DNA of 64,000 bases from Natrinema sp. SYSU A 869 (GTDB lineage Archaea > Halobacteriota > Halobacteria > Halobacteriales > Natrialbaceae): assembly GCF_019879105.1 (NCBI RefSeq), contig NZ_CP082249.1, positions 3,224,001 to 3,288,000 on the forward strand, written 5' to 3'. Shown piece after piece: positions 1 to 64,000 of this stretch (its first letter is position 1; each line of letters opens with the position of its first letter). A model generated the notes under the pieces. It did no database searches. It was not told where the DNA came from and saw only the letters and a program-made list of their open reading frames with translations. The position numbers were made by a program, and so were the translations under genes.

Positions 1-1329
1 ACCGACATCGAAGACGACGTCGAGGAGGCACAGAGCGCGGCCTTAGAGCTCGCGAAACTGTCCGACGAAGAGCGGAGGCGAGCGCTTCGAGAGATCGCCG
101 ACGCGATCGAAGCCCGCACCGACGAGATCCTCGCGGAAAACGAGAGGGACGTCGAGGAAGGCGAACGACTGCTCGAGGCAGGCGAGTACACGCAGGCGCT
201 GGTCGACCGGCTGAAGCTCTCGGAGTCGAAAATCGAGAGCATCGCCGAGATGGTCCGCAGCGTCGCCGACCAGGACGACCCGCTCGAGAAGACGCTTTCC
301 GCACGGGAGCTCGACGAGGACCTCGAACTCTACAAGGTCGCCGTGCCGATCGGCGTCGTCGGGACGGTCTTCGAGTCCCGGCCCGACGCGCTCGTCCAGA
401 TCGCCGCGCTCGGCCTGAAATCGGGGAACGCGGTAATCCTCAAGGGCGGCAGCGAGGCGCTGCACTCGAATCGAATCCTCTTCGAGATCATCGAGGACGC
501 CGCGTCCGAGGCCGGCATCCCCGACGGCTGGGCCCAGCATATCGAAGCCCGTGAGGACGTCGACGCTCTCCTCGAGATGGACGACGCGATCGACCTCCTC
601 ATGCCGCGGGGAAGCTCCGAGTTCGTGAGCTACATTCAGGACAACACGAGCATTCCCGTCCTCGGCCACACGGAGGGGATCTGTCACGTCTACGTCGACG
701 ACGCGGCCGACCTCTCGATGGCGGAGGACATCGCTTTCGACGCCAAGGTCCAGTATCCGGCGGTCTGCAACGCCGTTGAGACCCTACTGGTCCACGAGGA
801 CGTCGCCGCGGAGTTCCTGCCGTCGATCGCGGACCGCTACGAGACCGCCGACGTCGAGATCCGCGGCGACGAGGCCACGCAAGAAATCATCGACGTGCCG
901 GCCGCGACCGACGCGGACTGGGACACCGAGTACGGCGATCTCATCGTTTCGATCCGGATCGTCGACTCGATCGAGACCGCGATCGATCACATCACCGCCC
1001 ACGGCTCAAAGCACACCGAATCGATCGTGACCGAGGACGCCGACCGCGCGAGCACCTTCATGCGGAGTCTCGACTCCGCGAGCGTCTTCCACAACGCCTC
1101 GACGCGCTTTGCCGACGGCTACCGGTTCGGTCTCGGTGCCGAAGTCGGGATCAGTACGGGCAAGATCCACGCCCGCGGCCCCGTCGGTCTCGAGGGACTG
1201 ACGACCTACAAGTATCACCTCGAGGGTGACGGCCAGCTCGTCGCCACCTACGCCGGCGAGGACGCCACGCCGTTTACTCACAAGGAATTCGACGGCGACT
1301 GGAATCCCGGCCACCTTGCCGACAAATAA
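1..1329 (+). CDS. proA: Glutamate-5-semialdehyde dehydrogenase (gamma-glutamyl phosphate reductase), 5' truncated
   Basis: Reduces gamma-glutamyl phosphate to glutamate-5-semialdehyde with NADPH, the second step of proline synthesis in the cytoplasm. The frame is open from base 1, so the start lies outside the window; about 442 residues remain, close to the full family length. An internal ATG at 250 is not the start because conserved sequence continues upstream of it. Family marks seen: the nucleotide-binding stretch NAVILKGGSEALHSN and the active-site stretch YPAVCNAVETLLVH with the catalytic Cys. The proB and proC partners, if adjacent, would lie to the left. Stop TAA at 1327. Confidence 0.95.
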   Translation, partial: TDIEDDVEEAQSAALELAKLSDEERRRALREIADAIEARTDEILAENERDVEEGERLLEAGEYTQALVDRLKLSESKIESIAEMVRSVADQDDPLEKTLSARELDEDLELYKVAVPIGVVGTVFESRPDALVQIAALGLKSGNAVILKGGSEALHSNRILFEIIEDAASEAGIPDGWAQHIEAREDVDALLEMDDAIDLLMPRGSSEFVSYIQDNTSIPVLGHTEGICHVYVDDAADLSMAEDIAFDAKVQYPAVCNAVETLLVHEDVAAEFLPSIADRYETADVEIRGDEATQEIIDVPAATDADWDTEYGDLIVSIRIVDSIETAIDHITAHGSKHTESIVTEDADRASTFMRSLDSASVFHNASTRFADGYRFGLGAEVGISTGKIHARGPVGLEGLTTYKYHLEGDGQLVATYAGEDATPFTHKEFDGDWNPGHLADK

Positions 1330-1343
1330 ATTCTCTTTCCGCG

Positions 1344-1769
1344 TTACCCGCGTGCGGGAGCGGCCCGGTAGCCATCTCCCGGTTTCTCCGCGAGCCCGAG
1401 TAGAACAGCCCACTCGAGGAGTCGTTCAACCCGTTCGCGCTGGGCTTTCTCGTCCCGGTTCGAGCGTCGTCGCCAGTCGCCGGACTGCTGTCGCTCACTC
1501 TGGATCGCAGCAGCGACCTCGTTGGCAGTCAGCGAGCCGTCGGCTCGCTCGAGTTCGTCTTGCTCGAGGTCGTCCGGTGTGTCCGAATCGGTACGCGACC
1601 TCGAGCGCGCGCAGAAAAGTGAGCCACGTCGCCGCGTCTCGAGGGGTGTCTCGTCGATAAGATGTTGACAGCAGTCGTCGACGTCGCTGGCGGTCGCGGG
1701 GAGGGTTCGACAGACCGTCGCGAGGAGTGTGCGGTCCGTGGGCGGTTCGGGAACGGGCTTGAACTGCAC
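1344..1769 (-). CDS. Conserved hypothetical protein coupled to mch
   Basis: A 141-residue protein with GTG start two bases after the mch stop codon, so probably translated from the mch message by coupling. The middle is rich in charged residues; the C-terminal third (ERVERLLEWAVLLGLAEK) could be an amphipathic helix followed by a short winged-helix-like wing, but I recognise no family. Position and codon use are like its neighbours. It converges on proA with a 14-base gap. Function unknown. Confidence 0.6.
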   Translation of the reverse strand: MQFKPVPEPPTDRTLLATVCRTLPATASDVDDCCQHLIDETPLETRRRGSLFCARSRSRTDSDTPDDLEQDELERADGSLTANEVAAAIQSERQQSGDWRRRSNRDEKAQRERVERLLEWAVLLGLAEKPGDGYRAAPARG

Positions 1770-1771
1770 GA

Positions 1772-2704
1772 CTACAGGTTGAAGGAGTCGACAAGCAGTT
1801 CCTCGTCCGTTTCGCCGTGGACGTACGTCGGGCCGCCGATTACGTCGATCGTCACCGAGGCGGGCGCGAAGAGATCCGACGGGACCTCCGAAAAGTCCCA
1901 GTCGAGGTCGTCGAAGACCTCGCCGAACGGCCGGCCGTGATCCTCGGCGGCCGTCGACGGGACCGAATCGAAGATATCGGCGTCCTCCCGGACGGTGAGA
2001 TGCGCTTGCCCGCCGTACGCGATCGCATCGTTCGTCCGGGCGATAGCCGTCCGTTCGTCGCCCGCGACGGGGGCGACCGGTGCGCGGCCCGTCGCCGAGA
2101 CGATGTCGAGGGGATCGTAGCCGAGTTCGGAGAGGCGGAACGTCGCGAGTTCTGCAGCGCGGGCGGCGTTCGTAATACTGCCGACGAGGCTCGCGGTCGG
2201 ATAGGCCAGCAGGAAGACGCTGCTCGTCTCGACCTCGGCGCGTTCGGCGACGTGCTCGGCCACGGATTCGGTTGGATCCGCGTCCGTCTCGATCGCCAGT
2301 GCCGTCAGATCGAATGCGTCGGTGTAGCCGATGCGGCGGAACTCATCCTCTTCGGCCACCAGCGCCCGGGCGGGACCGCTTCCGAGACCTTCGAAGTCTT
2401 CCGTCAGTACCTCCCAGCCCGCCTTCTGAGAACACAGCAGCGAGAGCGCCGGCTGATCCGTCGACAACTCGACGAAGGGGATCGACGCGTCGCCGAGTTC
2501 GCCCAGTTCGTAGCTCGGCGTCGCCATCCCCGCCGTCTGGATCTCGGTCAGTAGCAGCGCGGCCTCGATTCCGCCGTCGAACTCGAGTCCGAAGTCCAGT
2601 ACAGTTGCGTCGTTCTCGAGGTCATAGCCCCCGATATTCAACTCTTCAGCGTAATCGAGGGCCTCGTCGACCAGCTCGATCGCCATTCGATTAAGACTTT
2701 CCAT
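1772..2704 (-). CDS. mch: Methenyltetrahydromethanopterin (or tetrahydrofolate) cyclohydrolase
   Basis: 310 residues, the usual Mch length. It interconverts methenyl- and formyl-tetrahydropterin in one-carbon metabolism; in haloarchaea, which are not methanogens, the enzyme is thought to serve folate-type C1 chemistry. Marks seen: the N-terminal NRMAIELVDEALDYAEELNI region and the highly conserved TNDAIAYGGQAHLTV block near residue 230. The start at 2704 gives the family's expected N-terminus. First gene of a two-gene unit with the small GTG-start protein downstream. Confidence 0.92.
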   Translation of the reverse strand: MESLNRMAIELVDEALDYAEELNIGGYDLENDATVLDFGLEFDGGIEAALLLTEIQTAGMATPSYELGELGDASIPFVELSTDQPALSLLCSQKAGWEVLTEDFEGLGSGPARALVAEEDEFRRIGYTDAFDLTALAIETDADPTESVAEHVAERAEVETSSVFLLAYPTASLVGSITNAARAAELATFRLSELGYDPLDIVSATGRAPVAPVAGDERTAIARTNDAIAYGGQAHLTVREDADIFDSVPSTAAEDHGRPFGEVFDDLDWDFSEVPSDLFAPASVTIDVIGGPTYVHGETDEELLVDSFNL

Positions 2705-2779
2705 GACCCATGATTCAGTCTCCGTAGTAAAACCGTTTGTCCGTTGGTGTCTGACCGGTGTCTGACATGGGTCATCTCC

Positions 2780-2975
2780 CTACTCGCCGACAGTATAGCC
2801 CGCGTCTTCGATGGTCCCTACCAGCGACGCCGTGTCGACCGTCGACTCGTACCTCGTCGATCTCCCGATCCGCGCGCGCCGCTGCGACTCCCTCGAGCGC
2901 CTCGAGCGCTTCGGTCACGGTCCGTTCACAGTCGTCACTGGACATGTCGGTGACTGCAAGTGTAGTTTGTTCCAT
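2780..2975 (-). pseudogene. Heavy-metal-associated (HMA/CopZ-like) domain protein, frameshifted
   Basis: The N-terminal 45 residues read as a ferredoxin-like HMA domain (MEQTTLAVTDMSSDDCERTV, then EALEGVAAARADREIDEVRV). After the VDG at about 2840 the frame is lost; in the next frame the expected ending DTASLVGTIEDAGYTVGE and a TAG stop at 2780-2782 appear. One base is extra (or two missing) in the short repeat gtcgaccgtcgac at 2834-2846. The metal site is also atypical: the usual MxCxxC is MSSDDC, so the first Cys is Ser. Intact it would be about 65 residues. Either a sequencing error or a decaying copy; metal binding is doubtful in either case. Confidence 0.7.
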
Positions 2976-3064
2976 ATCGGACGAATGGGTTCCGGCGGGG
3001 TGAGACTTGCCCCGTCTGCCTCAGGAAACTCCCAAGACGAGTATGCCCGCGAGCGTCGTGTCCG

Positions 3065-3379
3065 TTACTCGTCGCGGTTCGTTGCCGGCCGGCCGAGATG
3101 TTCCTCGACGACCGCGACTTTCTCCGACGCGTCGACGTCCCGCGTCCGTTTGTCGTCGATCTTCAGAACCGTGCTCACTCGATCGGCATCGACGGCGTCG
3201 TGGGCCGCCTGCGCGGCTGCAAAGAGTTCGTCGGTCGTCTCGGCTTCGATCACCGTCCCCATCGGGTTCGTCTCGTAGGAAACATCGTATTCCTCGAGCG
3301 CATCGACCGCTTTCGCGACCTCGCCGGCCATGCTATCCTCTATTACCGGTGCGACGCTTAGGAGCGCAACTACCGTCAT
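3065..3379 (-). CDS. MTH1187-family thiamine-binding protein
   Basis: 104 residues from the ATG at 3379 (MTVVALLSVAPV); an upstream in-frame GTG at 3448 would add 23 residues unlike the family, so the ATG is preferred. The MTH1187/YkoF-type family has a ferredoxin-like fold, forms tetramers and is reported to bind thiamine. Seen here: the N-terminal strand TVVALLSVAPV, the YETNPMGTVIEAET segment and the VSTVLKIDDK strand, all typical. Cytoplasmic, single gene, tandem in orientation with the HMA gene and mch but separated by untranslated gaps. Confidence 0.85.
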   Translation of the reverse strand: MTVVALLSVAPVIEDSMAGEVAKAVDALEEYDVSYETNPMGTVIEAETTDELFAAAQAAHDAVDADRVSTVLKIDDKRTRDVDASEKVAVVEEHLGRPATNRDE

Positions 3380-3549
3380 AGCGGTTGCCGACGTGTGGCA
3401 GGGACCTAAATCCGTGTCATCTGGACCGCCTTTCCGGCGGGCCAGCACGACTCGCGGGATCGAACGATCGCGTCGCTCGCATGTCAGCCGTGAATCGGGC
3501 GCGGAAAAACGATCAGGGCGACTGCGAGCGGTGAGTGAGCGATTCGTCG

Positions 3550-3903
3550 TCAGTTCGTGGTCGGCGTCCGGGGCGTCTCCGCGGGCGGGTAGATGATGAC
3601 GTCGCCGTTCGCATAGACGTACACCTCGTGTTCTAGGGCGGTGAAAGCGATGTGCCCACCCGTACGCTCGGTCCCGTCCGCCTTCTTGCTAAAGATGCGG
3701 TCGAGCGCGTCTGGATCGACGCTATCGTACAGGGAGAACTCCCCCTGTGAGACGTCGGTGTCCGCGATCGACGCGAGTGCGTGGACGATCGTCGTCGTGA
3801 TCGTCGCGGTCCCGTCGGTGTCGTGGTGGAAGACGTAGCGGTCGTTGGGCTGGTCGTACTGGAGATCGTCCGTGCCGTCTGCGGGTGAGAGTTCCGTCTG
3901 CAT
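3550..3903 (-). CDS. HalOD1 (haloarchaeal output domain 1) protein
   Basis: 117 residues, almost all one HalOD1 domain: VVHALASIADTDVSQGEF followed by SVDPDALDRIFSKK and a final paired strand EVYVYANGDVIIYP. HalOD1 proteins are small, very numerous in haloarchaea and presumed to be signalling output modules; no enzymatic residues are known. A TATA-like tract (tttatacg on the minus strand, about 3949-3956) lies about 50 bases upstream. Precise role unknown. Confidence 0.85.
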   Translation of the reverse strand: MQTELSPADGTDDLQYDQPNDRYVFHHDTDGTATITTTIVHALASIADTDVSQGEFSLYDSVDPDALDRIFSKKADGTERTGGHIAFTALEHEVYVYANGDVIIYPPAETPRTPTTN

Positions 3904-4252
3904 TGCTAGATCTGATCGTTCAATCGTGTATTAGACTGTAGTTATCCACGTATAAAAGCCACTCGTCGCCGAAAACAGTATTCATATGTGAAGTAAAAGG
4001 GAGTATGACTCTATTCGAAAAACGCCGATTGCGCAGTCGTTCACGATCGTTCATTTCATCTTTCGGTGGGTCACCGCCGGAGACACTCAGGATAATACGA
4101 TCTTTTGCGACGCAACCGGTGATTGCTGCCCCACTGTTCGGTGCTCTTGCTCAGCGGATCTCGAGGTGCACCGAATCGAGCGGTGACCGATCAGTTAACC
4201 GCTTGCCACGGCCGTCCGCGGGCTTATCCACGCACGCGCCTAATCGAGCAGT
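3904..4252. other. Intergenic stretch with a leaderless promoter for the DUF4112 gene
   Basis: No convincing gene. An AT-rich region (3935-4030) separates the divergent HalOD1 and DUF4112 genes. The box ggcttatcca at 4221-4230 sits about 28 bases before the ATG at 4253, the spacing of a leaderless haloarchaeal promoter. A long overlapping frame from 4005 is only a shadow of the next gene. Confidence 0.45.
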
Positions 4253-4696
4253 ATGGCTACCAGTTCAAACGACACCAGTTCGGAACTCGAGGCGCTTACG
4301 GACGACCTCCCCGCCGCCGTCGACGAGGCGGCGATCAAGCGCATGCGCGTCGTCGCGCATACCCTCGACGAAGGGGTCCGGGTTCCAGGAACAGACTTCA
4401 AAGTCGGGCTCGACCCGATCGTCGGGATCCTCCCGGGGGCCGGCGACACCGCTGCCGCGGCCGTCTCGCTGTATCTCGTCGTCGAATCCGCCCGACTGGG
4501 TGTCTCCCAATCGACGCTGCTTCGCATGCTCGCAAACATCGGTGTCGACACCGTCATCGGCTCCATCCCCGTCCTCGGCGTCGTCTTCGACGCCTTCTGG
4601 AAGGCCAATAAGTGGAACCTGAAACTCGCCATCGAAGATCTCGCCGACGAGGGCGGCGAGTCCGAGAGCGGGCCGGACGTCGTCACCATCGACTAG
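4253..4696 (+). CDS. DUF4112 domain membrane-associated protein
   Basis: 147 residues. The core matches the DUF4112 pattern: LDPIVGILPGAGDTAAAAVS, a hydrophobic segment SLYLVVESARLGVS, LLRMLANIGVDTVIGSIPVL and the ending DAFWKANKWNLKLAI. Two hydrophobic stretches suggest membrane attachment. The function of the family is unknown. The start at 4253 follows a TATA-like box by 28 bases. Acidic C-terminal tail. Confidence 0.85.
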   Translation: MATSSNDTSSELEALTDDLPAAVDEAAIKRMRVVAHTLDEGVRVPGTDFKVGLDPIVGILPGAGDTAAAAVSLYLVVESARLGVSQSTLLRMLANIGVDTVIGSIPVLGVVFDAFWKANKWNLKLAIEDLADEGGESESGPDVVTID

Positions 4697-4815
4697 AGCA
4701 GCGCCTCGAGGCGAACCGGTGTTCGTCGATCAGCAGTCACGGGTCGCATCCTGACTCGAGACGATTTTCATTCGCGGTGTTGCGATGCAACGCTCGCGAT
4801 TTGTATTCAGAGAAG

Positions 4816-4836
4816 TGCGCTGGCTGGGATTTGAAC
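4816..4836 (-). repeat. tRNA-Gly 3'-end fragment (copy A)
   Basis: 21 bases identical to the acceptor and T-arm 3' end of the tRNA-Gly genes at 5219 and 5746; similarity stops abruptly inside the T-loop. The preceding agaag is shared with fragment B. It may be a relic att site of an element that used tRNA-Gly, or the edge of a local duplication. Confidence 0.6.
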
Positions 4837-4859
4837 TACGTCCAGACGTGCTCATAGTT

Positions 4860-5121
4860 CGAGAGACCAAAGGTCTCTCGTCATCAAACGAAGCCGTCGG
4901 CTTCGCGGACAGGGCGATTCCTCCGGAATCGCTTGCAGTCGGCGCGAAGCGCCGACGACCTCGCGAATTCTGGCAGGACGTAGTCCCGCTGACCTCGCGG
5001 GAGTGGTTCGAAAGGTGCAAACGCACCTTTCGTCATCACGAGACGGCGGAGCCGTCTCGAACGACTTCGCTCCCGCTTAGCTCCGATTCGCTCAGTCACG
5101 AAAGACGAGAAGCGTCTTTCG
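4860..5121. repeat. Array of short perfect palindromes with 3-5-base loops
   Basis: Seven hairpins in 260 bases, each an 8-10 bp perfect stem: 4860-4880 (loop aaa), 4889-4905 (loop gtc, 7 bp), 4914-4932 (loop tcc), 4938-4956 (loop gaa), 5009-5032 (loop aaac), 5039-5059 (loop gga), 5099-5121 (loop agaag). Stem sequences differ from each other, so this is not a repeat family by sequence but by form. It lies between tRNA-Gly fragment A and intact tRNA-Gly copy 1. The frame through it (4785-5150) does not look like a protein. Confidence 0.7.
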
Positions 5122-5164
5122 AACGATTTCGCTGCACGCGACTGACCTGATTCAAACCCGAACG

Positions 5165-5219
5165 ATTTTTCGATACTCGAACCCCTCGCTTCGCTCGTCG
5201 GTATTGAGTATCGAAAAAT
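5165..5219 (-). terminator. Hairpin directly 3' of tRNA-Gly copy 1
   Basis: A perfect 14-base inverted repeat (arms 5165-5178 and 5206-5219, atttttcgatactc and its complement) encloses a GC-rich loop. The upstream arm touches the discriminator base of the tRNA. The T-run within the arm makes it a plausible terminator or 3'-processing element. The same element follows the second tRNA at 5692-5746. Confidence 0.6.
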
Positions 5220-5289
5220 GCGCTGGCTGGGATTTGAACCCAGGTTGTGACCATGGCAAGGTCACGTGATACCACTACACTACCAGCGC
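5219..5289 (-). tRNA. tRNA-Gly(GCC), copy 1
   Basis: 71 bases, no intron, CCA not encoded. Acceptor GCGCTGG pairs with CCAGCGC, discriminator A. D-arm TAGTGTAGTGGTATCA, anticodon loop CTTGCCA with anticodon GCC, T-arm CTGGGTTCAAATCCCAG. Identical to the copy at 5746. Confidence 0.95.
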
Positions 5290-5548
5290 GCTCGATCAGC
5301 ACTGCACCATCAGACACTCTGTCTCGAGTGTAACTGGACGATAGCACCACATATATTTATAAATGACGAACCTCGAGCGAGACGCTCGCCGCGACCTCGT
5401 CCGAGCGACTCGATTCGATGCTCGCAGTTGGTGACGGATTCGGAGTCACAGCCGCTGATTCGAGGTCACCGATACGGCTCGAGGAGACGACTACACGACT
5501 GGCGTGCACACGCTATGCGGTGCTCGCCGAAATTGTTCGCCGTAGAAG
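5290..5548. other. Spacer upstream of tRNA-Gly copy 1
   Basis: Contains the AT-rich box catatatttataaatg (5349-5364), which could drive tRNA-Gly copy 1 from the minus strand. No protein gene recognised; the two overlapping open frames here have no family features. Confidence 0.35.
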
Positions 5549-5570
5549 TGCGCTGGCTGGGAGTTTGAAC
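5549..5570 (-). repeat. tRNA-Gly 3'-end fragment (copy B)
   Basis: 22 bases matching the tRNA-Gly 3' end with one inserted base in the T-loop (gagtttgaac instead of gatttgaac). It is preceded by agaag as in copy A, showing that the whole unit (fragment, palindromes, hairpin, tRNA) has been duplicated and has diverged. Confidence 0.55.
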
Positions 5571-5614
5571 AACGCGAAGACGACCCAGCTCGCTCACGCC
5601 GTTCGCTCGCGGTC

Positions 5615-5658
5615 GTCGGCGCTGCGCGCCGACTGCTCGAGGGATCTCTGATCCCTCG
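5615..5658. repeat. Two triplet-loop palindromes of the second tRNA-Gly unit
   Basis: 5615-5633 (8 bp stem, loop tgc) and 5638-5658 (9 bp stem, loop tct). The first has the same stem, gtcggcgc, as the hairpin at 4938-4956 but a different loop, supporting descent from a common unit with loop turnover. Confidence 0.6.
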
Positions 5659-5691
5659 CTGGCTGCGACTTCTCTCGTTCAAATCCGAACG

Positions 5692-5746
5692 ATTTTTCGA
5701 TACTCAAACTCCTCGCTTCGCTCGTCGGTATTGAGTATCGAAAAAT
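5692..5746 (-). terminator. Hairpin directly 3' of tRNA-Gly copy 2
   Basis: Same 14-base arms as the element at 5165-5219 (here 5692-5705 and 5733-5746), with a loop that differs at a few positions. Position immediately after the tRNA 3' end suggests termination or 3'-end processing. Confidence 0.6.
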
Positions 5747-5816
5747 GCGCTGGCTGGGATTTGAACCCAGGTTGTGACCATGGCAAGGTCACGTGATACC
5801 ACTACACTACCAGCGC
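5746..5816 (-). tRNA. tRNA-Gly(GCC), copy 2
   Basis: Identical in its 71 bases to the tRNA-Gly at 5219-5289: acceptor GCGCTGG, anticodon GCC, T-loop TTCAAAT, discriminator A. It is the promoter-proximal copy. The box gtgtataagggt (5847-5858) on the other strand lies about 30 bases before its 5' end and may be its promoter. Confidence 0.95.
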
Positions 5817-6120
5817 CCTGCTGCACTCATACCTACTGCCGGATAGGTGTATAAGGGTTGCGAATCGATCCGGCATCGGCATGCCGCAGCATGCCGATTC
5901 TCGAGTAATCGAGTCGACAGACCACCCCGTGTAGAGGCGATATCGTCCGTTTCTTCTCGCAGGCCGCCTGTGATTAGTTACCGCGAGTGAGTGTGTGTCT
6001 GTTCGGCATGAATTCGGGGGTGAGAGGCGTTGACAGCCGGGATCGAATCCGCTATTCTTTTAAGACCCTCTCCGCAATATATCGCTACAGTCTAGTGACG
6101 CGGCGTCGAAGCGTCTCGGC
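5817..6120. promoter_or_regulatory. Intergenic region with promoter of the ribosomal-protein operon
   Basis: No gene seen. The AT-rich box ctattcttttaag (about 6052-6064) lies some 57-69 bases before the ATG at 6121, placing a start site near 6085-6092 and leaving a leader of about 30 bases. A further AT stretch aatatatcg at 6077-6085 follows. This is the likely main promoter for the 14.5 kb operon to its right. The stretch gcatcggcatgccgcagcatgccgat at 5873-5898 contains a small inverted repeat. Confidence 0.45.
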
Positions 6121-6996
6121 ATGACTGTCAGCGTACTCGTGCCGTCGTCGATCAGTCGGGAAGCCGAAGACAAACGCGAGGCAACCCGAAAGCTCGGATA
6201 TGTCGCCCGCGCGGCGACGATCTTCCGGGCAGATCGCCTGGTCGTCTATCCCGATCGGGATGGAGAAACCGGGCAGTTCGACGGTGGGTTCGTACAAACC
6301 GTGTTGCGGTACGCCGCAACGCCCCCATACCTCCGCAACGAGGCATGGGGGATGCGGGACGAACTGGAGTACGCGGGCGTCTTGCCGCCGCTCCGCGCCA
6401 TGTCACAGACCGGCTCCGAATCTACCGGTTCGGGGTCGTCAAGACAAGGAATCGTGACCGAGGTCGGACCTGAAGGGCGCGTCCGGGTCAATTGCGGACT
6501 GCAACACCCAATCTCCCTCAACGTACCGCCGAAAATGGCGGTCGAAGAGGGGGAGCGCGTGACCGTCAGGATCTCTTCGCGACGACCGGTCCGGGCGAAG
6601 CTCATCGATGATCCCCTTCCGGGGCTTTCGATCGAGCAGACGGACCTGCAGGCAGCACTCGGCCGTGAGGATGCCGGCGTTCGTATCGCGGCCTCCCGAT
6701 TCGGTGAGCATCTCACCGTCGGGCGGCTCAAGACGTTGGCCGGACGCGTCCAGCACGACGGGATGACCGTCGCCTTCGGCGCGCCCGAGAGAGGGCTGCC
6801 GGCTATCCTCGGAATCGAGGAATCGGCCATCGAAGCGGCATCCGGACAAGATGGCGCGGCCGATAACGGAGTCGAACCCACTGCCGATCCGGGGTTCGAC
6901 CTCTGGCTAAACACGGTTCCGGATCAGGGAAGCGAGGTCGTGCGAACGGAGGAGGCTCTGTTCGCGACGCTCGCTCCCCTCTCACTGAGAGAGTGA
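6121..6996 (+). CDS. SPOUT-family RNA methyltransferase (C9orf114/DUF171 type)
   Basis: 291 residues. The family has a SPOUT (trefoil-knot) methyltransferase fold with an inserted OB-like domain; eukaryotic homologues methylate uridine N3 in rRNA. Seen: N-terminal SVLVPSSISREAEDKREATRKLG, the knot-side stretch YAATPPYLRNEAWG, an OB-like insert at about residues 110-165 (VNCGLQHPISLNVPPKM), and the C-terminal cofactor region LAPLSLRE. It begins the operon and ends four bases before rpl3, the usual archaeal order, which suggests a role on 23S rRNA during ribosome assembly. Exact target is inferred. Confidence 0.85.
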   Translation: MTVSVLVPSSISREAEDKREATRKLGYVARAATIFRADRLVVYPDRDGETGQFDGGFVQTVLRYAATPPYLRNEAWGMRDELEYAGVLPPLRAMSQTGSESTGSGSSRQGIVTEVGPEGRVRVNCGLQHPISLNVPPKMAVEEGERVTVRISSRRPVRAKLIDDPLPGLSIEQTDLQAALGREDAGVRIAASRFGEHLTVGRLKTLAGRVQHDGMTVAFGAPERGLPAILGIEESAIEAASGQDGAADNGVEPTADPGFDLWLNTVPDQGSEVVRTEEALFATLAPLSLRE

Positions 6997-7000
6997 TAGA

Positions 7001-8020
7001 ATGCCACAAGCAAATACACCACGCAAAGGCTCACTCGGGTTCGGTCCACGAAAGCGTGCGACCAGCGAGGTCCCACGCTTCAATTCGTGGCCGGACGACG
7101 ACGGACAGCCGACGCTCCAGGGCTTCGCGGGCTATAAGGCCGGCATGACCCACGTCGTCATGGTCGACGATAAAGCGAACTCGCCGACCGAAGGGATGGA
7201 AGAGACCGTCCCTGTGACGATCGTGGAGACGCCGCCGATGCGCGCCGTCGCACTGCGAGCGTACGAAGACACGCCGTACGGTATGAAGCCGATAACCGAG
7301 GTCTGGACCGACGAGTTCGTTCCTGAACTCGATCGCGTTCTGGACCTTCCCGGTGACGAGCACGACACCGACGCTGCCACGGACGAGCTCCGTGGCCTCC
7401 ACGAGGAGGGTCGCGTCGATGACGTCCGCGTCATCACCCACACGGTTCCGGGGGACATTCCCTCGGTGCCCAAGAAGAAACCGGACGTGATGGAAACGCG
7501 CGTCGGCGGCGGCTCCGTCGACGACCGCGTCGACTTCGCCCTCGAGATCATCGAGGACGGTGGCGAACACGTCATGAACGACGTGTTCCGCGCCGGCGAG
7601 TACGTCGACGCGAGCGGCGTCACGAAAGGCAAAGGGACCCAAGGCCCCGTCAAGCGATGGGGCGTCCAGAAACGCAAGGGCAAACACGCCCGGCAGGGCT
7701 GGCGTCGCCGCATTGGCAACCTCGGCCCCTGGAACCCGTCCCGCGTCCGCTCGACGGTCCCGCAGCAGGGCCAGATGGGCTACCATCAGCGGACGGAACT
7801 GAACAAGCGCCTCGTCGACATCGGCGACGGCGCAGACGCGACGGTCGACGGCGGCTTCGTCAATTACGGCGAAGTCGACGGACCACACGCGTTGATCAAG
7901 GGCTCGCTCCCCGGGCCACAGCAGCGTCTCGTACGCTTCCGCCCGGCGATCCGACCCGGAGACCAGCCGCGCCTCGATCCCGAGGTGCGCTACGTCTCCA
8001 CCGCATCCAACCAGGGATAA
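7001..8020 (+). CDS. rpl3: 50S ribosomal protein L3 (uL3)
   Basis: 339 residues, normal for archaeal uL3. It binds the 23S rRNA near its 3' end and reaches the peptidyl-transferase centre. Seen: the basic N-terminus PRKGSLGFGPRKRA, the signature GKGTQGPVKRWGVQKRKGKH near residue 210, and GYHQRTELNKRL. Starts four bases after the methyltransferase stop, so it is co-transcribed. Confidence 0.97.
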   Translation: MPQANTPRKGSLGFGPRKRATSEVPRFNSWPDDDGQPTLQGFAGYKAGMTHVVMVDDKANSPTEGMEETVPVTIVETPPMRAVALRAYEDTPYGMKPITEVWTDEFVPELDRVLDLPGDEHDTDAATDELRGLHEEGRVDDVRVITHTVPGDIPSVPKKKPDVMETRVGGGSVDDRVDFALEIIEDGGEHVMNDVFRAGEYVDASGVTKGKGTQGPVKRWGVQKRKGKHARQGWRRRIGNLGPWNPSRVRSTVPQQGQMGYHQRTELNKRLVDIGDGADATVDGGFVNYGEVDGPHALIKGSLPGPQQRLVRFRPAIRPGDQPRLDPEVRYVSTASNQG

Positions 8021-8023
8021 CAC

Positions 8024-8776
8024 ATGGACGCAACAGTACGAAACCTGGACGGCGACGACGCGGGCACGGTCGAGCTCCCGGCGGTCTTCGAGACCCAGTA
8101 CCGCCCGGACTTGATCGGCCGCGCCGTGCGCGCCGCGCAGGCAAACCGAAAACAGGACTACGGTGCCGACGAGTTCGCCGGCCTTCGAACGCCGGCCGAA
8201 TCGTTCGGTAGCGGCCGCGGTATGGCCCACGTCCCACGACAGGAGGGTCGCGCTCGCCGCGTTCCCCAGGCCGTCAAGGGACGCAAGGCACACCCGCCGA
8301 AAGCCGAGAAAGACCAGTCCGAATCGATCAACACGAAAGCAAAGAAACTGGCCGTCCGCAGCGCGATCGCTGCGACGACCGACGCCGAACTCGTCGCCGA
8401 GCGCGGCCACGAGTTCGACGAGGACGTCGAGACTCCCGTCGTCATCGACGACGAGTTCGAGGGCCTCCACAAGACGAAAGAGGTCGTCGAATTCCTCGAG
8501 GCAGCCGGCCTCGCGGACGACATCGAACGCGCCGACGAGGGTCGCAGCGTCCGCTCCGGTCAGGGGAAAGCCCGTGGCCGCAAGTACAAGACGCCGACGT
8601 CGATCCTCTTCGTCACGTCCAGCGAGACCGGCCCATCGCGAGCGGCCCGGAACCTCGCCGGTGCGGACGTGACGACGGCCGCGGAGGTTAACGCGGAGGA
8701 TCTCGCTCCCGGCGCACAGCCGGGACGACTCACCGTCTGGACCGAGAGCGCACTCGAGGAGGTGGCCGACCGATGA
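8024..8776 (+). CDS. rpl4: 50S ribosomal protein L4 (uL4)
   Basis: 250 residues. uL4 lines the exit tunnel with its extended loop, visible here as the basic segment GRGMAHVPRQEGRARRVPQA at about residues 64-83. The globular C-terminal part (SILFVTSSETGPSRAARNLA) is typical. ATGA overlap of four bases with rpl23 downstream indicates coupling. Confidence 0.97.
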   Translation: MDATVRNLDGDDAGTVELPAVFETQYRPDLIGRAVRAAQANRKQDYGADEFAGLRTPAESFGSGRGMAHVPRQEGRARRVPQAVKGRKAHPPKAEKDQSESINTKAKKLAVRSAIAATTDAELVAERGHEFDEDVETPVVIDDEFEGLHKTKEVVEFLEAAGLADDIERADEGRSVRSGQGKARGRKYKTPTSILFVTSSETGPSRAARNLAGADVTTAAEVNAEDLAPGAQPGRLTVWTESALEEVADR

Positions 8777-9027
8777 GCTCGGCCATCGAACACCCGCTCG
8801 TCACGGAGAAGGCGATGAACGACATGGACTTCGAGAACAAGCTCCAGTTCGTCGTCAACCCGGACGCGACCAAGCCTGAGATTCGGGACGAGGTCGAAGA
8901 GCGCTTCGAGATCTCGGTCGAGAACGTCAACACGCAGGTAACGATGAAGGGTAAAAAGAAAGCGATCGTCCGCCTCTCCGAGGAGGACGACGCACAAGAA
9001 GTCGCTTCGCGAATCGGGGTGTTCTGA
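8773..9027 (+). CDS. rpl23: 50S ribosomal protein L23 (uL23)
   Basis: 84 residues, the short archaeal form. It surrounds the exit tunnel mouth and docks SRP and other nascent-chain factors. Seen: HPLVTEKAMNDMDFENKLQF at the N-terminus and VNTQVTMKGKKKAIVRL in the middle. Starts inside the rpl4 stop codon; rpl2 follows after two bases. Confidence 0.96.
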   Translation: MSSAIEHPLVTEKAMNDMDFENKLQFVVNPDATKPEIRDEVEERFEISVENVNTQVTMKGKKKAIVRLSEEDDAQEVASRIGVF

Positions 9028-9029
9028 GA

Positions 9030-9752
9030 ATGGGACGACGCATTCAAGGACAACGACGCGGTCGCGGGACCTCCACATTCCGCGCCCCGTCGCACCGATA
9101 CAAGGCGGACCTCGAACACAAGAAAGAGGAAGATGACAACATCGTCCGCGGGACGGTCGTCGACATCGAACACGACCCGGCCCGATCCGCGCCGATCGCT
9201 GCCGTCGAGTTCGAGGATGGCGATCAGCGCCTGATCCTCGCTCCCGAAGGCATCACCGTCGGCGAGGAGCTACAGGTCGGTGTTTCCGCGGAGATCAAGC
9301 CCGGCAACACGCTCCCGCTCGGGGAGATTCCCGAAGGAGTGCCGGTCTGTAACGTCGAGTCGAACCCTGGCGACGGCGGTCGATTCGCCCGCGCCTCGGG
9401 AACGAACGCTGACCTGATCACCCACGACCGCAAGGCGGCGGTCATTCAGCTTCCCAGCGGCGAGGTCAAGCGCCTCGATCCGCAGTGTCGAGCCACTATC
9501 GGCGTCGTCGCCGGCGGTGGCCGGACGGAGAAGCCGTTCGTCAAGGCAGGGAACAAGTATCACAAGATGAAGGCCCGGGGCACCAAGTGGCCTCGCGTCC
9601 GCGGTGTCGCCATGAACGCCGTCGACCACCCGTTCGGTGGTGGCGGCCGGCAACACCCCGGCAAACCCAAGTCCGTCTCGCGGGACGCCCCGCCGGGACG
9701 GAAGGTCGGTGACATTGCCTCCCGGAGCACCGGTCGAGGTGGCAACAAATGA
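9030..9752 (+). CDS. rpl2: 50S ribosomal protein L2 (uL2)
   Basis: 240 residues. One of the most conserved 23S-binding proteins, required for subunit association and peptidyl-transferase assembly. The signature block [20 protein letters not shown] is present near residue 195, with the conserved His. The basic start [14 protein letters not shown] is typical. Overlaps rps19 by four bases. Confidence 0.98.
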
Positions 9753-10171
9753 GTCAGGAGTACCGAACCGGCCGTGAAGGTGAATTCACCTACCGCGGCC
9801 ACACGCTCGAGGAGCTGCAGGCACTAGAGCTCGACGAGGTCGTGGAACTGCTCCCCGCACGTCAGCGGCGAAGTATCCAGCGCGGTCTCTCCGTCGAGAA
9901 GGAGAAGCTTCTCGAGGAGGCCCGCGAGAAGGGCGAAGAGGAGACGGCGAACGATCCGATTCGAACCCACCTGCGGGATATGCCGATCCTGCCGGAGTTC
10001 GTTGGCATGACCTTCGAGGTCTACAACGGACAGGCGTTCGAGCGCGTTCGCGTTGAGCCCGAAATGATCGGCCACTATCTCGGCGAGTTCCAGCTGACAC
10101 GGACCTCCGTCGAGCACGGACAGGCCGGTATCGGCGCGACCCGATCGTCGAAGTTCGTCCCACTGAAGTGA
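9749..10171 (+). CDS. rps19: 30S ribosomal protein S19 (uS19)
   Basis: 140 residues, with the archaeal N-terminal helix region ([21 protein letters not shown]). The core has [20 protein letters not shown] and [12 protein letters not shown], the 16S-binding head segments. Coupled to rpl2 by ATGA overlap; rpl22 follows after seven bases. Confidence 0.97.
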
Positions 10172-10178
10172 TCCACGC

Positions 10179-10658
10179 ATGGGAATCAACTACTCAGTCG
10201 ACGCGGATCCCGACGCCACGGCGAAAGCCATGCTTCGGGAGCGTCATATGAGCAACAAGCACAGCAAGGAGGTCGCACGCGAACTCAAGGGCCGAACCGT
10301 TGCGGAGGCCCAGGCGTACCTGCAGGACGTCATCGACGAGAACCAGTCGGTGCCCTTTAAGTCCCACAACGCCGGTGCCGGACACCGTTCCGACATCGAC
10401 GGCTGGGACGCCGGCAAGTACCCGGAGAAGGTCTCCAAGGAGTTCCTCGATCTGCTCGAGAACGTTGAAGCCAACGCAGATCATCAGGGCTTCGACGGCC
10501 AATCCATGGAGATCGCCCACGTCGCCGCCCACAAGGTCGGCGAGTCCGTGGGCCGCAAGCCGCGCGCGATGGGGCGTGCGTCCTCTTGGAACACGCCGCA
10601 GGTCGACGTCGAGATTATCGTCGAAGAAGTCGACGAGGACGAAGCAGGTGATAGCTAA
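10179..10658 (+). CDS. rpl22: 50S ribosomal protein L22 (uL22)
   Basis: 159 residues. Tunnel-lining protein; its beta-hairpin shows as GRKPRAMGRASSWNTPQVDV near the C-terminus. The N-terminus MGINYSVDADPDATAKAMLR is typical of archaea. Its stop codon TAA overlaps the rps3 ATG by one base. Confidence 0.97.
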   Translation: MGINYSVDADPDATAKAMLRERHMSNKHSKEVARELKGRTVAEAQAYLQDVIDENQSVPFKSHNAGAGHRSDIDGWDAGKYPEKVSKEFLDLLENVEANADHQGFDGQSMEIAHVAAHKVGESVGRKPRAMGRASSWNTPQVDVEIIVEEVDEDEAGDS

Positions 10659-11638
10659 TGGCTGACGAACACCAATTCATCGAAAACGGCCTTCAGCGGT
10701 CCCAGATCGACGAGTTCTTCCAGGAAGAACTCGGCCGTGCAGGCTACGGTGGTATGGACGTCGCCAAGACGCCGATGGGAACCCAAATCGTCCTCAAGGC
10801 CGAAAAGCCCGGGATGGTCATCGGCAAAGGCGGCGAGAACATTCGGAAGGTCACGACGGCCCTCGAGGACCGATTCAACCTCGAGGACCCCCAGATCGAC
10901 GTCCAAGAGGTCGAAGAACCCGACCTCAACGCACGGATCGTCGCGGACCGACTGGCCAACGCACTCGAGCGTGGCTGGTACTTCCGGAAGGCCGGTCACA
11001 CGACGATCGACCGGATCATGGAAGCCGGCGCGCTCGGCGCGGAGATCGTCCTTTCAGGGAAGGTCACCGGCGCACGATCGCGCGTTGAGAAGTTCAACCG
11101 CGGCTACATCAAGCACAACGGCGAGCCCGCCGAGACGGTCGTCGACCACGGCCAGGGCGTCGCGGTCATGAAACTCGGCACCATCGGTGTCGACGTCAAG
11201 ATCATCCCGCCGGGTGCCGAGCTGCCCGACGACTTCGAAGTCAGCGAAGACATGGATCCGGAAGAGGTCGTTCCGGACGCCGTCGAAGTCAACGAGGAAG
11301 GCGGCGTCGAGGAGCTCCTCGAGGGCGAACCCGAGGAGGCCGAGGCCGCCGAAGCGGATGCCGACGCTGCGGCTGAGGAAGCCGCCGAATCCGACGCCGA
11401 GGCCGACCTCGACGAGGACGTCGTCGAGGAGGTCATCGAAGAAGAGGTCGAGGCTGACGCCGACGAGGAGTTCGAGGACGTTGAGGTCCCCGACGGCGAC
11501 GAAGACGTCGAGGAAGAGCTCGAAGAGCTCGAGGAAGACGTCGAAGCGGAAGCCGAGGAACTCGTCGAGGAGATGGAAGACGAGGACGCGGACACCGAAG
11601 CGGACGAAGCAGACGCAGACGAGGGAGGTGACGCCTGA
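10658..11638 (+). CDS. rps3: 30S ribosomal protein S3 (uS3) with long acidic tail
   Basis: 326 residues. The KH domain carries the GxxG motif in [20 protein letters not shown] (about residues 50-69), followed by the C-terminal S3 domain ([19 protein letters not shown]). About 110 residues after that are almost only Glu, Asp, Ala and Val; such tails are common in haloarchaeal S3 and are thought to help solubility in high salt. Overlaps rpl29 by one base. Confidence 0.96.
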
Positions 11639-11868
11639 TGGCGATCATCCACGTCGAAGAGATCCGCGACATGACGCCTCCTGAACGGCAGGAGGAACTC
11701 GAGGAGCTCGAGACCGAGCTGCTGAACGCGAAGTCCGTCCTCGCGGCCGGTGGGGCCCCGGAGAATCCGGGCCGTATCGGCGAACTGGGTCGCACCATCG
11801 CGCGGATCAAGACGATCCAGCGCGAGGAAGGCGACCTGGATGACGAAGTCGAAGCGGACGCCGAATAA
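11638..11868 (+). CDS. rpl29: 50S ribosomal protein L29 (uL29)
   Basis: 76 residues, two long helices: [20 protein letters not shown] and [20 protein letters not shown]. Binds 23S rRNA near the exit tunnel and contributes to the SRP docking site. Short acidic C-terminus. The Rpp29 gene follows after 13 bases. Confidence 0.95.
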
Positions 11869-11881
11869 CACAACCACACCA

Positions 11882-12346
11882 ATGGCACTGACACCCGAGA
11901 CGCTGCCGCGACACGAACTCAACGGACTCCCCGTCCGAGTCGTCGAGAGCGACGACTCCTCGCGAGTGGGTCTGGAGGGTCGCGTCGTCATCGAGACGAC
12001 GAAGACCCTGTCGATAGAAGTCCGGACTGACGGCGAGTCTCGGGTCGTGATGGTGCCGAAATCGGGCTCGACGTTCGAGTTCGCGATTACAGATGACGCC
12101 GCCGACCTCGCGAAGGGGTCGGGGACTGCGTCCAAACTGGCCGACACTCAACCCAACTCGACCGATGAATCGGACGAGTCGGACCGAGCTGGCGGCGATG
12201 CCGCCAGCTGTCGTAGCGATGGTCTCTCACGGGACCACCGCGACGCTGCCGGCGAGGATGTAGCCTACGTTACGGTCGATGGATCGCGGCTGCTCTCACG
12301 ACCCGCCCGACGCACGGAAACGAGTGGTGACTCACCATGGCAATAG
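11882..12346 (+). CDS. rnp1: RNase P protein component 1 (Rpp29/Pop4)
   Basis: 154 residues from the ATG at 11882. Rpp29 partners Rpp21 and helps the RNase P RNA bind and cleave pre-tRNA. The Sm-like core is clear: LPVRVVESDDSSRVGLEGRV, ETTKTLSIEV and MVPKSGSTFEF. Between core strands, at residues of about 80-125, lies a Ser/Asp/Thr-rich insert that shorter archaeal Rpp29 proteins (about 95 residues) lack, before the last strand YVTVDGSRLLSRPARR. Its position between rpl29 and rps17 is the standard archaeal one. Overlaps rps17 by 10 bases. Confidence 0.92.
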   Translation: MALTPETLPRHELNGLPVRVVESDDSSRVGLEGRVVIETTKTLSIEVRTDGESRVVMVPKSGSTFEFAITDDAADLAKGSGTASKLADTQPNSTDESDESDRAGGDAASCRSDGLSRDHRDAAGEDVAYVTVDGSRLLSRPARRTETSGDSPWQ

Positions 12347-12774
12347 GACTAGACGTTGAAACCCCTCCGGAACCAGAGAACCCGGAGGAATACGACTACG
12401 AGAAGTGTCCGTTCTACGGCGAGCTCTCCGTTCGAGGTCAGATCCTCGAGGGGACAGTCGTCTCGACGGACATGGACAAGACCGTAGTCGTCGAGCGAGA
12501 GTACGATGTGGCGGTCCCGAAGTACGACCGACACATGAAACGACGCTCGCGCATCCCGGCACACGTACCGGGCGTGCTCGAGCCGCTCTCGGTCGGTGAC
12601 ACGGTCAAGATCGCAGAGACCCGACCACTGTCGAAGACGAAATCGCACGTGGTCGTCGAAGTAACCGAAGAAGCGACTGCCGAGGACCTCGCAGAGCTCA
12701 CGAGTCAGGCCGAGCCTGAGCCGGAGCTCTCCGATGAGGACCTCGCCGCGGCCGCAGACGAGGGTGATCAGTGA
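12337..12774 (+). CDS. rps17: 30S ribosomal protein S17 (uS17)
   Basis: 145 residues, with the archaeal N-terminal extension ([18 protein letters not shown]) and an OB-fold core with [18 protein letters not shown] and [17 protein letters not shown]. Binds helices of the 16S 5' domain. Acidic C-terminal tail typical of halophiles. Stop TGA shares its last base with the rpl14 ATG. Confidence 0.96.
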
Positions 12775-13172
12775 TGGAGGCAATGAAAGCCGACGTCACG
12801 CAGGGCCTGAAGAAGGGATCCCTGGTCACGTGTGCCGACAACACCGGCGCACGTGAGCTGAAGGTCATCAGCGTCGCGGGCTACCACGGCACCAAGAACC
12901 GCCAGCCGAAGGCGGGGATCGGTGACAAGGTGACCGTCTCGGTCACCAAAGGTACCCCGGAGATGCGCCGACAGGTCCTCGAGGCCGTCGTCGTCCGCCA
13001 GCGGAAAGCGATCCGCCGGCCTGACGGCACGCGGCTCAAGTTCGAGGACAACGCGGCGGTCATCATCGACGAAAACGAAGAGCCCCGCGGCACGGAGATC
13101 AAGGGGCCGATCGCCCGCGAAGTCGCAGAGCGCTTCGGAGCAATCGCCAGTACGGCGACGATGATCGTATAG
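12774..13172 (+). CDS. rpl14: 50S ribosomal protein L14 (uL14)
   Basis: 132 residues when started at the ATG at 12774 ([12 protein letters not shown]), which gives the family N-terminus; an in-frame GTG three bases earlier is less likely. Seen: [55 protein letters not shown]. Sits at the subunit interface beside L19-type proteins. Confidence 0.96.
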
Positions 13173-13174
13173 AT

Positions 13175-13531
13175 ATGACTGAACAACCACATAAACAGCG
13201 AACGCAGACAAGAAACGCGCCGCTGCACGAGCGACAGAAGCAGCTGCACGCGACGCTGTCCGACGAGCTCCGCGAGGAGTACGACACCCGTCGAACCCGT
13301 GTTAACACGGGCGACACGGTCGAGGTCATGCGCGGCGACCACGCCGGCGACGACGGCGAGGTCATCCGCGCGATCCTCGAGGATGGGACCATCCACGTCG
13401 AGGACGTGACCGTTGAGACGGCCGATGGCGAGGAAGTGCCGCGGCCGCTCGAACCCTCGAACGTCCGAATCACGGAGCTTGACCTCGAGGACGAGCGTCG
13501 CGAGGCGCGTCTCGAAGGTGATAGCGAATGA
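13175..13531 (+). CDS. rpl24: 50S ribosomal protein L24 (uL24)
   Basis: 118 residues. Assembly-initiating 23S protein with a KOW motif at [20 protein letters not shown] (about residues 43-62). The N-terminus [20 protein letters not shown] is typical of archaeal and eukaryal forms. Overlaps rps4e by four bases. Confidence 0.95.
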
Positions 13532-14229
13532 CGAAACACCAGAAACGACTTTCGGTACCGAAGTCCTGGCCGGTCGAGCGAAAGACCGAGACCTTCACGG
13601 TCAAGGCCGACGCCGGTCCCCACGGCGAAGACGGCGTGCCACTCGTCGTCCTCCTGCGGGACGTGCTCGGCTACGTGGACTCGCGCAAGGAAGCGCGATA
13701 TGCCCTCTCTGAGGATTCGATCCTCATCAACGGGGACGCAATTAACGACGAACAGCGCCCGATCGGTATGTTCGACATCGTTGCCTTCCCGGGTCGCGGG
13801 GAGTACTACCGCGTCTTCCCCGACGAGGGCGGTCGACTCGCACTGACCGAGATCGACGAGGAATCGGCCCAGAGCCGCCTCGGTAAGATCGTGAACAAAC
13901 AGCAAGTCTCGGGTGGCGACACCCAGCTGACGCTGCACGACGGCACGAACGTCATCGTCGACGACGAGTACGATCCAAAGGATTCGATCGTCATCGACAA
14001 CGACGACAAGTCCGTTGTCGCGCACTTCCCCCACGAGGAAGGCGCACTCGTGACGGCCATCCGTGGCAACCACGGCGGCAAGGTCGGCGAGATCGACGCG
14101 ATCGACATCACGCCGGGCAGCGGTTCGAACAGCGTCGGCGTCTCGACGGACGACGGCGGCTTCGAAACTGTCGAAGAGTACGTCGTCGTCATCGACGAGA
14201 ACTTCACTGGAGGTGCGGACGATGAGTGA
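13528..14229 (+). CDS. rps4e: 30S ribosomal protein S4e (eS4)
   Basis: 233 residues, an archaeal/eukaryal-only protein. An S4-type RNA-binding motif spans about residues 40-90 ([20 protein letters not shown], then [16 protein letters not shown]), a central eS4 domain follows, and the KOW motif lies at [16 protein letters not shown] (about 173-188). Overlaps rpl5 by eight bases. Confidence 0.95.
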
Positions 14230-14761
14230 AGCCGAATCCGGCGACTTCCACGAAATGCGCGAACCGCGCGTCGAGAAAGTCGTCGTCCACATGGGCGTCG
14301 GCCAAGGTGGTCGCGAACTCGGCAAAGCCGAGGACATCATCGAAGCGGTCACGGGTCAGGAGAGTGTCCGGACTCAGGCCAAGCGAACCGAACCCGACTT
14401 CGGGATCCGTCAGGGCGATCCGATCGGCGCGAAGGTCACCCTTCGCGACGACGACGCCTACGAATTCCTTGAAAAGGCGCTGCCGCTGACGGAGATCTCC
14501 GCGGCGCAGTTCGACAACACGGGGAACTTCAGCTTCGGTGTCGCGGAACACACCGACTTCCCGAGCCAGGAATACGACCCGAGCATCGGGATCTTCGGGC
14601 TGGACGTCACCGTCAACCTAGTGCGTCCGGGCTACCGTATCGCCAAGCGCGACAAGGCCACCCGGTCGATCCCGTCGAAGCACCGACTGACTCCCGAGGA
14701 CGCAATCGGCTTCCTCGAGGCGAACTTCGACGTGAACGTAGAGGGTGCAGACGATGAGTGA
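14222..14761 (+). CDS. rpl5: 50S ribosomal protein L5 (uL5)
   Basis: 179 residues from the ATG at 14222, which lies inside the end of rps4e; longer in-frame extensions are shadows of rps4e. L5 binds 5S rRNA and contacts the P-site tRNA. Seen: [19 protein letters not shown], the segment [19 protein letters not shown], and [20 protein letters not shown]. Overlaps rps14 by eight bases. Confidence 0.96.
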
Positions 14762-14939
14762 AAGCGAAACAGAAGAAAACGACCACACGGGCGAGCACGC
14801 GGCGAAGCGAACGGGACAGATCGAGTCCTGTCAGCGCTGTGGCCGCGAGCAGGGGCTTGTCGGAAAATACGACATCAACCTCTGCCGACAGTGCTTCCGC
14901 GAGATCGCCCGCGACATGGGATTCAGGAAGTACCGATAA
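14754..14939 (+). CDS. rps14: 30S ribosomal protein S14 (uS14), zinc-binding type
   Basis: 61 residues starting at the ATG at 14754; an earlier GTG (14745) is inside rpl5 and adds only three residues. Four zinc ligands are present as two CxxC pairs: [10 protein letters not shown] and [10 protein letters not shown], 14 residues apart. The ending [10 protein letters not shown] is the universal S14 C-terminus. rps8 starts one base after its stop. Confidence 0.95.
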
Positions 14940-14940
14940 C

Positions 14941-15333
14941 ATGACCGGAAACGATCCACTCAGCAACGCGCTCTCGGGACTCGATAACGCCGAGAGTGTG
15001 GGTCATCTTACCCACGAGGTAACGCCCGCCTCGAACGAAATCGGCAGCGTACTCGAGGTCTTCTACGACCGCGGGTACATCGACGGCTTCGAGTACGTCG
15101 ATGACGGCAAAGCCGGTCAGTTCGAGATCGAATTGAAAGGAGCGATCAACGAGTGCGGCCCCATCAAGCCCCGCTACGCCGTTGGCGCTGAAGACTTCGA
15201 GAAATGGGAGAAGCGCTATCTCCCCGCTCGAGACTTCGGAGCCCTCGTCGTCACGACGAGCAGTGGCATCATGAGCCACTACGAGGCGCGCGAGCAGGGT
15301 ATTGGGGGCCAGGTGATCGCATACGTCTACTAA
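14941..15333 (+). CDS. rps8: 30S ribosomal protein S8 (uS8)
   Basis: 130 residues from the ATG at 14941. Central 16S-binding protein. Seen: [20 protein letters not shown] (archaeal N-terminus), [19 protein letters not shown], and the C-terminal signature [20 protein letters not shown]. Longer upstream frames overlap rpl5 and rps14 and are discarded. Confidence 0.96.
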
Positions 15334-15335
15334 TC

Positions 15336-15869
15336 ATGCGAGTCGAACTGCAAATCCCCGAGAACGTAACCGTCGAGGTCGATCGCTTCGACGTCACCGT
15401 TGAGGGCCCGGACGGCGCTGTTACGCGCCGCCTCTGGTACCCCAACGTGACCGTCGAATCCGACGACGATCAGGTGGTAATCGAGAGTGGTGCCGAGGAC
15501 GCGAAGACGAATTCGACCGTCGGCACCTTCGAGAGCCACATCCGCAACGCCGTCCACGGCGTGACCGAGGGCTGGGAGTACGAGATGGAAGTCTTCTACT
15601 CTCACTTCCCGATGCAGGTCCGCGTGGAAGGCGACGAGGTCGTCATCGAGAACTTCCTCGGCGAAAAGGCACCGCGACGAACAACTATCCACGGTGAGAC
15701 CGACGTGACCGTCGACGACGAGCAGCTCGTCCTGTCCGGACCCAGCAAGGAGGATGTCGGGCAGACGGCGGCAGACATCGAGCAGCTGACGAAGGTCAGC
15801 GGCAAGGACACCCGCGTCTTCCAGGACGGGGTCTACATCACCAACAAACCCGCCAAAGGAGGTGCCTGA
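15336..15869 (+). CDS. rpl6: 50S ribosomal protein L6 (uL6)
   Basis: 177 residues. Two repeated L6 domains; seen: MRVELQIPENVTVEVDRFDV, FESHIRNAVHGVTEGWEYEM and GVYITNKPAKGGA. It lies near the sarcin-ricin loop and factor-binding site. Starts at the ATG at 15336, two bases after the rps8 stop; rpl32e follows after three bases. Confidence 0.96.
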   Translation: MRVELQIPENVTVEVDRFDVTVEGPDGAVTRRLWYPNVTVESDDDQVVIESGAEDAKTNSTVGTFESHIRNAVHGVTEGWEYEMEVFYSHFPMQVRVEGDEVVIENFLGEKAPRRTTIHGETDVTVDDEQLVLSGPSKEDVGQTAADIEQLTKVSGKDTRVFQDGVYITNKPAKGGA

Positions 15870-15872
15870 TAG

Positions 15873-16598
15873 ATGGCAGACGACCAATCGAACGACGAAC
15901 CCCAGGAGCTCGAGGACATCAGCGGCGTCGGTGCGAGCAAAGCGGACGCACTGCGCGATGCTGGCTTCGAGTCCATCCAGGACATCAAAGAGGCAGATCA
16001 GGACGACCTCGCCGAAGCCGACGGCGTCGGGAACGCACTCGCCGCCCGTATCAAGGCCGATGTCGGTGACCTCGAGGTCACCGAAGAGACCGAGGCCGAG
16101 ATCGAAGACGAAAGCGTCGAGGAGGAAGCGGAACCCGACGAAGACGTCGAGACGGAACTGCAGCCCCGCGGGCTGACCGAGAAGACGCCCGACCTCTCTG
16201 AGACGGAGGAGCGACTCCTCAACCGCCGGCAGAGTGAGGGGAAACCGCAGTTCAAGCGGCAGGACTACCACAAGAAAAAGCGGACGCCGGAATCCTGGCG
16301 TCGACCTCGCGGTCAGCTGTCCAAGCAGCGCCGCGGTGTCAAAGGCAAGGGCCCGAAAGTCGAGGCCGGCTACCGCACGCCGACGGAAGTCCGTGGCAAA
16401 CACCCCAGCGGCTTCGAGGAAGTCTACGTCGAGAACACGGACGATCTCGAGGGCGTCGACGGTGACCAAGAGGCGGTTCGGATCGCATCCGCTGTCGGTG
16501 CGCGAAAGCGCGAGCGGATCGAGGAACTCGCCGAAGAGCAGGGCGTTCGCGTCCTGAACCCGACTTACGAGGAAGTCGAGGTGGAATCAAATGACTGA
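15873..16598 (+). CDS. rpl32e: 50S ribosomal protein L32e (eL32) with N-terminal helix-hairpin-helix domain
   Basis: 241 residues. The C-terminal part is eL32 ([39 protein letters not shown]). Residues 12-60 form a helix-hairpin-helix ([20 protein letters not shown] and [16 protein letters not shown]), followed by an acidic linker; this extension is specific to haloarchaeal L32e. Overlaps rpl19e by eight bases. Confidence 0.95.
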
Positions 16599-17040
16599 TC
16601 TCTCAGCACAGAAGCGACTCGCCGCTGACGTCCTCGACGTCGGCAAAAATCGCGTCTGGTTCGATCCGGACGCGCAGGGCGACATCGCCGAAGCGATCAC
16701 GCGCGACGAGATCCGCGAGCTCGTCGACGACGGGCGCATTCAGGCAGATGATGCCTCGGGCAACTCCCGTGGCCGCGCCCGCGAGCGCAATGCAAAACGT
16801 TCCTACGGCCACCAGAACGGCCAGGGCAAGCGCCGCGGCAAGAAGGGCGCACGCCAGGACGAGAAGGACGAATGGCAGAACAAGATTCGCGCACAGCGCC
16901 GGAAGCTACGTGACCTCCGCGACAAGGGCGAGTTGACGCCCACGCAGTACCGCGAGCTCTACAAGAAGGCTGGCGGTGGAGAGTTCCGTAGCGTCCGATA
17001 CCTGATGAACTATATCGACGAAAACTACGGTGACCAATAA
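16591..17040 (+). CDS. rpl19e: 50S ribosomal protein L19e (eL19)
   Basis: 149 residues. Long-helix protein that bridges to the small subunit. Seen: [20 protein letters not shown] at the start, the Lys/Arg-rich middle ([20 protein letters not shown]) and [19 protein letters not shown] near the end. TAATG overlap of one base with rpl18. Confidence 0.96.
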
Positions 17041-17588
17041 TGGCGACAGGACCACGATACAAAGTGCCGATGCGGCGTCGCCGTGAGGTCCGGACGGACT
17101 ACCACCAGAGGTTGCGCCTGCTGAAATCGGGGAAGCCCCGCCTGGTTGCTCGCAAGAGCAACAAGCATACTACGGCGCAGCTGATCACTCCCGGACCTCA
17201 GGGAGACGAGACGCTTGCGAGTGCACACTCGAGCGATCTGGCGGAGTACGGCTGGGACGCACCCACGAGCAACATTTCCGCGGCGTATCTGACCGGCCTG
17301 CTGGCCGGCCAACGGGCCATCGAAGCCGGTCTCGAGGAAGCGGTCCTCGACATCGGCCTCAACACGGCCACGCCCGGCAACAAGGTGTTCGCAATACAGG
17401 AGGGCGCGATCGACGCCGGCCTCGAGATCCCGCACAATGACAGCGTGCTTGCGGACTGGTCGCGTACGCGCGGCGAGCATATCGCCGAGTACGCCGAGCA
17501 GCTCGACGAGCCGCTGTACAGCGGCGAGTTCGACGCGACTGATCTCCCCGAACACTTCGACGACGTACGAGAGGCGATTCTCGAATGA
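17040..17588 (+). CDS. rpl18: 50S ribosomal protein L18 (uL18)
   Basis: 182 residues. Binds 5S rRNA with L5. Seen: [20 protein letters not shown] and [15 protein letters not shown] at the N-terminus, the [18 protein letters not shown] helix, and [19 protein letters not shown]. Overlaps rps5 by four bases. Confidence 0.96.
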
Positions 17589-18250
17589 GTGGAAACAACT
17601 ACAACGACGGCGGTTGGCAGCCAGTCACCCGTCTCGGCAGAAAGGTCCAGGAGGGCGAAATCGAGACGATGGAAGCCGCCCTCAACTCTGGCCTCCCGCT
17701 GAAGGAACCCGAACTCGTCGACCAGCTCCTGCCCGGAATGGAAGACGAAGTGCTGGACATCAATATGGTCCAGCGGATGACCGACTCCGGACGACGCGTG
17801 AAGTTCCGCTGCGTCGTCGCTGTCGGCGACCGCGATGGGTTCATCGGCTACGCCGAAGGCCGAGACGATCAGGTCGGCTCTGCCATCCAGAAGGCGATCG
17901 GTATCGCGAAACTGAACATGATCCAGGTCCCGCGCGGTTCGGGTTCCTGGGAGGACCGCTCGGACCGGCCACACTCGATGACCCGACGGACGACCGGCAA
18001 AGCCGGTTCCGTCGAGGTCGAAGTCATCCCCGCCCCCGAAGGGCTAGGGCTGGCCGCCAGCGACACCGTCCGTCACGTCCTCGAACTGGCCGGCATCGAG
18101 AACGCCTGGACGAAGAGCCACGGCAACACTCGAACGACGGTCAACCTCGCGAAAGCGACATACAACGCGCTCGAGAACGCTTCTCAGTCGCGTCATCCGC
18201 AACGGCGGAGCAACCGAAACCGAGACGAAGCCGAGGTGGCTGACCAATGA
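17585..18250 (+). CDS. rps5: 30S ribosomal protein S5 (uS5)
   Basis: 221 residues. The dsRBD-like N-terminal domain includes [20 protein letters not shown], the C-terminal domain [20 protein letters not shown]. It lies at the mRNA entry and in the decoding-accuracy centre. The final 25 residues are Arg/Asn-rich. Coupled by ATGA overlap to rpl30. Confidence 0.95.
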
Positions 18251-18712
18251 AAGCGATCGTTCAGATCCGCGGCGAAGTGAATCGACAGGAAGACGTCCAG
18301 GACACCCTGTCGATGCTCAACATCCACAACGTCAACCACTGCGCACTCGTCCCCGAGACCGACGCGTACGAGGGGATGATCGCGAAGGTCAACGACTACG
18401 TCGCCGTCGGAGAGCCCGACGCCGATGTGCTCGAGACCCTGCTCGCGAAGCGAGCGGAGCCCTCGAGGGAGACCAGTCCGACGTTGACGAGGAATGGCTG
18501 GCCGACAACACCGAGTACGATGACTTCGGTGAGCTGGCCGAGGCACTCCTCGCAGAGGAGACGACACTTCGTGACGAGGGACTGTCACCGACGCTTCGAC
18601 TCCACCCACCGCGGGGGGTCACGACGGTATCAAAAAGCCGACCGTCGAGGGCGGCCAACTCGGAAAACATACAACAGGGGAGATTAACGACCTCCTAGAA
18701 TCGATGCGATAA
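18247..18712 (+). pseudogene. rpl30: 50S ribosomal protein L30 (uL30), two frameshifts in this sequence
   Basis: The first 72 residues are good uL30 ([20 protein letters not shown] to VLETLLAKRAEP). At gagccctcgag (ccc at 18460-18462) one base is missing; the next frame gives LEGDQSDVDEEWLADNTEY and continues to LHPPRG. At the G run 18613-18618 another base is missing; the third frame gives HDGIKKPTVEGGQLGKHT and ends LLESMR with TAA at 18710-18712. Restoring one C and one G gives a normal 155-residue protein. With two lesions in a ribosomal gene inside an otherwise intact operon, under-called homopolymers in the assembly are by far the simplest reading. Spacing to rpl15 is two bases. Confidence 0.9.
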
Positions 18713-18714
18713 CC

Positions 18715-19203
18715 ATGACGAGCAAAAAACGACGCCAGCGCGGATCGCGAACCCACAGCGGCGGTTCCCACAAGAACCGACGCGGTGCGGGCCACCGTGG
18801 TGGCCGCGGCCGTGCCGGGCGCAGCAAACACGAGTTCCACAACTACGAACCGAAGGGCAAACACGGCTTCAAGCGACCTCACGACATCCGCGATGATGTC
18901 GCGGAGATCGATGTCCAGAAGCTAGACGAGGACGCGATCCTCTACGTCGCTGACGACCTCGCCGAGGAGACCGACGACGGCTACCGACTCGACGCACGCG
19001 ACATCGTCGAGGACGGCCACGAGGTCGACATCGTCAAGGTTCTTGGTTCCGGTCAGGTCCGGAATTCGCTCGAGATAACGGCGGACGCGTTCTCCGATGC
19101 GGCCGAGGAGAAACTCGAGGCTGCCGGCGGCGAGGCAGTCATCTCGGAGCGAGGCCAGGAGGACGACGAGGCAGAAGCCGACGCTGAACAGGACGAGGAA
19201 TAA
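18715..19203 (+). CDS. rpl15: 50S ribosomal protein L15 (uL15)
   Basis: 162 residues. Basic Gly-rich N-terminus SKKRRQRGSRTHSGGSHKNR and GAGHRGGRGRAGRSKHEF, then VDIVKVLGSGQVRNSLEIT in the C-terminal domain and an acidic tail. Binds 23S rRNA late in assembly. Precedes secY by three bases, the classical spc arrangement. Confidence 0.96.
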   Translation: MTSKKRRQRGSRTHSGGSHKNRRGAGHRGGRGRAGRSKHEFHNYEPKGKHGFKRPHDIRDDVAEIDVQKLDEDAILYVADDLAEETDDGYRLDARDIVEDGHEVDIVKVLGSGQVRNSLEITADAFSDAAEEKLEAAGGEAVISERGQEDDEAEADAEQDEE

Positions 19204-19206
19204 TAT

Positions 19207-20682
19207 ATGGGATGGAAGGAAGCCGCTGAACCGGTCCTCACGCGGATGCCAGCAGTGCGCCGTCCGGAGGGACACGTTCCCTTCAAGCGCAAGCTGATGT
19301 GGTCGGCCGGCATCCTGATGTTGTACTTCTTCCTGACGAGCATCACGATGCTCGGGTATCAGGCCGGCGGGGCGAGCGACCTCTTCGGGGAGTTCCGTGC
19401 GATCCTCGGCGGAGCACACGGATCAGTCCTGCAGGTCGGTATCGGTCCGATCGTCACCGCGAGCATCGTCTTACAGTTGCTCGGCGGTGCGAACCTACTC
19501 GGACTCGACACGGACGATCCCCGGGACCAGGTCCTCTATCAGGGCCTCCAGAAGCTGCTGGTCATCCTGATGGTCATCTTGACCGGGCTCCCGATGGTGT
19601 TCTCCGGTCCGCCGGGAGGGGGCTTCCTGCCCGTCCAGACATCGCTGCAACTCGGTGGGATCGCACTCACTGCAACACAGATTCAGGTCCTGATGTTCGC
19701 CCAGATCCTCGTTGGCGGGATCCTCATCCTCTACATGGACGAGGTCGTCAGCAAGTGGGGCGTCGGCAGCGGGATCGGTCTGTTCATCATCGCCGGCGTG
19801 AGCCAGCGTCTAGTCACTGGTTTCATCCAGCCTAACTCAGCAGGGTTCTTCTATAGCTGGTATGAGATTCTGACCGGCCAGATCGATATCGGATCGATTG
19901 CTTCCGGTGAGGGGCTCTACGCCCTGTTAGTCTCCGAGGGGAACCTCATCGGGCTGGTGACGACGCTGCTGATCTTCGGGATCGTCGTCTACGCGGAGTC
20001 AGTTCGCGTCGAGATCCCGCTCAGCCACGCCCGGGTCAAGGGTGCTCGCGGGCGCTTCCCCGTGAAGCTCATCTACGCGAGCGTCCTGCCCATGATCCTC
20101 GTTCGTGCAGTGCAGGCGAACGTCCAGTTCATCGGGCAGATCCTGAACAGTCAGTTGGGTAGCATGCCCGGCTGGCTTGGAACCTACTCACAACAGGGTA
20201 ATCCTGTCAGTGGGTTCTTCTACTACGTGGCCCCGATCTACTCCCGGGAGGAATGGATGTGGTGGACGTCCGGTGTCACCCAGGAGTGGTGGCAGGTAAT
20301 GATGCGGATCGGCATCGACGTCACCTTCATGGTCGTCGGTGGCGCGGTCTTCGCCATCTTCTGGGTGGAAACCACCGACATGGGTCCGGAATCGACGGCA
20401 CAACAGATCCAGAACTCCGGGATGCAGATCCCCGGCTTCCGACAGAACGTCGGCGTCATCGAGAAGGTCATGGAGCGGTACATCCCGCAAGTGACCGTCA
20501 TCGGCGGCGCGCTGGTCGGCCTGCTGGCCGTCTGTGCGAACATGCTCGGTACCATCGGTAGTGTCAGTGGAACCGGGCTGCTACTGGCCGTCTCCATTAC
20601 GTACAAGCTGTACGAGGAGATCGCCGAGGAGCAGATGATGGAAATGCATCCGATGATGCGCCAGATGTTCGGCTCGGAATAG
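19207..20682 (+). CDS. secY: Preprotein translocase subunit SecY
   Basis: 491 residues, about ten membrane segments. Forms the protein-conducting channel with SecE and Sec61-beta. Seen: the N-terminal amphipathic helix and first segment (MWSAGILMLYFFLTSITML), the plug region after it, EIPLSHARVKGARGRFPVKL in the cytosolic loop with conserved Arg residues, and the final segments LLAVSITYKLYEEIAEEQMM. Last gene of the long operon; followed by a hairpin with a T-run. Confidence 0.97.
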   Translation: MGWKEAAEPVLTRMPAVRRPEGHVPFKRKLMWSAGILMLYFFLTSITMLGYQAGGASDLFGEFRAILGGAHGSVLQVGIGPIVTASIVLQLLGGANLLGLDTDDPRDQVLYQGLQKLLVILMVILTGLPMVFSGPPGGGFLPVQTSLQLGGIALTATQIQVLMFAQILVGGILILYMDEVVSKWGVGSGIGLFIIAGVSQRLVTGFIQPNSAGFFYSWYEILTGQIDIGSIASGEGLYALLVSEGNLIGLVTTLLIFGIVVYAESVRVEIPLSHARVKGARGRFPVKLIYASVLPMILVRAVQANVQFIGQILNSQLGSMPGWLGTYSQQGNPVSGFFYYVAPIYSREEWMWWTSGVTQEWWQVMMRIGIDVTFMVVGGAVFAIFWVETTDMGPESTAQQIQNSGMQIPGFRQNVGVIEKVMERYIPQVTVIGGALVGLLAVCANMLGTIGSVSGTGLLLAVSITYKLYEEIAEEQMMEMHPMMRQMFGSE

Positions 20683-20697
20683 CGATACTCTGTTTTC

Positions 20698-20757
20698 GGG
20701 CGCTTCACGCCCCCATTTTTCACGCAGGATCAGTCCATAGTAGCGAGCGTTCGCTAC
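20698..20757 (+). terminator. Terminator region after secY
   Basis: A 5-bp GC stem (gggcg at 20698-20702, cgccc at 20708-20712) is followed by cccattttt with a T5 run at 20716-20720. A second hairpin, gtagcga/tcgctac (20740-20757), follows. Together they likely end the ribosomal-protein operon. Confidence 0.5.
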
Positions 20758-20990
20758 TGGTTAGAGGTGGTCGCGTATGACCGCTACCAGCAGCTGTCAA
20801 AATACCAGTGGTAGTCAGCCCCTCTCGACGGCTTCATGGCAGGAATCTTCTCGAGCCGAAGAAATTGGACACGTTAGCACAAGAAGCACTCTCACAGTGC
20901 TCTGGCATCGGTCTCACCACCCTCATCAAGAGTGACTCCGGGCTCGAGCCGATGACGCGATCGTGACTCGGATCGGCCCGTGTTCGACCA

Positions 20991-21381
20991 GTGCCGAACT
21001 ACAGCGATGAGATGCAGTGGTGCCCCAACTGTGAGCATGAACAACCGGGGAGTGTCATCGATTACGTGCCCAGCGGCGTCATAGCATGGCGCTGGCGACG
21101 ATGCGGCCACGAAGCGGACTGTGCGACGTGCCAGAGGCCGAGCCCGACGAACACGCTGCTGAGCATCTCGATGAAATCGAGCAGCAGCGCTCCGTAATCT
21201 CGAGCAACACTCAGCTATCGTACTGGAGCATCGTGCCCGACCACTACGGGTGCTGGACCGATAACTCGAGCAGGCTGCCCCCGGTGTGAACACGAGACGT
21301 TCCCGGTGACGACCGACGACAAGAACATGCAGCATTGTCGCGGCCACTGTGGCATCGTCTATGTGGCCGGCGACAATGACT
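20991..21381 (+). pseudogene. Decayed small zinc-ribbon protein(s)
   Basis: From the GTG at 20991 the frame encodes MQWCPNCEHEQPGSVIDYVP, a typical zinc-ribbon start with CPNC, then RCGHEADCATC, and degenerates. Near 21280 another frame resumes with GCPRCEHETFPV and HCRGHCGIVYVAGDND, ending in TGA at 21379-21381. No single frame joins these parts, so I read this as the remains of one or two zinc-ribbon genes. Family not identified. Confidence 0.4.
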
Positions 21382-21777
21382 GACGACGGCTGCGACCACT
21401 ATAGAGCCGGCCTCAAGCCGACGAATGCTGTTCGATCGGTCATCTCGATAGGCTTCGGTGCTGGCAACGATCGGACACGGATGTTCTGTAATCGTGTCTG
21501 TCGTGCGAAGTGGCGAGATCCCGAAGCTGATGTCGTGCTCGTACGGACGCGACAGACGACGCTAGCTGCTTTCGATTCGGACGCGACCGGGCCCGCCCCT
21601 GAGACAGTGTACGTCGATGGCAGGGTGTTCATGGACGAGCAGTTCCTGGATCTCGCTGACCGTCTTGTCAGTACTGAGATCACGACGCATGCCTCCTCGA
21701 ATGGGATGAGACCCGATGGGTTGAAACCGACCGCGAGAACCAAGAAGATCTCTCGTTCATACCATATGAGACCATAA
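21376..21777 (+). CDS. Hypothetical Cys-containing protein
   Basis: 133 residues from the ATG at 21376, which overlaps the TGA of the preceding relict frame (ATGACTGA). The N-terminal part has Cys/His pairs (DDGCDHYRAGLKP and TRMFCNRVCRAKWRDPEADV) that could form a treble-clef-like zinc site. The C-terminal half looks unstructured and may be read-through past an ancestral end. It could be a relict too; confidence is low. Confidence 0.35.
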   Translation: MTDDGCDHYRAGLKPTNAVRSVISIGFGAGNDRTRMFCNRVCRAKWRDPEADVVLVRTRQTTLAAFDSDATGPAPETVYVDGRVFMDEQFLDLADRLVSTEITTHASSNGMRPDGLKPTARTKKISRSYHMRP

Positions 21778-21934
21778 TTCACAGTTGATGTATTCCCAGT
21801 TGTCCGGTCGGGTATTCCCGTCGGGGAGCGTCTCAAACATCCAATTGACGCGCGTAACAGTACGTAACGGTGTGTGGCGTTAACAACATCCGAAATATAC
21901 TGGTGATCCGGGTAGCGGTCTACCCATGATCTGA

Positions 21935-22438
21935 ATGCACAATCGGAGAAGTATCCTTCAAGCTATCGGGGTGTGTAGTCTCGGTACAGTTGGACTTGCC
22001 GGAACAGCGTCGGCAGGTGAAAACGATGAGTATGAAAACGGCAAGAAAAAGGAGAAGAAGAAACACCACCACCGGAAAAAGAAACACAACGGTAAGAAAC
22101 GCAGGGACAGGAAGCAGAAAGAGCACCGCAAAGGCAAACAGTATCACGACGATGACGACGAACCAGAGGATCTTGGAGATCAGATCCAGCAGCAAGTGGA
22201 CGAGGAGATAAGAGAAACCAAGCGAGAGGTGGACGAGGAGATAGAAGAGCTTGATTTGTTCGACGTGGAGGATGATGGAGACCATCGGAAGAAGGGGCGC
22301 CGAAAGAAGGATCGTCGGAAGAAGGACCGTCGGAAGAAAGATTATCAGGATAAAAACAGCAAAGGACGGCGAAAAGACCACGGTAAGAAGCGGAAGAAAC
22401 GCAAGGGGAAAGACGAAGACGGTACAAAGAAACACTGA
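21935..22438 (+). CDS. Tat-exported, extremely basic Lys/His/Arg-rich protein
   Basis: 167 residues. The N-terminus MHNRRSILQAIGVCSLGTVG with LAGTASAG is a Tat-type signal (twin Arg, Gly/Ser/Thr-rich core, AxA-type cleavage after about residue 27). The mature protein is dominated by Lys, Arg, His and Asp, with short tandem units KKDRRKKD and KKHHHRKKKH, broken by one acidic amphipathic stretch (QQQVDEEIRETKREVDEEIE, about residues 84-103) likely to form a coiled coil. In an acidic haloarchaeal proteome this is exceptional. AT-richer than its surroundings, suggesting transfer. A cell-surface polyanion (DNA, S-layer glycan) or metal is a plausible ligand, but this is inference. Confidence 0.6.
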   Translation: MHNRRSILQAIGVCSLGTVGLAGTASAGENDEYENGKKKEKKKHHHRKKKHNGKKRRDRKQKEHRKGKQYHDDDDEPEDLGDQIQQQVDEEIRETKREVDEEIEELDLFDVEDDGDHRKKGRRKKDRRKKDRRKKDYQDKNSKGRRKDHGKKRKKRKGKDEDGTKKH

Positions 22439-22590
22439 TACTGAAATACTAGCGCAAAACTGGCTCCGCGAAACACGCTGTTCTTTTTCTGGAGTTGTTA
22501 TATTCTGACGAAATAGTGCTCAGTATGTGCGTATTTTTGACGCGTATGGACATCTATACGAGAACCAGTGATAATAGAGAAACACCGCTC

Positions 22591-22911
22591 ATGAATGGCA
22601 GCCGGGTTTCGAAAGCGAATCCACGCATCAAAGCGTACGAGACAATCAACGAGCGTAACGCAGCCATCAGCGTCGTGATCCCGGACGAGGGGTTATCTAC
22701 TACATTCTCTCACCACGGTGCTATGGCAATTCCTTCGCCTGTACGTACCACTGATCCGCGATCGCCATCCAACTTCAAGGGATCCTGCGTCGAGAAACCG
22801 GTCGATCCTCACACATTTCTCAACACCGTTCGGTCGCTTGAGGAGTTCCGAATTGAAATTGACCGATTACCACCCGACGAAACAGTTGACGAAGGGGACG
22901 AACACGGGTAG
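22591..22911 (+). pseudogene. Response-regulator receiver-domain relict
   Basis: The last 45 residues (CVEKPVDPHTFLNTVRSLEE, then FRIEIDRLPPDE) match the end of Rcp1-type receiver proteins: the conserved Lys-Pro before the last helix, then the TVRSLEEF helix and IDRLPPD. The first 60 residues of the frame do not show the receiver Asp or strands. I read it as the 3' part of a decayed gene, without its phosphorylation site. Confidence 0.45.
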
Positions 22912-23737
22912 CCGTAGCGCCCGTATCGCGGAGGTGGCACAGCAATCTGTCAGATGTTCGGCAGCGAATAACGACTCGTTCTCGTTTTCTTTCTGTTCAT
23001 CGTATCCGGAAGCTGCTGCATCATCGATTGCGATCCACGATGATATGTGGATCCACCTGACCGGAATACGTTCGAACTGTCAGCCTGATTTCGTAACCGA
23101 AATCGCTGGCCGTAGACCTTCCGACTCCGATGCAGAGGGTGACCGTCCTGTGAACGAACTCCGTTTAAAACAACCAGTACCGAAAAGCGCACGTCGATCC
23201 ATCAGTCGAACGAGTTTACGAGGCGTCCGTCTCGGGTCCAGTTGATCGGTCGACCGAATCGCTCGTACATAGGGATCCGTACGGACTGCAGAAGGCGTAC
23301 GGAAACGTCTCCAAGACCACCTGTTCAGCAGCACTGACGACAGCGCTGAACTGGGAGGGTAGTAATCGGACAGCGAACACCACGAGGATACCGTCTCGGT
23401 TCGGGCCACGACGTACGACGCTGACACCGGCGGAGTGACGGTCACGCTTGACAGCAACAGGTCCTCAAGGAACGGTTCACGGGCGCTCGTTCGATGAGCC
23501 GACGGTCGGTCACTACGTGCGTATAGACGGCATATCGTCCTCAGCGGAGTGTAATGAGCAGCCGATCGGCGGTCGCTTTCGCTCGCTATAGTGGGGACGA
23601 CCGTTTGGCGAAGACTGAACGACGCGGCGAATGATCGGGGTCAGCGGATCGCTGAGAGAGCTGACGCTGTGGGGTGCCGGAAGACGGCGAGAAACGTGTA
23701 TATTTGATCTGCGAGAGGGTCGAATTCTCGAGGCAGA
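22912..23737. other. 826-base stretch without a recognised gene
   Basis: Several short overlapping frames occur on both strands, none with family features. A segment near 23380-23490 reads on the plus strand as TVSVRATTYDADTGGVTVTL, protein-like but without a start, so probably a fragment of a decayed gene. The region ends at the convergent side of the subunit IV gene. Confidence 0.4.
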
Positions 23738-24004
23738 TTACTGGATCGAGTACCCCGCGGCGAGGGTCAGCAGGAACACCATAAATACCGCAGTGAGCAT
23801 CAGATAGGTGATCGACCGTGGTTCGTCTTTCAGGTGTTGGAAGTAGCCGGCGATCAGCGATACCTTGATCACCGCCAGGATCATCGTACCACCCACTGCC
23901 AGTTGATAGTTGAATATCTCGGGGAAGTGGAAGAAGACGAACTTCCCTGTTGCTAGCAGTATCAATGCCACGTAAATGAGGGTGTACGTCCGTATACTCG
24001 CCAT
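23738..24004 (-). CDS. Cytochrome c oxidase subunit IV (CyoD/Cox4-type)
   Basis: 88 residues with three membrane helices (TLIYVALILLATGKFVFF, the middle helix GGTMILAVIKVSLIAGYF, and YLMLTAVFMVFLLTLAAG) and the connecting QHLKDEPRS loop. This pattern is the prokaryotic subunit IV family, which stabilises the haem-copper oxidase. It belongs with the coxB/coxAC genes 2.5-6 kb away on the same strand. The TATA-like tract gatacttatac on the opposite strand at 24027-24036 lies about 25-30 bases upstream. Confidence 0.85.
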   Translation of the reverse strand: MASIRTYTLIYVALILLATGKFVFFHFPEIFNYQLAVGGTMILAVIKVSLIAGYFQHLKDEPRSITYLMLTAVFMVFLLTLAAGYSIQ

Positions 24005-24112
24005 TAGTGGGGAATGTGGGTGACGGATACTTATACCTTCCTCATACGAACGTCCGACAGGAACCGGTGTGGAAGCGATACGTAGATGGGTCGCCAGTAC
24101 GAATCGGCGTCA

Positions 24113-25516
24113 ATGAGTAAACGGTCGGCTCTCGCTCGCCGAACCGGTATCGTCCTCGGATTCATCCTCGTCTCCCTCATGGCGGGTGCCGGCGTCGTCA
24201 CCGCGAGTAACGTCGCTGCCGGCCTCACTGGCGGCGGCGGTGACGTGAGCGTCCCGACGTGGCTCTATCTCGCGACGGGCGGCGGCGCAGTCGGTGCCTC
24301 GGCCCTGCTGACGATGCTCGTCACCGACCGCGATATGATCGGTTCCTATCACGACCACGCGTTCGAGCCGACCCTCGACCGGCTGCTGACCGCGGGATCG
24401 CTCCTGTTTGGCGTGATCGGGCTCCTCGGACTCGCACTCGTCTTTGCGGCCGGTATCGGCGGGCCGAACATTGGACTGATCAGCGCGGCTGTCTTGGTGA
24501 CGTTCGCCGGTGGGCGCGCGTTGCTGACGATTGTCGCATATACAGTCGGAAACCCGTGGCCGGCACTCAACCCTTGGCGACGGATCGCCGAGGCACTACC
24601 CAACGGCTACGAGTCCTATCCGTCCTCGTACGGCTCCTGGCCCGCTGTCGTCGCGCTGTTGACCTTCGTCTGGCTCGAGGTGGTCGCACCCCTGACGTCG
24701 TCGCCGCGCGCGCTGTTATCCGTGCTCGTGATGTACTCGCTGTTTACGATCTCGAGTGCGGTCGTGTTTTCACCGGAGACGTGGTTCCGACGCGGGGATC
24801 CCCTCTCGCTGTGGTTCCGACTCTACGGAGCCGTCGCACCGATCCAGCGAACCGACGACGGGTTGGAGCTCCGATATCCCGGCTCGCGGTTGAGCGAGCC
24901 GGATCTGATTACCGACACGTCGCTCGTGGCGTTCGTGCTCGCGCTGGTCTGGGAACTGACCTACAGCGGGTTCATCGTCACGCCGGCGGGCGTCTGGACC
25001 ATCGAAGCGCTGGTCAGAATCGGATTCCCGCCGGTGTTAGTCTATCTCCTCTTACTCGTGGGTGGCTTCGCTCTGTTCTGGAAGGTGTACTGGGTCGCCA
25101 TCGATCGGACCCGTGAGCGAGCCGAGACGTACCTCTCCCGTCAGTACCTCGGGTACAGACTCGCTGCGCCGCTGCTCGCCATCGCCGCCGGCTATCACCT
25201 TGCACACTACGTCGGGTTCGGGATATCGCTGTGGCCGTCATTACTCGATGCCCTGGCGATGCCGTTGAACCCCCCACCGAACCCGACTCGATACGCGCTG
25301 CCGGGCTGGTTCGGCTACGTCGAGATCGCCGGCATCCTGCTGGGTCACGTCCTTGCGGTGTGGGTCGCCCACACCGTTTCCTTTGACCTGTTCCCCGGCA
25401 AACTCCAGGCAATCAGGAGCCAGTATCCACTCATTATCGTCATGGTCTTCTTTACCATGGTAAGCCTCTATCTCGTCTCGCAGGGGACGATGAGCCCGCC
25501 CTACGTCCCGAGCTGA
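24113..25516 (+). CDS. Polytopic membrane protein of the fenitrothion-hydrolase-annotated (FdpB-like) type
   Basis: 467 residues from the ATG at 24113 (an ATG at 24086 is also possible), about twelve membrane segments. The block NPWPALNPWRRIAEALP, then YPSSYGSWPAVVALLTFVWL, EVVAPLTSSPRALLSVL and SPETWFRRGDPLSLWFRLYG, resembles actinobacterial membrane proteins annotated as fenitrothion hydrolase; that name is inherited and a hydrolase activity here is not implied. Lies between oxidase genes, divergent from subunit IV, so a role in oxidase biogenesis or copper/haem supply is possible but unproven. Confidence 0.6.
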   Translation: MSKRSALARRTGIVLGFILVSLMAGAGVVTASNVAAGLTGGGGDVSVPTWLYLATGGGAVGASALLTMLVTDRDMIGSYHDHAFEPTLDRLLTAGSLLFGVIGLLGLALVFAAGIGGPNIGLISAAVLVTFAGGRALLTIVAYTVGNPWPALNPWRRIAEALPNGYESYPSSYGSWPAVVALLTFVWLEVVAPLTSSPRALLSVLVMYSLFTISSAVVFSPETWFRRGDPLSLWFRLYGAVAPIQRTDDGLELRYPGSRLSEPDLITDTSLVAFVLALVWELTYSGFIVTPAGVWTIEALVRIGFPPVLVYLLLLVGGFALFWKVYWVAIDRTRERAETYLSRQYLGYRLAAPLLAIAAGYHLAHYVGFGISLWPSLLDALAMPLNPPPNPTRYALPGWFGYVEIAGILLGHVLAVWVAHTVSFDLFPGKLQAIRSQYPLIIVMVFFTMVSLYLVSQGTMSPPYVPS

Positions 25517-25586
25517 CGGGACCTCGATCATCGCTTGCGGCCTGAACCGGCAAACACTTCCTCGCGCCACCACAACGGTCGACCGA

Positions 25587-25874
25587 ATGGCGACCGATCG
25601 AGCGCTCAAACGTGAGTACGACGTGCCCGCGGACGAGACGCCCGCTGCGACCTGTCCGTACTGTGGCCGGCCGTTCCAAGCCGAGCGATACGTGACGTTC
25701 CACATCGGTGTCGATCACGCCGAAGAGTGTTCCGACGCCGAGCGCGAGGCCTTCGACGAGGAACGCGACGACGAGGAGTACGACCTGTTCACGTTCCACT
25801 TCAAGGCGGCCATCTCTGTGTTTCTCGTCTACTTCCTGTTTACGTTCATTTACGCGCTAGTCTGGGCAGGCTAA
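25587..25874 (+). CDS. C2H2-type zinc finger protein with one membrane anchor
   Basis: 95 residues. A CPYCGRPFQAERYVTFHIGVDH segment (residues 23-44) supplies two Cys and two His with C2H2 spacing; an acidic linker follows, then a C-terminal membrane helix FKAAISVFLVYFLFTFIYAL. I recall similar small proteins beside haloarchaeal oxidase genes, and the location between subunit IV and coxAC fits a role in their assembly. Family function unknown. Confidence 0.7.
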   Translation: MATDRALKREYDVPADETPAATCPYCGRPFQAERYVTFHIGVDHAEECSDAEREAFDEERDDEEYDLFTFHFKAAISVFLVYFLFTFIYALVWAG

Positions 25875-25989
25875 GGCTGTCTTACGTAACGCTCCCGACG
25901 GCTAGGAACGGCCAATCACGGCCGACTATCCGTTCTCCAACATAGTCCGCTCTAGGACCTCTTTATTTCACGACTCACAGTGAGCGTAT

Positions 25990-26260
25990 CATAGCGTCAA
26001 GCCGTCTCGGAACAGTACCTACCCTCGTCGTCGGAGTCGTCGCCTGTCTCCTGCTCGTGTCTATTTTCGCCCCACCCGCGCTCGGTACAGGTATCGGCGA
26101 CGCTACGACGGAAGCCGCCGACTCGATCGTCGTCGACGACTTTCCAACGATCGGGACGACCGTCGAGGTCGTGGTTCGGCTCGAGGAAGCGAGCGTTCCC
26201 GCGAGTGCGGACGAGACCGCAACGGAGCGCCAGCTCGAGACCCACGCCGACTCGACGTAG
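25990..26260 (+). pseudogene. Possible small exported protein with no start codon
   Basis: The frame reads IIASSRLGTVPTLVVGVVAC, then LLLVSIFAPPALGTGIGDAT and an acidic domain ending HADST. It looks like a signal-anchor plus short mature domain, but no ATG/GTG/TTG precedes the hydrophobic part; the only start is the GTG at 26057, inside it. A GTG at 25981 (GTGAGCGTATCA) is one base out of frame, so a single indel may again be the reason. The TATA-like ctctttatttc at 25957-25967 would suit that start. Real gene status uncertain. Confidence 0.3.
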
Positions 26261-26535
26261 GAGCCGCTCCTCGAGTCTGTGCGGGGGAAAGACGGGCTTC
26301 GGTGCGGTGTTCCTCGACCGTTCCGGCTCGAGCAGTTCTGCCGTCGTCACTGCGTGGCCATGATAGGACGATCGATCGGTCGCAGTTGTCAAACTCGTGT
26401 CGCCCCGTCGCAGTACGGGACAGTGGCCATCATCGTTGTCGGTCGAACGGAACCGGCATCGGTCCGCTACCCGCTGCTATCGGTAGGGATCAGCGTAAAA
26501 CCGAACAAAAACGGAATCCCGTGTAGCGACGGCCG

Positions 26536-29019
26536 CTACATGAGGTAGAACAGTGGGAACAGGAAGACCCACACGATGTCGACGAAGTGCCAGTAGAGCC
26601 CGAAGAACTCCACCGGCATGTGGTCCTCGAGGTAGGCGTCGATCGAGACAACGCGGTAGATCATGAACAGCGCGATCAACAGCCCGAGGAAGACGTGCAG
26701 CGCGTGCAGGCCGGTGGTCACGAAGTAAATCGAGTACTCAATCCCGCTGAACCAGTAGTGACCGTCGGCGAACTTGCTGCTGTACTCGAAGGCCTTGACG
26801 CCCATGAACACGAGTCCGAGTAGGACCGTCACGCTCAGTGCGCCGAGCAGCCCCTTCTTGTTCTCGCGTTCGGCCATCACGTGTGCGAGGATGACCGTGA
26901 AACTCGAGGTCAGCAGGACGTACGTGTTGAACAGGCCGGCCATGGTGATCGAATCGAGGTGCCAGTTGCCCCATCCCATGTGGATGCGCATGAACACGTA
27001 CGCGCCGATTGCAGCACCGAAGACGACGACGTCTGAGGCCAGGAAGACCCAGACGCCCATCTTCTCGTTGCTGATGCCGCCGAACGGCCAGCGTTCGGCG
27101 ACAGCCATCTCGGGTGCGTCGAACTGCTCGCGACCGAACTGGAACAGCGTGACCGCGAGCATCCCCAGTCCGAGTACCACGAGGACCGGGTAGATGACGT
27201 TCTGTGCGGGTGCTGAGTCCAGGGTCACGAAGCTACCGACGTCGCTGTGGATGTGAGACTCGACAAACGAGAAGACGTACGGCGTGATACCGCTGAGTCC
27301 GAGGAAGAACGTGAAGGTCGCGGCACCGATGCCGAGCGGCCAGATGCTGGCGTGGTCGGCGTGTTCCTCTTCGTGGCTCGCGGCCGTCGCACCGGACGCT
27401 TCCTGTGCGACACCGCCGTCAGTCGCGGCCGCGGCGTCATCGACAAACTTGAGCTTGCCGCTGGCGTAGCTGGGTCGGTCGGGCCAGTTCTCGAGCGGCG
27501 GCGGCGAGGGAATTGCCCACTCGGCGGTCCGCGAGTACGTCCACGGGTTGTCTGGCGCGTCCGGACCGGAGACGAGACTCTTGCCGAGCGTGATGAACGT
27601 GAGCAGGACCCCCGTTCCGAGGACGAACGCCCCGACGGTCGCCATCCGGTGGTAGAGCGTGAGCTCCGTACTGAAGTGGAAGACACGACGCGGCGTCTCC
27701 CACGCGAGGAACATCGGGAAGTACAGCAGGTTGAAGCCGAGGAAGTAGACCGCGAAGCTGAGCTTCCCGAGTAGCTCGGAGTACATCTTCCCGGTAATCT
27801 TGGGCCACCAGTAGTAGAGGCCACCGAACAGCGCGGTGACGCCGGAGACCATCACGTAGTGGAAGTGAGCGACGACCCAGTAGGTCCCGCGGAACTCGTA
27901 GTCGAGGACGACGGCACCGAGGAAGACGCCGGTGATCCCGCCGAGGATGAACAACACGAGCGCACCCAGCGAGAACAGGAACGGCGTCGTAAAGCGAACG
28001 CGCCCTTTGACCATCGTGTAGATCAGCGAGAAGACCATCAGGTCGAAGGGGAGCGAAATACCGATCGTCGTCGCCATGAACAGCGTCTTGATCGGGAGGT
28101 TGATCGTCGACAGGAACATGTGATGCATCCAGACGAGGAACGACTGTACCGCGACGAGGACCATCGCAATGATGACCCACTTGCGGCCAACGAGTCGTCG
28201 CCCGGTAAACGTCTGGAAGATTTCGAACATGATCCCGAGCGCGGGGAAGAAGACGATGTACACCTCCGGATGGCCGAAGAACCAGAAGATGTGCGCCCAT
28301 AGCAGGCTCGAGCCCTGGTCAGTCGCGAAGTACTGTGTGAGGAACAGGCGGTCGACCGACAGCAACAGGAGCGCTGCCAGCAGCGCCGCGAACGCGAATA
28401 GCATCATCCAGACGGTGAGCAGCCACGACCAGGAGAACATCGGCATGTTCCACAGGCCGAGGCCTTCGGCGCGGGACCGATGCATGGTCACGAGGAAGTT
28501 CACCGACCCGATCGTGATCGAGACGACGAACAGGGTCAGTGCGAGAATTGTCGCGTTTCCGCCAGTCATCGCCTGCATCGCACCCGTATATGTCGGCACG
28601 TTCAGCGGGGCGTACATCGTCCAACCGCCGGAGAACGAGCCGCCTTGGAAGAACGAGATCCCCAGCAGAATCCCCGAGAACAGATAGAACCAGTAACTCA
28701 GGGCGTTCAGGCGGGGGAACGCGAGGTCCTTCGCGCCGATTTGGAGCGGCACGAAATAATTTGCAAATCCACTTGCGACCGGTGACAGGAACCAGAACAC
28801 CATTATGAGCCCGTGAGCGGAGACGGACTGGTAGTACTGGTCGTTCGTGAGCAGTCCCGTGCCGCCGGCTTCCCACAGGTGGGCGCGGAACAGCAGTGCG
28901 AGGACGCCGCCGAAGACGAGGAAGAACAGCGCCGTCGATATATAGAGAATGCCGACGTCCTTGTGATTGGTCGTGACCAACCAGCGCTTGACCGACCGCA
29001 TCGGCGGAAGGTCACTCAT
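26536..29019 (-). CDS. coxAC: Cytochrome c oxidase subunits I and III, fused
   Basis: 827 residues. Residues 1-540 are a haem-copper oxidase subunit I: haem a ligand H69 (QSVSAHGLIMVFWF), Cu-B ligands H250 and H299/H300 with the GHPEVYIV motif (E252 and cross-linked Y254), and haem ligands H385/H387 in VVAHFHYVM. The HPEVY motif marks an A-type oxidase with Glu and Tyr for proton delivery. After an Ala/Asp/His linker (about 540-580), residues 590-827 are subunit III (NEKMGVWVFLASDVVVFGAA and YWHFVDIVWVFLFPLFYLM). Reduces O2 to water and pumps protons. Starts in the coxB stop codon (TGATG). Confidence 0.95.
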   Translation of the reverse strand: MSDLPPMRSVKRWLVTTNHKDVGILYISTALFFLVFGGVLALLFRAHLWEAGGTGLLTNDQYYQSVSAHGLIMVFWFLSPVASGFANYFVPLQIGAKDLAFPRLNALSYWFYLFSGILLGISFFQGGSFSGGWTMYAPLNVPTYTGAMQAMTGGNATILALTLFVVSITIGSVNFLVTMHRSRAEGLGLWNMPMFSWSWLLTVWMMLFAFAALLAALLLLSVDRLFLTQYFATDQGSSLLWAHIFWFFGHPEVYIVFFPALGIMFEIFQTFTGRRLVGRKWVIIAMVLVAVQSFLVWMHHMFLSTINLPIKTLFMATTIGISLPFDLMVFSLIYTMVKGRVRFTTPFLFSLGALVLFILGGITGVFLGAVVLDYEFRGTYWVVAHFHYVMVSGVTALFGGLYYWWPKITGKMYSELLGKLSFAVYFLGFNLLYFPMFLAWETPRRVFHFSTELTLYHRMATVGAFVLGTGVLLTFITLGKSLVSGPDAPDNPWTYSRTAEWAIPSPPPLENWPDRPSYASGKLKFVDDAAAATDGGVAQEASGATAASHEEEHADHASIWPLGIGAATFTFFLGLSGITPYVFSFVESHIHSDVGSFVTLDSAPAQNVIYPVLVVLGLGMLAVTLFQFGREQFDAPEMAVAERWPFGGISNEKMGVWVFLASDVVVFGAAIGAYVFMRIHMGWGNWHLDSITMAGLFNTYVLLTSSFTVILAHVMAERENKKGLLGALSVTVLLGLVFMGVKAFEYSSKFADGHYWFSGIEYSIYFVTTGLHALHVFLGLLIALFMIYRVVSIDAYLEDHMPVEFFGLYWHFVDIVWVFLFPLFYLM

Positions 29020-30023
29020 CAGGCCCCACCTCCGTCGTTCGTTTCGCTTTCATTGGCAGTACTTTCCGTTGCGTTCATCTCGAGCTGGTAGGTTTCGCTG
29101 ACCGGCCCGGTCATGTCGAACTGGTCTTCGACCGGTTCGAACTGACCGTCGGTCGGTTCGATCGTCACGTTGTATTGGCCACCCTGCTCGATATCGGTGA
29201 TTTCAATGGAGCCGTTCTCGAACTCGTCGGCCGTGTAGCTCTCCTCGAAGTCGGATTCCTGACTCTCGAGAGTGAGCTCGTAGCCCTCGGTCACGCGGGA
29301 CTCGTTTTGGTCCTCGATCGTGAACTCCATCGTCAGCTGATCGTCCATCCACTGGTCGAACTCGTCGGGGTCCATGACCTGGAGCGTCCCGGTCATCGAG
29401 GTATGGAACTCGCCACAGAGTTCGAAGCACTTGATCTCCTGTTGTTGGCCGGCTTCGGATTCATCAGTCTCGAACCAGGTTTCGTCGTACTCGCCCGGAA
29501 TCGCGTCGGCTTTCACTCGTTGCTCAGGTATGCCGAACGCGTGCCAGACGTCGCCTGACGTCGACTGTATCCAGATCTGCTCACCGGCGGGGACGCGGAG
29601 GGTAGCCGTCGATTCGATACCGTTGTCGTACTCGAAGAACCAAGCGAAGCTATCGCCGGTCACTTCGACATTGAGCGCTTCTTCCTGCGCGCTGTCGCCG
29701 CCGTCGCCGGGATCCTCGACGTACAGGAGCATCCCGTACGTCCAGATCACCAGCGAGATGACGATGACGGCGCTGATGCCGAACGAGAGGAATAGTTTCT
29801 TACCGCCCTTTCCGCCTGTCGGTAACTCCCCGACAGATGGCAGATCTTCATCCTCAGCGGCCTCGCCGGTATCACGGTACTTGTACGCGTTGTACAAGGT
29901 ATACGCGATCACGACGATTCCGACGAGCGCACCGAGTCCGAGGAAGACCAGGAAGATCCGCTCGAACACGTCGACACGTGTTCCCTGCATCGGGGTCGTC
30001 AGTAGGTTGATGATTGTGTTCAC
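29019..30023 (-). CDS. coxB: Cytochrome c oxidase subunit II with C-terminal extension
   Basis: 334 residues, GTG start at 30023. Two membrane helices (IFLVFLGLGALVGIVVIAYT, LSFGISAVIVISLVIWTYGM) precede a cupredoxin domain with complete Cu-A ligands: H161, C199, E201, C203, H207, M210 (CFELCGEFHTSM). Residues of about 232-334 form an extra Glu/Thr-rich exported domain that ordinary subunit II lacks. The likely electron donor is a halocyanin, since no cytochrome c domain is fused. A TATA-like tract (catataac, about 30039-30046) suits a nearly leaderless message covering coxB and coxAC. Confidence 0.93.
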   Translation of the reverse strand: MNTIINLLTTPMQGTRVDVFERIFLVFLGLGALVGIVVIAYTLYNAYKYRDTGEAAEDEDLPSVGELPTGGKGGKKLFLSFGISAVIVISLVIWTYGMLLYVEDPGDGGDSAQEEALNVEVTGDSFAWFFEYDNGIESTATLRVPAGEQIWIQSTSGDVWHAFGIPEQRVKADAIPGEYDETWFETDESEAGQQQEIKCFELCGEFHTSMTGTLQVMDPDEFDQWMDDQLTMEFTIEDQNESRVTEGYELTLESQESDFEESYTADEFENGSIEITDIEQGGQYNVTIEPTDGQFEPVEDQFDMTGPVSETYQLEMNATESTANESETNDGGGA

Positions 30024-30451
30024 CTCTTTTGAACTCCGGTTATATGTCCGAGATTGATTGCTGGGGGCACTTATCTATTTGGAAACCGCCCGACTGACGC
30101 CGTCTATCGGTCGCCGGGGCGTCAGATCCCTGTCTCGATTCTCGGATCGATCGATTTCCGTCTCGTCGGTCCATCACTGTCTCGTTGGGCCCGATACTCT
30201 TTTTTCTATCGCTGTTGGGTCCGTGTATTGTATCAGACGATACATGTCTGCTCGATAAACGAGTATTTCACCGAACATATTCGTCTCAATCCCGGACGAG
30301 ATGTCTGGTTTGCTCTCGTAAGCTTCGATCAGTCTCGCTCGAGAGCGGGCCATGCGGTCGGCCGCTGTCACTCGTAGCCACTGACGTTAGTGTTCCTGAT
30401 CAGACGACGACTGTGCAATCGGTGTTGCACCCGTTTCAGTCGGACTATCGT
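30024..30451. other. Region upstream of coxB; no gene recognised
   Basis: 428 bases between coxB and the next minus-strand gene. Contains the coxB promoter tract near 30040 and scattered short frames without family features. The AT-rich part at 30190-30300 may hold additional promoters. Nothing else seen. Confidence 0.4.
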
Positions 30452-30901
30452 TCAAATGTCGACGATCCAGACGCGAAACGCCGCCGGCAGGTCGTACACC
30501 TCGAGGAACATGTCGTCGACGAACTGGGAGATCCGATTCTGGTCGGCCTTCGCGCTGATCCGGACGTTTACACCCTCCGCGTCCTCGGGTCGAATCAAGT
30601 CGTCGATTTTGAACGCCGGGAACTCTTCGAGGACGGCTTTCAGTTCGTCTAACTCGTCGTCGGTACAGTCGAGGTTGATCGTTCCGTCGCCGAACTGAAC
30701 CCACGGAACGCTCGGTTCGGTGGACCCATCGTCCGATTCGCTGTCGGACTCGCGTTCGGTTGCCGTCTCACCGTTCGTCTCGAGGGTTCCCTCGTCGGCT
30801 TCAAGGGTCAGAAATCCGCTCCCGCGCTCGCGATGGGCGGTGATAGCGTCGACGTAGAGTTTCCGTCGCTCGGCGGGTTCGGCGGCGTCGAATCGAGTCA
30901 T
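30452..30901 (-). CDS. Conserved haloarchaeal protein divergent from adk
   Basis: 149 residues. Two-part protein: an N-terminal helix (ERRKLYVDAITAHRERGSGF), an acidic Ser/Glu linker (about 45-60), and a C-terminal alpha/beta part (VQFGDGTINLDCTDDELDEL, then ISQFVDDMFLEVYDL and FRVWIVDI). Compact, well-patterned and with conserved-looking ends, so very probably real, but I do not recognise the family. Shares a 59-base divergent promoter region with adk. Confidence 0.7.
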   Translation of the reverse strand: MTRFDAAEPAERRKLYVDAITAHRERGSGFLTLEADEGTLETNGETATERESDSESDDGSTEPSVPWVQFGDGTINLDCTDDELDELKAVLEEFPAFKIDDLIRPEDAEGVNVRISAKADQNRISQFVDDMFLEVYDLPAAFRVWIVDI

Positions 30902-30921
30902 AGTCGGATGAACGTGCCCGA

Positions 30922-30940
30922 TTCTTTAAGCCTTTATGTG
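30922..30940. promoter_or_regulatory. Overlapping divergent leaderless promoters (adk and its neighbour)
   Basis: Only 59 bases separate the two ATGs. cctttatgtg (30931-30940) is about 26 bases before the adk ATG at 30961; ttctttaag (30922-30930, read on the other strand as cttaaagaa) is about 25 bases before the minus-strand ATG at 30901. The two boxes are adjacent, so TBP binding at one should exclude the other. Confidence 0.5.
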
Positions 30941-30960
30941 CTGCCCCTGAACGGTGGCGT

Positions 30961-31596
30961 ATGGCACAGCCACGAATCCTGATCCTGGGTGCGCCCGGGG
31001 CAGGGAAGGGGACTCAGAGTGCAAAGATCACCGAGGAGTTCGACGTCGACCACATCACCACTGGCGATGCGCTCCGGAACAACAAGGAGATGGACATCTC
31101 CGAGATGGACACCAAGTACGATACGCCGGGCGAGTATATGGACCAGGGCGAACTCGTCCCTGACGAGGTCGTCAACGCCATCGTCGACGAGGCACTCAGT
31201 CAGGCCGACGGCTTTGTCCTCGACGGCTACCCGCGGAACCTAGAGCAGGCCGAGGAACTCGAGGACATGACCGACCTCGACGTCGTCCTCTACCTCGATG
31301 TTGGCGAGGAAGAACTCGTCCACCGGCTGACGGGCCGACGGATGGATCCGGACACCGGCGATATCTATCACGTCGAGTACAACCCGCCCGAGGACCCCGA
31401 GGTCGAGGAACGACTGGTCCAGCGGGACGACGACACCGAAGAGACGGTCAAAGAGCGACTGTCGGTATTTCAGGAGAATACCGAGCCCGTCATCGAGTAT
31501 TACGAGGAGGAAGGTGTGCTCGAGCGCGTCGACGGGGAGCAGGCTCCGGATGACGTGTGGGAAGACGTGAAGGAAACGATCGAAGACGCGTCCTAA
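30961..31596 (+). CDS. adk: Adenylate kinase
   Basis: 211 residues. Catalyses ATP + AMP = 2 ADP. P-loop [11 protein letters not shown] at residues 10-20, the AMP-binding region [23 protein letters not shown] near 85, and the LID region [20 protein letters not shown] with [13 protein letters not shown] after it. The LID lacks the four-Cys zinc site of some bacterial enzymes. Normally follows secY in archaea; here the oxidase locus and accessory genes lie between. Confidence 0.96.
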
Positions 31597-31602
31597 TCCG
31601 TT

Positions 31603-33147
31603 TCAGTTGTTTTTGACGTCGACTTTGTGTTCGGCGACATTGAGATAGGTGAGTTGGGGTGGGAGGATACTCGGATCTGGGTAGATACTCATGTCGGCAT
31701 CTTTGAGATCCTCATCGTACTCGAAGTCGATACCACTGCCACCTTGAATGTCGACCGATGACGAGACAATCGATCCATAGATGTTAGGGTTCGAGTGAAT
31801 ACAGACCTGTTTCTCACAGCCGTGTCGCTTCTCCCAGTTCGCCTTGTAGCCCCCTGCATAGAGTACGCCTTCGAATCTGGACTCACCACCCGGACCGAAG
31901 TCTATCTTCGAATCCTCTTCTGTAACTAGCTGTATTACGGTCCCGTCATTATTAGTGTAACAATCAGAACCTGTCGTGTCAACGCAAGTATTGCCGCCGT
32001 TTTTGGCATTGTAGTCCCCACTCATATAGACACTCAGCTGATTTCCATCCTCATAGTCGTTCACCGTTATCGTCTCACCGTCTGCATAGATGCTGCCGTT
32101 GACCACGACTGTCGCGTTGCCGTCGGAGAGATCGACATCGAGATGACCACTTTCCGTAACCTCATCAGCAAAGTAGACTCCCTCGTCGAGCGGCTCAGTG
32201 GAGTCAACCGAGCCGAGACGCACAATTGGCTCGTCCTGATACTCGCTGTTCGGCGATTCCGTCTCGTTTATTACTCGTTCGACTTCTTCAGTTAATGACG
32301 GGAACGCCGCTTTTTCGACGATATCGTCAGTACCAGGGTTTCCACCGCTTTCGTAGTCAATCGCGTAGAGCGCACCAGTTGTGAATGCGTCCGAGATTTC
32401 TCGATAGCCGAATTCGGCCGTTACGATCCCGGTTTCGTTGTTCGGGAACGTTTCGACATTTTGTACTGCTGTCGGACCGCCCTGCTGTTCAAAGTATTGT
32501 TCCCACCCACGATAGTACTTGCTCGTGACTGTAATCGTCACGGAATCGTTTTCGATGAGCGTTGCGTTCTGAAGAGAATTCGTCTCGTGATGATCAACGT
32601 ACACGTCACCGGAACTGAGCTGCGTCTCGTTTCGCACGTTAACTATTGGGAATGTGAGGGACTCCCTTTCAGGATCGTAACTGATCGGGGGTGCAGACAC
32701 GATCCGGGTTTCCTGCCCTGTCTCTCTGAAGACGCCGCCTGCCTGATACGCGATTCTAGTCCCGTCGTCTCCTTCGTATTCGATCGCTCCAATCGAGATA
32801 TTCGTATCAACATCCCCACCTTCTATCTGAAAATTTCCGGAATCGGTCGTTACGACTGCACCGTTTTGACCGACGGCGAGATCCATCGACCGTGAGATAT
32901 CGTTGTTTGTTGATGCCGTCCGCATCTGTTGACTCAATTCGACGAATCCCCCTTCGACTTGCTCGTTCTCCAATTGCTGTTCCGTACTGGTCATCGTGTC
33001 CCCCGCGACGAGAAGGATACCGACGCTGACAGCCGCGACCATTCCGATCAATAGAACAAGGCCGATTACTGCAGTTACTCCCCTTTTCGACGGATTTACT
33101 CCCCTTTTCGACGGAATAACTGCTCCGCTATCGCGTCGTGGACCCAT
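31603..33147 (-). CDS. Exported pilin-like N-terminus protein (DUF7289 type)
   Basis: 514 residues. A class III/pilin-like N-terminus SKRGVTAVIGLVLLIGMVAA (about residues 19-38) is followed by a long Asn/Asp/Thr-rich extracellular domain with DVYVDHHETNSLQNATLIEN and, near the end, FEGVLYAGGYKANWEKRHGC and two close Cys (GCEKQVC). Such haloarchaeal proteins are thought to be surface or pseudopilus-like components. The N-terminus contains a duplicated heptad (IPSKRGV-NPSKRGV) coded by a 21-base tandem repeat. AT-richer than neighbours, inserted between adk and the DUF106 gene. Confidence 0.75.
   Translation of the reverse strand: MGPRRDSGAVIPSKRGVNPSKRGVTAVIGLVLLIGMVAAVSVGILLVAGDTMTSTEQQLENEQVEGGFVELSQQMRTASTNNDISRSMDLAVGQNGAVVTTDSGNFQIEGGDVDTNISIGAIEYEGDDGTRIAYQAGGVFRETGQETRIVSAPPISYDPERESLTFPIVNVRNETQLSSGDVYVDHHETNSLQNATLIENDSVTITVTSKYYRGWEQYFEQQGGPTAVQNVETFPNNETGIVTAEFGYREISDAFTTGALYAIDYESGGNPGTDDIVEKAAFPSLTEEVERVINETESPNSEYQDEPIVRLGSVDSTEPLDEGVYFADEVTESGHLDVDLSDGNATVVVNGSIYADGETITVNDYEDGNQLSVYMSGDYNAKNGGNTCVDTTGSDCYTNNDGTVIQLVTEEDSKIDFGPGGESRFEGVLYAGGYKANWEKRHGCEKQVCIHSNPNIYGSIVSSSVDIQGGSGIDFEYDEDLKDADMSIYPDPSILPPQLTYLNVAEHKVDVKNN
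33075..33115. repeat. 21-base tandem duplication in the DUF7289-type gene
   Basis: Two identical copies of ttactccccttttcgacgga at 33075-33094 and 33096-33115, period 21, keeping the frame and doubling the PSKRGV heptad before the membrane segment. It sits exactly at the prepilin-peptidase-type processing region. Confidence 0.75.
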
Positions 33148-33360
33148 TTATATCGACTGGTACTTCGGAATTCCGTATGATAAACCGTTCGACCGATCAA
33201 ACAGTTCATATCTATAGAGTAACAGAGAATATTACGTACTTGCTCGTCATTGCGTGCGATAGGCGGTTCCGTCGTGACGACAGCGACCTAACTTTCGGTC
33301 CATTAAACGACATGTCACTGAGCGACGTTCCGAGGTCACTCTGACTACCGAAGAAAAACA

Positions 33361-33370
33361 CTTGTATACC
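33361..33370 (+). promoter_or_regulatory. TATA-like box of the DUF106 gene
   Basis: cttgtatacc lies about 27 bases before the ATG at 33393, the spacing of a leaderless haloarchaeal promoter. It shows that the DUF106-cmk-truB run has its own promoter and does not depend on adk. Confidence 0.5.
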
Positions 33371-33392
33371 GGACGACGCCTAGGACAAGCAG

Positions 33393-34343
33393 ATGACGCG
33401 TACAGCCGAGAAGATCGACGCCCTCGTCCGCGAGGACTCCTCGATGGCGGCCGCCCTTGAGGCGATCCGCGAGGAAGCCGATAGAAACGGCGGCGAGATC
33501 CAGTGGGCCGACGTCAGCGACGACCTGACGAGCGGCCAGTGGGGGCGACTGATCGAGAAAGGAGTGTTAGTCGACGGCGACCAGGGGTTCGAAATCGCCG
33601 ATCGTGAGGCCTTCGATCGGGTCCTCGACGGTGATGGTGACGGCGGTGCCGGTGCCGACGTCGACATCGACGAGGATGAATCGAGCTGGTCGCAATGGGA
33701 CAAGCTCGCCGGCGTTGGCGCGCTCCTGTTGATGCCCGGCTACTGGTTCGATTCGATTCAGAATGTTGTCGGCAGTACGGTTAACGCCGTCCTCGGTCCG
33801 CTCGATGCGGCACTGCCGTTCTACGCCGTGATCCTCTCGGTTGCACTGATCACCGGCCTCTACTCGTCGCTGCTCCAGGCGAACCTGATGAACACGGAGG
33901 TCATGGGCAAGTACCAAGAACGGATGCAGGCCGTCCAAGAGGAGCAAAAGGAGCTCCGTCAGGAAAAGAAAGACGCCGAGGAACGCGGCGCAAGCGAGGC
34001 GGAAATCGAACGCCTTGAGAACGAGATCGAACGCGCCCGTGAGGAACAGATGGAGGCCATGGCGGACAACCTCGGCATGTTCAAAGAGCAGTTCCGCCCA
34101 ATGGTCTGGATCATGCTGTTGACGATCCCGCTGTTCCTCTGGATGTACTGGACGATCCGAACGGGCAGTATCGGCGCTGCAGAGCAGACCGTCGTCATGC
34201 CTCTCGTCGGTGAGATCGAGTGGCAGGAGGGAGTACTCGGTCCGATGCAGGCCTGGATTGTCTGGTACTTCCTGTGCTCGATGGGCTTCTCCCAGCTGTT
34301 GCGCAAGTCGCTGAACATCGACATGTCGCCCTCGAGCGCCTGA
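33393..34343 (+). CDS. DUF106 (EMC3/TMCO1-like) membrane protein insertase
   Basis: 316 residues. Members belong to the Oxa1/YidC superfamily and are thought to insert membrane proteins at the ribosome or translocon. Seen: a winged-helix-like N-terminal part (residues 1-80), then three membrane segments with a cytosolic coiled coil between the first two (KYQERMQAVQEEQKELRQEK, about 170-230), as in the family. The segments VILSVALITGLYSSLLQANL and MVWIMLLTIPLFLWMYWTIR flank it. Part of the conserved archaeal secY-adk-DUF106-cmk-cbf5 group. Confidence 0.88.
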   Translation: MTRTAEKIDALVREDSSMAAALEAIREEADRNGGEIQWADVSDDLTSGQWGRLIEKGVLVDGDQGFEIADREAFDRVLDGDGDGGAGADVDIDEDESSWSQWDKLAGVGALLLMPGYWFDSIQNVVGSTVNAVLGPLDAALPFYAVILSVALITGLYSSLLQANLMNTEVMGKYQERMQAVQEEQKELRQEKKDAEERGASEAEIERLENEIERAREEQMEAMADNLGMFKEQFRPMVWIMLLTIPLFLWMYWTIRTGSIGAAEQTVVMPLVGEIEWQEGVLGPMQAWIVWYFLCSMGFSQLLRKSLNIDMSPSSA

Positions 34344-34460
34344 TCACCTCAGTCGCCGCCGATCTCTCTCGGTTCGCGGACCGGTTGTCCTCCCAGACCC
34401 GGGTGTCGCCCGCGCTCCCTGATTCAAAACCCATTTTACCTGCCCCCTCGCAGAGGGAGT

Positions 34461-35036
34461 ATGTTACTCACCGTCTCCGGCCCGCCAGGTAGCGGGAAGA
34501 GCACGACTGCCGAGTTACTTGCCGATGCCTTTGATCTCGACCACGTCAGCGGCGGTGACATTTTTCGGGAATTGGCCGACGAACGCGGCTACACCCCTCT
34601 CGAGTTCAACAAACTCGCCGAGGAGAACGACGAGATCGACCGCGACCTCGATCGACGGCTCCGCGAAATCGCTGTCGAGGAAGACGATCTGGTCCTCGAG
34701 TCCAGGCTCGCGGGCTGGCTGGCCGGCGAGCAAGCGGATTTCCGCTTCTGGCTGGACGCGCCGGCACGAGTTCGGGGTGAGCGCATCGCCGACCGCGAGG
34801 ATAAGGATTCCGCGCGTGCGACCGAAGAGACGAAAGCCCGCGAGGCCAGCGAGGCCCAGCGGTATGATGAGTACTACGGGATCGACATTCGGGACCTCAC
34901 AATCTACGATCTCTCGGTGAACACGGCCCGCTGGGACCCCGACGCTGTCCTCGACATGCTCGTTACCGCCGTCGAGCGCTATGCGCCTGACGGCGACGAA
35001 GGAAAGGCACTCGTCGAGCTCGAGACTGAATTCTGA
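34461..35036 (+). CDS. cmk: Cytidylate kinase
   Basis: 191 residues, the archaeal short form. Phosphorylates CMP/dCMP. P-loop [20 protein letters not shown] at residues 5-24, [17 protein letters not shown] after it, and [10 protein letters not shown] with the lid Arg residues later ([11 protein letters not shown]). Its TGA shares the last base with the following ATG, so it is coupled to the pseudouridine synthase. Confidence 0.94.
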
Positions 35037-35944
35037 TGAGTCTTCGTGGCCCACCGGCGGATCGTTCGCCCGCCGAGTTACTCACCTTCGGTGTCGTCAA
35101 TCTCGACAAGCCGCCCGGCCCATCGTCCCATCAGGTCAGCGGCTGGCTGCGAGACGCCGTCGTCGAGACGTTGGCCGAGCGCGGCGTCGAGTCGACGATC
35201 GACCGCGCCGCCCACGCGGGCACGCTCGATCCAAAAGTGACCGGCTGTCTCCCGGTCATGCTCGGCGACGCGACCCGGCTCGCACAGGTCTTCCTCGAGG
35301 GCGGCAAGGAGTACGTTGCAGTCCTCGAGTGTCACGCGCCGGTCCCTACCGACACCGAATCGGTCGTCGCCGAGTTCGAAGGGCCGATCTACCAGAAACC
35401 CCCGCGAAAGAGCGCGGTCTCGCGTCGCCTGCGCGTGCGCGAACTCTACGATCTCGAGGTACTCGAGGTTGAAGACCGACGGCTCCTCTTGCGGATCCGT
35501 TGCGAGAGCGGGACCTACGTCCGCAAACTGTGCCACGACCTCGGACTGGCGCTCGGCACTGGCGGGCACATGGGTCACCTGCGCCGCACTGCGACGGATC
35601 CGTTCGACGACCGCACGCTCTACAGCGCCCACGACTTCCTCGATGTGCTCGGCTTCTGGCTCGAGGACGGCAACCCCGAACCACTGTACGATGTCGTCGA
35701 TCCCGCCGAACGGATTCTCGAGGGGATTCCGGGCGTCACTATCGCCGAGAACGCGGCCCGCGAGGTCGCCGAGGGCGCGCCAATCTACGCACCGGGCGTG
35801 CTCGAGGCCGACGACGGGATCGATCAGGGGTCACTGGTCGCCTGTTACACGCCCAACGATGCGGCGGTGTGTCTCGGGGAGTTGGTCGGCAGCGTCGGCG
35901 CCGACAGCGGTGTTGTGGTGGATCTCGAGCGCGTTCTCGTCTGA
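35036..35944 (+). CDS. truB: tRNA/rRNA pseudouridine synthase, TruB/Cbf5 family
   Basis: 302 residues. Catalytic Asp lies in the signature HAGTLDPKVTGCLPVMLGDA (about residues 60-79). C-terminal PUA domain from about 225 (GVTIAENAAREVAEGAPIYA). Archaeal members form H/ACA ribonucleoproteins with L7Ae, Nop10 and Gar1 and also modify tRNA U55. Other signs: YQKPPRKSAVSRRLRVR and CESGTYVRKLCHDLGLALG. Coupled to cmk by one-base overlap. Could equally be named cbf5. Confidence 0.93.
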   Translation: MSLRGPPADRSPAELLTFGVVNLDKPPGPSSHQVSGWLRDAVVETLAERGVESTIDRAAHAGTLDPKVTGCLPVMLGDATRLAQVFLEGGKEYVAVLECHAPVPTDTESVVAEFEGPIYQKPPRKSAVSRRLRVRELYDLEVLEVEDRRLLLRIRCESGTYVRKLCHDLGLALGTGGHMGHLRRTATDPFDDRTLYSAHDFLDVLGFWLEDGNPEPLYDVVDPAERILEGIPGVTIAENAAREVAEGAPIYAPGVLEADDGIDQGSLVACYTPNDAAVCLGELVGSVGADSGVVVDLERVLV

Positions 35945-36033
35945 GCGATATTGATCGCCGGGGTGCGAAACCCGGTGACGCACCGGCCGCGAAACGACAC
36001 CCTTAAGCGGCAGACGGCCATCGGTTCACGTGT

Positions 36034-36104
36034 GGGACCGTGGGGTAGTGGTATCCTCTGCGGATGGGGTCCGTAGGACCCGAGTTCAATTCTCGGCGGT
36101 CCCA
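36034..36104 (+). tRNA. tRNA-Pro(GGG)
   Basis: 71 bases, no intron. Acceptor GGGACCG pairs with CGGTCCC, discriminator A. Anticodon loop ATGGGGT gives anticodon GGG; T-arm CCGAGTTCAATTCTCGG. The box cccttaagc (35999-36007) about 30 bases upstream is a likely promoter. The accessory genes start directly downstream, as expected if elements integrate at this tRNA. Confidence 0.95.
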
Positions 36105-36222
36105 CTCGAAATTCTCTAAGTGTTCAACTCTTAGCGGCTCGTACCCCTGAGACGGCCGAAAAATCAATTCTCGGTTTCGGTATATTACCACGTAGTCGAC
36201 AGACTACCGGGAGGTGGTCAGC

Positions 36223-36453
36223 GTGACGGTCGCTCCGTGGCCGTCAGTCGACCGCTCGACGTGCAAGCATTGTGGAGCCCACGTCACCGACCGGTTCCGC
36301 CGTGTCTTCGGTGACGACGGCGATCGTGCCCATCGGTGTGGCGACTGCGATACCTACGCTCGACTGAGCCGCGGCTCCGCTGCTGGCGTCGATGTATCGA
36401 TCCCCGATCCGGAAACGTCGCCCGGCCGTCACGGAGGTGAGGCCGATGCGTGA
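36223..36453 (+). CDS. Small zinc-ribbon protein (DUF7563-like)
   Basis: 76 residues from the GTG at 36223, chosen because ggaggt at 36210-36215 is a well-spaced ribosome-binding site; a GTG at 36214 is less suited. Two CxxC knuckles: CKHCGAHVTDRFRRVFGDDG and HRCGDCDTYARLSRG. This layout is that of short zinc ribbons common in haloarchaeal proviruses and plasmids, of unknown function. Overlaps the next frame by eight bases. Confidence 0.7.
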   Translation: MTVAPWPSVDRSTCKHCGAHVTDRFRRVFGDDGDRAHRCGDCDTYARLSRGSAAGVDVSIPDPETSPGRHGGEADA

Positions 36454-36928
36454 CGGGTTCGTTCCTGCGAGTCACCTGTACGATGTCAAGAGTCGGACGC
36501 CCATCGCCCATCCGGCCCATCAAGCAACCGATGAGGACGTTCGTCGCGCCCTCAAGGATCAGGAAGTGCGGGCCAACGGTGGCCGGTCCTCGAGCGAGAC
36601 TGAACGATTAAGTGGTATCGAGAATCCGTTCCGCAATAATGACCAGTCTATAAAGGAGACATGTTGCGGCCAATCCGATCCCCATCCAGAACCATGTCAC
36701 GAAGGTCCCTCCCTCGTTCGTCATGGCGACGCCAACGACTCCAATAGTCGTGAAAATGGCAATTATTCCAAAGGTTGTCTCCCCTATTTCGGAATCTTTC
36801 TCGGAGGACATAGTGAGCGTTCTCTAATTAGATGCCGTAAATGTTGGGAAAAATCTACGCCTGTACTCGAAGCCAGTTGCCATTCACTTCAGTCAGGCAC
36901 TGACCGAACAGATGGTGGTTCGCGATGA
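36446..36928 (+). CDS. Hypothetical protein, likely disrupted 3' half
   Basis: 160 residues from the ATG at 36446 that overlaps the previous gene. The first 48 residues (MRDGFVPASHLYDVKSRTPI, then ATDEDVRRALKDQEVRANGG) look like a compact small protein of the same mini-operon. The rest runs antisense to the membrane protein at 36608-36811 and changes base composition, so it is probably read-through into inserted DNA. The next zinc-ribbon gene begins near its end. Function unknown. Confidence 0.4.
   Translation: MRDGFVPASHLYDVKSRTPIAHPAHQATDEDVRRALKDQEVRANGGRSSSETERLSGIENPFRNNDQSIKETCCGQSDPHPEPCHEGPSLVRHGDANDSNSRENGNYSKGCLPYFGIFLGGHSERSLIRCRKCWEKSTPVLEASCHSLQSGTDRTDGGSR
36608..36811 (-). CDS. 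Small two-helix membrane protein
   Basis: 67 residues. Two hydrophobic segments: FGIIAIFTTIGVVGVAMT and FVTWFWMGIGLAATCLLYRL, short charged ends. AT-richer than its neighbours and on the opposite strand to the surrounding coupled genes, so it looks inserted. Family not recognised. It could be a one-gene cargo or a holin- or toxin-like peptide; that is only a possibility. Confidence 0.55.
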   Translation of the reverse strand: MSSEKDSEIGETTFGIIAIFTTIGVVGVAMTNEGGTFVTWFWMGIGLAATCLLYRLVIIAERILDTT

Positions 36929-37044
36929 GCCGGCTCATCGAATCCGACGAGTGCGAGCGGTGCGGTGATTGCGTCGACGCACTTCGCCGGCTCTGTCCCG
37001 ACTGTACGCGCGCCGTTCGGAACGCGCGGGAGGGGCCGTTATGA
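36925..37044 (+). CDS. Micro zinc-ribbon protein, 39 residues
   Basis: ATG at 36925, TGA at 37042-37044. The sequence contains DECERCGDCVDALRRLCPDC, five Cys in 20 residues: two CxxC pairs plus one between. Typical of very short zinc-knuckle proteins of haloarchaeal mobile elements. Its last codons overlap the ATG of the next gene (ATGA), which supports real translation. Confidence 0.6.
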   Translation: MSRLIESDECERCGDCVDALRRLCPDCTRAVRNAREGPL

Positions 37045-37562
37045 GTTCTCGAGCGTCGGAACTCGAGAGTTCGAAGGCCAGCGGCGACGCCATCGAGGCC
37101 GAAATCGTCCAGACCGTCGACGAACTCGAGTACGTCAGCGATCACACTGCCACGTGGCACGACGCCCGGACGACAACTGTCCTCGAGGCGAGTCGGTCGC
37201 TGCCGTTCTACGGAATCGTGCTCGCCGAGCCGGCGGTTCCAGTCGAGATCAAAGGCTGCCAGATCGAAACGAGCAACGGCAGTCGGTCGACTCGCGGGCG
37301 GTTCTACGTCAAACGAGCGGCTCACGAGCAACTGCTCGAGGCGGGCGGGATGTACCTGTTCGTGGTGTATCTCCCACGGCCGGGGTTGCCGCAGGTCGCC
37401 CGCGCGATCGTGCCGGCGACGCTCATCGACGAGTTGCTCGCCGGTCGGTGGTACGAGGTCGGCGGCTCGCGCTCGGAACAGGAGGTCGCGAAACTCGCGT
37501 GGTCGCACGTGATCGATCCCGCGGGCGTCGATCCGTCGGTGACCGCGGAGGGATCACGATGA
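37041..37562 (+). CDS. Conserved mobile-element-associated protein
   Basis: 173 residues from the ATG at 37041, coupled to both neighbours by ATGA overlaps. Mixed alpha/beta pattern: an N-terminal helix (DAIEAEIVQTVDELEYVSDH), PVEIKGCQIETSNGS, GRFYVKRAAHEQLLEAGGMY, and LFVVYLPRPGLPQVARAIVP. The order D/E...(E/V)K strand followed by FYV(K) and a helix is reminiscent of a PD-(D/E)xK nuclease fold (IKGCQIE), but I cannot confirm a catalytic triad. Function unknown. Confidence 0.6.
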   Translation: MSSRASELESSKASGDAIEAEIVQTVDELEYVSDHTATWHDARTTTVLEASRSLPFYGIVLAEPAVPVEIKGCQIETSNGSRSTRGRFYVKRAAHEQLLEAGGMYLFVVYLPRPGLPQVARAIVPATLIDELLAGRWYEVGGSRSEQEVAKLAWSHVIDPAGVDPSVTAEGSR

Positions 37563-37903
37563 GCGTCGATGCCGAGCGCGACGACCGTGACCTCGAGGCT
37601 GAATTAGCGAGTCCGGTAGCGGGTCAGTTTGGCATCCCCGTCGACGCTGTCTGCGTGGGCTGTGGGCGGACGCGCGTCAAGCGCGCGACTCTCGAGGCGA
37701 TGGACCAAGATCCCGGAGCCGAACCCCGACGCTCGAGCTCGTCAACGGGATCAACTGAGCGAGACCGCTGGAACCCGATCCTCGAGTCGGACCCTTGGAT
37801 ACTCGAGACTACATACGCGGAGACCTCGATGCTTACACTCCTCCATCGGCGACGGGTCATGATGTGCATAGAATTGAGGACAGTCCAGTCGGTTCCACCG
37901 TGA
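37559..37903 (+). CDS. Hypothetical protein with CxxC motif, last gene of the mini-operon
   Basis: 114 residues, start ATG at 37559 overlapping the previous stop. The region FGIPVDAVCVGCGRTRVKRA has one CxxC. After about residue 60 the composition changes (SSSSTGSTERDRWNPILESD), and the last part resembles no protein domain, so the 3' end may be truncated and read on into non-coding DNA. Confidence 0.45.
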   Translation: MSVDAERDDRDLEAELASPVAGQFGIPVDAVCVGCGRTRVKRATLEAMDQDPGAEPRRSSSSTGSTERDRWNPILESDPWILETTYAETSMLTLLHRRRVMMCIELRTVQSVPP

Positions 37904-37992
37904 TCACGTCCACTGCGCCTCCCGTTCATAAGGGACCGACCGTTGTTCACTTTCGAGTGACGTGAATCACCCCCGGTTCATACCGTCCCTGA

Positions 37993-38256
37993 AACCATAA
38001 CCAAGCGAACCAATCTGAAATTCATTCACGAACGCAATGCAAACTCGACCGCGCGAACGCGGTCATAGCCGAAGACGAGTACGACGACCCACCGATGTCC
38101 GTCGTGATTGATGCAGCGTTGACGCACTTTCTTGAATCGAAGGAGACCATTGACGATGCTCGCGGTGAGATCGATCCTGAGCCAATCCAAAAAATATCGA
38201 ACACTTCAGTAATAGGGCACCGATACCGGACATCCGTTGAAAGCCGAGGGAAATGA
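37993..38256 (+). pseudogene. Relict of a small haloarchaeal ribbon-helix-helix-like protein
   Basis: The open frame includes KLDRANAVIAEDEYDDPPMS and VVIDAALTHFLESKETIDDA, then GEIDPEPIQKISNTSVIG, and ends at TGA 38254-38256. The VIDAALTHFLES helix looks like the second helix of RHH-type DNA-binding proteins. There is no start codon before the conserved part; the first ATG (38096) is inside it. The 5' end appears lost or altered. Confidence 0.45.
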
Positions 38257-38404
38257 GCGTATCTAAACAGCTACCGATTGGATTCACTGCATTATGCTTC
38301 CAACAATTGGTGACTAGCAATTTTTCGCGATAGACTCGGGGACTGGATTGATCTCGCCAGTGTTCTGGCAGCGCAAATAAAAATAAACGGCTGAACGCGG
38401 TTAG

Positions 38405-38911
38405 TTAGGCTTCCCAGGTCGCGATGACCTGCAGTTCGTTGCCGACCTCGCCGTAGACAGTGATTTTGTCAACGATATCGCCCTCGTCGATCTCACCAGG
38501 GGGAGTACCATCATACTCTGTTCCGTTAAGATCGTCTTCCGAATCAGCGATGCTATTACTGTTGATTGTGAGCGAATCGCCGACAGTCCACGGATCAGAG
38601 TTATCAGACACATCCACTGGCGTTGCGTTTGGTTGGATATAGTCTGAAACGCTGCCATTCTCCGCTTCAACGTAGATCGAGTCGGTATTACCCGCATCAA
38701 TCACCTGTACAGTAACGTATTCGCCATTTTCATTGAAGTCGACACCTGCGTTGGCAGACTCGCTCATGTTGCCCATGTCGAGCACGAAGGCGGCGATCAC
38801 GGCCGCGAGGATGACAGTAATTGCCACCATTAGTATCACTCCGATGACAGGTGATACTGCTCTCTCATTTTCCGCTCCGACCAACTTCGATTTGACTTGC
38901 TTAAGATCCAT
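38405..38911 (-). CDS. Type IV pilin (haloarchaeal PilA type), copy 1
   Basis: 168 residues. After the short positively charged leader (MDLKQVKSKLVGAENERA) comes the highly conserved haloarchaeal pilin helix [20 protein letters not shown] with AAFVLDMG; processing by the archaeal prepilin peptidase is expected just before VSPVIG. The exposed domain (VDFNENGEYVTVQVIDAGNT) is Asn/Asp-rich. Such pilins build adhesion pili. It lies 18 bases after the second pilin copy and ends in WEA. Confidence 0.9.
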   Translation of the reverse strand: MDLKQVKSKLVGAENERAVSPVIGVILMVAITVILAAVIAAFVLDMGNMSESANAGVDFNENGEYVTVQVIDAGNTDSIYVEAENGSVSDYIQPNATPVDVSDNSDPWTVGDSLTINSNSIADSEDDLNGTEYDGTPPGEIDEGDIVDKITVYGEVGNELQVIATWEA

Positions 38912-38929
38912 TTTAGAAGTTATTGGAAA

Positions 38930-39390
38930 TTAAGCATCCCAACTTGCAACAACTTGTTCTTCACCGCCAACTTCGCCGTAGACGGTAATACTACTAAGAT
39001 TTCCACTCAGGGAAGTACCACTGTAATCCCCAGTGCCAAGGCCGCTACTATTACTATGCAATGTGCCAGAGTCCCCGACAGTCCACGGATCCTTCGTGTC
39101 TCCGTTACTTGCATTGATGTATGTGGTGGTGCTATCATTCTCGACCTCGACGTAGATCGAATCAGTGTTCCCTCATCGATCACTTGTACCGAAACCTCGT
39201 CTCCACTTTCGCCGAAGTCAACACCAGCATTGGCGGACTCGCTCATGTTGCCCATGTCGAGCACGAAGGCGGCAATCACAGCTGCGAGGATGACAGTAAT
39301 TGCCACCATCAGAATGACTCCGATGACGGGTGATACTGCTCGTTCACTATCGCTTCCAACCAGTTTGTTTTGGTACGGTTTCAAATCCAT
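38930..39390 (-). pseudogene. Type IV pilin, copy 2, frameshifted
   Basis: Same leader and helix as copy 1 ([18 protein letters not shown] and [20 protein letters not shown]), up to VSVQVIDEG. At ccc 39170-39172 (ggg on the coding strand) one base is missing compared with the sister copy; the next frame gives [20 protein letters not shown], then [19 protein letters not shown], and ends ASWDA with TAA at 38930-38932. Restored length 153 residues. With the other G/C-run indels in this window, a sequence error is likely; phase-variation by slippage is the biological alternative. Confidence 0.85.
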
Positions 39391-40275
39391 GTTTGTTATC
39401 CATCGGCTATGAACGGTGAGAAAGCTTATCTCCCGCCTCAGCAAAGCAAGGCGTGCGGACCAAAGGGATTGGAACCAACCTCGCGTCCCCGCTTTCTCGT
39501 GCGTCGTCACCGATGCTAATAGCACCGAAGCGGTCAGTTGTATATATAGGTAAGGGATAGTGAAATTCTGTGAACGATGAAAGACTTTCAGAAGTGAGAA
39601 TCAGAGGGTGCTATCGGGGTTCCAGCATCCCCTTGAAGCCACGCAGTCATGCGATCACCAGATTCATGCAGAAAATGATAGGAATGTGCCATCTCGAGTA
39701 AACTCTATTATCTGCATACCCACGACACGTTCATCTCCGAGCGCGCTCGCAAGAGCCGACGATCCACCGGCGTATAGTGACGCGTGAAATGCGGTCGAAG
39801 ACTACTGACGGGTTATGACCGACGCGAGCTGTCCCAGTAAAGGACTCAAGTACGATCGCCTCGGCACTGGATCTCCCCGCGGCCGCATCCGTCCGTGGCT
39901 TGATGGGGTGCCCCCGACGCTGCCAACGTGATCGACCCACTATCGGACGGTCGATACGGAGTATCAGGCCAGTTGCCGCCAGCCTCACTCGGGAGTTCAG
40001 TCGAACAGCGTCTCGGCCGTCGTGGTATCGACCAGTGTGGCGTAGTCATCCTCGCAGAGACCGTCGCGAACGTCGGCAGTGGGAACGCATTCCGCAGTGA
40101 TCCTGTGGCTGGGCGTCTCGGCACTTGTATCGGGTATGGAATACCCAGACGCGCTCGTGGCCGTCAAAATTCGCTTCAATGGCCCGATAACGAGGGTGAC
40201 CGAGTCCGAGACGTGGATGTACGTGAACAGTGTATTGCGCTGAGTGTGAAATTCCCCGGCGTCCTCGAGTCCGGC
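39391..40275. other. Gene-poor stretch upstream of the pilins
   Basis: gtatatataggt (39541-39552) is a strong TATA-like tract but about 150 bases before the pilin ATG. A minus-strand frame at 39997-40287 (ending TTTAETLFD) has no start outside the MITE and no known domain; it may be a gene cut by the MITE. No other feature recognised. Confidence 0.35.
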
Positions 40276-40359
40276 TATAGTAGCCACTGAAAGTCATTGC
40301 ATACCTAATCGCATGACAACTGTGCGATCAGCGTGTAAATCGTTTCAGTAGCTACTATA
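40276..40359. mobile_element. 84-bp MITE-like element with 17-bp terminal inverted repeats
   Basis: Left end tatagtagccactgaaa (40276-40292) and right end tttcagtagctactata (40343-40359) are inverted repeats matching at 16 of 17 positions. The 50-base interior has no coding capacity. I see no clear target-site duplication. The form is that of haloarchaeal non-autonomous elements mobilised by a full insertion sequence elsewhere in the genome. Confidence 0.75.
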
Positions 40360-40862
40360 TTTTCACCGGTTGCGGTGACTGTTTCGGCCATACCACTGTG
40401 TCATCATCAGTCCGTAAAACAGTCCAGGGCGTGTCTGGGAAGCGCTGTTCATCGATCGCCGTCACGTAGTCGACGACTGTACCGCGGCATCGCTGCTATC
40501 GGACATCGGATCTCGAACCTCGAGACGGGCCAGCACGCTGGTGCTGGTATTCCCAAAAGACAGTTCGCGGGCAGTCTCGAGCGATCGGTGTCGCTACCGG
40601 TGGTTCGCCGTCTATGGTGGGTGGAGTGCCTCTGACAGCCTACGGCTGCGCGGCCATCAATCGCGATCGCAGCCGATCTCAGGCTGGTATCTAGTATACA
40701 AAACATTAATAAACGTGTTCTGGATTTGAACCGCGATCGAGTCGACTTCCGTTGACTTGAATCGACTACTGACTCCCAGTGGCCGTAATCGTCTGACGCA
40801 CGTCCGCCATCCGTCAGCAAAGTATCGAGGGAGTTATTTAGGGCGTCGTTGGCGATTGATAT
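40360..40862. other. Stretch between the MITE and the HalOD1 gene
   Basis: No gene recognised on either strand; several short frames overlap without family features. The AT-rich tract aaaacattaataaacg (40700-40715) and ttatttaggg (40832-40841) precede the HalOD1 ATG at 40863; the second is about 25-30 bases upstream and is the likely promoter. Confidence 0.35.
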
Positions 40863-41123
40863 ATGTCAAGGTCAGTTCCAATCAGTATCAGGGTTGTACA
40901 GGGGGTGGCGGCACACGAAGGCGTCGAACCGGTTGATCTCGAACCGCCGCTACACGAGGTGGTCGATACAGACGCGCTCAACATGCTGTTTCGTTCGACG
41001 GACGACTCGAACGTGAGCGTCGAGTTCACGTATCGTGGAACGCACGTCTGCATCGATGATTCGGGGAAGATCGAGATAACGGCGACGACCACGGATTCCA
41101 GCAGTTCGACTACGGCCGAATGA
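40863..41123 (+). CDS. HalOD1-domain protein
   Basis: 86 residues, a single HalOD1 domain: VVQGVAAHEGVEPVDLEPPL, HEVVDTDALNMLFRSTDDSN, and the last strands VSVEFTYRGTHVCIDDSGKI. Ends in a Ser/Thr-rich tail. Same family as the gene at 3550-3903. TATA-like box ttatttaggg is about 25-30 bases upstream. Role in signalling presumed from the family only. Confidence 0.85.
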   Translation: MSRSVPISIRVVQGVAAHEGVEPVDLEPPLHEVVDTDALNMLFRSTDDSNVSVEFTYRGTHVCIDDSGKIEITATTTDSSSSTTAE

Positions 41124-41431
41124 CGCCAACTAGCCAGTCCTGACCGGGATGGTTTTGCACGCGTTATCGTGAGACACCGTATTTTCGGCCGTCATGTAGT
41201 CGGGTGTTCACTGACGGCTAGTGGCTACTGTCACTCAGTACAGCGCTTGATTCGCGCGTGGAGAGGGAAATCGAAGAGTTACCGGCCGGTCACGGATACC
41301 GCTCGGCCGACGGATACGCGGCCCGCTGTGGCAGTCACGTGTCGTTTGGTCCGTTTGGGACCGCTCGAGAACCAGCGATGGATTCTCAGCGGGGCTCCAC
41401 TTCGCTGTCGGTGACCGAATATGGGTACGAG
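41124..41431. other. Gap between HalOD1 gene and metalloprotease
   Basis: 308 bases between convergent genes. Short overlapping frames (for example 41169-41414) show no family features. No terminator hairpin obvious. Nothing else seen. Confidence 0.3.
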
Positions 41432-42727
41432 TCACCCGTCTACGGTAACGAACGGTGTCGCAGGCGTAAACATGTGATCGTCGATGTACCCCCAGTCGTC
41501 GAACTCGTTGAAGAGGCCGCCTGCGGAAAACCCGTAGTAGTCGGGCGGTGAATTGTAGTTCATCACGCTCGTGTAGCTGGCGAAGCTGTACTGGTCGGTG
41601 TCGATTCCCTCGAAGTTGGTATTCGAGAGGCCGAGCGAGTGGCCCAGTTCGTGCATTACGGTTGACCCCGTCTCGTCGCGACCCGACTGTGCTTCGACCA
41701 TCATCGTGCCGAGCCCGGCTTTGCCGACGACGTTTCCGGTACTTTGCTCGCCGTCGATGGCTTCGACGATAACCAGATAGTGATACCCCGTTCCGTCCCG
41801 ATCGAAATAGCGGGAGCGGTACCCGTTCAAATCGCCGGTATCGGTCGACGACTCCCGCGGGATCGTCTCGTTGAAGCGCATGTGGAGGTCGCCACCGGTC
41901 GATCCGTCGGGATTGTCAAGCGGGGCCGCGTCGAATTCGGCGACGATCCGCTCGGCTTCGCTTCGCTCGAGTTCGACTCCCTCCATGGTATCGATTTCGA
42001 CGTAGATATCCGTCCTGAGCGAGTCGGCATCGGGATACAGATCCTGCCGGTGGATCTCCACGCCATCCGGGAGCCCGTCGTCGTCGGTGTCTGACTCCGT
42101 CGGATCGGTTCCGTGCTCGTGGACTTCCAGACCATCGTCGAGACTGTCACCGTCCGTATCGGACACGTTCGGGTCACTCTCGTACTCGTGGACTTCCGGA
42201 CCGTCATCGAGGCCGTCTCCGTCTGTGTCCGCCTCGAGCGGGTCCGTTCCGTACTCCTCGAGTTCCTCGAAATCCGAGAGTTCGTCGTCGTCCAAGTCCG
42301 AGACGGTCGGATCAGTGTCGGACTCGAACACTTCCTCGTCGTCCGCGAGTCCATCGCCGTCCGTGTCTGTCTCGTTCGGATCGGTGTCGTACTCGCGTAC
42401 TTCCGTGCCGTCGTCGAGACCGTCACCGTCCGTATCCGCCTCGAGCGGGTCCGTTCCGTGATCGCGGACCTCCTCGCCGTCCGCGAGCCCGTCACCATCG
42501 GTATCGGCGACGGTCGGGTCGGTTCCGAATCGCGGTTCTATACCGTCGTCGAGTCCGTCACCGTCCGTATCGGGGTCGAAGACCGCGGTCCCGTCGCGAA
42601 GTTCGACCACTGGCGAGACACCGTCCCCGTCAGGATCGACGACCGTCGTTCCTCCGATGATCCCCACTGTGAGGAGCCCGACGACGAGAACGAGGACGGG
42701 GATACCGAGGACCCGCGACGATAGCAT
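41432..42727 (-). CDS. Exported metzincin-like metalloprotease with thrombospondin type 3 repeats
   Basis: 431 residues. A hydrophobic N-terminal segment (VLGIPVLVLVVGLLTVGIIG) acts as signal or anchor. About nine Asp-rich calcium-binding repeats follow (units like DTDGDGLDDGTEVREYDTDP, residues 32-225). The C-terminal domain has a zinc-protease motif HELGHSLGL (359-367) and a Met-turn SVMNYN further on, as in metzincins. In HExxHxxGxxH the third ligand position is Asn here, so the third zinc ligand is uncertain. Presumably acts outside the cell, stabilised by calcium. The low-complexity repeats also create long shadow frames on the other strand. Confidence 0.85.
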   Translation of the reverse strand: MLSSRVLGIPVLVLVVGLLTVGIIGGTTVVDPDGDGVSPVVELRDGTAVFDPDTDGDGLDDGIEPRFGTDPTVADTDGDGLADGEEVRDHGTDPLEADTDGDGLDDGTEVREYDTDPNETDTDGDGLADDEEVFESDTDPTVSDLDDDELSDFEELEEYGTDPLEADTDGDGLDDGPEVHEYESDPNVSDTDGDSLDDGLEVHEHGTDPTESDTDDDGLPDGVEIHRQDLYPDADSLRTDIYVEIDTMEGVELERSEAERIVAEFDAAPLDNPDGSTGGDLHMRFNETIPRESSTDTGDLNGYRSRYFDRDGTGYHYLVIVEAIDGEQSTGNVVGKAGLGTMMVEAQSGRDETGSTVMHELGHSLGLSNTNFEGIDTDQYSFASYTSVMNYNSPPDYYGFSAGGLFNEFDDWGYIDDHMFTPATPFVTVDG

Positions 42728-42901
42728 TTCCTGAATGTCAGGAACGACGGAATAACTGTATTGTGGTCATCAGTAGATGTCGACTGACACGTCCGCGAGA
42801 GTGCACGGAGCAATTAGGTGCCGATTCGGCCGTCGACCGCGGGCTTCACTTTCACCCCGCTGTCCAAACCCTCTTACACACCGGCCCCCGAAACGACGAT
42901 A

Positions 42902-45727
42902 ATGGACGGGAACGAGTGCCTCGAGTTGCCGGTCGGCGACGACTCCCTCCCCTTTGATCCGGCCGACGCGACGATCGAGGACGGCGACGTGTTCGAGTTG
43001 CTCGAGCCAGCGGTACAGGAGTGGTGGCTCGAGGAGTTCGGCGAGTTCGTTCCCGAGAACGACGGCTTCTTCACGCCGCCACAGCGTGGTGCGATCCCGA
43101 AGATCCACGACGGGACGAACACGCTGGTCTGTGCACCGACGGGGTCCGGAAAGACGATGTCGTCGTTCCTCTCGATCATCAATTCGCTGTACGAACGGGC
43201 TCGCGACTCGGACGACATCGACGGACAGCGCCCGTCTGCTCAAGAGACGGAATCTCCCGGCGGTCTCGAGAACTCGGTCTACTGTCTCTACGTCTCGCCG
43301 CTCAAGTCCCTCGCGAACGACATTCACCGCAATCTCGAGGTGCCACTCGAGGGGATCGAAGACATCGTCGCCGAACGCGACGGCGAGGAGTCAACGGGCG
43401 AGATTCGCCACGCGATCCGCCACGGTGACACCTCCTCGAGCGACCGCCAGCAGATGCTCGAGGAGACGCCCCACATTCTCAATACGACGCCCGAGACTCT
43501 CGCGATCCTGCTAAACTCGCCAAAGTTTCGCGAGAAGCTCCGTACCGTCGAGTACGTCATCGTCGACGAGATTCACTCACTTGCGGCGGGCAAGCGGGGC
43601 ACCCACCTCTCGGTCAGCCTCGAGCGACTCGAGGCGATGGCCGAGGGGGACATCACACGAATCGGCTGTTCAGCGACGATCGAACCCCTCTCCCAGGTGG
43701 CGGAGTTCCTCGTGGGTCGTGCGGAACCGGGCGGTGACCCCCGCGACTACGAGATCGTCGACGCCCGCTTCGCCCGCGAGTTCGACATGGAACTCGAGTG
43801 TCCGACCGACGACCTGATCAACACGCCTCGCGAGGTCGTCCAGGACCGATTCTACCGGATGCTCCACGACCACATTCAGGACCATACGAACACGCTGGTG
43901 TTCACGAACACGCGCTCCGGGGCCGAGCGAGTCCTCCACAATCTCCGGGAACGCTTCGACGCCTACAACGAGGAAAACTCCGGCTGTCACCACGGCAGCC
44001 TCTCGAAGGACGTCCGTCAGGACATCGAAGGGCGGCTGAAAGCCGGCGACCTCGACGTGGTCACCACCTCGACGAGCCTCGAGTTGGGCATCGACATGCC
44101 CCACATCGACCTGGTCGTTCAGGTCGGCTCGCCAAAGTCCGTCGCGTCCCTGCTCCAGCGGATCGGCCGTGCGGGCCACCGCGTCGGCCAGACTGTCACC
44201 GGGCGCGTGATCGCTCTCGACCGGGACGAGCTCCTCGAGTGTGCAGTCATGCTCACAAAGGCCACGGAGGGGTTCGTCGACTCGGTGTCGATCCCGGAGA
44301 ACGCCCAGGATGTGGCCGCCCAGCACGTCTACGGGATGGCGATTGCCGAAATCCGGCCCGAAGCCGAACTGACGGAGACCCTCCGTCGAGCCTACCCCTA
44401 TCGGAACTACAGCGAGAACGAGTACGAGTCGCTCATGCGGTATCTCACTGCCGAGTACTCTGGGTTAGAGGAGAAAAACGTCTACGCGAAGGTCTGGCGC
44501 GACGAGAACGACCCGCCCGACGGAGAGCACCACCACGAGACGTTCCCTGTCGGCGAACTGCTGATCGGGAAACGAGGTCGACTCGCGCGGGTCATCTACA
44601 TGACCAACATTGGGACGATTCCGGACTCCTTTACGTGTGACGTCTCCACGCGTGCGGGCGACGAGTGGGTCGGCCAGTTGGACGAATCCTATCTCGACAC
44701 CTTAGAGAAGGGCGACGTCTTTGTCCTCGGGGGCGATCACTTCGAGTACTGTTACCGGCGGGGCTCGAAGGTCTACGTCGACCGCACGAGCGCCCGGCCG
44801 ACCGTCCCGTCGTGGTACTCCGAGCGGCTGCCGCTCTCGTACGACCTAGGCCGCGAGATCCTCGCGTTTCAGGGGGAACTCCTCGCACGCTACGAGGCCG
44901 GCGGGCCGCCGCGGGTCCGCGCGTGGCTCCGAGAGTTCCCGCTCGACGATAACAGCGTGCGGGCCATCGCCCGCCTGTTCGACCACCAGTGTCGGTACGC
45001 CGGCACGGAAAGCGTGAGCACGCCCGACCGCCTCGCCATCGAGGTCGTCCGGGATCGTGAGGAGTACGAACGTCACTATTACGTCCACTCGGCGTACGGC
45101 CGCAAGGTCAACGACGGCCTCTCGCGGCTGCTGGCCTACCGCTGTGCACAGGAAGCGACTGCGAACGTCCGCGTCGCCGTCGCGGACAACGGCTTCGTCC
45201 TCTCGATGCCGCTGAACCGGAAAGTCGACATCGACGGGATCATCGCCGACCTCGAGGCCGAGCAGGTACGCGATGACCTCCGGGCGTCGCTCTCCGAAAC
45301 GGACCTGCTCCAGCGATACTTCCGGATCAACGCAACCCGCTCGCTGATGATTCTCAAACGCTACAAGGGCTACGAGAAGTCCGCGAGCGAACAGCAGGTC
45401 TCGAGCGAGATGCTGCTGGGCTTCGCGGATGATCTCGAGGAGTTCGCGGTGATCGAGGAGACCTACCGCGAAATTCTCGAGGACAAACTGAACGTCGACG
45501 AGATCGAGGACATCGTCGGCGCGATCGATGCCGGGGAGCTTACTGTCTCGCGGCAGCTACTCGATTCACCGACGCCGCGGGCTTTCGGCCTTGCGACGCT
45601 GTCGGCCAGCGACGTCGTCCTCGCGGAAGACGAGAGCGCGGCTCTCCAATCGTTCCACGAGCGCGTGCTCGACGAGATCGGCGATGAGTCGCTGGCAGGG
45701 TTGACAGCGACTTCGGAAGACGAATAG
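42902..45727 (+). CDS. lhr: Lhr-type ATP-dependent helicase (DEAD/DEAH superfamily 2)
   Basis: 941 residues from the ATG at 42902; an upstream in-frame start at 42818 adds unconserved residues. Helicase motifs: APTGSGKTMSS (Walker A, residue 78 on), VDEIHSLAAGKRGTHLS (Walker B, DEIH), CSAT, TSLELGIDMPHIDLV and LLQRIGRAGHRVGQ (motif VI). The C-terminal Lhr-core region (winged helix plus DUF4145-like helical part) runs from about 470 to the end. Lhr-core proteins unwind DNA or DNA:RNA forks during repair and recombination. Single gene with own promoter. Confidence 0.93.
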   Translation: MDGNECLELPVGDDSLPFDPADATIEDGDVFELLEPAVQEWWLEEFGEFVPENDGFFTPPQRGAIPKIHDGTNTLVCAPTGSGKTMSSFLSIINSLYERARDSDDIDGQRPSAQETESPGGLENSVYCLYVSPLKSLANDIHRNLEVPLEGIEDIVAERDGEESTGEIRHAIRHGDTSSSDRQQMLEETPHILNTTPETLAILLNSPKFREKLRTVEYVIVDEIHSLAAGKRGTHLSVSLERLEAMAEGDITRIGCSATIEPLSQVAEFLVGRAEPGGDPRDYEIVDARFAREFDMELECPTDDLINTPREVVQDRFYRMLHDHIQDHTNTLVFTNTRSGAERVLHNLRERFDAYNEENSGCHHGSLSKDVRQDIEGRLKAGDLDVVTTSTSLELGIDMPHIDLVVQVGSPKSVASLLQRIGRAGHRVGQTVTGRVIALDRDELLECAVMLTKATEGFVDSVSIPENAQDVAAQHVYGMAIAEIRPEAELTETLRRAYPYRNYSENEYESLMRYLTAEYSGLEEKNVYAKVWRDENDPPDGEHHHETFPVGELLIGKRGRLARVIYMTNIGTIPDSFTCDVSTRAGDEWVGQLDESYLDTLEKGDVFVLGGDHFEYCYRRGSKVYVDRTSARPTVPSWYSERLPLSYDLGREILAFQGELLARYEAGGPPRVRAWLREFPLDDNSVRAIARLFDHQCRYAGTESVSTPDRLAIEVVRDREEYERHYYVHSAYGRKVNDGLSRLLAYRCAQEATANVRVAVADNGFVLSMPLNRKVDIDGIIADLEAEQVRDDLRASLSETDLLQRYFRINATRSLMILKRYKGYEKSASEQQVSSEMLLGFADDLEEFAVIEETYREILEDKLNVDEIEDIVGAIDAGELTVSRQLLDSPTPRAFGLATLSASDVVLAEDESAALQSFHERVLDEIGDESLAGLTATSEDE

Positions 45728-45893
45728 TGCATCGGATCGCGGCCGGCCACCCGATTCACTCGTTGCCCGATCATCGATCGGCCGTTACGGTCGCGTCATA
45801 CTAGTTATAAATCTATCAGATGCGATGGTTAACATCGGTAGCCCTCTCCCAAACTGACTTTATGTTGGAAAGTGAAATAGCGGTGTGTGATCA
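45728..45893. promoter_or_regulatory. Promoter region of the 36-residue ORF and alpha/beta hydrolase
   Basis: Two AT-rich boxes: agttataaatct (45803-45814) and gactttatgttgg (45857-45869). The second is about 27-33 bases before the ATG at 45894, fitting a leaderless start there; the first would give a leader of about 60 bases. Confidence 0.4.
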
Positions 45894-46004
45894 ATGGTGA
45901 TTCGAGAAATATTCACGCGGACCATCCGTCATCGCACGTTCCGACAGCACATCGACGTGACCCGTCGAAAGACGGGTATCGGTGCGACCGAGGGAGCTAA
46001 ATGA
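45894..46004 (+). CDS. Small basic upstream ORF, 36 residues
   Basis: ATG at 45894, TGA at 46002-46004, sharing ATGA with the hydrolase ATG at 46001. The peptide (MVIREIFTRTIRHRTFRQHI, then DVTRRKTG) has seven Arg residues and few acidic ones, unlike halophile proteins. It sits just where a leaderless start is expected, so it may couple translation of the hydrolase or act as a leader peptide. No known family. Confidence 0.4.
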   Translation: MVIREIFTRTIRHRTFRQHIDVTRRKTGIGATEGAK

Positions 46005-46855
46005 GCGACGACGAGACTTGGAGCGAGCAACAGTCGACGACGACGGTATCGGTCGACGGCCATGATCTCGAGGTCGCTTATCACGAGGACGGCCCTGAAG
46101 AAAGCGAAGAGCCGCCGGTCGTCTTCGTCCACGGCATTCCGACCTGGTCGTTCCTCTGGCGTGACATCGTCCCGGCGGTCGCCGACGACCGTCGGACGAT
46201 CGCCCCTGATATGGTCGGCTACGGCAACTCCGCGATGAGTGACGATTTCAACCGCTCGATCCGCGTCCAGGAGGAGGCCCTCGAAGCCCTGCTCGACGAC
46301 CTCGACATCGAGGAAATCGCGCTCGTCGCCCACGACATCGGCGGCGGCGTTGCGCTGCGCTTTGCCGCACATCACCCTGATGTGGTCGACCAACTCATCC
46401 TCTCAAACGCCGTCTGTTATGACTCTTGGCCGGTCGAGTTCGTCTCGAATTTGGGACTGCCATCGACAGCCAAATTGGCGCGCGAGGAACTCGAGGGACG
46501 GCTCGAGTCGGCGTTCGTTGAGGGTGCCTACGGCGAGGCCGACCCCGAGTTCGTCGCGGGCATGAAAGCGCCGTGGTTGACCGACGAGGGCCACGTCTCG
46601 CTCGTTCGTAACGCCGTCTCGACGAACACGAACCACACGACCGAGATCGACTACGGCGCGATCACTGCCGAGACGCTGCTGTTGTGGGGCGAAGACGACG
46701 TGATGCAGCCCTACGACTACGCCGAGCAACTGGCTACGGACATCTCGGACGCCGAACTCGCGCCGCTGTCGGAGGCCTATCACTGGGTTCCCGAGGACCG
46801 GTCGGAGGCGTATGCTGACCGCCTTTGTGAGTTCCTTGCCGGAGCGCAAGCGTAA
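46001..46855 (+). CDS. Alpha/beta hydrolase, haloalkane dehalogenase/epoxide hydrolase-like
   Basis: 284 residues. Oxyanion motif VFVHGIPTWSFLWRDIVPAV near residue 45; nucleophile elbow VAHDIGGGVALRFA near 113, where the nucleophile is Asp (AHDIGG), as in dehalogenases and epoxide hydrolases rather than Ser esterases. The final His is likely in EAYHWVPEDRSEAY. Cap region contains many Trp/Leu. Substrate cannot be told from sequence. The next gene is an Lrp-like regulator 30 bases downstream. Confidence 0.88.
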   Translation: MSDDETWSEQQSTTTVSVDGHDLEVAYHEDGPEESEEPPVVFVHGIPTWSFLWRDIVPAVADDRRTIAPDMVGYGNSAMSDDFNRSIRVQEEALEALLDDLDIEEIALVAHDIGGGVALRFAAHHPDVVDQLILSNAVCYDSWPVEFVSNLGLPSTAKLAREELEGRLESAFVEGAYGEADPEFVAGMKAPWLTDEGHVSLVRNAVSTNTNHTTEIDYGAITAETLLLWGEDDVMQPYDYAEQLATDISDAELAPLSEAYHWVPEDRSEAYADRLCEFLAGAQA

Positions 46856-46885
46856 CATCATGTCGGATATGAGTATCACGATAGT

Positions 46886-47410
46886 ATGAGCGACGAATCA
46901 CCGGACTGGGAGTTCAAGGATCGCGACATCGCGATCCTCAGCGAGCTATCGAACGATCCGCAGTTGTCATCGCGGGAGCTCACGCAGGTCCTCGAGTCCG
47001 AGTACGGGATCGACGTCTCCCACGTCACCGTCAGCGAGTCGATTCGGCGGATGCGCGACGAGGGTGTCTTCCGCGAGGCGATCATTCCGAACGAGGAGTA
47101 TTACATCTTCGCGCTATTCGAGTTCAAGTTCAATCCTGAACACTTCGCCGACAACTGGCGCGACGCGATGGAGCACGTCAAGGCGGACAAACACACCCTG
47201 TTTTTCTTCCTCTCGGACGGGGAGTATCAGTGGAAGACGGTGATGATGTTCCGCGACCGTCAAGAGATTTCCCAGTGGATCCACGATTGCTATCGGGACT
47301 ACGGGGAAGTCATCTCGAACATTCGAAATTCGGCTGTCCACAACGTCCTCAAGTTCCAGACCGATCCGCGGATCTTCGAGGAACTCGGCGAAGAACACAA
47401 CGAGCGGTGA
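46886..47410 (+). CDS. Winged helix-turn-helix regulator, Lrp/AsnC-like
   Basis: 174 residues. An N-terminal winged helix (FKDRDIAILSELSNDPQLSS, then VLESEYGIDVSHVTVSESIR and MRDEGVFREAII) is followed by an effector-like domain (FALFEFKFNPEHFADNWRDA, HTLFFFLSDGEYQWKTVMMF). This two-domain form is common in haloarchaea. It lies between the hydrolase and the acyl-CoA genes and may control one of them. Confidence 0.85.
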   Translation: MSDESPDWEFKDRDIAILSELSNDPQLSSRELTQVLESEYGIDVSHVTVSESIRRMRDEGVFREAIIPNEEYYIFALFEFKFNPEHFADNWRDAMEHVKADKHTLFFFLSDGEYQWKTVMMFRDRQEISQWIHDCYRDYGEVISNIRNSAVHNVLKFQTDPRIFEELGEEHNER

Positions 47411-47417
47411 TTGCCCG

Positions 47418-47860
47418 CTAGGGTGTTTTATTCGACGAGGTAAGCATCTCACACGAGAGCGCGACCGCGTCGTCGGTCACGAGCCGCGTTTCGTAGCGGA
47501 CGACGCCGTTCCCGACCGGATGGTCTTCCGGCTTCTTCTCGACCAGTTCGGACTCGGCGTGGACTGATGTCCCCATCGTCACGGGTTCTGTAACGCGCAA
47601 CGCGTCGACGCCGTAGAACGCGACCACGTCCGGTCGCTCGTGGCGGTACTGCCAGAGCAGGCCAGAGATTACCGCGAACAGCAAGGCCCCATGTGCGATC
47701 GGCTCGCCGAAGTCGGTCGCTGCGGTGTGTTCCTCGCTCAGGTGCAGCGGGTTGAAATCGCTACTGACCCCGCGAAGTTCCGCACGTCGGCCTCGGTGAT
47801 CGTCCGCGAGTGGGTGACCACTCCGTGGCCAACCTTGAGGTCGCCAAATCGGAGCGACAT
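47418..47860 (-). pseudogene. MaoC-like hotdog dehydratase, frameshifted
   Basis: From the ATG at 47860 one frame reads MSLRFGDLKVGHGVVTHSRT and ITEADVRNFAG, the normal MaoC start; the remainder (VSSDFNPLHLSEEHTAATDF, GEPIAHGALLFAVISG, down to TSSNKTP) lies in the next frame. Joining them needs one extra G in the run opposite cccc 47768-47771. The catalytic Asp/His pair of the hydratase 2 motif is intact (DFNPLH and IAHG). Restored length about 147 residues: (R)-specific enoyl-CoA hydratase activity expected. Most likely a sequence error. Confidence 0.85.
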
Positions 47861-47862
47861 GA

Positions 47863-48318
47863 TCACTTACCACCGAGTCCGTCGCGGAACAGTCGGTAGG
47901 TGGTGCGGCCGACGGCGGCTTCGCCGTCGGTACCCTTGACGGTCACGTTGGTAACGCCGGTCGAGCCGCCGGCCCGGAGCACTTCCGCTTCGGCGCGCAG
48001 GTCACCGGTTGCCGGCCGCAGGTACGAGACGTTGAGATCCGTCGTCGTCAGGTGGGCCTCGCTGGGGTCTTCAAACGTGCTCCGCAAGGCGAACGCGCTC
48101 GCGGTGTCGATCAGGGTCGCGACGATACCACCGTGGACCGGGTCCGGCCCGTCGGTACCGATGGGGTTCTCGAAGTCCTCGTTCCGTTCGATCTCGAGGA
48201 CCGCTCGGCCGTCCTCGAGGTGTTTGACCTCAAGGTCGAGCCACGACAGGTAGCCGTGACGATGGACGAACGACTCCCATTCCGGCCAGCCCGACACGTC
48301 CGCCGGTCCACCGGTCAT
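47863..48318 (-). CDS. PaaI-type hotdog thioesterase
   Basis: 151 residues. The signature GPDPVHGGIVATLIDTASAF near residue 58 gives the hotdog helix and active-site Gly-Gly; LTTTDLNVSYLRPATGDLRA follows. Hydrolyses acyl-CoA (aromatic or medium-chain) to acid and CoA. Two bases separate its stop from the MaoC start, and the HbdA-EchA fusion ends three bases upstream, so all three form one operon. Confidence 0.9.
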   Translation of the reverse strand: MTGGPADVSGWPEWESFVHRHGYLSWLDLEVKHLEDGRAVLEIERNEDFENPIGTDGPDPVHGGIVATLIDTASAFALRSTFEDPSEAHLTTTDLNVSYLRPATGDLRAEAEVLRAGGSTGVTNVTVKGTDGEAAVGRTTYRLFRDGLGGK

Positions 48319-48321
48319 GTG

Positions 48322-50274
48322 TTACTCGCCCTCGAACTCGGGTTCGCGGTCCTCGGCGAACGCGGCGGTGCCTTCCAGCACGTCGTCGGTGCTCGAGAGG
48401 AGGCCAAAGCCCTGGCTCTCCATGGCGAGTGCGGCGTCCAGGCTGGCGTCCTGGCCCTCGTTCATGACCTTCTTGGCGACCTTGAGGCCGATCGGTGGAC
48501 CACCGGCGAGGTCGTCGACGAACTCCGAAACGGTGTTGTCGAACTCGTCGCGCTCGACAGAGCGATTGATCAGGCCCCAGTCTTCGGCGCGGTCGGCGTC
48601 GATATGGTTGCCGCGGAAGACCAGTTCCTTCGCACGGGTCTCGCCGAGGATTCGAGTGAGTCGCTGGGTCCCGCCACCACCAGGGATCAGGCCGAGGCCG
48701 ATTTCGGGCGCACCAAAGGAGGAGCGCTCGGTGGCGATCCGCAGGTCACAGGCCAGCGCAAGTTCGAGGCCGCCGCCGAGACAGAAGCCGTCGATCTTCG
48801 CGAGGACGGGTCGCGGGAAGTCGTTAACCGTCTCGAAGGCGGGCGTGACGTCCATCAGATCGGTCGGATCCGCGTCGCTGAACCCGGAGATATCCGCGCC
48901 GGCGCTGAACGCGCGGTCGCCGCTCCCTTCGATCGTTGCACACCGAACCTCGTCGGTATCGACCGAGTCGAACAGATCGTCGATCTCGCCGAGCAGGTCC
49001 GCCGAGAGCGCGTTCATCCGGGACGGCCGGTCGAGTTCGACCTGTAGGAGGCCATCCTCGAGGTCGTAGTTCAGGTCGTGGTAGGGACCGAGCTCGTCGT
49101 CGCCGTAGTCGTAGAAGCCAGCGCCGGCGTCCTCACCGGTCTCGCCCGCTTCGACGAGTTGCTCGAGGTACGGATGTGGCTCGAAGCGCTCGGAACCGGT
49201 CTCCTCACAGAGCGTCTCGAGTTTCTCGAGGACAGTATCGAGACCGATCTTATCGGCGCGTCGGCAGATACCCTCGGGGAAGCCCAGTCCGAGCTGGACG
49301 CCGGTGTCGACCTCCTCGGGTGTGGCGACGTCCTCGCCGACGAGGAAGGCCGCGCGGTTGATCATGCGGGCCTCGACGCGGAGCCAGTCGAAGTCGCTGG
49401 CGTCTTCGGGCTCGTAGTCAGCCCCATCGCCGTCCTCGTAGTCGTAGAAGCCCTTTCCGGTCTTCTGGCCGAGTTCTTCGGCCTCGACCTTCTCTTCCGT
49501 GATCGGCGGGATCGGACTGCCGCCCTCCTTGCGGACGTGGTAGCCGACATCGATGCCGGTGAGGTCGGCGAGTTCGAACGGCCCCATCGGGTAGTCGCGT
49601 TCGTGGGCCATCGTGGCGTCGGCCTCACGGATCGTCGCCTCGCCCTCCGAGACCATGAACGCGGGTTCGCCGCCGAACGGCCCGACGATGGTGTTGACGA
49701 CGAAGCCGCGGACGTCCTTGCGGACGTAGATCGGCGTCTTGCCGATCGACTCGACCCACTCGTAGCCCGCTTCAGCCGCCTCGTCGCTGGTGTCCTCACC
49801 GTAGATGACCTCGACGAGGTCCATCTTGACCGGCGGGTTGAAGAAGTGCAGTCCCAGCACGCGCTCGGGCGTATCGACGGCCTCCGCGATGTCCGAGATC
49901 GGCAGGCTCGAGGTGTTTGTCGCCAGCAGCGTGTCGCCACTGGTGTACTCCTCGAGATCGCTGAAGATGTCGTGTTTCAGGTCCAGATCCTCAGGTGCGG
50001 CCTCGATGACGAGATCAGCGTCGGAAACGGCCGTCTCGAGATCCGTCGTCGTGTCGATCCGCGAGAGGACCTCGTCGGCCGACTCGTCGATCATCTCCTT
50101 TTCCTCGAGTTTCTGTAGACTCCATTCGATCGACTCGTAGCCGTCCTCGACGAACTCGTCTTTGATGTCACGCATCGTGACGTCGTAGCCGGCCATGGCC
50201 GTTACTTCAGTAATCCCGTGTCCCATGTTCCCCGCGCCGAGTACCGTAACGCGGTCAATGCTTTCGAGTGTCAT
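48322..50274 (-). CDS. Fused 3-hydroxyacyl-CoA dehydrogenase / enoyl-CoA hydratase
   Basis: 650 residues from the ATG at 50274 (a longer frame to 50547 is not conserved). Residues 1-385 are an L-3-hydroxyacyl-CoA dehydrogenase: NAD motif VTVLGAGNMGHGITEVTAMA, ATNTSSLPISDIAEAV, LHFFNPPVKMDLVEVI with the catalytic His, and the paired C-terminal domains. Residues 400-650 are a crotonase: oxyanion loops DRAFSAGADISGFSD and LGGGLELALACDLRIATE, GLGLIPGGGGTQRL. The domain order (HAD first, crotonase last) is reverse to bacterial FadB and typical of archaea. Two consecutive beta-oxidation steps in one protein. Confidence 0.93.
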   Translation of the reverse strand: MTLESIDRVTVLGAGNMGHGITEVTAMAGYDVTMRDIKDEFVEDGYESIEWSLQKLEEKEMIDESADEVLSRIDTTTDLETAVSDADLVIEAAPEDLDLKHDIFSDLEEYTSGDTLLATNTSSLPISDIAEAVDTPERVLGLHFFNPPVKMDLVEVIYGEDTSDEAAEAGYEWVESIGKTPIYVRKDVRGFVVNTIVGPFGGEPAFMVSEGEATIREADATMAHERDYPMGPFELADLTGIDVGYHVRKEGGSPIPPITEEKVEAEELGQKTGKGFYDYEDGDGADYEPEDASDFDWLRVEARMINRAAFLVGEDVATPEEVDTGVQLGLGFPEGICRRADKIGLDTVLEKLETLCEETGSERFEPHPYLEQLVEAGETGEDAGAGFYDYGDDELGPYHDLNYDLEDGLLQVELDRPSRMNALSADLLGEIDDLFDSVDTDEVRCATIEGSGDRAFSAGADISGFSDADPTDLMDVTPAFETVNDFPRPVLAKIDGFCLGGGLELALACDLRIATERSSFGAPEIGLGLIPGGGGTQRLTRILGETRAKELVFRGNHIDADRAEDWGLINRSVERDEFDNTVSEFVDDLAGGPPIGLKVAKKVMNEGQDASLDAALAMESQGFGLLSSTDDVLEGTAAFAEDREPEFEGE

Positions 50275-50850
50275 GGTCGTGTTGTCTATCGGAGCCGTCT
50301 TAATACCACCGACCAAGATTAGCAATGTTAAGCCCGTTGTTCGGCGTTGTACAGCACGTACACCGATTCGAGTTTGAAATGAACGTCGGTAATAGTAACT
50401 CAATTTTCTCACTGCGAAAGCGACCGATCGCCGGTTCACCCGGTGTGTTCGTCTCATTTCGCGAACGCCTCGGTGTGCGAGTGCTCGAGTCGGTCTCGTC
50501 GCGGTTCTCGGCGACCAATACGGAGGGCTGGTTCCCGTGTCGGTCAACGAACGGCCAGTTCCGTCCGTTTCGGGGTCAAATCAGCCGGCAAGCAATATCA
50601 AGGTGCCAATGACTACCATTCCGGTTCCGGATATCCGGATGAGTGTCACTTTCCAGCCCGCGGGCTCGACTTCCGACAACGACCGCTAGCTTCCGGTCGC
50701 ATCCAATTTGTGTTATGTGTTTCCAATATGAGACAGGAATCGATACGAAACCAGGCCAGCCTGCCGAGCCGACGGCTCTGAACCCGCCGCTAACGGGTCC
50801 GATCGGTTGTCAATCAGACACTGGAAGCCGGGTGGCGGTACGTCGCCCGA
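50275..50850. other. 576-base stretch without a recognised gene
   Basis: Promoter region of the fused dehydrogenase-hydratase at the left end (cggagccgtcttaataccacc, 50290-50310, gives a TATA-like ggtattaag on the minus strand, about 25-30 bases before the ATG). To the right are only short frames on both strands without family features. Confidence 0.35.
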
Positions 50851-51912
50851 CTACAGCGGTTCGTCGCCCTCGATGATCCGTTTCGCTCGCGCGGCCAGCG
50901 CCGGCACGCGGTCTTCCATCTTCGGGTACATCGGGTCGTCGCTGTTGCCCTCGAGGTAGCGGCGGAAGAACATCTCGCCGAGGCCGGCGAGTTTGTAGAC
51001 CGCGAGCGCACGGTAGAACCGCTCGTGTTCGAACTCGTAACCGGTTCGATCTTCCCAGCGGTCGACCAGTTCGCGGCGGGTCGGGTACCCCTCTTCTTCC
51101 ATAAAGCGGGTGACCAGTTCTGGGATTTCCGGTTCAGGATCCTTCGAATCGCGCCAGTAGGAGAGCATCCAGCCCAAATCTGCGCGCGGATCGCCCAGCG
51201 TGGCCATCTCCCAGTCGAAGACGCCGATGAGTTCCGGCGGCGTTCCGGGGCCAAACATGACGTTGTCGAGCTTGTAGTCGCCGTGAACGAGCGTATGAGG
51301 GTGCTCCTCAGGGACGTTGTCGCGGAGCCAATCGCCGACCTCGTGGAGGACCGGAATCTCTCGCTCGTCCTCAGTGACCTCGAACGCCCACGAGAGCTGT
51401 TTCCCCCAGCGGTCGACCTGCCGTTGCGTGTACCCTTCGGGACGACCGAACTCGCCGAGCCCGATTTCCTCGTACTCGAGGTCATGAATCGTCGCCAGCG
51501 TGTCGACGAGTTCCTCGCCGATCCGGCGGCGGTGCTCGGGTGCGGCGAATCGCTCAGGTTCGCCCTCGCGCAGGACGTCACCCTCGAGTTGCTCCATCAC
51601 GTAGAAGTCGCTACCGATGATGTCGTGGTCCTCGCAGGCGAGCACCGGATTCGGGACCGGAACGTCGGTGTCGGACACCGCGTTCGTCACGCGGTACTCG
51701 CGGAGGACGTCGTGTGCTGTGTCGGCCGTTTCGCCCGGTGGCGGCCGCCGGATGACGAGTTCGCGGTCGCCCCAAGTGACGAACAGCGTCTCGTTCGAGT
51801 GTCCCTCCTGATGGCGGGCGATGTCGTAGTCGTCGACCGCGCCGAGATGTGCTTCCAGATATGCGACCAGCGCGTCCTCGTCGACGAGACGCTCGTAGTA
51901 GTTCTCGCTCAT
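50851..51912 (-). CDS. Aminoglycoside phosphotransferase-fold kinase (ACAD10/ACAD11-type)
   Basis: 353 residues. Kinase-like fold: GHSNETLFVTWGDRELVIRR (ATP-binding lobe with Lys/Arg), catalytic TLVHGDYKLDNVMFGPGTPP (about 205-224) and the metal-binding GVFDWEMATLGDPRADLG. This subfamily matches the APH domain of ACAD10/ACAD11, now linked to phosphorylation of hydroxyacyl-CoA, not drug resistance. Genes for beta-oxidation, a HAD phosphatase and an SDR flank it, which supports an acyl-CoA role. Confidence 0.88.
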   Translation of the reverse strand: MSENYYERLVDEDALVAYLEAHLGAVDDYDIARHQEGHSNETLFVTWGDRELVIRRPPPGETADTAHDVLREYRVTNAVSDTDVPVPNPVLACEDHDIIGSDFYVMEQLEGDVLREGEPERFAAPEHRRRIGEELVDTLATIHDLEYEEIGLGEFGRPEGYTQRQVDRWGKQLSWAFEVTEDEREIPVLHEVGDWLRDNVPEEHPHTLVHGDYKLDNVMFGPGTPPELIGVFDWEMATLGDPRADLGWMLSYWRDSKDPEPEIPELVTRFMEEEGYPTRRELVDRWEDRTGYEFEHERFYRALAVYKLAGLGEMFFRRYLEGNSDDPMYPKMEDRVPALAARAKRIIEGDEPL

Positions 51913-52129
51913 GGAACTCTGGAGAGTGCATCGCCCGACGGGGCGATCGATACGGTGTCTGCCGTTAGGTCACGGTTCTCGCTCGACATGGTATACGGTA
52001 CCATAACCGCGCTGCCTAACGAAAATAGTTACGCTGTCTTTCTTATTTTACAATGTTCACTTCCGTTAGCATAGGGACCGGTCCGGCCCTGATCGAATCA
52101 TTCTCCCGGTCAGTCCAGCCTTCCCGTGT

Positions 52130-52852
52130 TCAATCGACGATCTCGAGGACCCCTTCGGGCGACTCGACCCGATACGAGACCGCCGGGCCATCCTCGGCCC
52201 CGAACGCAACGCCGTGCATCCCTACGTCGACGGCCCCCTTCACGTCGTGGGCGTAGCGGTCGCCGATCATGAGCGAGTGCTCGGGGCTCACATCGGCCTT
52301 CTCGAGCGCCGTCTCGAACATGGCCGGATCGGGCTTCGTCCGGCCGACTTCCTCGGAGGTCGTGATCGAATCGAAGTACTGGCGGACACCGAAGTGCTCG
52401 AGCATCGCTCGACCCTCCGCGTCGTCGACGTCGCTGATGACGCCGACGTGGAGGCCCCGGTCGGCGAGGCGTTCGATCGTTTCGGGGGCTCCGGGAATCG
52501 GCTCGATCGACGATCGGACGACTTCGTCGAATCGTGGCTCCCATTCCGCCCGCGGGATCTCCTCGCCGACGATGGCCTCGACGCCGAGGTGATACCCGTC
52601 GCGGGCGGATCGGAACTCGGTGCCGTCGCGCTCGCGGAAGTAATCCCCGATGGTCGTCCGCCACGTGTCGATAGCCGCTTCGACCGTCGTATCGACCTCG
52701 TGACGGTCGCATAACTCCGCGACGAACTCGGCGTGAGCGCCCTGAACCGAGTCCAGTGCGAGGATAACGCCGCCGATGTCCCAGAAGATGGCTTCCCACT
52801 CGGTATTGCCATCGTCGTCTCTTCGGTTATCGGCTCCCGGCCCCTCACTCAT
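52130..52852 (-). CDS. HAD-superfamily hydrolase
   Basis: 240 residues. Motif I in EAIFWDIGGVILALDSV (nucleophile Asp at about 25), motif II at GVISDVDDAEG, motif III KPDPAMFETALEKADV, motif IV MIGDRYAHDVKGAVDVGMHG. The cap is helical (C1 type). Phosphatase on a small phosphorylated metabolite; adjacency and shared strand with the APH-type kinase recall ACAD10, where HAD and APH domains are fused. Substrate otherwise unknown. Confidence 0.88.
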   Translation of the reverse strand: MSEGPGADNRRDDDGNTEWEAIFWDIGGVILALDSVQGAHAEFVAELCDRHEVDTTVEAAIDTWRTTIGDYFRERDGTEFRSARDGYHLGVEAIVGEEIPRAEWEPRFDEVVRSSIEPIPGAPETIERLADRGLHVGVISDVDDAEGRAMLEHFGVRQYFDSITTSEEVGRTKPDPAMFETALEKADVSPEHSLMIGDRYAHDVKGAVDVGMHGVAFGAEDGPAVSYRVESPEGVLEIVD

Positions 52853-53136
52853 CGGTCAGACCTCCGAATCGTCGGTCGATCGACCGCGAGCATCATGCCG
52901 TCCCCGTTCTTGATTCGCTGCTCCGAGTCGGAGTCGCGTGTCGTTCCTATCATGACATCCTGATTTTCCTGTAGCGGCGACCGCCCCGCCGTCGTGTTCT
53001 CGTCTGTGCTATTGATTGCCATTGTCTTAACGGTACGGTATCTATGCCCATCTTTATTAACAGTTGCTGCAAATAGGATACTGATGCTAACAATGGTAAT
53101 GAATCAGTCACAGGTTGCAGTCACCGGTGATCGCGT
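52853..53136. promoter_or_regulatory. Divergent region between HAD hydrolase and SDR
   Basis: 284 bases. The tract catctttattaacag (53059-53073) is TATA-like but over 60 bases before the SDR ATG; ggtacggtatctatgcc (53030-53046) is another AT-rich part. No gene seen. Confidence 0.35.
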
Positions 53137-53913
53137 ATGAGTACCGACCAGTTCAGCGTCGACGGTGAGACGGCCATCGTTACAGGGTCCTCGAGCGGGA
53201 TCGGGAAGTCGATTGCGGAGCGATTCGCCGACGACGGCGTTGACGTCGTCGTCTGCTCACGCGAGCAGGACAACGTTGATCCGGTCGCCGAGGCGATCAA
53301 CGAGAGCGACAGCCCGGGGCGGGCGCTGCCCGTCGAGTGTGACGTGACCGACCGCGAGGCCGTCGAGGCGCTCGTCGAGGCCACCGTCGAGGAGTTCGGC
53401 GGGCTCGATGTGCTGGTGAATAACGCCGGGGCATCGTTCATGGCCGACTTCGACGATATCTCGCCAAACGGCTGGAAGACGATCATGGACATCAACGTCA
53501 ACGGCACCTATCACTGCACCCACGCCGCCGCGGAACACCTGAAGGACGGCGGCGGCTCAGTGATCAATCTAGCCAGCGTGGCCGGCCAGCGCGGCTCGCC
53601 GCTGATGAGTCCCTATGGTGCGGCTAAGGCCGCCGTCATCAACCTCACGACGACGCTGTCCTACGAGTGGGCCGATGACGATGTCCGCGTCAACTGCATC
53701 GCCCCCGGCTTCGTCGCCACGCCGGGCGTCGAGAGCCAGATGGGTGTTTCCGCGGAGAACATCAACCGCGAGGCGGTCGCCCGCCGCATCGGCACCGTCG
53801 AGGAGATTGCTGACCTCACCCAGTTCCTCGCTAGTCCGGCCTCGTCGTACATCGTCGGGGAGACGATTACGGCGCAGGGCGTCCCGCAGATCAGCGAAGA
53901 GCGCGACGTGTAG
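53137..53913 (+). CDS. Short-chain dehydrogenase/reductase (FabG-like)
   Basis: 258 residues. Rossmann motif TAIVTGSSSGIGKSIAERFA (written TGxxxGIG) near residue 13, NNAGASFMADFD near 93, catalytic Ser in INLASVAGQRGSPLMS and YGAAKAAVINLTT (YxxxK). Reduces or oxidises a 3-oxo/3-hydroxy acyl or alcohol substrate with NAD(P). Divergent from the HAD gene and probably part of the same acyl-CoA functional group. Confidence 0.9.
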   Translation: MSTDQFSVDGETAIVTGSSSGIGKSIAERFADDGVDVVVCSREQDNVDPVAEAINESDSPGRALPVECDVTDREAVEALVEATVEEFGGLDVLVNNAGASFMADFDDISPNGWKTIMDINVNGTYHCTHAAAEHLKDGGGSVINLASVAGQRGSPLMSPYGAAKAAVINLTTTLSYEWADDDVRVNCIAPGFVATPGVESQMGVSAENINREAVARRIGTVEEIADLTQFLASPASSYIVGETITAQGVPQISEERDV

Positions 53914-54467
53914 ACTCACGCGTCTCCGTTCGGGCGGCTCGATTCGCAAATTGATGCCCGAACGGTATCGGACGGTTCCCCTCTATTGTCCGACAGTTTC
54001 AGTTCTGATCCGCGTTCCGAGAGACAGTTTCACGGACAATAGCCACTCGGTAGCTCAGTCTCTCGATCACTGCTACCGAACGAACTGCTACCGAACGGGC
54101 GGCTTCCCCGGAGGACAGCACTAGTAGCAGTGGAACTGATACTGATGTGTCCGGTTTGATCGATTTCTGTGATAGTCCGTGCATAACGATTATCTAACTA
54201 TATTTAATTCAGGCAAATCCGGTGGCAGGGTGCAAACGGTGACTCCCCTTATTCGGGTGGTACACAGTTTGATGAGTCGTATGAGAGAACGACACGAGAG
54301 AGGGGAAATGCCTCTCCCGGATGGTTGTCGGCTGATCCGCGTGCACATCTCTCGGTCCTGTACACGCAAGCCAGTGGCAGATCAGTCATCTCGCTGGAGG
54401 CGTACCTGGATTGGAGAACTGCTCAACGGCGTCGACAACCACATGGAGACCGGATTTGACTCGACTG
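53914..54467. other. 554-base stretch before the acyltransferase
   Basis: No gene recognised. tatctaactatatttaattcagg (54189-54211) is AT-rich and could hold a promoter, but is 260 bases from the next start. A short direct repeat tgctaccgaac occurs at about 54070 and 54085. Several small frames show no family features. Confidence 0.35.
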
Positions 54468-55573
54468 ATGGCTGATCGTTTCTATAGTATCGACGCAACG
54501 CGAATAATTGCGATACTGTTTGTCGTCGTCATCCACACGAATCCCTTCGAGGGGTTGGGATGTACGGCAATATGGCAAATTTTGTGCTGGAAACTACCGC
54601 ACGATTCGCAGTTCCGTTCTTCTTCATGGCGTCCGGGTATTTTTTTGCCCTCAAAACCACTCGTGGTGATCCGACGGACTATCTCATCAAACGAGTGACC
54701 AGTATCACGTCGCTCTACGCGTTCGGACTCGTCCTTTCCGCCCCAGTTTTCCTTGCGGGAACGATCGTCCGGGCGAGTGCCGAAAATCGAGCTATTACGA
54801 GCAGCGTTGTTCTCAAAGTAGCCGAATTCGTTTCGCCGATTGAATTGCTTTACTACGGAACATCCGTTTCCGAGATCCTGTGGTTTCTTCCGGCACTCAT
54901 TTTTTCATATGTGTTAATTTATCTCTGTATCGCGTCTACGATGAGTGCGTATCTACTGCCAATTTCACTTGGATTCCATCTCGTCGGACTCTTGGGGTCT
55001 GGCTATACGATGTTCGTCGATATTCCGTTCGAGATCAGAAGCGCGCTGTTCTTTGGCTTCTTTTACACGAGCCTCGGCTACTACATCTACTCGCACGAGT
55101 GGCAGCCGGCTCCCGAGCGAAGCACGCTATATCTCGGAACAACCATCCTCTTCGGCGTTCTCCATATTGGAGAACGATACGTACTGGGATACGCCATAAC
55201 GGACCAGACCGTGAGTCAGGGAATCTATGCACCGAGTTATACGATAGCCACTGCTCTGGTCACGCTCTCATTGTTCGTCTTCCTCCTCTCACGGCCGAAT
55301 CTCGGAAGGGACACTGCGTTACCGGTATGGGGAAAGAAATACGCCGTCGGTATTTACGTCACACATCCCCCAGTGTTATTCATTCTGGAAAAGGCGGGTG
55401 AGTCTCTCAGTCTCTTTGGACATGAGATACAAAACACGATTCTCTGGCATCTCGTTTTGACACCTGCAACCTTCGCTGGTGCCCTGCTCGTCTATCTCTC
55501 AGTCCGCAACCTAAGAGCCATTGAGATCGATGGATTCTCCCTCCCACGATCACGCCAGATTCGAAACAAATAG
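54468..55573 (+). pseudogene. Acyltransferase 3 (OafA/WecH-type) membrane protein, frameshifted
   Basis: From the ATG at 54468: MADRFYSIDATRIIAILFVV with VIHTNPFEGLG, the typical first membrane helix with the conserved R and H; then the frame breaks and MYGNMANFVLETTARFAVPF, FFMASGYFFALKT continues in the next frame to 55573. One G is missing at ggg about 54556-54558. About ten membrane helices in total, 368 residues restored. Members O-acetylate surface polysaccharides. AT-richer than the chromosome average. Most likely a sequence error rather than a dead gene, since the remainder is fully open. Confidence 0.85.
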
Positions 55574-55712
55574 CAGTGTGCGTACTTGCCACAGCGAGCA
55601 GCTGCCCTCAAGACTTCCAACCCTCTTGTCGCTCGAGCCACCCGGTAAACGATAGTCCTCCCGCCGCCGGTTCCCGTACACCCAAAAGGGTGCGTTCCGT
55701 CTGTGTCTGATG

Positions 55713-56714
55713 ATGACTGACAGAGATGTCCACCTGCCGGTGGCCGCACAGCCGACGATCGACTCAATCGTCGACTACGCTCAGACCGCCGAGGACGGCG
55801 GCTACGACTGCGCCTGGCTCCCTGAGACGTGGGGCCGCGACGGCGTGACCGTGCTATCGGCGATGGCCGAACGCACCGAGTCGATCGATATCGGCTCGAG
55901 CATCCTCAACACCTACTCGCGGTCGCCGGCCGTGCTGGGACAGACGGCGGCGACGCTGCAGGAACTCTCCGACGGCCGCTTCCGGCTGGGACTCGGCCCG
56001 AGCGGCCCCGTCGTGATCGAGAACTGGCACGGTGTGGAGTACGGCAACCCGCTCAGGCGGACCCGCGAGACGGTCGAAATCGTCCGGCAGGTGCTTTCGG
56101 GCGAGACTGTCGACTACGACGGCGACGATTTCGACCTCGCCGGGTTCCGACTGCGCTGTGACCCGCCGGAGACGACGCCGCCGATCGAGGTCACCGGAAT
56201 GGGCCCGAAAGCGGTCGAACTCGCAGGCCGCTTCGCCGACGGCTGGCACGGCATCATGCTTACCCCCGACGGAACGAGAGACCGGCTCGCGGACATCGAA
56301 CGCGGTGCCGAACTCGGCGACCGAGATCCCGACGAGGTCCAGGTCACCGCCGGCGTCACCTGCTGTGCGCTGGACGACCCCGACGAAGCCCGCAGACTCA
56401 CCCGCCAGCACATCGGCTTCTACATTGGCGGCATGGGCACGTTCTACCGCGACGCCCTCGAGCGACAGGGCTACGACGAGGCCACCGAAATCCACGACGC
56501 CTGGCAGGAGGGCGACCGCGAACGCGCCCTCGAACTAGTCGACGAGACCATCCTCGACGATCTCTGTGCGGCCGGTGATCCCGAAACCGCTCGCGAGAAA
56601 CTCGAGGCGTACGAGGCCGTTGACGACCTTGACGCCATCGCGGTCAGCTTCCCGCGGGGCGCGAGCGAAGACCAGGTCCGGCAGACGATGGACGCGGTCG
56701 CGCCCGGTAACTGA
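55713..56714 (+). CDS. LLM-class (F420-dependent type) oxidoreductase
   Basis: 333 residues starting at the second of two ATGs (55710/55713). TIM-barrel of the luciferase-like family: DGGYDCAWLPETWGRDGVTV, IGSSILNTYSRSPAVLGQTA, GRFRLGLGPSGPVVIENWHG, and IEVTGMGPKAVELAGRFADG. Haloarchaea make F420, and family members use it for hydride transfer; the substrate is unknown. Single gene; a long hairpin follows it. Confidence 0.88.
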   Translation: MTDRDVHLPVAAQPTIDSIVDYAQTAEDGGYDCAWLPETWGRDGVTVLSAMAERTESIDIGSSILNTYSRSPAVLGQTAATLQELSDGRFRLGLGPSGPVVIENWHGVEYGNPLRRTRETVEIVRQVLSGETVDYDGDDFDLAGFRLRCDPPETTPPIEVTGMGPKAVELAGRFADGWHGIMLTPDGTRDRLADIERGAELGDRDPDEVQVTAGVTCCALDDPDEARRLTRQHIGFYIGGMGTFYRDALERQGYDEATEIHDAWQEGDRERALELVDETILDDLCAAGDPETAREKLEAYEAVDDLDAIAVSFPRGASEDQVRQTMDAVAPGN

Positions 56715-56797
56715 GCGAGTCTCGAGATCGACGCTGTTTCTTCGTCACTGTAATTTCCGCTGTGACAGCAGCCCCGTCAAACAACATTCGGGCGGGA

Positions 56798-56909
56798 CTG
56801 AAAGGGGCGACACCGCTCACGGTTCGAGACGACGTAAGCACGGCAGGCGAGCGAAGCGAGCCGAGGAGCACAGCGAGTCGCAGCCCGTGAGCGGTGTCGG
56901 GGCTTTCAG
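56798..56909. repeat. 112-base imperfect hairpin between convergent genes
   Basis: Arms 56798-56822 and 56885-56909 are inverted repeats matching at 22 of 25 positions (core cgacaccgctcacgg). The loop contains the inverted motif gcgagcgaagcgagc. No coding capacity. Possible terminator for both converging genes, or a small non-autonomous repeat. Confidence 0.6.
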
Positions 56910-57001
56910 AGTAGTGCTGTAACAGTAGTTGATAATATGTCTTATTTATTCATAAGTTGGGAGAAACTAAAATGCCGGATTTGGTAACTACAGATGTAAA
57001 C

Positions 57002-57412
57002 TTAGCAGTTTACGTCCGTACTATACGAAAACCAGACTTCCGGTCGGCTTCCCTCAATGCCGAGTGAAACGGAAATAGAAGTGGAACCATCAGCAGACCG
57101 GGGTAAATACCATTCTTTCCACTCTTGCCCGTCTATTCTCACTTGAAGAGTGAATTCACCTTCACTTACGGGGATGTCAGAGTTGTCAACAGTTATTCTA
57201 TTACTCGATCCATCCGAAGAACGAATATTGTACGTTTCTTCGTAGATGGTCTCTTCCCTTTCAGAAAGGCGTAACTGTAACGAGTTAATGTCGGAAGTGA
57301 TGGCAATATCTATTTGACAAAGACGAACTGTGTCTTTAAACCAGTCGAGACACCCGCTACTCAGAAAGAGAACACCACTTCCTCCTAATTGAAGAGCCCT
57401 ACGACGATTCAT
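57002..57412 (-). CDS. Small Tat/lipobox exported protein
   Basis: 136 residues from the ATG at 57412, giving the leader MNRRRALQLGGSGVLFLSSG followed by Cys: twin-arginine-like start and a lipobox (SSGC) for lipid attachment at Cys21. The mature part is beta-rich (IDIAITSDINSLQLRLSERE, FTLQVRIDGQEWKEWYLPRS). AT-rich compared with neighbours. Family not recognised; a surface lipoprotein. An upstream in-frame start at 57469 would hide the signal and is rejected. Confidence 0.65.
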   Translation of the reverse strand: MNRRRALQLGGSGVLFLSSGCLDWFKDTVRLCQIDIAITSDINSLQLRLSEREETIYEETYNIRSSDGSSNRITVDNSDIPVSEGEFTLQVRIDGQEWKEWYLPRSADGSTSISVSLGIEGSRPEVWFSYSTDVNC

Positions 57413-57610
57413 ATTGGTGATATGAAGTTGTCGCATAAACACATTATCATATATTGCCTCATTCCCCATACCCCTCTATTGAGAGCGAGTTTCACGACCA
57501 GTTTCGAATAAAGAAATCGTGCTACTATCTACTGGGAAGTAGCTTCTCGGTTTCCGCCGAGAAACGAATTCTTCGACAGCTACAAACCGCGCATCGTCCC
57601 AGTTCGAGGT

Positions 57611-58612
57611 ATGCCCGGCAAGGTGAGTCCGGACGACCTGCTGACCCACGTCTTCGAGCGGACAGGAGCGGCCGAGACCGACGAGACGGTAGTACAGGGC
57701 CCTGCGGACGGCGAGGACGCCGCTGCGATCGACTGGCCCGACGGCGAGGGTACGCTCGTGGTCAGCTCCGATCCGATCTCGCTGGCCGCCAAAGGGGTTG
57801 GCGAACTCGGCGTCTACGTTGCTTCGAACGACGTCGCCGTCTCGGGGGCGGACCCGCGCTGGCTGACGGCCGTCGTGTTGCTCCCCACCGGAGCCGATGA
57901 GAGCGTTCTCGAGCAAATCTCTCACGACCTGGACGCGGCCGCCCGCGAGGTTGGTGCGTCGATCGTTGGCGGCCACTCGGAGTACGTCGATCAGCTCGAG
58001 CGGCCGCTGCTCTCGCTGACGGCCATGGGAGCAACGAATCGGTTCGTCCCGACCGGCGGCGCAGAACCCGGCGATGCCGTGATCCTCACCAAAGCGGCGG
58101 GGCTCGAGGGCTCGGCCATCCTCGCGGCCGACTTCGGCAACGAACTCGACATCGACCCCGAAATCCGCGAGCGCGCTGAGGGGTTTCTCGCGGAGATCAG
58201 TGTCGTTCCCGACGCCCGGCTTGTCCGCGACTATGCGACGGCGATGCACGATCCCACGGAGGGCGGCGTCGCAGCCGGCCTGCTCGAGGTGGCTCGCGCC
58301 TCGAACGTCCGACTCGAGGTGGACCGCGACACTGTCCCAATCCGCGAGGAGACCGCGACGCTGTGCGAGGCAGCCGGCGTCGATCCGCTGCGGATTTTCG
58401 GTTCCGGCGCGCTGCTTGCGACCGTCCCCGACGACGCGGTCGCTGAGTGTCTCGTGGCGCTCGAGGACGTGGGGATCGAGGCTGCCGAAATCGGGATCGT
58501 TCGAGACCTCGATGGTGGCGACCCCGAACTCCGCTTGGACGGCGAGTCGATCACCGAGCCAATCGAGGACGATCTCTATCCGCTCTGGGAATCGGCCGAC
58601 GCGGGCGACTGA
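57611..58612 (+). CDS. AIR synthase-like (HypE/ThiL superfamily) protein
   Basis: 333 residues. ATP-dependent family with N-terminal dimer domain (DAAAIDWPDGEGTLVVSSDP, with the metal-binding Asp) and C-terminal domain (MHDPTEGGVAAGLLEVARAS, IFGSGALLATVP). It resembles HypE-type proteins but lacks the C-terminal Cys tail needed for hydrogenase maturation, so HypE itself is unlikely. Haloarchaeal genomes usually carry one such gene of unknown substrate. Its 3' end overlaps the K+ channel gene tail to tail by 37 bases. Confidence 0.8.
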   Translation: MPGKVSPDDLLTHVFERTGAAETDETVVQGPADGEDAAAIDWPDGEGTLVVSSDPISLAAKGVGELGVYVASNDVAVSGADPRWLTAVVLLPTGADESVLEQISHDLDAAAREVGASIVGGHSEYVDQLERPLLSLTAMGATNRFVPTGGAEPGDAVILTKAAGLEGSAILAADFGNELDIDPEIRERAEGFLAEISVVPDARLVRDYATAMHDPTEGGVAAGLLEVARASNVRLEVDRDTVPIREETATLCEAAGVDPLRIFGSGALLATVPDDAVAECLVALEDVGIEAAEIGIVRDLDGGDPELRLDGESITEPIEDDLYPLWESADAGD

Positions 58613-59741
58613 TCCGCCGGTCCGCCGCCGTCAGTCAACGCGCCGATCGTCGCCTCGAACAGGACGGTCTCGATGTCGATGGCGACGTCCGCCCCGGTTC
58701 GCTCGAGCGACTCGGGTTCTCCCCCGCCCGTGACAGCCACGAGTCTGGCGTCCGTCCGCGACCGCACGGCGTCGATCACTGCGGCCGAATCGATCGGGCC
58801 GGCGGGGTTGACGAGGACCGCATCACACGTCTCGACGCCGGCCGCCTCGAGCGTTTCGCCGGCCGACGGCTCTCCGACGATCGCGTCGACGCCGTCCGAA
58901 AGCCGAGGTGGCTCCCCGGTCGTCACTACCGTGACCGACGTGCGGGACGCGAGAGCGTCGACCACCGGTGTGATCGTCTCGTTGTACCCGAAAACGACGA
59001 TTTCCGCGCCCCGCCCCGATCCGCGATCGGCCGCGGCAGCGTCGGAATCGAGACGCGCCGTCGCCCGGCGACCGGTTCGTGCGAGGTGCGTCTCGAGCGC
59101 GGGTTCGAACAGGCTGCCGACCGTAGCGGCCAGGGTGGCCGGCCCGAGGACGACCAGCGAGATAGCGAACAGACGCGCCGTTTCGGTGGTCGCGTGGACA
59201 TCGCCGTAGCCGACCGTGCTCGCGGTCACGGCGGTAAAGTAGACCGCATCGACGACAGTCACGACCCCGTCGAACTCCGTTCTGAGCGCGTACGCGCCGG
59301 CGGTCCCGTAACAGGCCACGCCAACGATAGACAGGAGCGCACCGATCTGGGTCGCGTCGAGCGAACTCGAGCGCGTGAAGCGTCCGCTCGTCGTCACGAG
59401 GACGGCGAGCCCGCCGATCGAGAGGGCGACCAGCGGGACGGACACCGCTCGGAACTGTACGATCCCGTGGGCTCCCGAGAGCACCACGAGGGGGACGGCG
59501 GTGACGTACGCCAGCCGGTACCCCGACGCATTCCCCAGGCGGTGACGAGCAGGGCGAAGCCGACGATCGTCCCGCTGAACTCCGCCGCCGACTGGAGGTC
59601 GCCGACCGAACCGCCGGCCTCAAGGGCCGGCCGGGTGAGGATCGCGCCGATGCCGGTCGCGATCGACGCGAGCGCGATGGCGGCGACGATCCAGACCGCG
59701 ATCCGACCGCCCGGCCGACGCGGGTGAAGCCACTCGAACAT
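58576..59741 (-). pseudogene. Potassium channel with TrkA-N/RCK domain, frameshifted
   Basis: N-terminus from the ATG at 59741: FEWLHPRRPGGRIAVWIVAA, IASIATGIGAILTRP and FSGTIVGFALLVTAWGMRRG in one frame; then LAYVTAVPLVVLSGAHGIVQ onward in the next. One G is missing in the run opposite cccc (about 59532-59535). Further on: pore loop VYFTAVTASTVGYGDVHATT with filter TVGYGD, a membrane helix, and an RCK/NAD-binding domain (AEIVVFGYNETITPVVDALA). Restored length about 388 residues with about six helices. Most likely a sequence error. Overlaps the AIR synthase-like gene end to end. Confidence 0.85.
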
Positions 59742-59850
59742 AGCGATTCGACGCCGCCGACGGCGGTAAATCCCCGGCCGGGTCCGCTCTCGATGAACTG
59801 CGTGAATTCGCGTGCCCTGAACTTATCGACGAGGGTTTACTCCTGTATAT

Positions 59851-60048
59851 ATGGCGACGATCACGTACGATGCCCCCGACGGAACGGCGACGGAGGAGGT
59901 CGATGCCGACCACATCTCCGATTCGGGAAAGGTCCAGGGCGTTCGGATTCGACTCGAGGACGAGGGATTCATCCACTTGCCGTACACGCGCCTGTACTGG
60001 ATCCGAATGAGCGAGGAGGAAGGGAGGGTTGACTACTCGTCGGCGTAG
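59851..60048 (+). CDS. Small conserved haloarchaeal protein, unknown function
   Basis: 65 residues: MATITYDAPDGTATEEVDAD, then HISDSGKVQGVRIRLEDEGF and IHLPYTRLYWIRMSEEEG. Compact all-beta pattern. gggtttactcctgtatatat just upstream contains TATA-like tracts, so the message is likely leaderless. I recall similar short proteins across haloarchaea but know no function. Confidence 0.65.
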   Translation: MATITYDAPDGTATEEVDADHISDSGKVQGVRIRLEDEGFIHLPYTRLYWIRMSEEEGRVDYSSA

Positions 60049-60078
60049 ACGGCAATGCTGGCCGGCCGATCGACCGAG

Positions 60079-61248
60079 TCAGGGCGTCATCACGACCTTG
60101 ACGCAGTCGTCATCCTTGTTGTTGAACGTCTCGTACATCTCCGGGCCGTCCTCGAGGCCAACCTGATGGGTGATGACGAACGAAGGATCGATCTCGCCGT
60201 CCTCGATTTTGTCCAGTAGCGGGTTTAAATAGCGCTGAACGTGAGTTTGGCCCGTCTTGATCGTCAGGGCCTTGTTCATGACCGAGCCGAAGGGGAGATT
60301 GTCCGAGCGCCCGAGGTAGACGCCCGGCACCGAGAGCGTCCCGCCCTTGCGACAGCACTTGATCGCCTGCCGGAGGACGTGGGGCCGGTCGTCCTCGAGT
60401 CTCGCCTCCTGTTTGACCTGATCGGCGAGGCCCATGACGCCCGTGCCGTGGGCCTCCGTCCCAACCGCGTCAATACATCGATCCGGGCCGCGGTTGCCGG
60501 TCATCGCCATTAGCCGGTCGTAGACGTCATCCTCCTCGAAGTGGATGATCTCCGCGTCGCCGTGGTCTCTGGCCATCTCGAGTCGTTCCGGAATCCGGTC
60601 GATGGCGATCACCCGGTCGGCACCGAGCATCCACGCGCTCTGGATCGCGAACTGCCCGACCGGGCCACAGCCCCAGACCGCGACCGTGTCGTTCTCCTCG
60701 ATTTCGGCGTTTTCGGCGGCCATGTATCCTGTCGGGAAGATGTCGGAGAGGAAGAGGACCTGCTCGTCGGAAAGGTCGGACTCGATCGTGATCGGGCCGA
60801 CGTCGGCGTAGGGAACTCGCAGGTACTCTGCTTGGCCGCCCGCGTAGCCGCCCAACATGTGGGAGAACCCGAGCAGGCCGGCCGGCGAGTGGCCCATCAT
60901 CTTACTCGCCATCTCGGCGTTTGGGTTCGAGTTATCACAGAGCGAGTACAGGTCGTTCTGGCAGAACCAACACGAGCCACAGCTGATTGTGAAGGGGACG
61001 ACGACCCTGTCGCCCTCCTCGAGGGTCTCGACCTCGTCGCCGACCTCGATCACCTCGCCCATCGGCTCGTGGCCGAGCACGTCCCCCTCCCGCATGCCGG
61101 GCATGTAGCCGTTATAGAGGTGGAGGTCGGAGCCGCAGATGGCGGTCGCCGTGACCTCGATTATCGCATCGGTCGGATTGACGATCTCGGGTTCGGGGAC
61201 ATCGTCGATACGAACGTCCTGTTCGCCGTGCCAGGTGAGCGCCCTCAT
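60079..61248 (-). CDS. Zinc-dependent alcohol dehydrogenase (formaldehyde dehydrogenase-like)
   Basis: 389 residues, MDR family. Catalytic zinc ligands: Cys in [36 protein letters not shown], and the later Asp/Glu; the structural four-Cys lobe is [20 protein letters not shown]. Rossmann motif [20 protein letters not shown] near 190. The form resembles glutathione-independent formaldehyde dehydrogenase-type enzymes with a long insert ([20 protein letters not shown]). NAD-dependent; substrate uncertain. Its ATG overlaps the stop of a 22-residue upstream ORF. Confidence 0.9.
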
Positions 61249-61313
61249 CGGTCCGCCCCGTCGCTCTCGGTTCGTGTCGACTCAGTCGGTTCGACCGTTC
61301 TACTGCCGTCCAT
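61245..61313 (-). CDS. 22-residue upstream ORF overlapping the alcohol dehydrogenase start
   Basis: ATG at 61313, [20 protein letters not shown] then DR and TGA, whose bases overlap the dehydrogenase ATG (cgATGAgg). Composition is that of disordered acidic/Thr-rich sequence. It may couple or delay translation of the dehydrogenase. A TATA-like tract (catataaatat on the minus strand, about 61391-61401) would place the transcript start 50 bases before it. Confidence 0.35.
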
Positions 61314-61487
61314 TGTAGAATCCTCGGGAGCAAGACACACCCAAGAACGCACTAAAGATGAGCCCTGCTTTTGCAACGGTATCTGTTGATATTTATATGG
61401 ATCAGCGAACGCGATCCGATATGCGGTCCACCTCCGACTCACGTGTCGATCCTCATGACGACGCTCTCGGCTCGAGCAGCGGTCGGA

Positions 61488-62333
61488 TCACGCTCGTCGA
61501 GACTCGAAGACGCCGATCTCGAGTCGACCCACCGCGGCCGGGACGAGGAGTATACCCGCGACGAGGACCGCGTACAGCGTCACGAGTAGCGGTTCGATCG
61601 GCGCGACTGCCGATTCGACCGTCTGGACGACGGCCACGAACGTCCCACCGAGGACGACGAGTGCGACTCCTTCGAGTCGGGACCGCAGCGCCGGCAGGGC
61701 CGGGAGTCGCCGCGAGCCGATCACCCCGCCGATCGAACCGCCGAGTCCGAGCAGCGCGTCCTCCGTGCCGCTGGCGACGACGATCGCGGGCACGGAGAGG
61801 GCGAGCGCGATCGCGAACCCGTTCGTCGGGTCGCCGCGCGAGAGTCGCTCCATGACCGCAACGAAGGCGACCCCGAGGGCTGCCCCGACGAGCACGTCAC
61901 TGAGGTAGTGCACGCCCAGCGCGACCCGGGACAGCGAGACGGCGACGATCAGCGCGCCGGCAGCGGTAACCGCCCGCCAGTCTCCCAGTCGGTCGTACGC
62001 CGAGACGAGACCACCGTAGACGACGGTCGCCGCGAACGCGTGGCCGCTAGGAAAGCCGTACCCCTCACGTTCGCCCTCAAGCGCGATCAACATGGCGTCT
62101 TCCGGCGGCCGCGGCAGCCTGAAGAGTGCCTTGAGCGACAACAGGAGCGCCAGTCCGGCGACTGCGTAACTGATCACGAGCGCGCTGCGGCGGCGGTCCA
62201 CACCCCAGAACAGCACGGCGAGCAGGAACATGAGCGCAGTCGTCCCGCCGAGTTCGGTCACGAAGACGATGAGATCAGCGTACTCGGCCGGGATGGCGTC
62301 TCGAACGACCGCGCTCTGTTCCTCGAGTCGCAT
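61488..62333 (-). CDS. PAP2-family membrane phosphatase
   Basis: 281 residues from the ATG at 62333 (longer frame to 62441 not conserved). Three phosphatase motifs: KALFRLPRPPED (motif 1), GYGFPSGHAFAATVV (motif 2, PSGH) and LSRVALGVHYLSDVLVGAAL (motif 3, SRxxxGxHxxxD). Six core membrane helices plus about three extra at the C-terminus. Removes phosphate from lipid phosphates (phosphatidic acid or polyprenyl-PP) at the membrane. Neighbour on the same strand is the alcohol dehydrogenase, not obviously related. Confidence 0.9.
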   Translation of the reverse strand: MRLEEQSAVVRDAIPAEYADLIVFVTELGGTTALMFLLAVLFWGVDRRRSALVISYAVAGLALLLSLKALFRLPRPPEDAMLIALEGEREGYGFPSGHAFAATVVYGGLVSAYDRLGDWRAVTAAGALIVAVSLSRVALGVHYLSDVLVGAALGVAFVAVMERLSRGDPTNGFAIALALSVPAIVVASGTEDALLGLGGSIGGVIGSRRLPALPALRSRLEGVALVVLGGTFVAVVQTVESAVAPIEPLLVTLYAVLVAGILLVPAAVGRLEIGVFESRRA

Positions 62334-62421
62334 GTCACCGGTCGTTACTCTCGGTGGAAGATAAATGTAGGGAGTAATGTGCAGTCCACGCCGGGTCAGC
62401 GACGAGCCGCGTCGCACCGGC

Positions 62422-64000
62422 TCATTGCCGCGCCCACTCAAGCATCCGCTCGTAAACTGGATCGGACGCTAACGCCGCCGAGTCGCCGACCAGTACCAAC
62501 GCGCGCTTGGGCCGGGTTAGGGCGACGTTGATCCGACGGTAGTCCTCGAAGATCGGACCCTCGAGCGAGCCGGTCGCGGTAAATGAGACGATGATGACCT
62601 CCTGACTCGAGCCCTGGAAGCGATCGACGGTGTCGACGGCGACGTCATCGGGGACATGCTTTGAAATCTCCGAGACCTGCGCGCGGAAGGGCGCGATGAC
62701 GCCGATATCAGTGCGCTCGAGGCCCGCATCCTCGTAGGTCTCAATCAGGTCCGCGATCCGCGCGGCCTCCTCGCCGTCGGTGTACTGGCTCCGGTCACCC
62801 TCGACGTCGACGAACGAGACGGGATTTTGCAGGTTCTCGGGCAGCGCGTCCCGGGAGACCCCCTCGAGGTCGTCCAGGTTCCGCGACGCGACCGCGGGCG
62901 TTGCGGGTCGAAGCTGGCCGTCGTAGAACTCGGTTGAGGCGAAGACTTGGATACGCTGGTTCATTCGGTACTGCTTGGTCAACATGACGCCGGCATCGGG
63001 GTAGAGCTCGACGAGCCGTTCGAACAGCGACTCGGTGAGGTCGTTTTCGGCGCGAACGACCGGCGGGAGCTGTTCGTGGTCACCGACGAGGACGAACCGC
63101 TCGGCCAGATTGATCGCCGCGCACGTGCCGGGTTCGGTGAGTTGGGCGGCCTCGTCGACCAGCGCGACGTCGAACTGCTGTTCCTTCATGACCCGCGAGC
63201 CGCAGGTCGAGGTCGTCGCCGCCACTACCTGCGCGTTCTGTAGTTTCGCAACGCGGTCCTCGGGCTCTCCCGCTCGCTCGAGGCGGTACGGCTCCATGTC
63301 GTCGCGGATCCCGCTCTCCGAACCGACGCGGACGACGCGATCTTCGTCAATGACATCGTCGAGTTGCTCGAGCAGGGCCTCTAAGGCATTGTCCACTGCT
63401 CGATTCGTGAAGGCCGACAGCAGGACGCGCTCGCCGCGTTCGACCATTGCGCGGATGGCCCGAGCGATGGTGTAGGTCTTCCCAGTGCCCGGCGGCCCGT
63501 GGATCAGCGCGCAGTCCTCCGCACCGACGGTTTTCGTCACGGCCTCGTTCTGTTTCTCGTTATTGCCGATGAATTCCTCGCCGATCGCCGCGAATTCGGG
63601 CTCCGCGCGGCCGAATAGGATGTCCTTGCGCCGCTCGTTGCCTTTCAGGAGCGCGTCGTGCATCGCGACGAGCAGCCGGTCGGTTGTTAGTTCGGAGGGA
63701 TAGACATCCAGCCGCGTGACTTCGACCGGTTCGTCAGCCGTGATCACGACTTCGTCGTCGAGTCGTTCGATTCGCGCCAGCTCCGAATCGCCCCGAACCG
63801 GGTCCCCGTCGCTGGCCAGTACCAGATCTCCCTCACGGAGCTTCGAATTTGCGCCGCCGGGCCGCTCGGCCCGCAGTTCCCAGCGGCCGCCCTCGAGCGG
63901 TCGCTTCTCGAGGAACTCGAGGTTGATCAGCGCGCGGTCGTCGTCGGCCCGCTCCTCGGCCGTCTGTTCCCAGAGCTTGGCGTACTCGCGGTGGACCTCC
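62422..64000 (-). CDS. Upf1-like superfamily 1 helicase (DNA2/NAM7/SMUBP2 type), 5' truncated
   Basis: The frame is open to the window end; 526 residues remain, and the family is 700-900 long. Seen: an OB-like part with VVITADEPVEVTRLDVYPSE, Walker A CALIHGPPGTGKTYTIARAI, Walker B in FDVALVDEAAQLTEPGTCAA, FVLVGDHEQLPPVV, KQYRMNQRIQVFAS, VDTVDRFQGSSQEVIIVSFT and NVALTRPKRALVLVG (motif VI). Acts in DNA/RNA unwinding; archaeal members are linked to replication and Okazaki maturation. End at 62422 (CRQ). Confidence 0.92.
   Translation of the reverse strand, partial: EVHREYAKLWEQTAEERADDDRALINLEFLEKRPLEGGRWELRAERPGGANSKLREGDLVLASDGDPVRGDSELARIERLDDEVVITADEPVEVTRLDVYPSELTTDRLLVAMHDALLKGNERRKDILFGRAEPEFAAIGEEFIGNNEKQNEAVTKTVGAEDCALIHGPPGTGKTYTIARAIRAMVERGERVLLSAFTNRAVDNALEALLEQLDDVIDEDRVVRVGSESGIRDDMEPYRLERAGEPEDRVAKLQNAQVVAATTSTCGSRVMKEQQFDVALVDEAAQLTEPGTCAAINLAERFVLVGDHEQLPPVVRAENDLTESLFERLVELYPDAGVMLTKQYRMNQRIQVFASTEFYDGQLRPATPAVASRNLDDLEGVSRDALPENLQNPVSFVDVEGDRSQYTDGEEAARIADLIETYEDAGLERTDIGVIAPFRAQVSEISKHVPDDVAVDTVDRFQGSSQEVIIVSFTATGSLEGPIFEDYRRINVALTRPKRALVLVGDSAALASDPVYERMLEWARQ

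Follow-up and report, generated by a model that had tools for sequence, protein, structure and literature searches.

A Tat-signal, lysine-rich protein gene on an insert behind secY in Natrinema sp. SYSU A 869 and the candidate control region of its family

This analysis provides evidence that a gene of Natrinema sp. SYSU A 869, at positions 21935-22438 of a 64,000-nucleotide stretch of DNA (hereafter the window; genes and motifs are on its plus strand unless stated otherwise), belongs to a family of Tat-signal proteins with lysine-rich repeats whose members have an upstream control region in common. We propose that the gene may be accessory and regulated and may encode an exported polyelectrolyte, which would bind or cross-link anionic surface material. 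The probability of this reading is put at about 0.45, and the binding function is the part that we infer.

The open reading frame runs uninterrupted from ATG to TGA and encodes a 167-residue protein, predicted to be exported, with a Tat signal and a basic-acidic-basic layout. The full-length protein has a pI of 9.77; its 140 mature residues, starting with residue 28, have a pI of 9.71 and a net charge of about +15 at pH 7, with 35 Lys, 18 Arg and 9 His against 22 Asp and 17 Glu and a charged-residue fraction of 0.66. Haloarchaeal proteins owe their acidity to salt, and the median pI of the 71 genes called in the window is 4.64; among these genes the lysine fraction of the protein (0.21) is the highest, the runner-up having 0.083. 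Together with the twin-arginine signal, these values bear out the original prediction of a strongly basic Tat substrate amid an acidic proteome.

The mature chain is divided into an N-terminal basic arm rich in K, R and H with an HHH run (residues 36-70, 22040-22144, pI 10.1), an acidic middle (residues 71-117, 22145-22285, pI 4.05) containing an amphipathic helix with the motif L-x3-IQQxVDE, and a C-terminal basic arm with RRKKD tandem units (22286-22435, pI 11.3). The tandem KKDRRKKD units described at the outset correspond to a 15-nt tandem repeat at 22289-22338, with 3.3 copies of the KKDRR unit at 85% match. The central acidic helix that had also been predicted was recovered at residues 80-109 (codons 22172-22261), where the hydrophobic moment of 0.48 exceeds the average of 0.18 obtained for shuffles (p=0.002). 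The AlphaFold2 model places helices at 80-109 and 117-144, at a mean pLDDT of 57 and thus low confidence overall. No Pfam-A family matched the protein at E below 1, and a PDB sequence search with it returned no match.

Concerning export, residues 1-27 (RRSILQAIGVCSLGTVGLAGTASA; 21935-22015) form a Tat-type signal peptide, MHNRRSILQAIGVCSLGTVGLAGTASA, with a predicted AxA-type cleavage site before GENDE. The RR pair at residues 4-5 is followed by 23 uncharged residues, in agreement with the definition used for Tat substrates (RR in the first 35 residues and a long uncharged stretch), and R4, R5, L8, G20, G23 and A27 are invariant in 13 aligned members of the family. In haloarchaea, 39-55% of secreted proteins go out by the Tat pathway, and the lipobox rule for haloarchaeal Tat lipoproteins places a Cys 12-21 residues past the second R (PMC2945643). 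Such a lipobox (LAGC or TAGC at that distance) is not present: the sole Cys is residue 14, 9 residues past R5, in GVCSLG, and the signal ends TASAG. The RR motif, uncharged h-region and AxA-like cleavage site are like those of haloarchaeal SPase I-type Tat substrates (PMC2945643). Unlike the other Tat matches, which are mostly acidic and folded-looking, the protein is basic, repetitive and probably mostly disordered. It resembles the formate dehydrogenase region TAT target (TIGR02811, formate_TAT, NCBIfam) in being a short Tat target with a basic tail; membership there was rejected, the score being 18.8 bits against a cut-off of 48.45 with a match limited to the signal and first lysines. Export by the Tat pathway with signal cleavage is thus well supported as a sequence-based prediction.

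Proteins with a Tat signal and K/R/H-rich repeats were found in at least 28 of 125 genomes and 11 of 29 genera of the taxonomic family. They came to light as weak single-sequence matches that were inspected, and further searches raised the count. We propose that they make up a patchy and apparently undescribed lysine-rich Tat family of the Natrialbaceae, and the protein studied here, with K/R/H-rich low-complexity sequence directly behind its Tat signal, is among them. The original prediction had suggested looking for Tat signals ahead of lysine-rich regions elsewhere and had counted a lack of homologues with a conserved signal against itself; relatives with conserved signals do exist.

Four subtypes can be told apart by the sequence C-terminal to the basic part. 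The present protein and those of genomes G118 and G083 have the acidic coil L-x3-IQQxVDE between two basic arms (subtype i). A short motif like VETSNI...GTxVxTSNxxV marks subtype ii (G039, G062, G065, G070, G071, G076, G094 and G096), and a tail like PDPVTDTxGF marks subtype iii (G046, G047, G048, G050, G086, G088, G090, G092 and a second copy in G087). Subtype iv consists of repeats only (G052-G056, G087 and G100). The proteins of G102 and G105, with NGKNGR repeats, are left unassigned. Genome G087 therefore has two family copies, one of subtype iii (L242, 4858 onwards) and one of subtype iv elsewhere in the genome.

The repeat number differs among congeneric orthologues, with lengths of 96-151 residues in one genus. 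Since dN/dS between congeneric orthologues is about 0.1-0.5, the family is coding and under purifying selection, a value measured on relatives, as the present gene is without a close orthologue. The gene is neither an orphan nor a random reading frame. No Pfam-A family was matched at E below 0.1 by five relatives. Histidines number from 1 to 25 per family protein, and metal binding through His, as originally suggested, does not hold as a family feature. Because the syntenic relative in G039 is acidic (pI 4.3), net positive charge is not absolute in the family and cannot be the whole story.

Beyond these relatives, a protein search of the other 28 species of the genus gave no homologue, so that the present genome is the one in 29 with the gene. 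Matches at the same spot in G006 and G004 were rejected as unrelated Tat proteins or spurious frames. No protein relative was found in genome contigs, viral contigs, plasmids or phages by tblastn with a low-complexity filter, which is weak evidence. Order-wide profile matches outside the taxonomic family were mostly signal peptides alone; few candidates were scored per genome in these searches, so presence there is under-sampled. In G137 (L200), from another family of the order, a repeat-containing Tat protein of 233 residues has a high content of K, R, H and D; it may be a true distant member or convergent.

Signals and lysine runs look alike for trivial reasons, and tests independent of both were therefore made. 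The coil of the protein matches those of G118 and G083 better than composition-matched shuffles do (p about 8e-4 and 3e-4, respectively). With a profile built from G118 and G083 without the present protein, the latter ranks first among 29 genomes of the genus (E 4.9e-5), in a match whose best part is mainly the signal. Judged from sequence, the upstream DNA is the strongest evidence that ties the gene to the family, and the decisive one.

Upstream of the gene lie two GTAAC boxes (21854-21858 and, as GTAACG, 21864-21869), a TATA-like box CGTTAAC (21878-21884) and an inverted repeat, GGGTAG-cggt-CTACCC (21910-21925), which ends 9 nt before the ATG. The members have this layout in common: their TATA-like box (CGTTAAT/CTCATA) keeps a constant spacing from the GTAACG box, and in most of them the inverted repeat stops 7-10 nt short of the ATG. 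GTAAC at -85 to -45 was found in 22 of 25 members; among control Tat genes it occurred in 1 of 41, and among long ORFs in 6 of 219. Same-genus members are not independent in this count, and about ten genera carry the box. A matrix built with the present gene left out gave its upstream DNA a score of 40.2; over 20000 shuffles, the mean was -47.1 (sd 12.8) and the highest score 18.6. A model of the upstream region, R1, matches 21856-21937 at 53.1 bits. Over 420 kb around the members, R1 gave 17 sites, 15 strong and 2 weak, at positions that fit the family genes.

Pairs 4 and 5 of the stem vary (T-A, C-G and G-C; A-T, G-C and T-A), which indicates that pairing was kept through changes on both sides; as the stems were picked as hairpins, the variation is informative and the pairing itself is not. 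The inverted repeat could be a DNA operator, and not an RNA hairpin, if a second AT-rich box, AAATATAC (about 21893-21900), sets the transcription start near -10. Taken from these conserved elements, regulation of the gene by the family control region is well supported as a prediction. Elsewhere in the window, a weak match to the model (9.6 bits, E 0.17) at 33145-33198 on the minus strand, ending in the ATG of the gene at 31603-33147 (minus strand), may be due to chance.

Strong R1 sites (E 1e-8 to 1e-4) also occur in other species of the genus (L228-L232, L235, L237 and L238), where they precede a different gene. The product of that gene is rich in Gln and Gly and has a conserved helical core that contains Cys; the neighbouring gene, named by eye, apparently encodes a uracil phosphoribosyltransferase. 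Between the core and the Csp1 copper-storage model there is a weak match (E 0.015, far below the cut-off), which is a lead and not a function. We tentatively suggest, at somewhat less than even odds, a haloarchaeal regulon, marked by a GTAACG promoter and an inverted repeat immediately ahead of the start codon, that would be devoted to the export of disordered proteins of high charge or low complexity. Its control region would be conserved while the repeats, the C-terminal tail and the genomic place are swapped between genera, and in some congeneric species a Gln/Gly-rich, Csp1-like protein would stand behind it instead.

The gene lies on an accessory insert of about 2.27 kb (20686-22950) that also contains relict ORFs and is flanked by 24-bp direct repeats. 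The left copy (20662-20685) is the 3' end of secY, altered yet synonymous (QMFGSE and stop). In the right copy (22951-22974), the initial 21 bp are identical to the native secY 3' ends of G001, G002, G004 and G014, and with G004 the identity extends over all 24 bp. In G002, the secY 3' end is continuous with the intergenic DNA that precedes the gene for cytochrome oxidase subunit IV, an order that 20686-22950 breaks in the window, and a Natronorubrum record has the same secY-cox4 neighbourhood without the insert. A separate insert stands behind secY in G004, and its first 84 bp are those of the insert in the window; integration at the secY 3' end may thus be recurrent.

Based on the direct-repeat pattern, an integrase-borne element would have inserted at the secY 3' end and replaced the tail synonymously, and we infer site-specific integration as the probable mechanism. 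No integrase was seen within the insert, no report of secY attachment sites was found in the literature, and Rfam gave no match over the insert. The accessory nature of the gene is, on this comparison of loci, well supported.

The relict neighbours that had been noted are a truncated copy of a Zn-ribbon ORF (20991-21197), intact at 151 residues in G028, and a cobalamin adenosyltransferase fragment covering the first 43 of 171 profile positions (22552-22680). The gene had also been called AT-richer and hence recently acquired. It is indeed AT-richer, with 49% G+C and a GC3 of 0.57 (window median, 0.78), and part of its low G+C is forced by lysine codons. Family members typically have a low GC3 (0.57-0.76, as compared with about 0.75-0.9 for many of their neighbours), which makes it a weak sign of transfer that does not alone establish a recent one. 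The acquired setting itself was supported on other grounds, by the insert with direct repeats at the secY 3' end and the absence of the gene from the 28 other species of the genus.

Concerning the loci of the relatives, an acyl-CoA dehydrogenase gene is common to G118, of the coil subtype, and G039, G062 and G065, of another subtype; it was rejected as a general neighbour, since most of the acyl-CoA dehydrogenase loci fetched were without the gene. In G062 and G065, a TatA-like gene, recognised by eye, adjoins the lysine-rich Tat gene on the side far from the acyl-CoA dehydrogenase (L125, 10685-11029; L134, 10732-11064).

The main alternative is that the protein gives rise to secreted cationic peptides with antimicrobial action, as a halocin-like or protease-activated precursor: halolysins or other proteases would cut the Lys/Arg-rich chain outside the cell, and the pieces would damage competitors. 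A patchy distribution, fast-changing repeats and an accessory location would suit a weapon, and haloarchaea do have protease-activated secreted precursors with helical active parts, such as HmHapP of Haloferax mediterranei, an antagonistic precursor in which helical segments matter (PMC12893001). The likeness is one of description, both proteins being haloarchaeal with helical segments; the helix of the present protein is acidic, not cationic, and the arms carry its positive charge. No conserved neighbour suggesting an immunity gene, a dedicated protease or a surface structure was found at the family loci, and several loci, situated next to housekeeping genes, show vertical conservation within genera, which argues against a weapon. 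We consider this explanation unlikely. An extracellular binder of DNA or other nucleic acids, serving uptake, biofilm DNA or nutrient storage, appears less likely still: the disordered Lys/Arg/His-rich arms have a histone-tail-like composition, but many D and E residues stand among the basic ones, there is neither a DNA-binding domain nor a DNA-uptake or competence neighbour, and salt screening would weaken such binding.

Slightly behind these stands a metal-binding or metal-stress role, in which His/Asp/Glu-rich chains would buffer extracellular metals and the regulon would take in the Csp1-like Cys protein. The HHH and KH runs, and the same upstream region before the Gln/Gly-rich protein with its weak Csp1 match in several species of the genus, point in this direction; the variable His content, which is not conserved, and the Csp1 match under threshold point away from it, and we regard the role as improbable. 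To a similar degree, we doubt that the gene is a functionless passenger, a purine-rich repeat ORF on a decaying insert. Relict neighbours, low GC3 and the lack of an orthologue in the genus are what a passenger would have, but the ORF, the signal and the family promoter are all intact, and the relatives are under purifying selection.

The reading that we prefer is that of a regulated, exported polyelectrolyte. The copy in the window would have been brought in by a small element that integrated at the secY 3' end. The promoter with GTAACG boxes and the inverted repeat before the start codon, common to the family, would switch the gene, for which the sequence evidence is strong. The product would leave via Tat and be cleaved after TASA without a lipid anchor, as its signal suggests. 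The mature protein would then be mostly disordered. Its K/R/H arms may bind anionic material outside the membrane, such as phosphate-rich archaeal lipids, acidic S-layer glycoprotein, acidic exopolysaccharide or extracellular DNA, and its acidic amphipathic helix may pair with another helix or with the basic arms, giving a cross-linked coat or matrix. Molar salt strongly screens lysine electrostatic binding, and any electrostatic binding by the protein must survive it. In Nitrosopumilus maritimus, lysines were proposed to hold the exported protein NmPin on the anionic outer membrane face (PMC4922055); unlike the present protein, NmPin is a folded prolyl isomerase (parvulin) with a lysine patch, and the likeness is by description, with no sequence similarity claimed.

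A basic, disordered, exported family under common control would be an exception to the acidic rule of haloarchaeal proteins and ought to reveal a particular role on the cell surface. The common promoter offers a direct approach to the family, for which a single transcription factor and a single inducing condition would account. Further, the conserved control region suggests a way to find fast-evolving low-complexity families that are missed by protein search.
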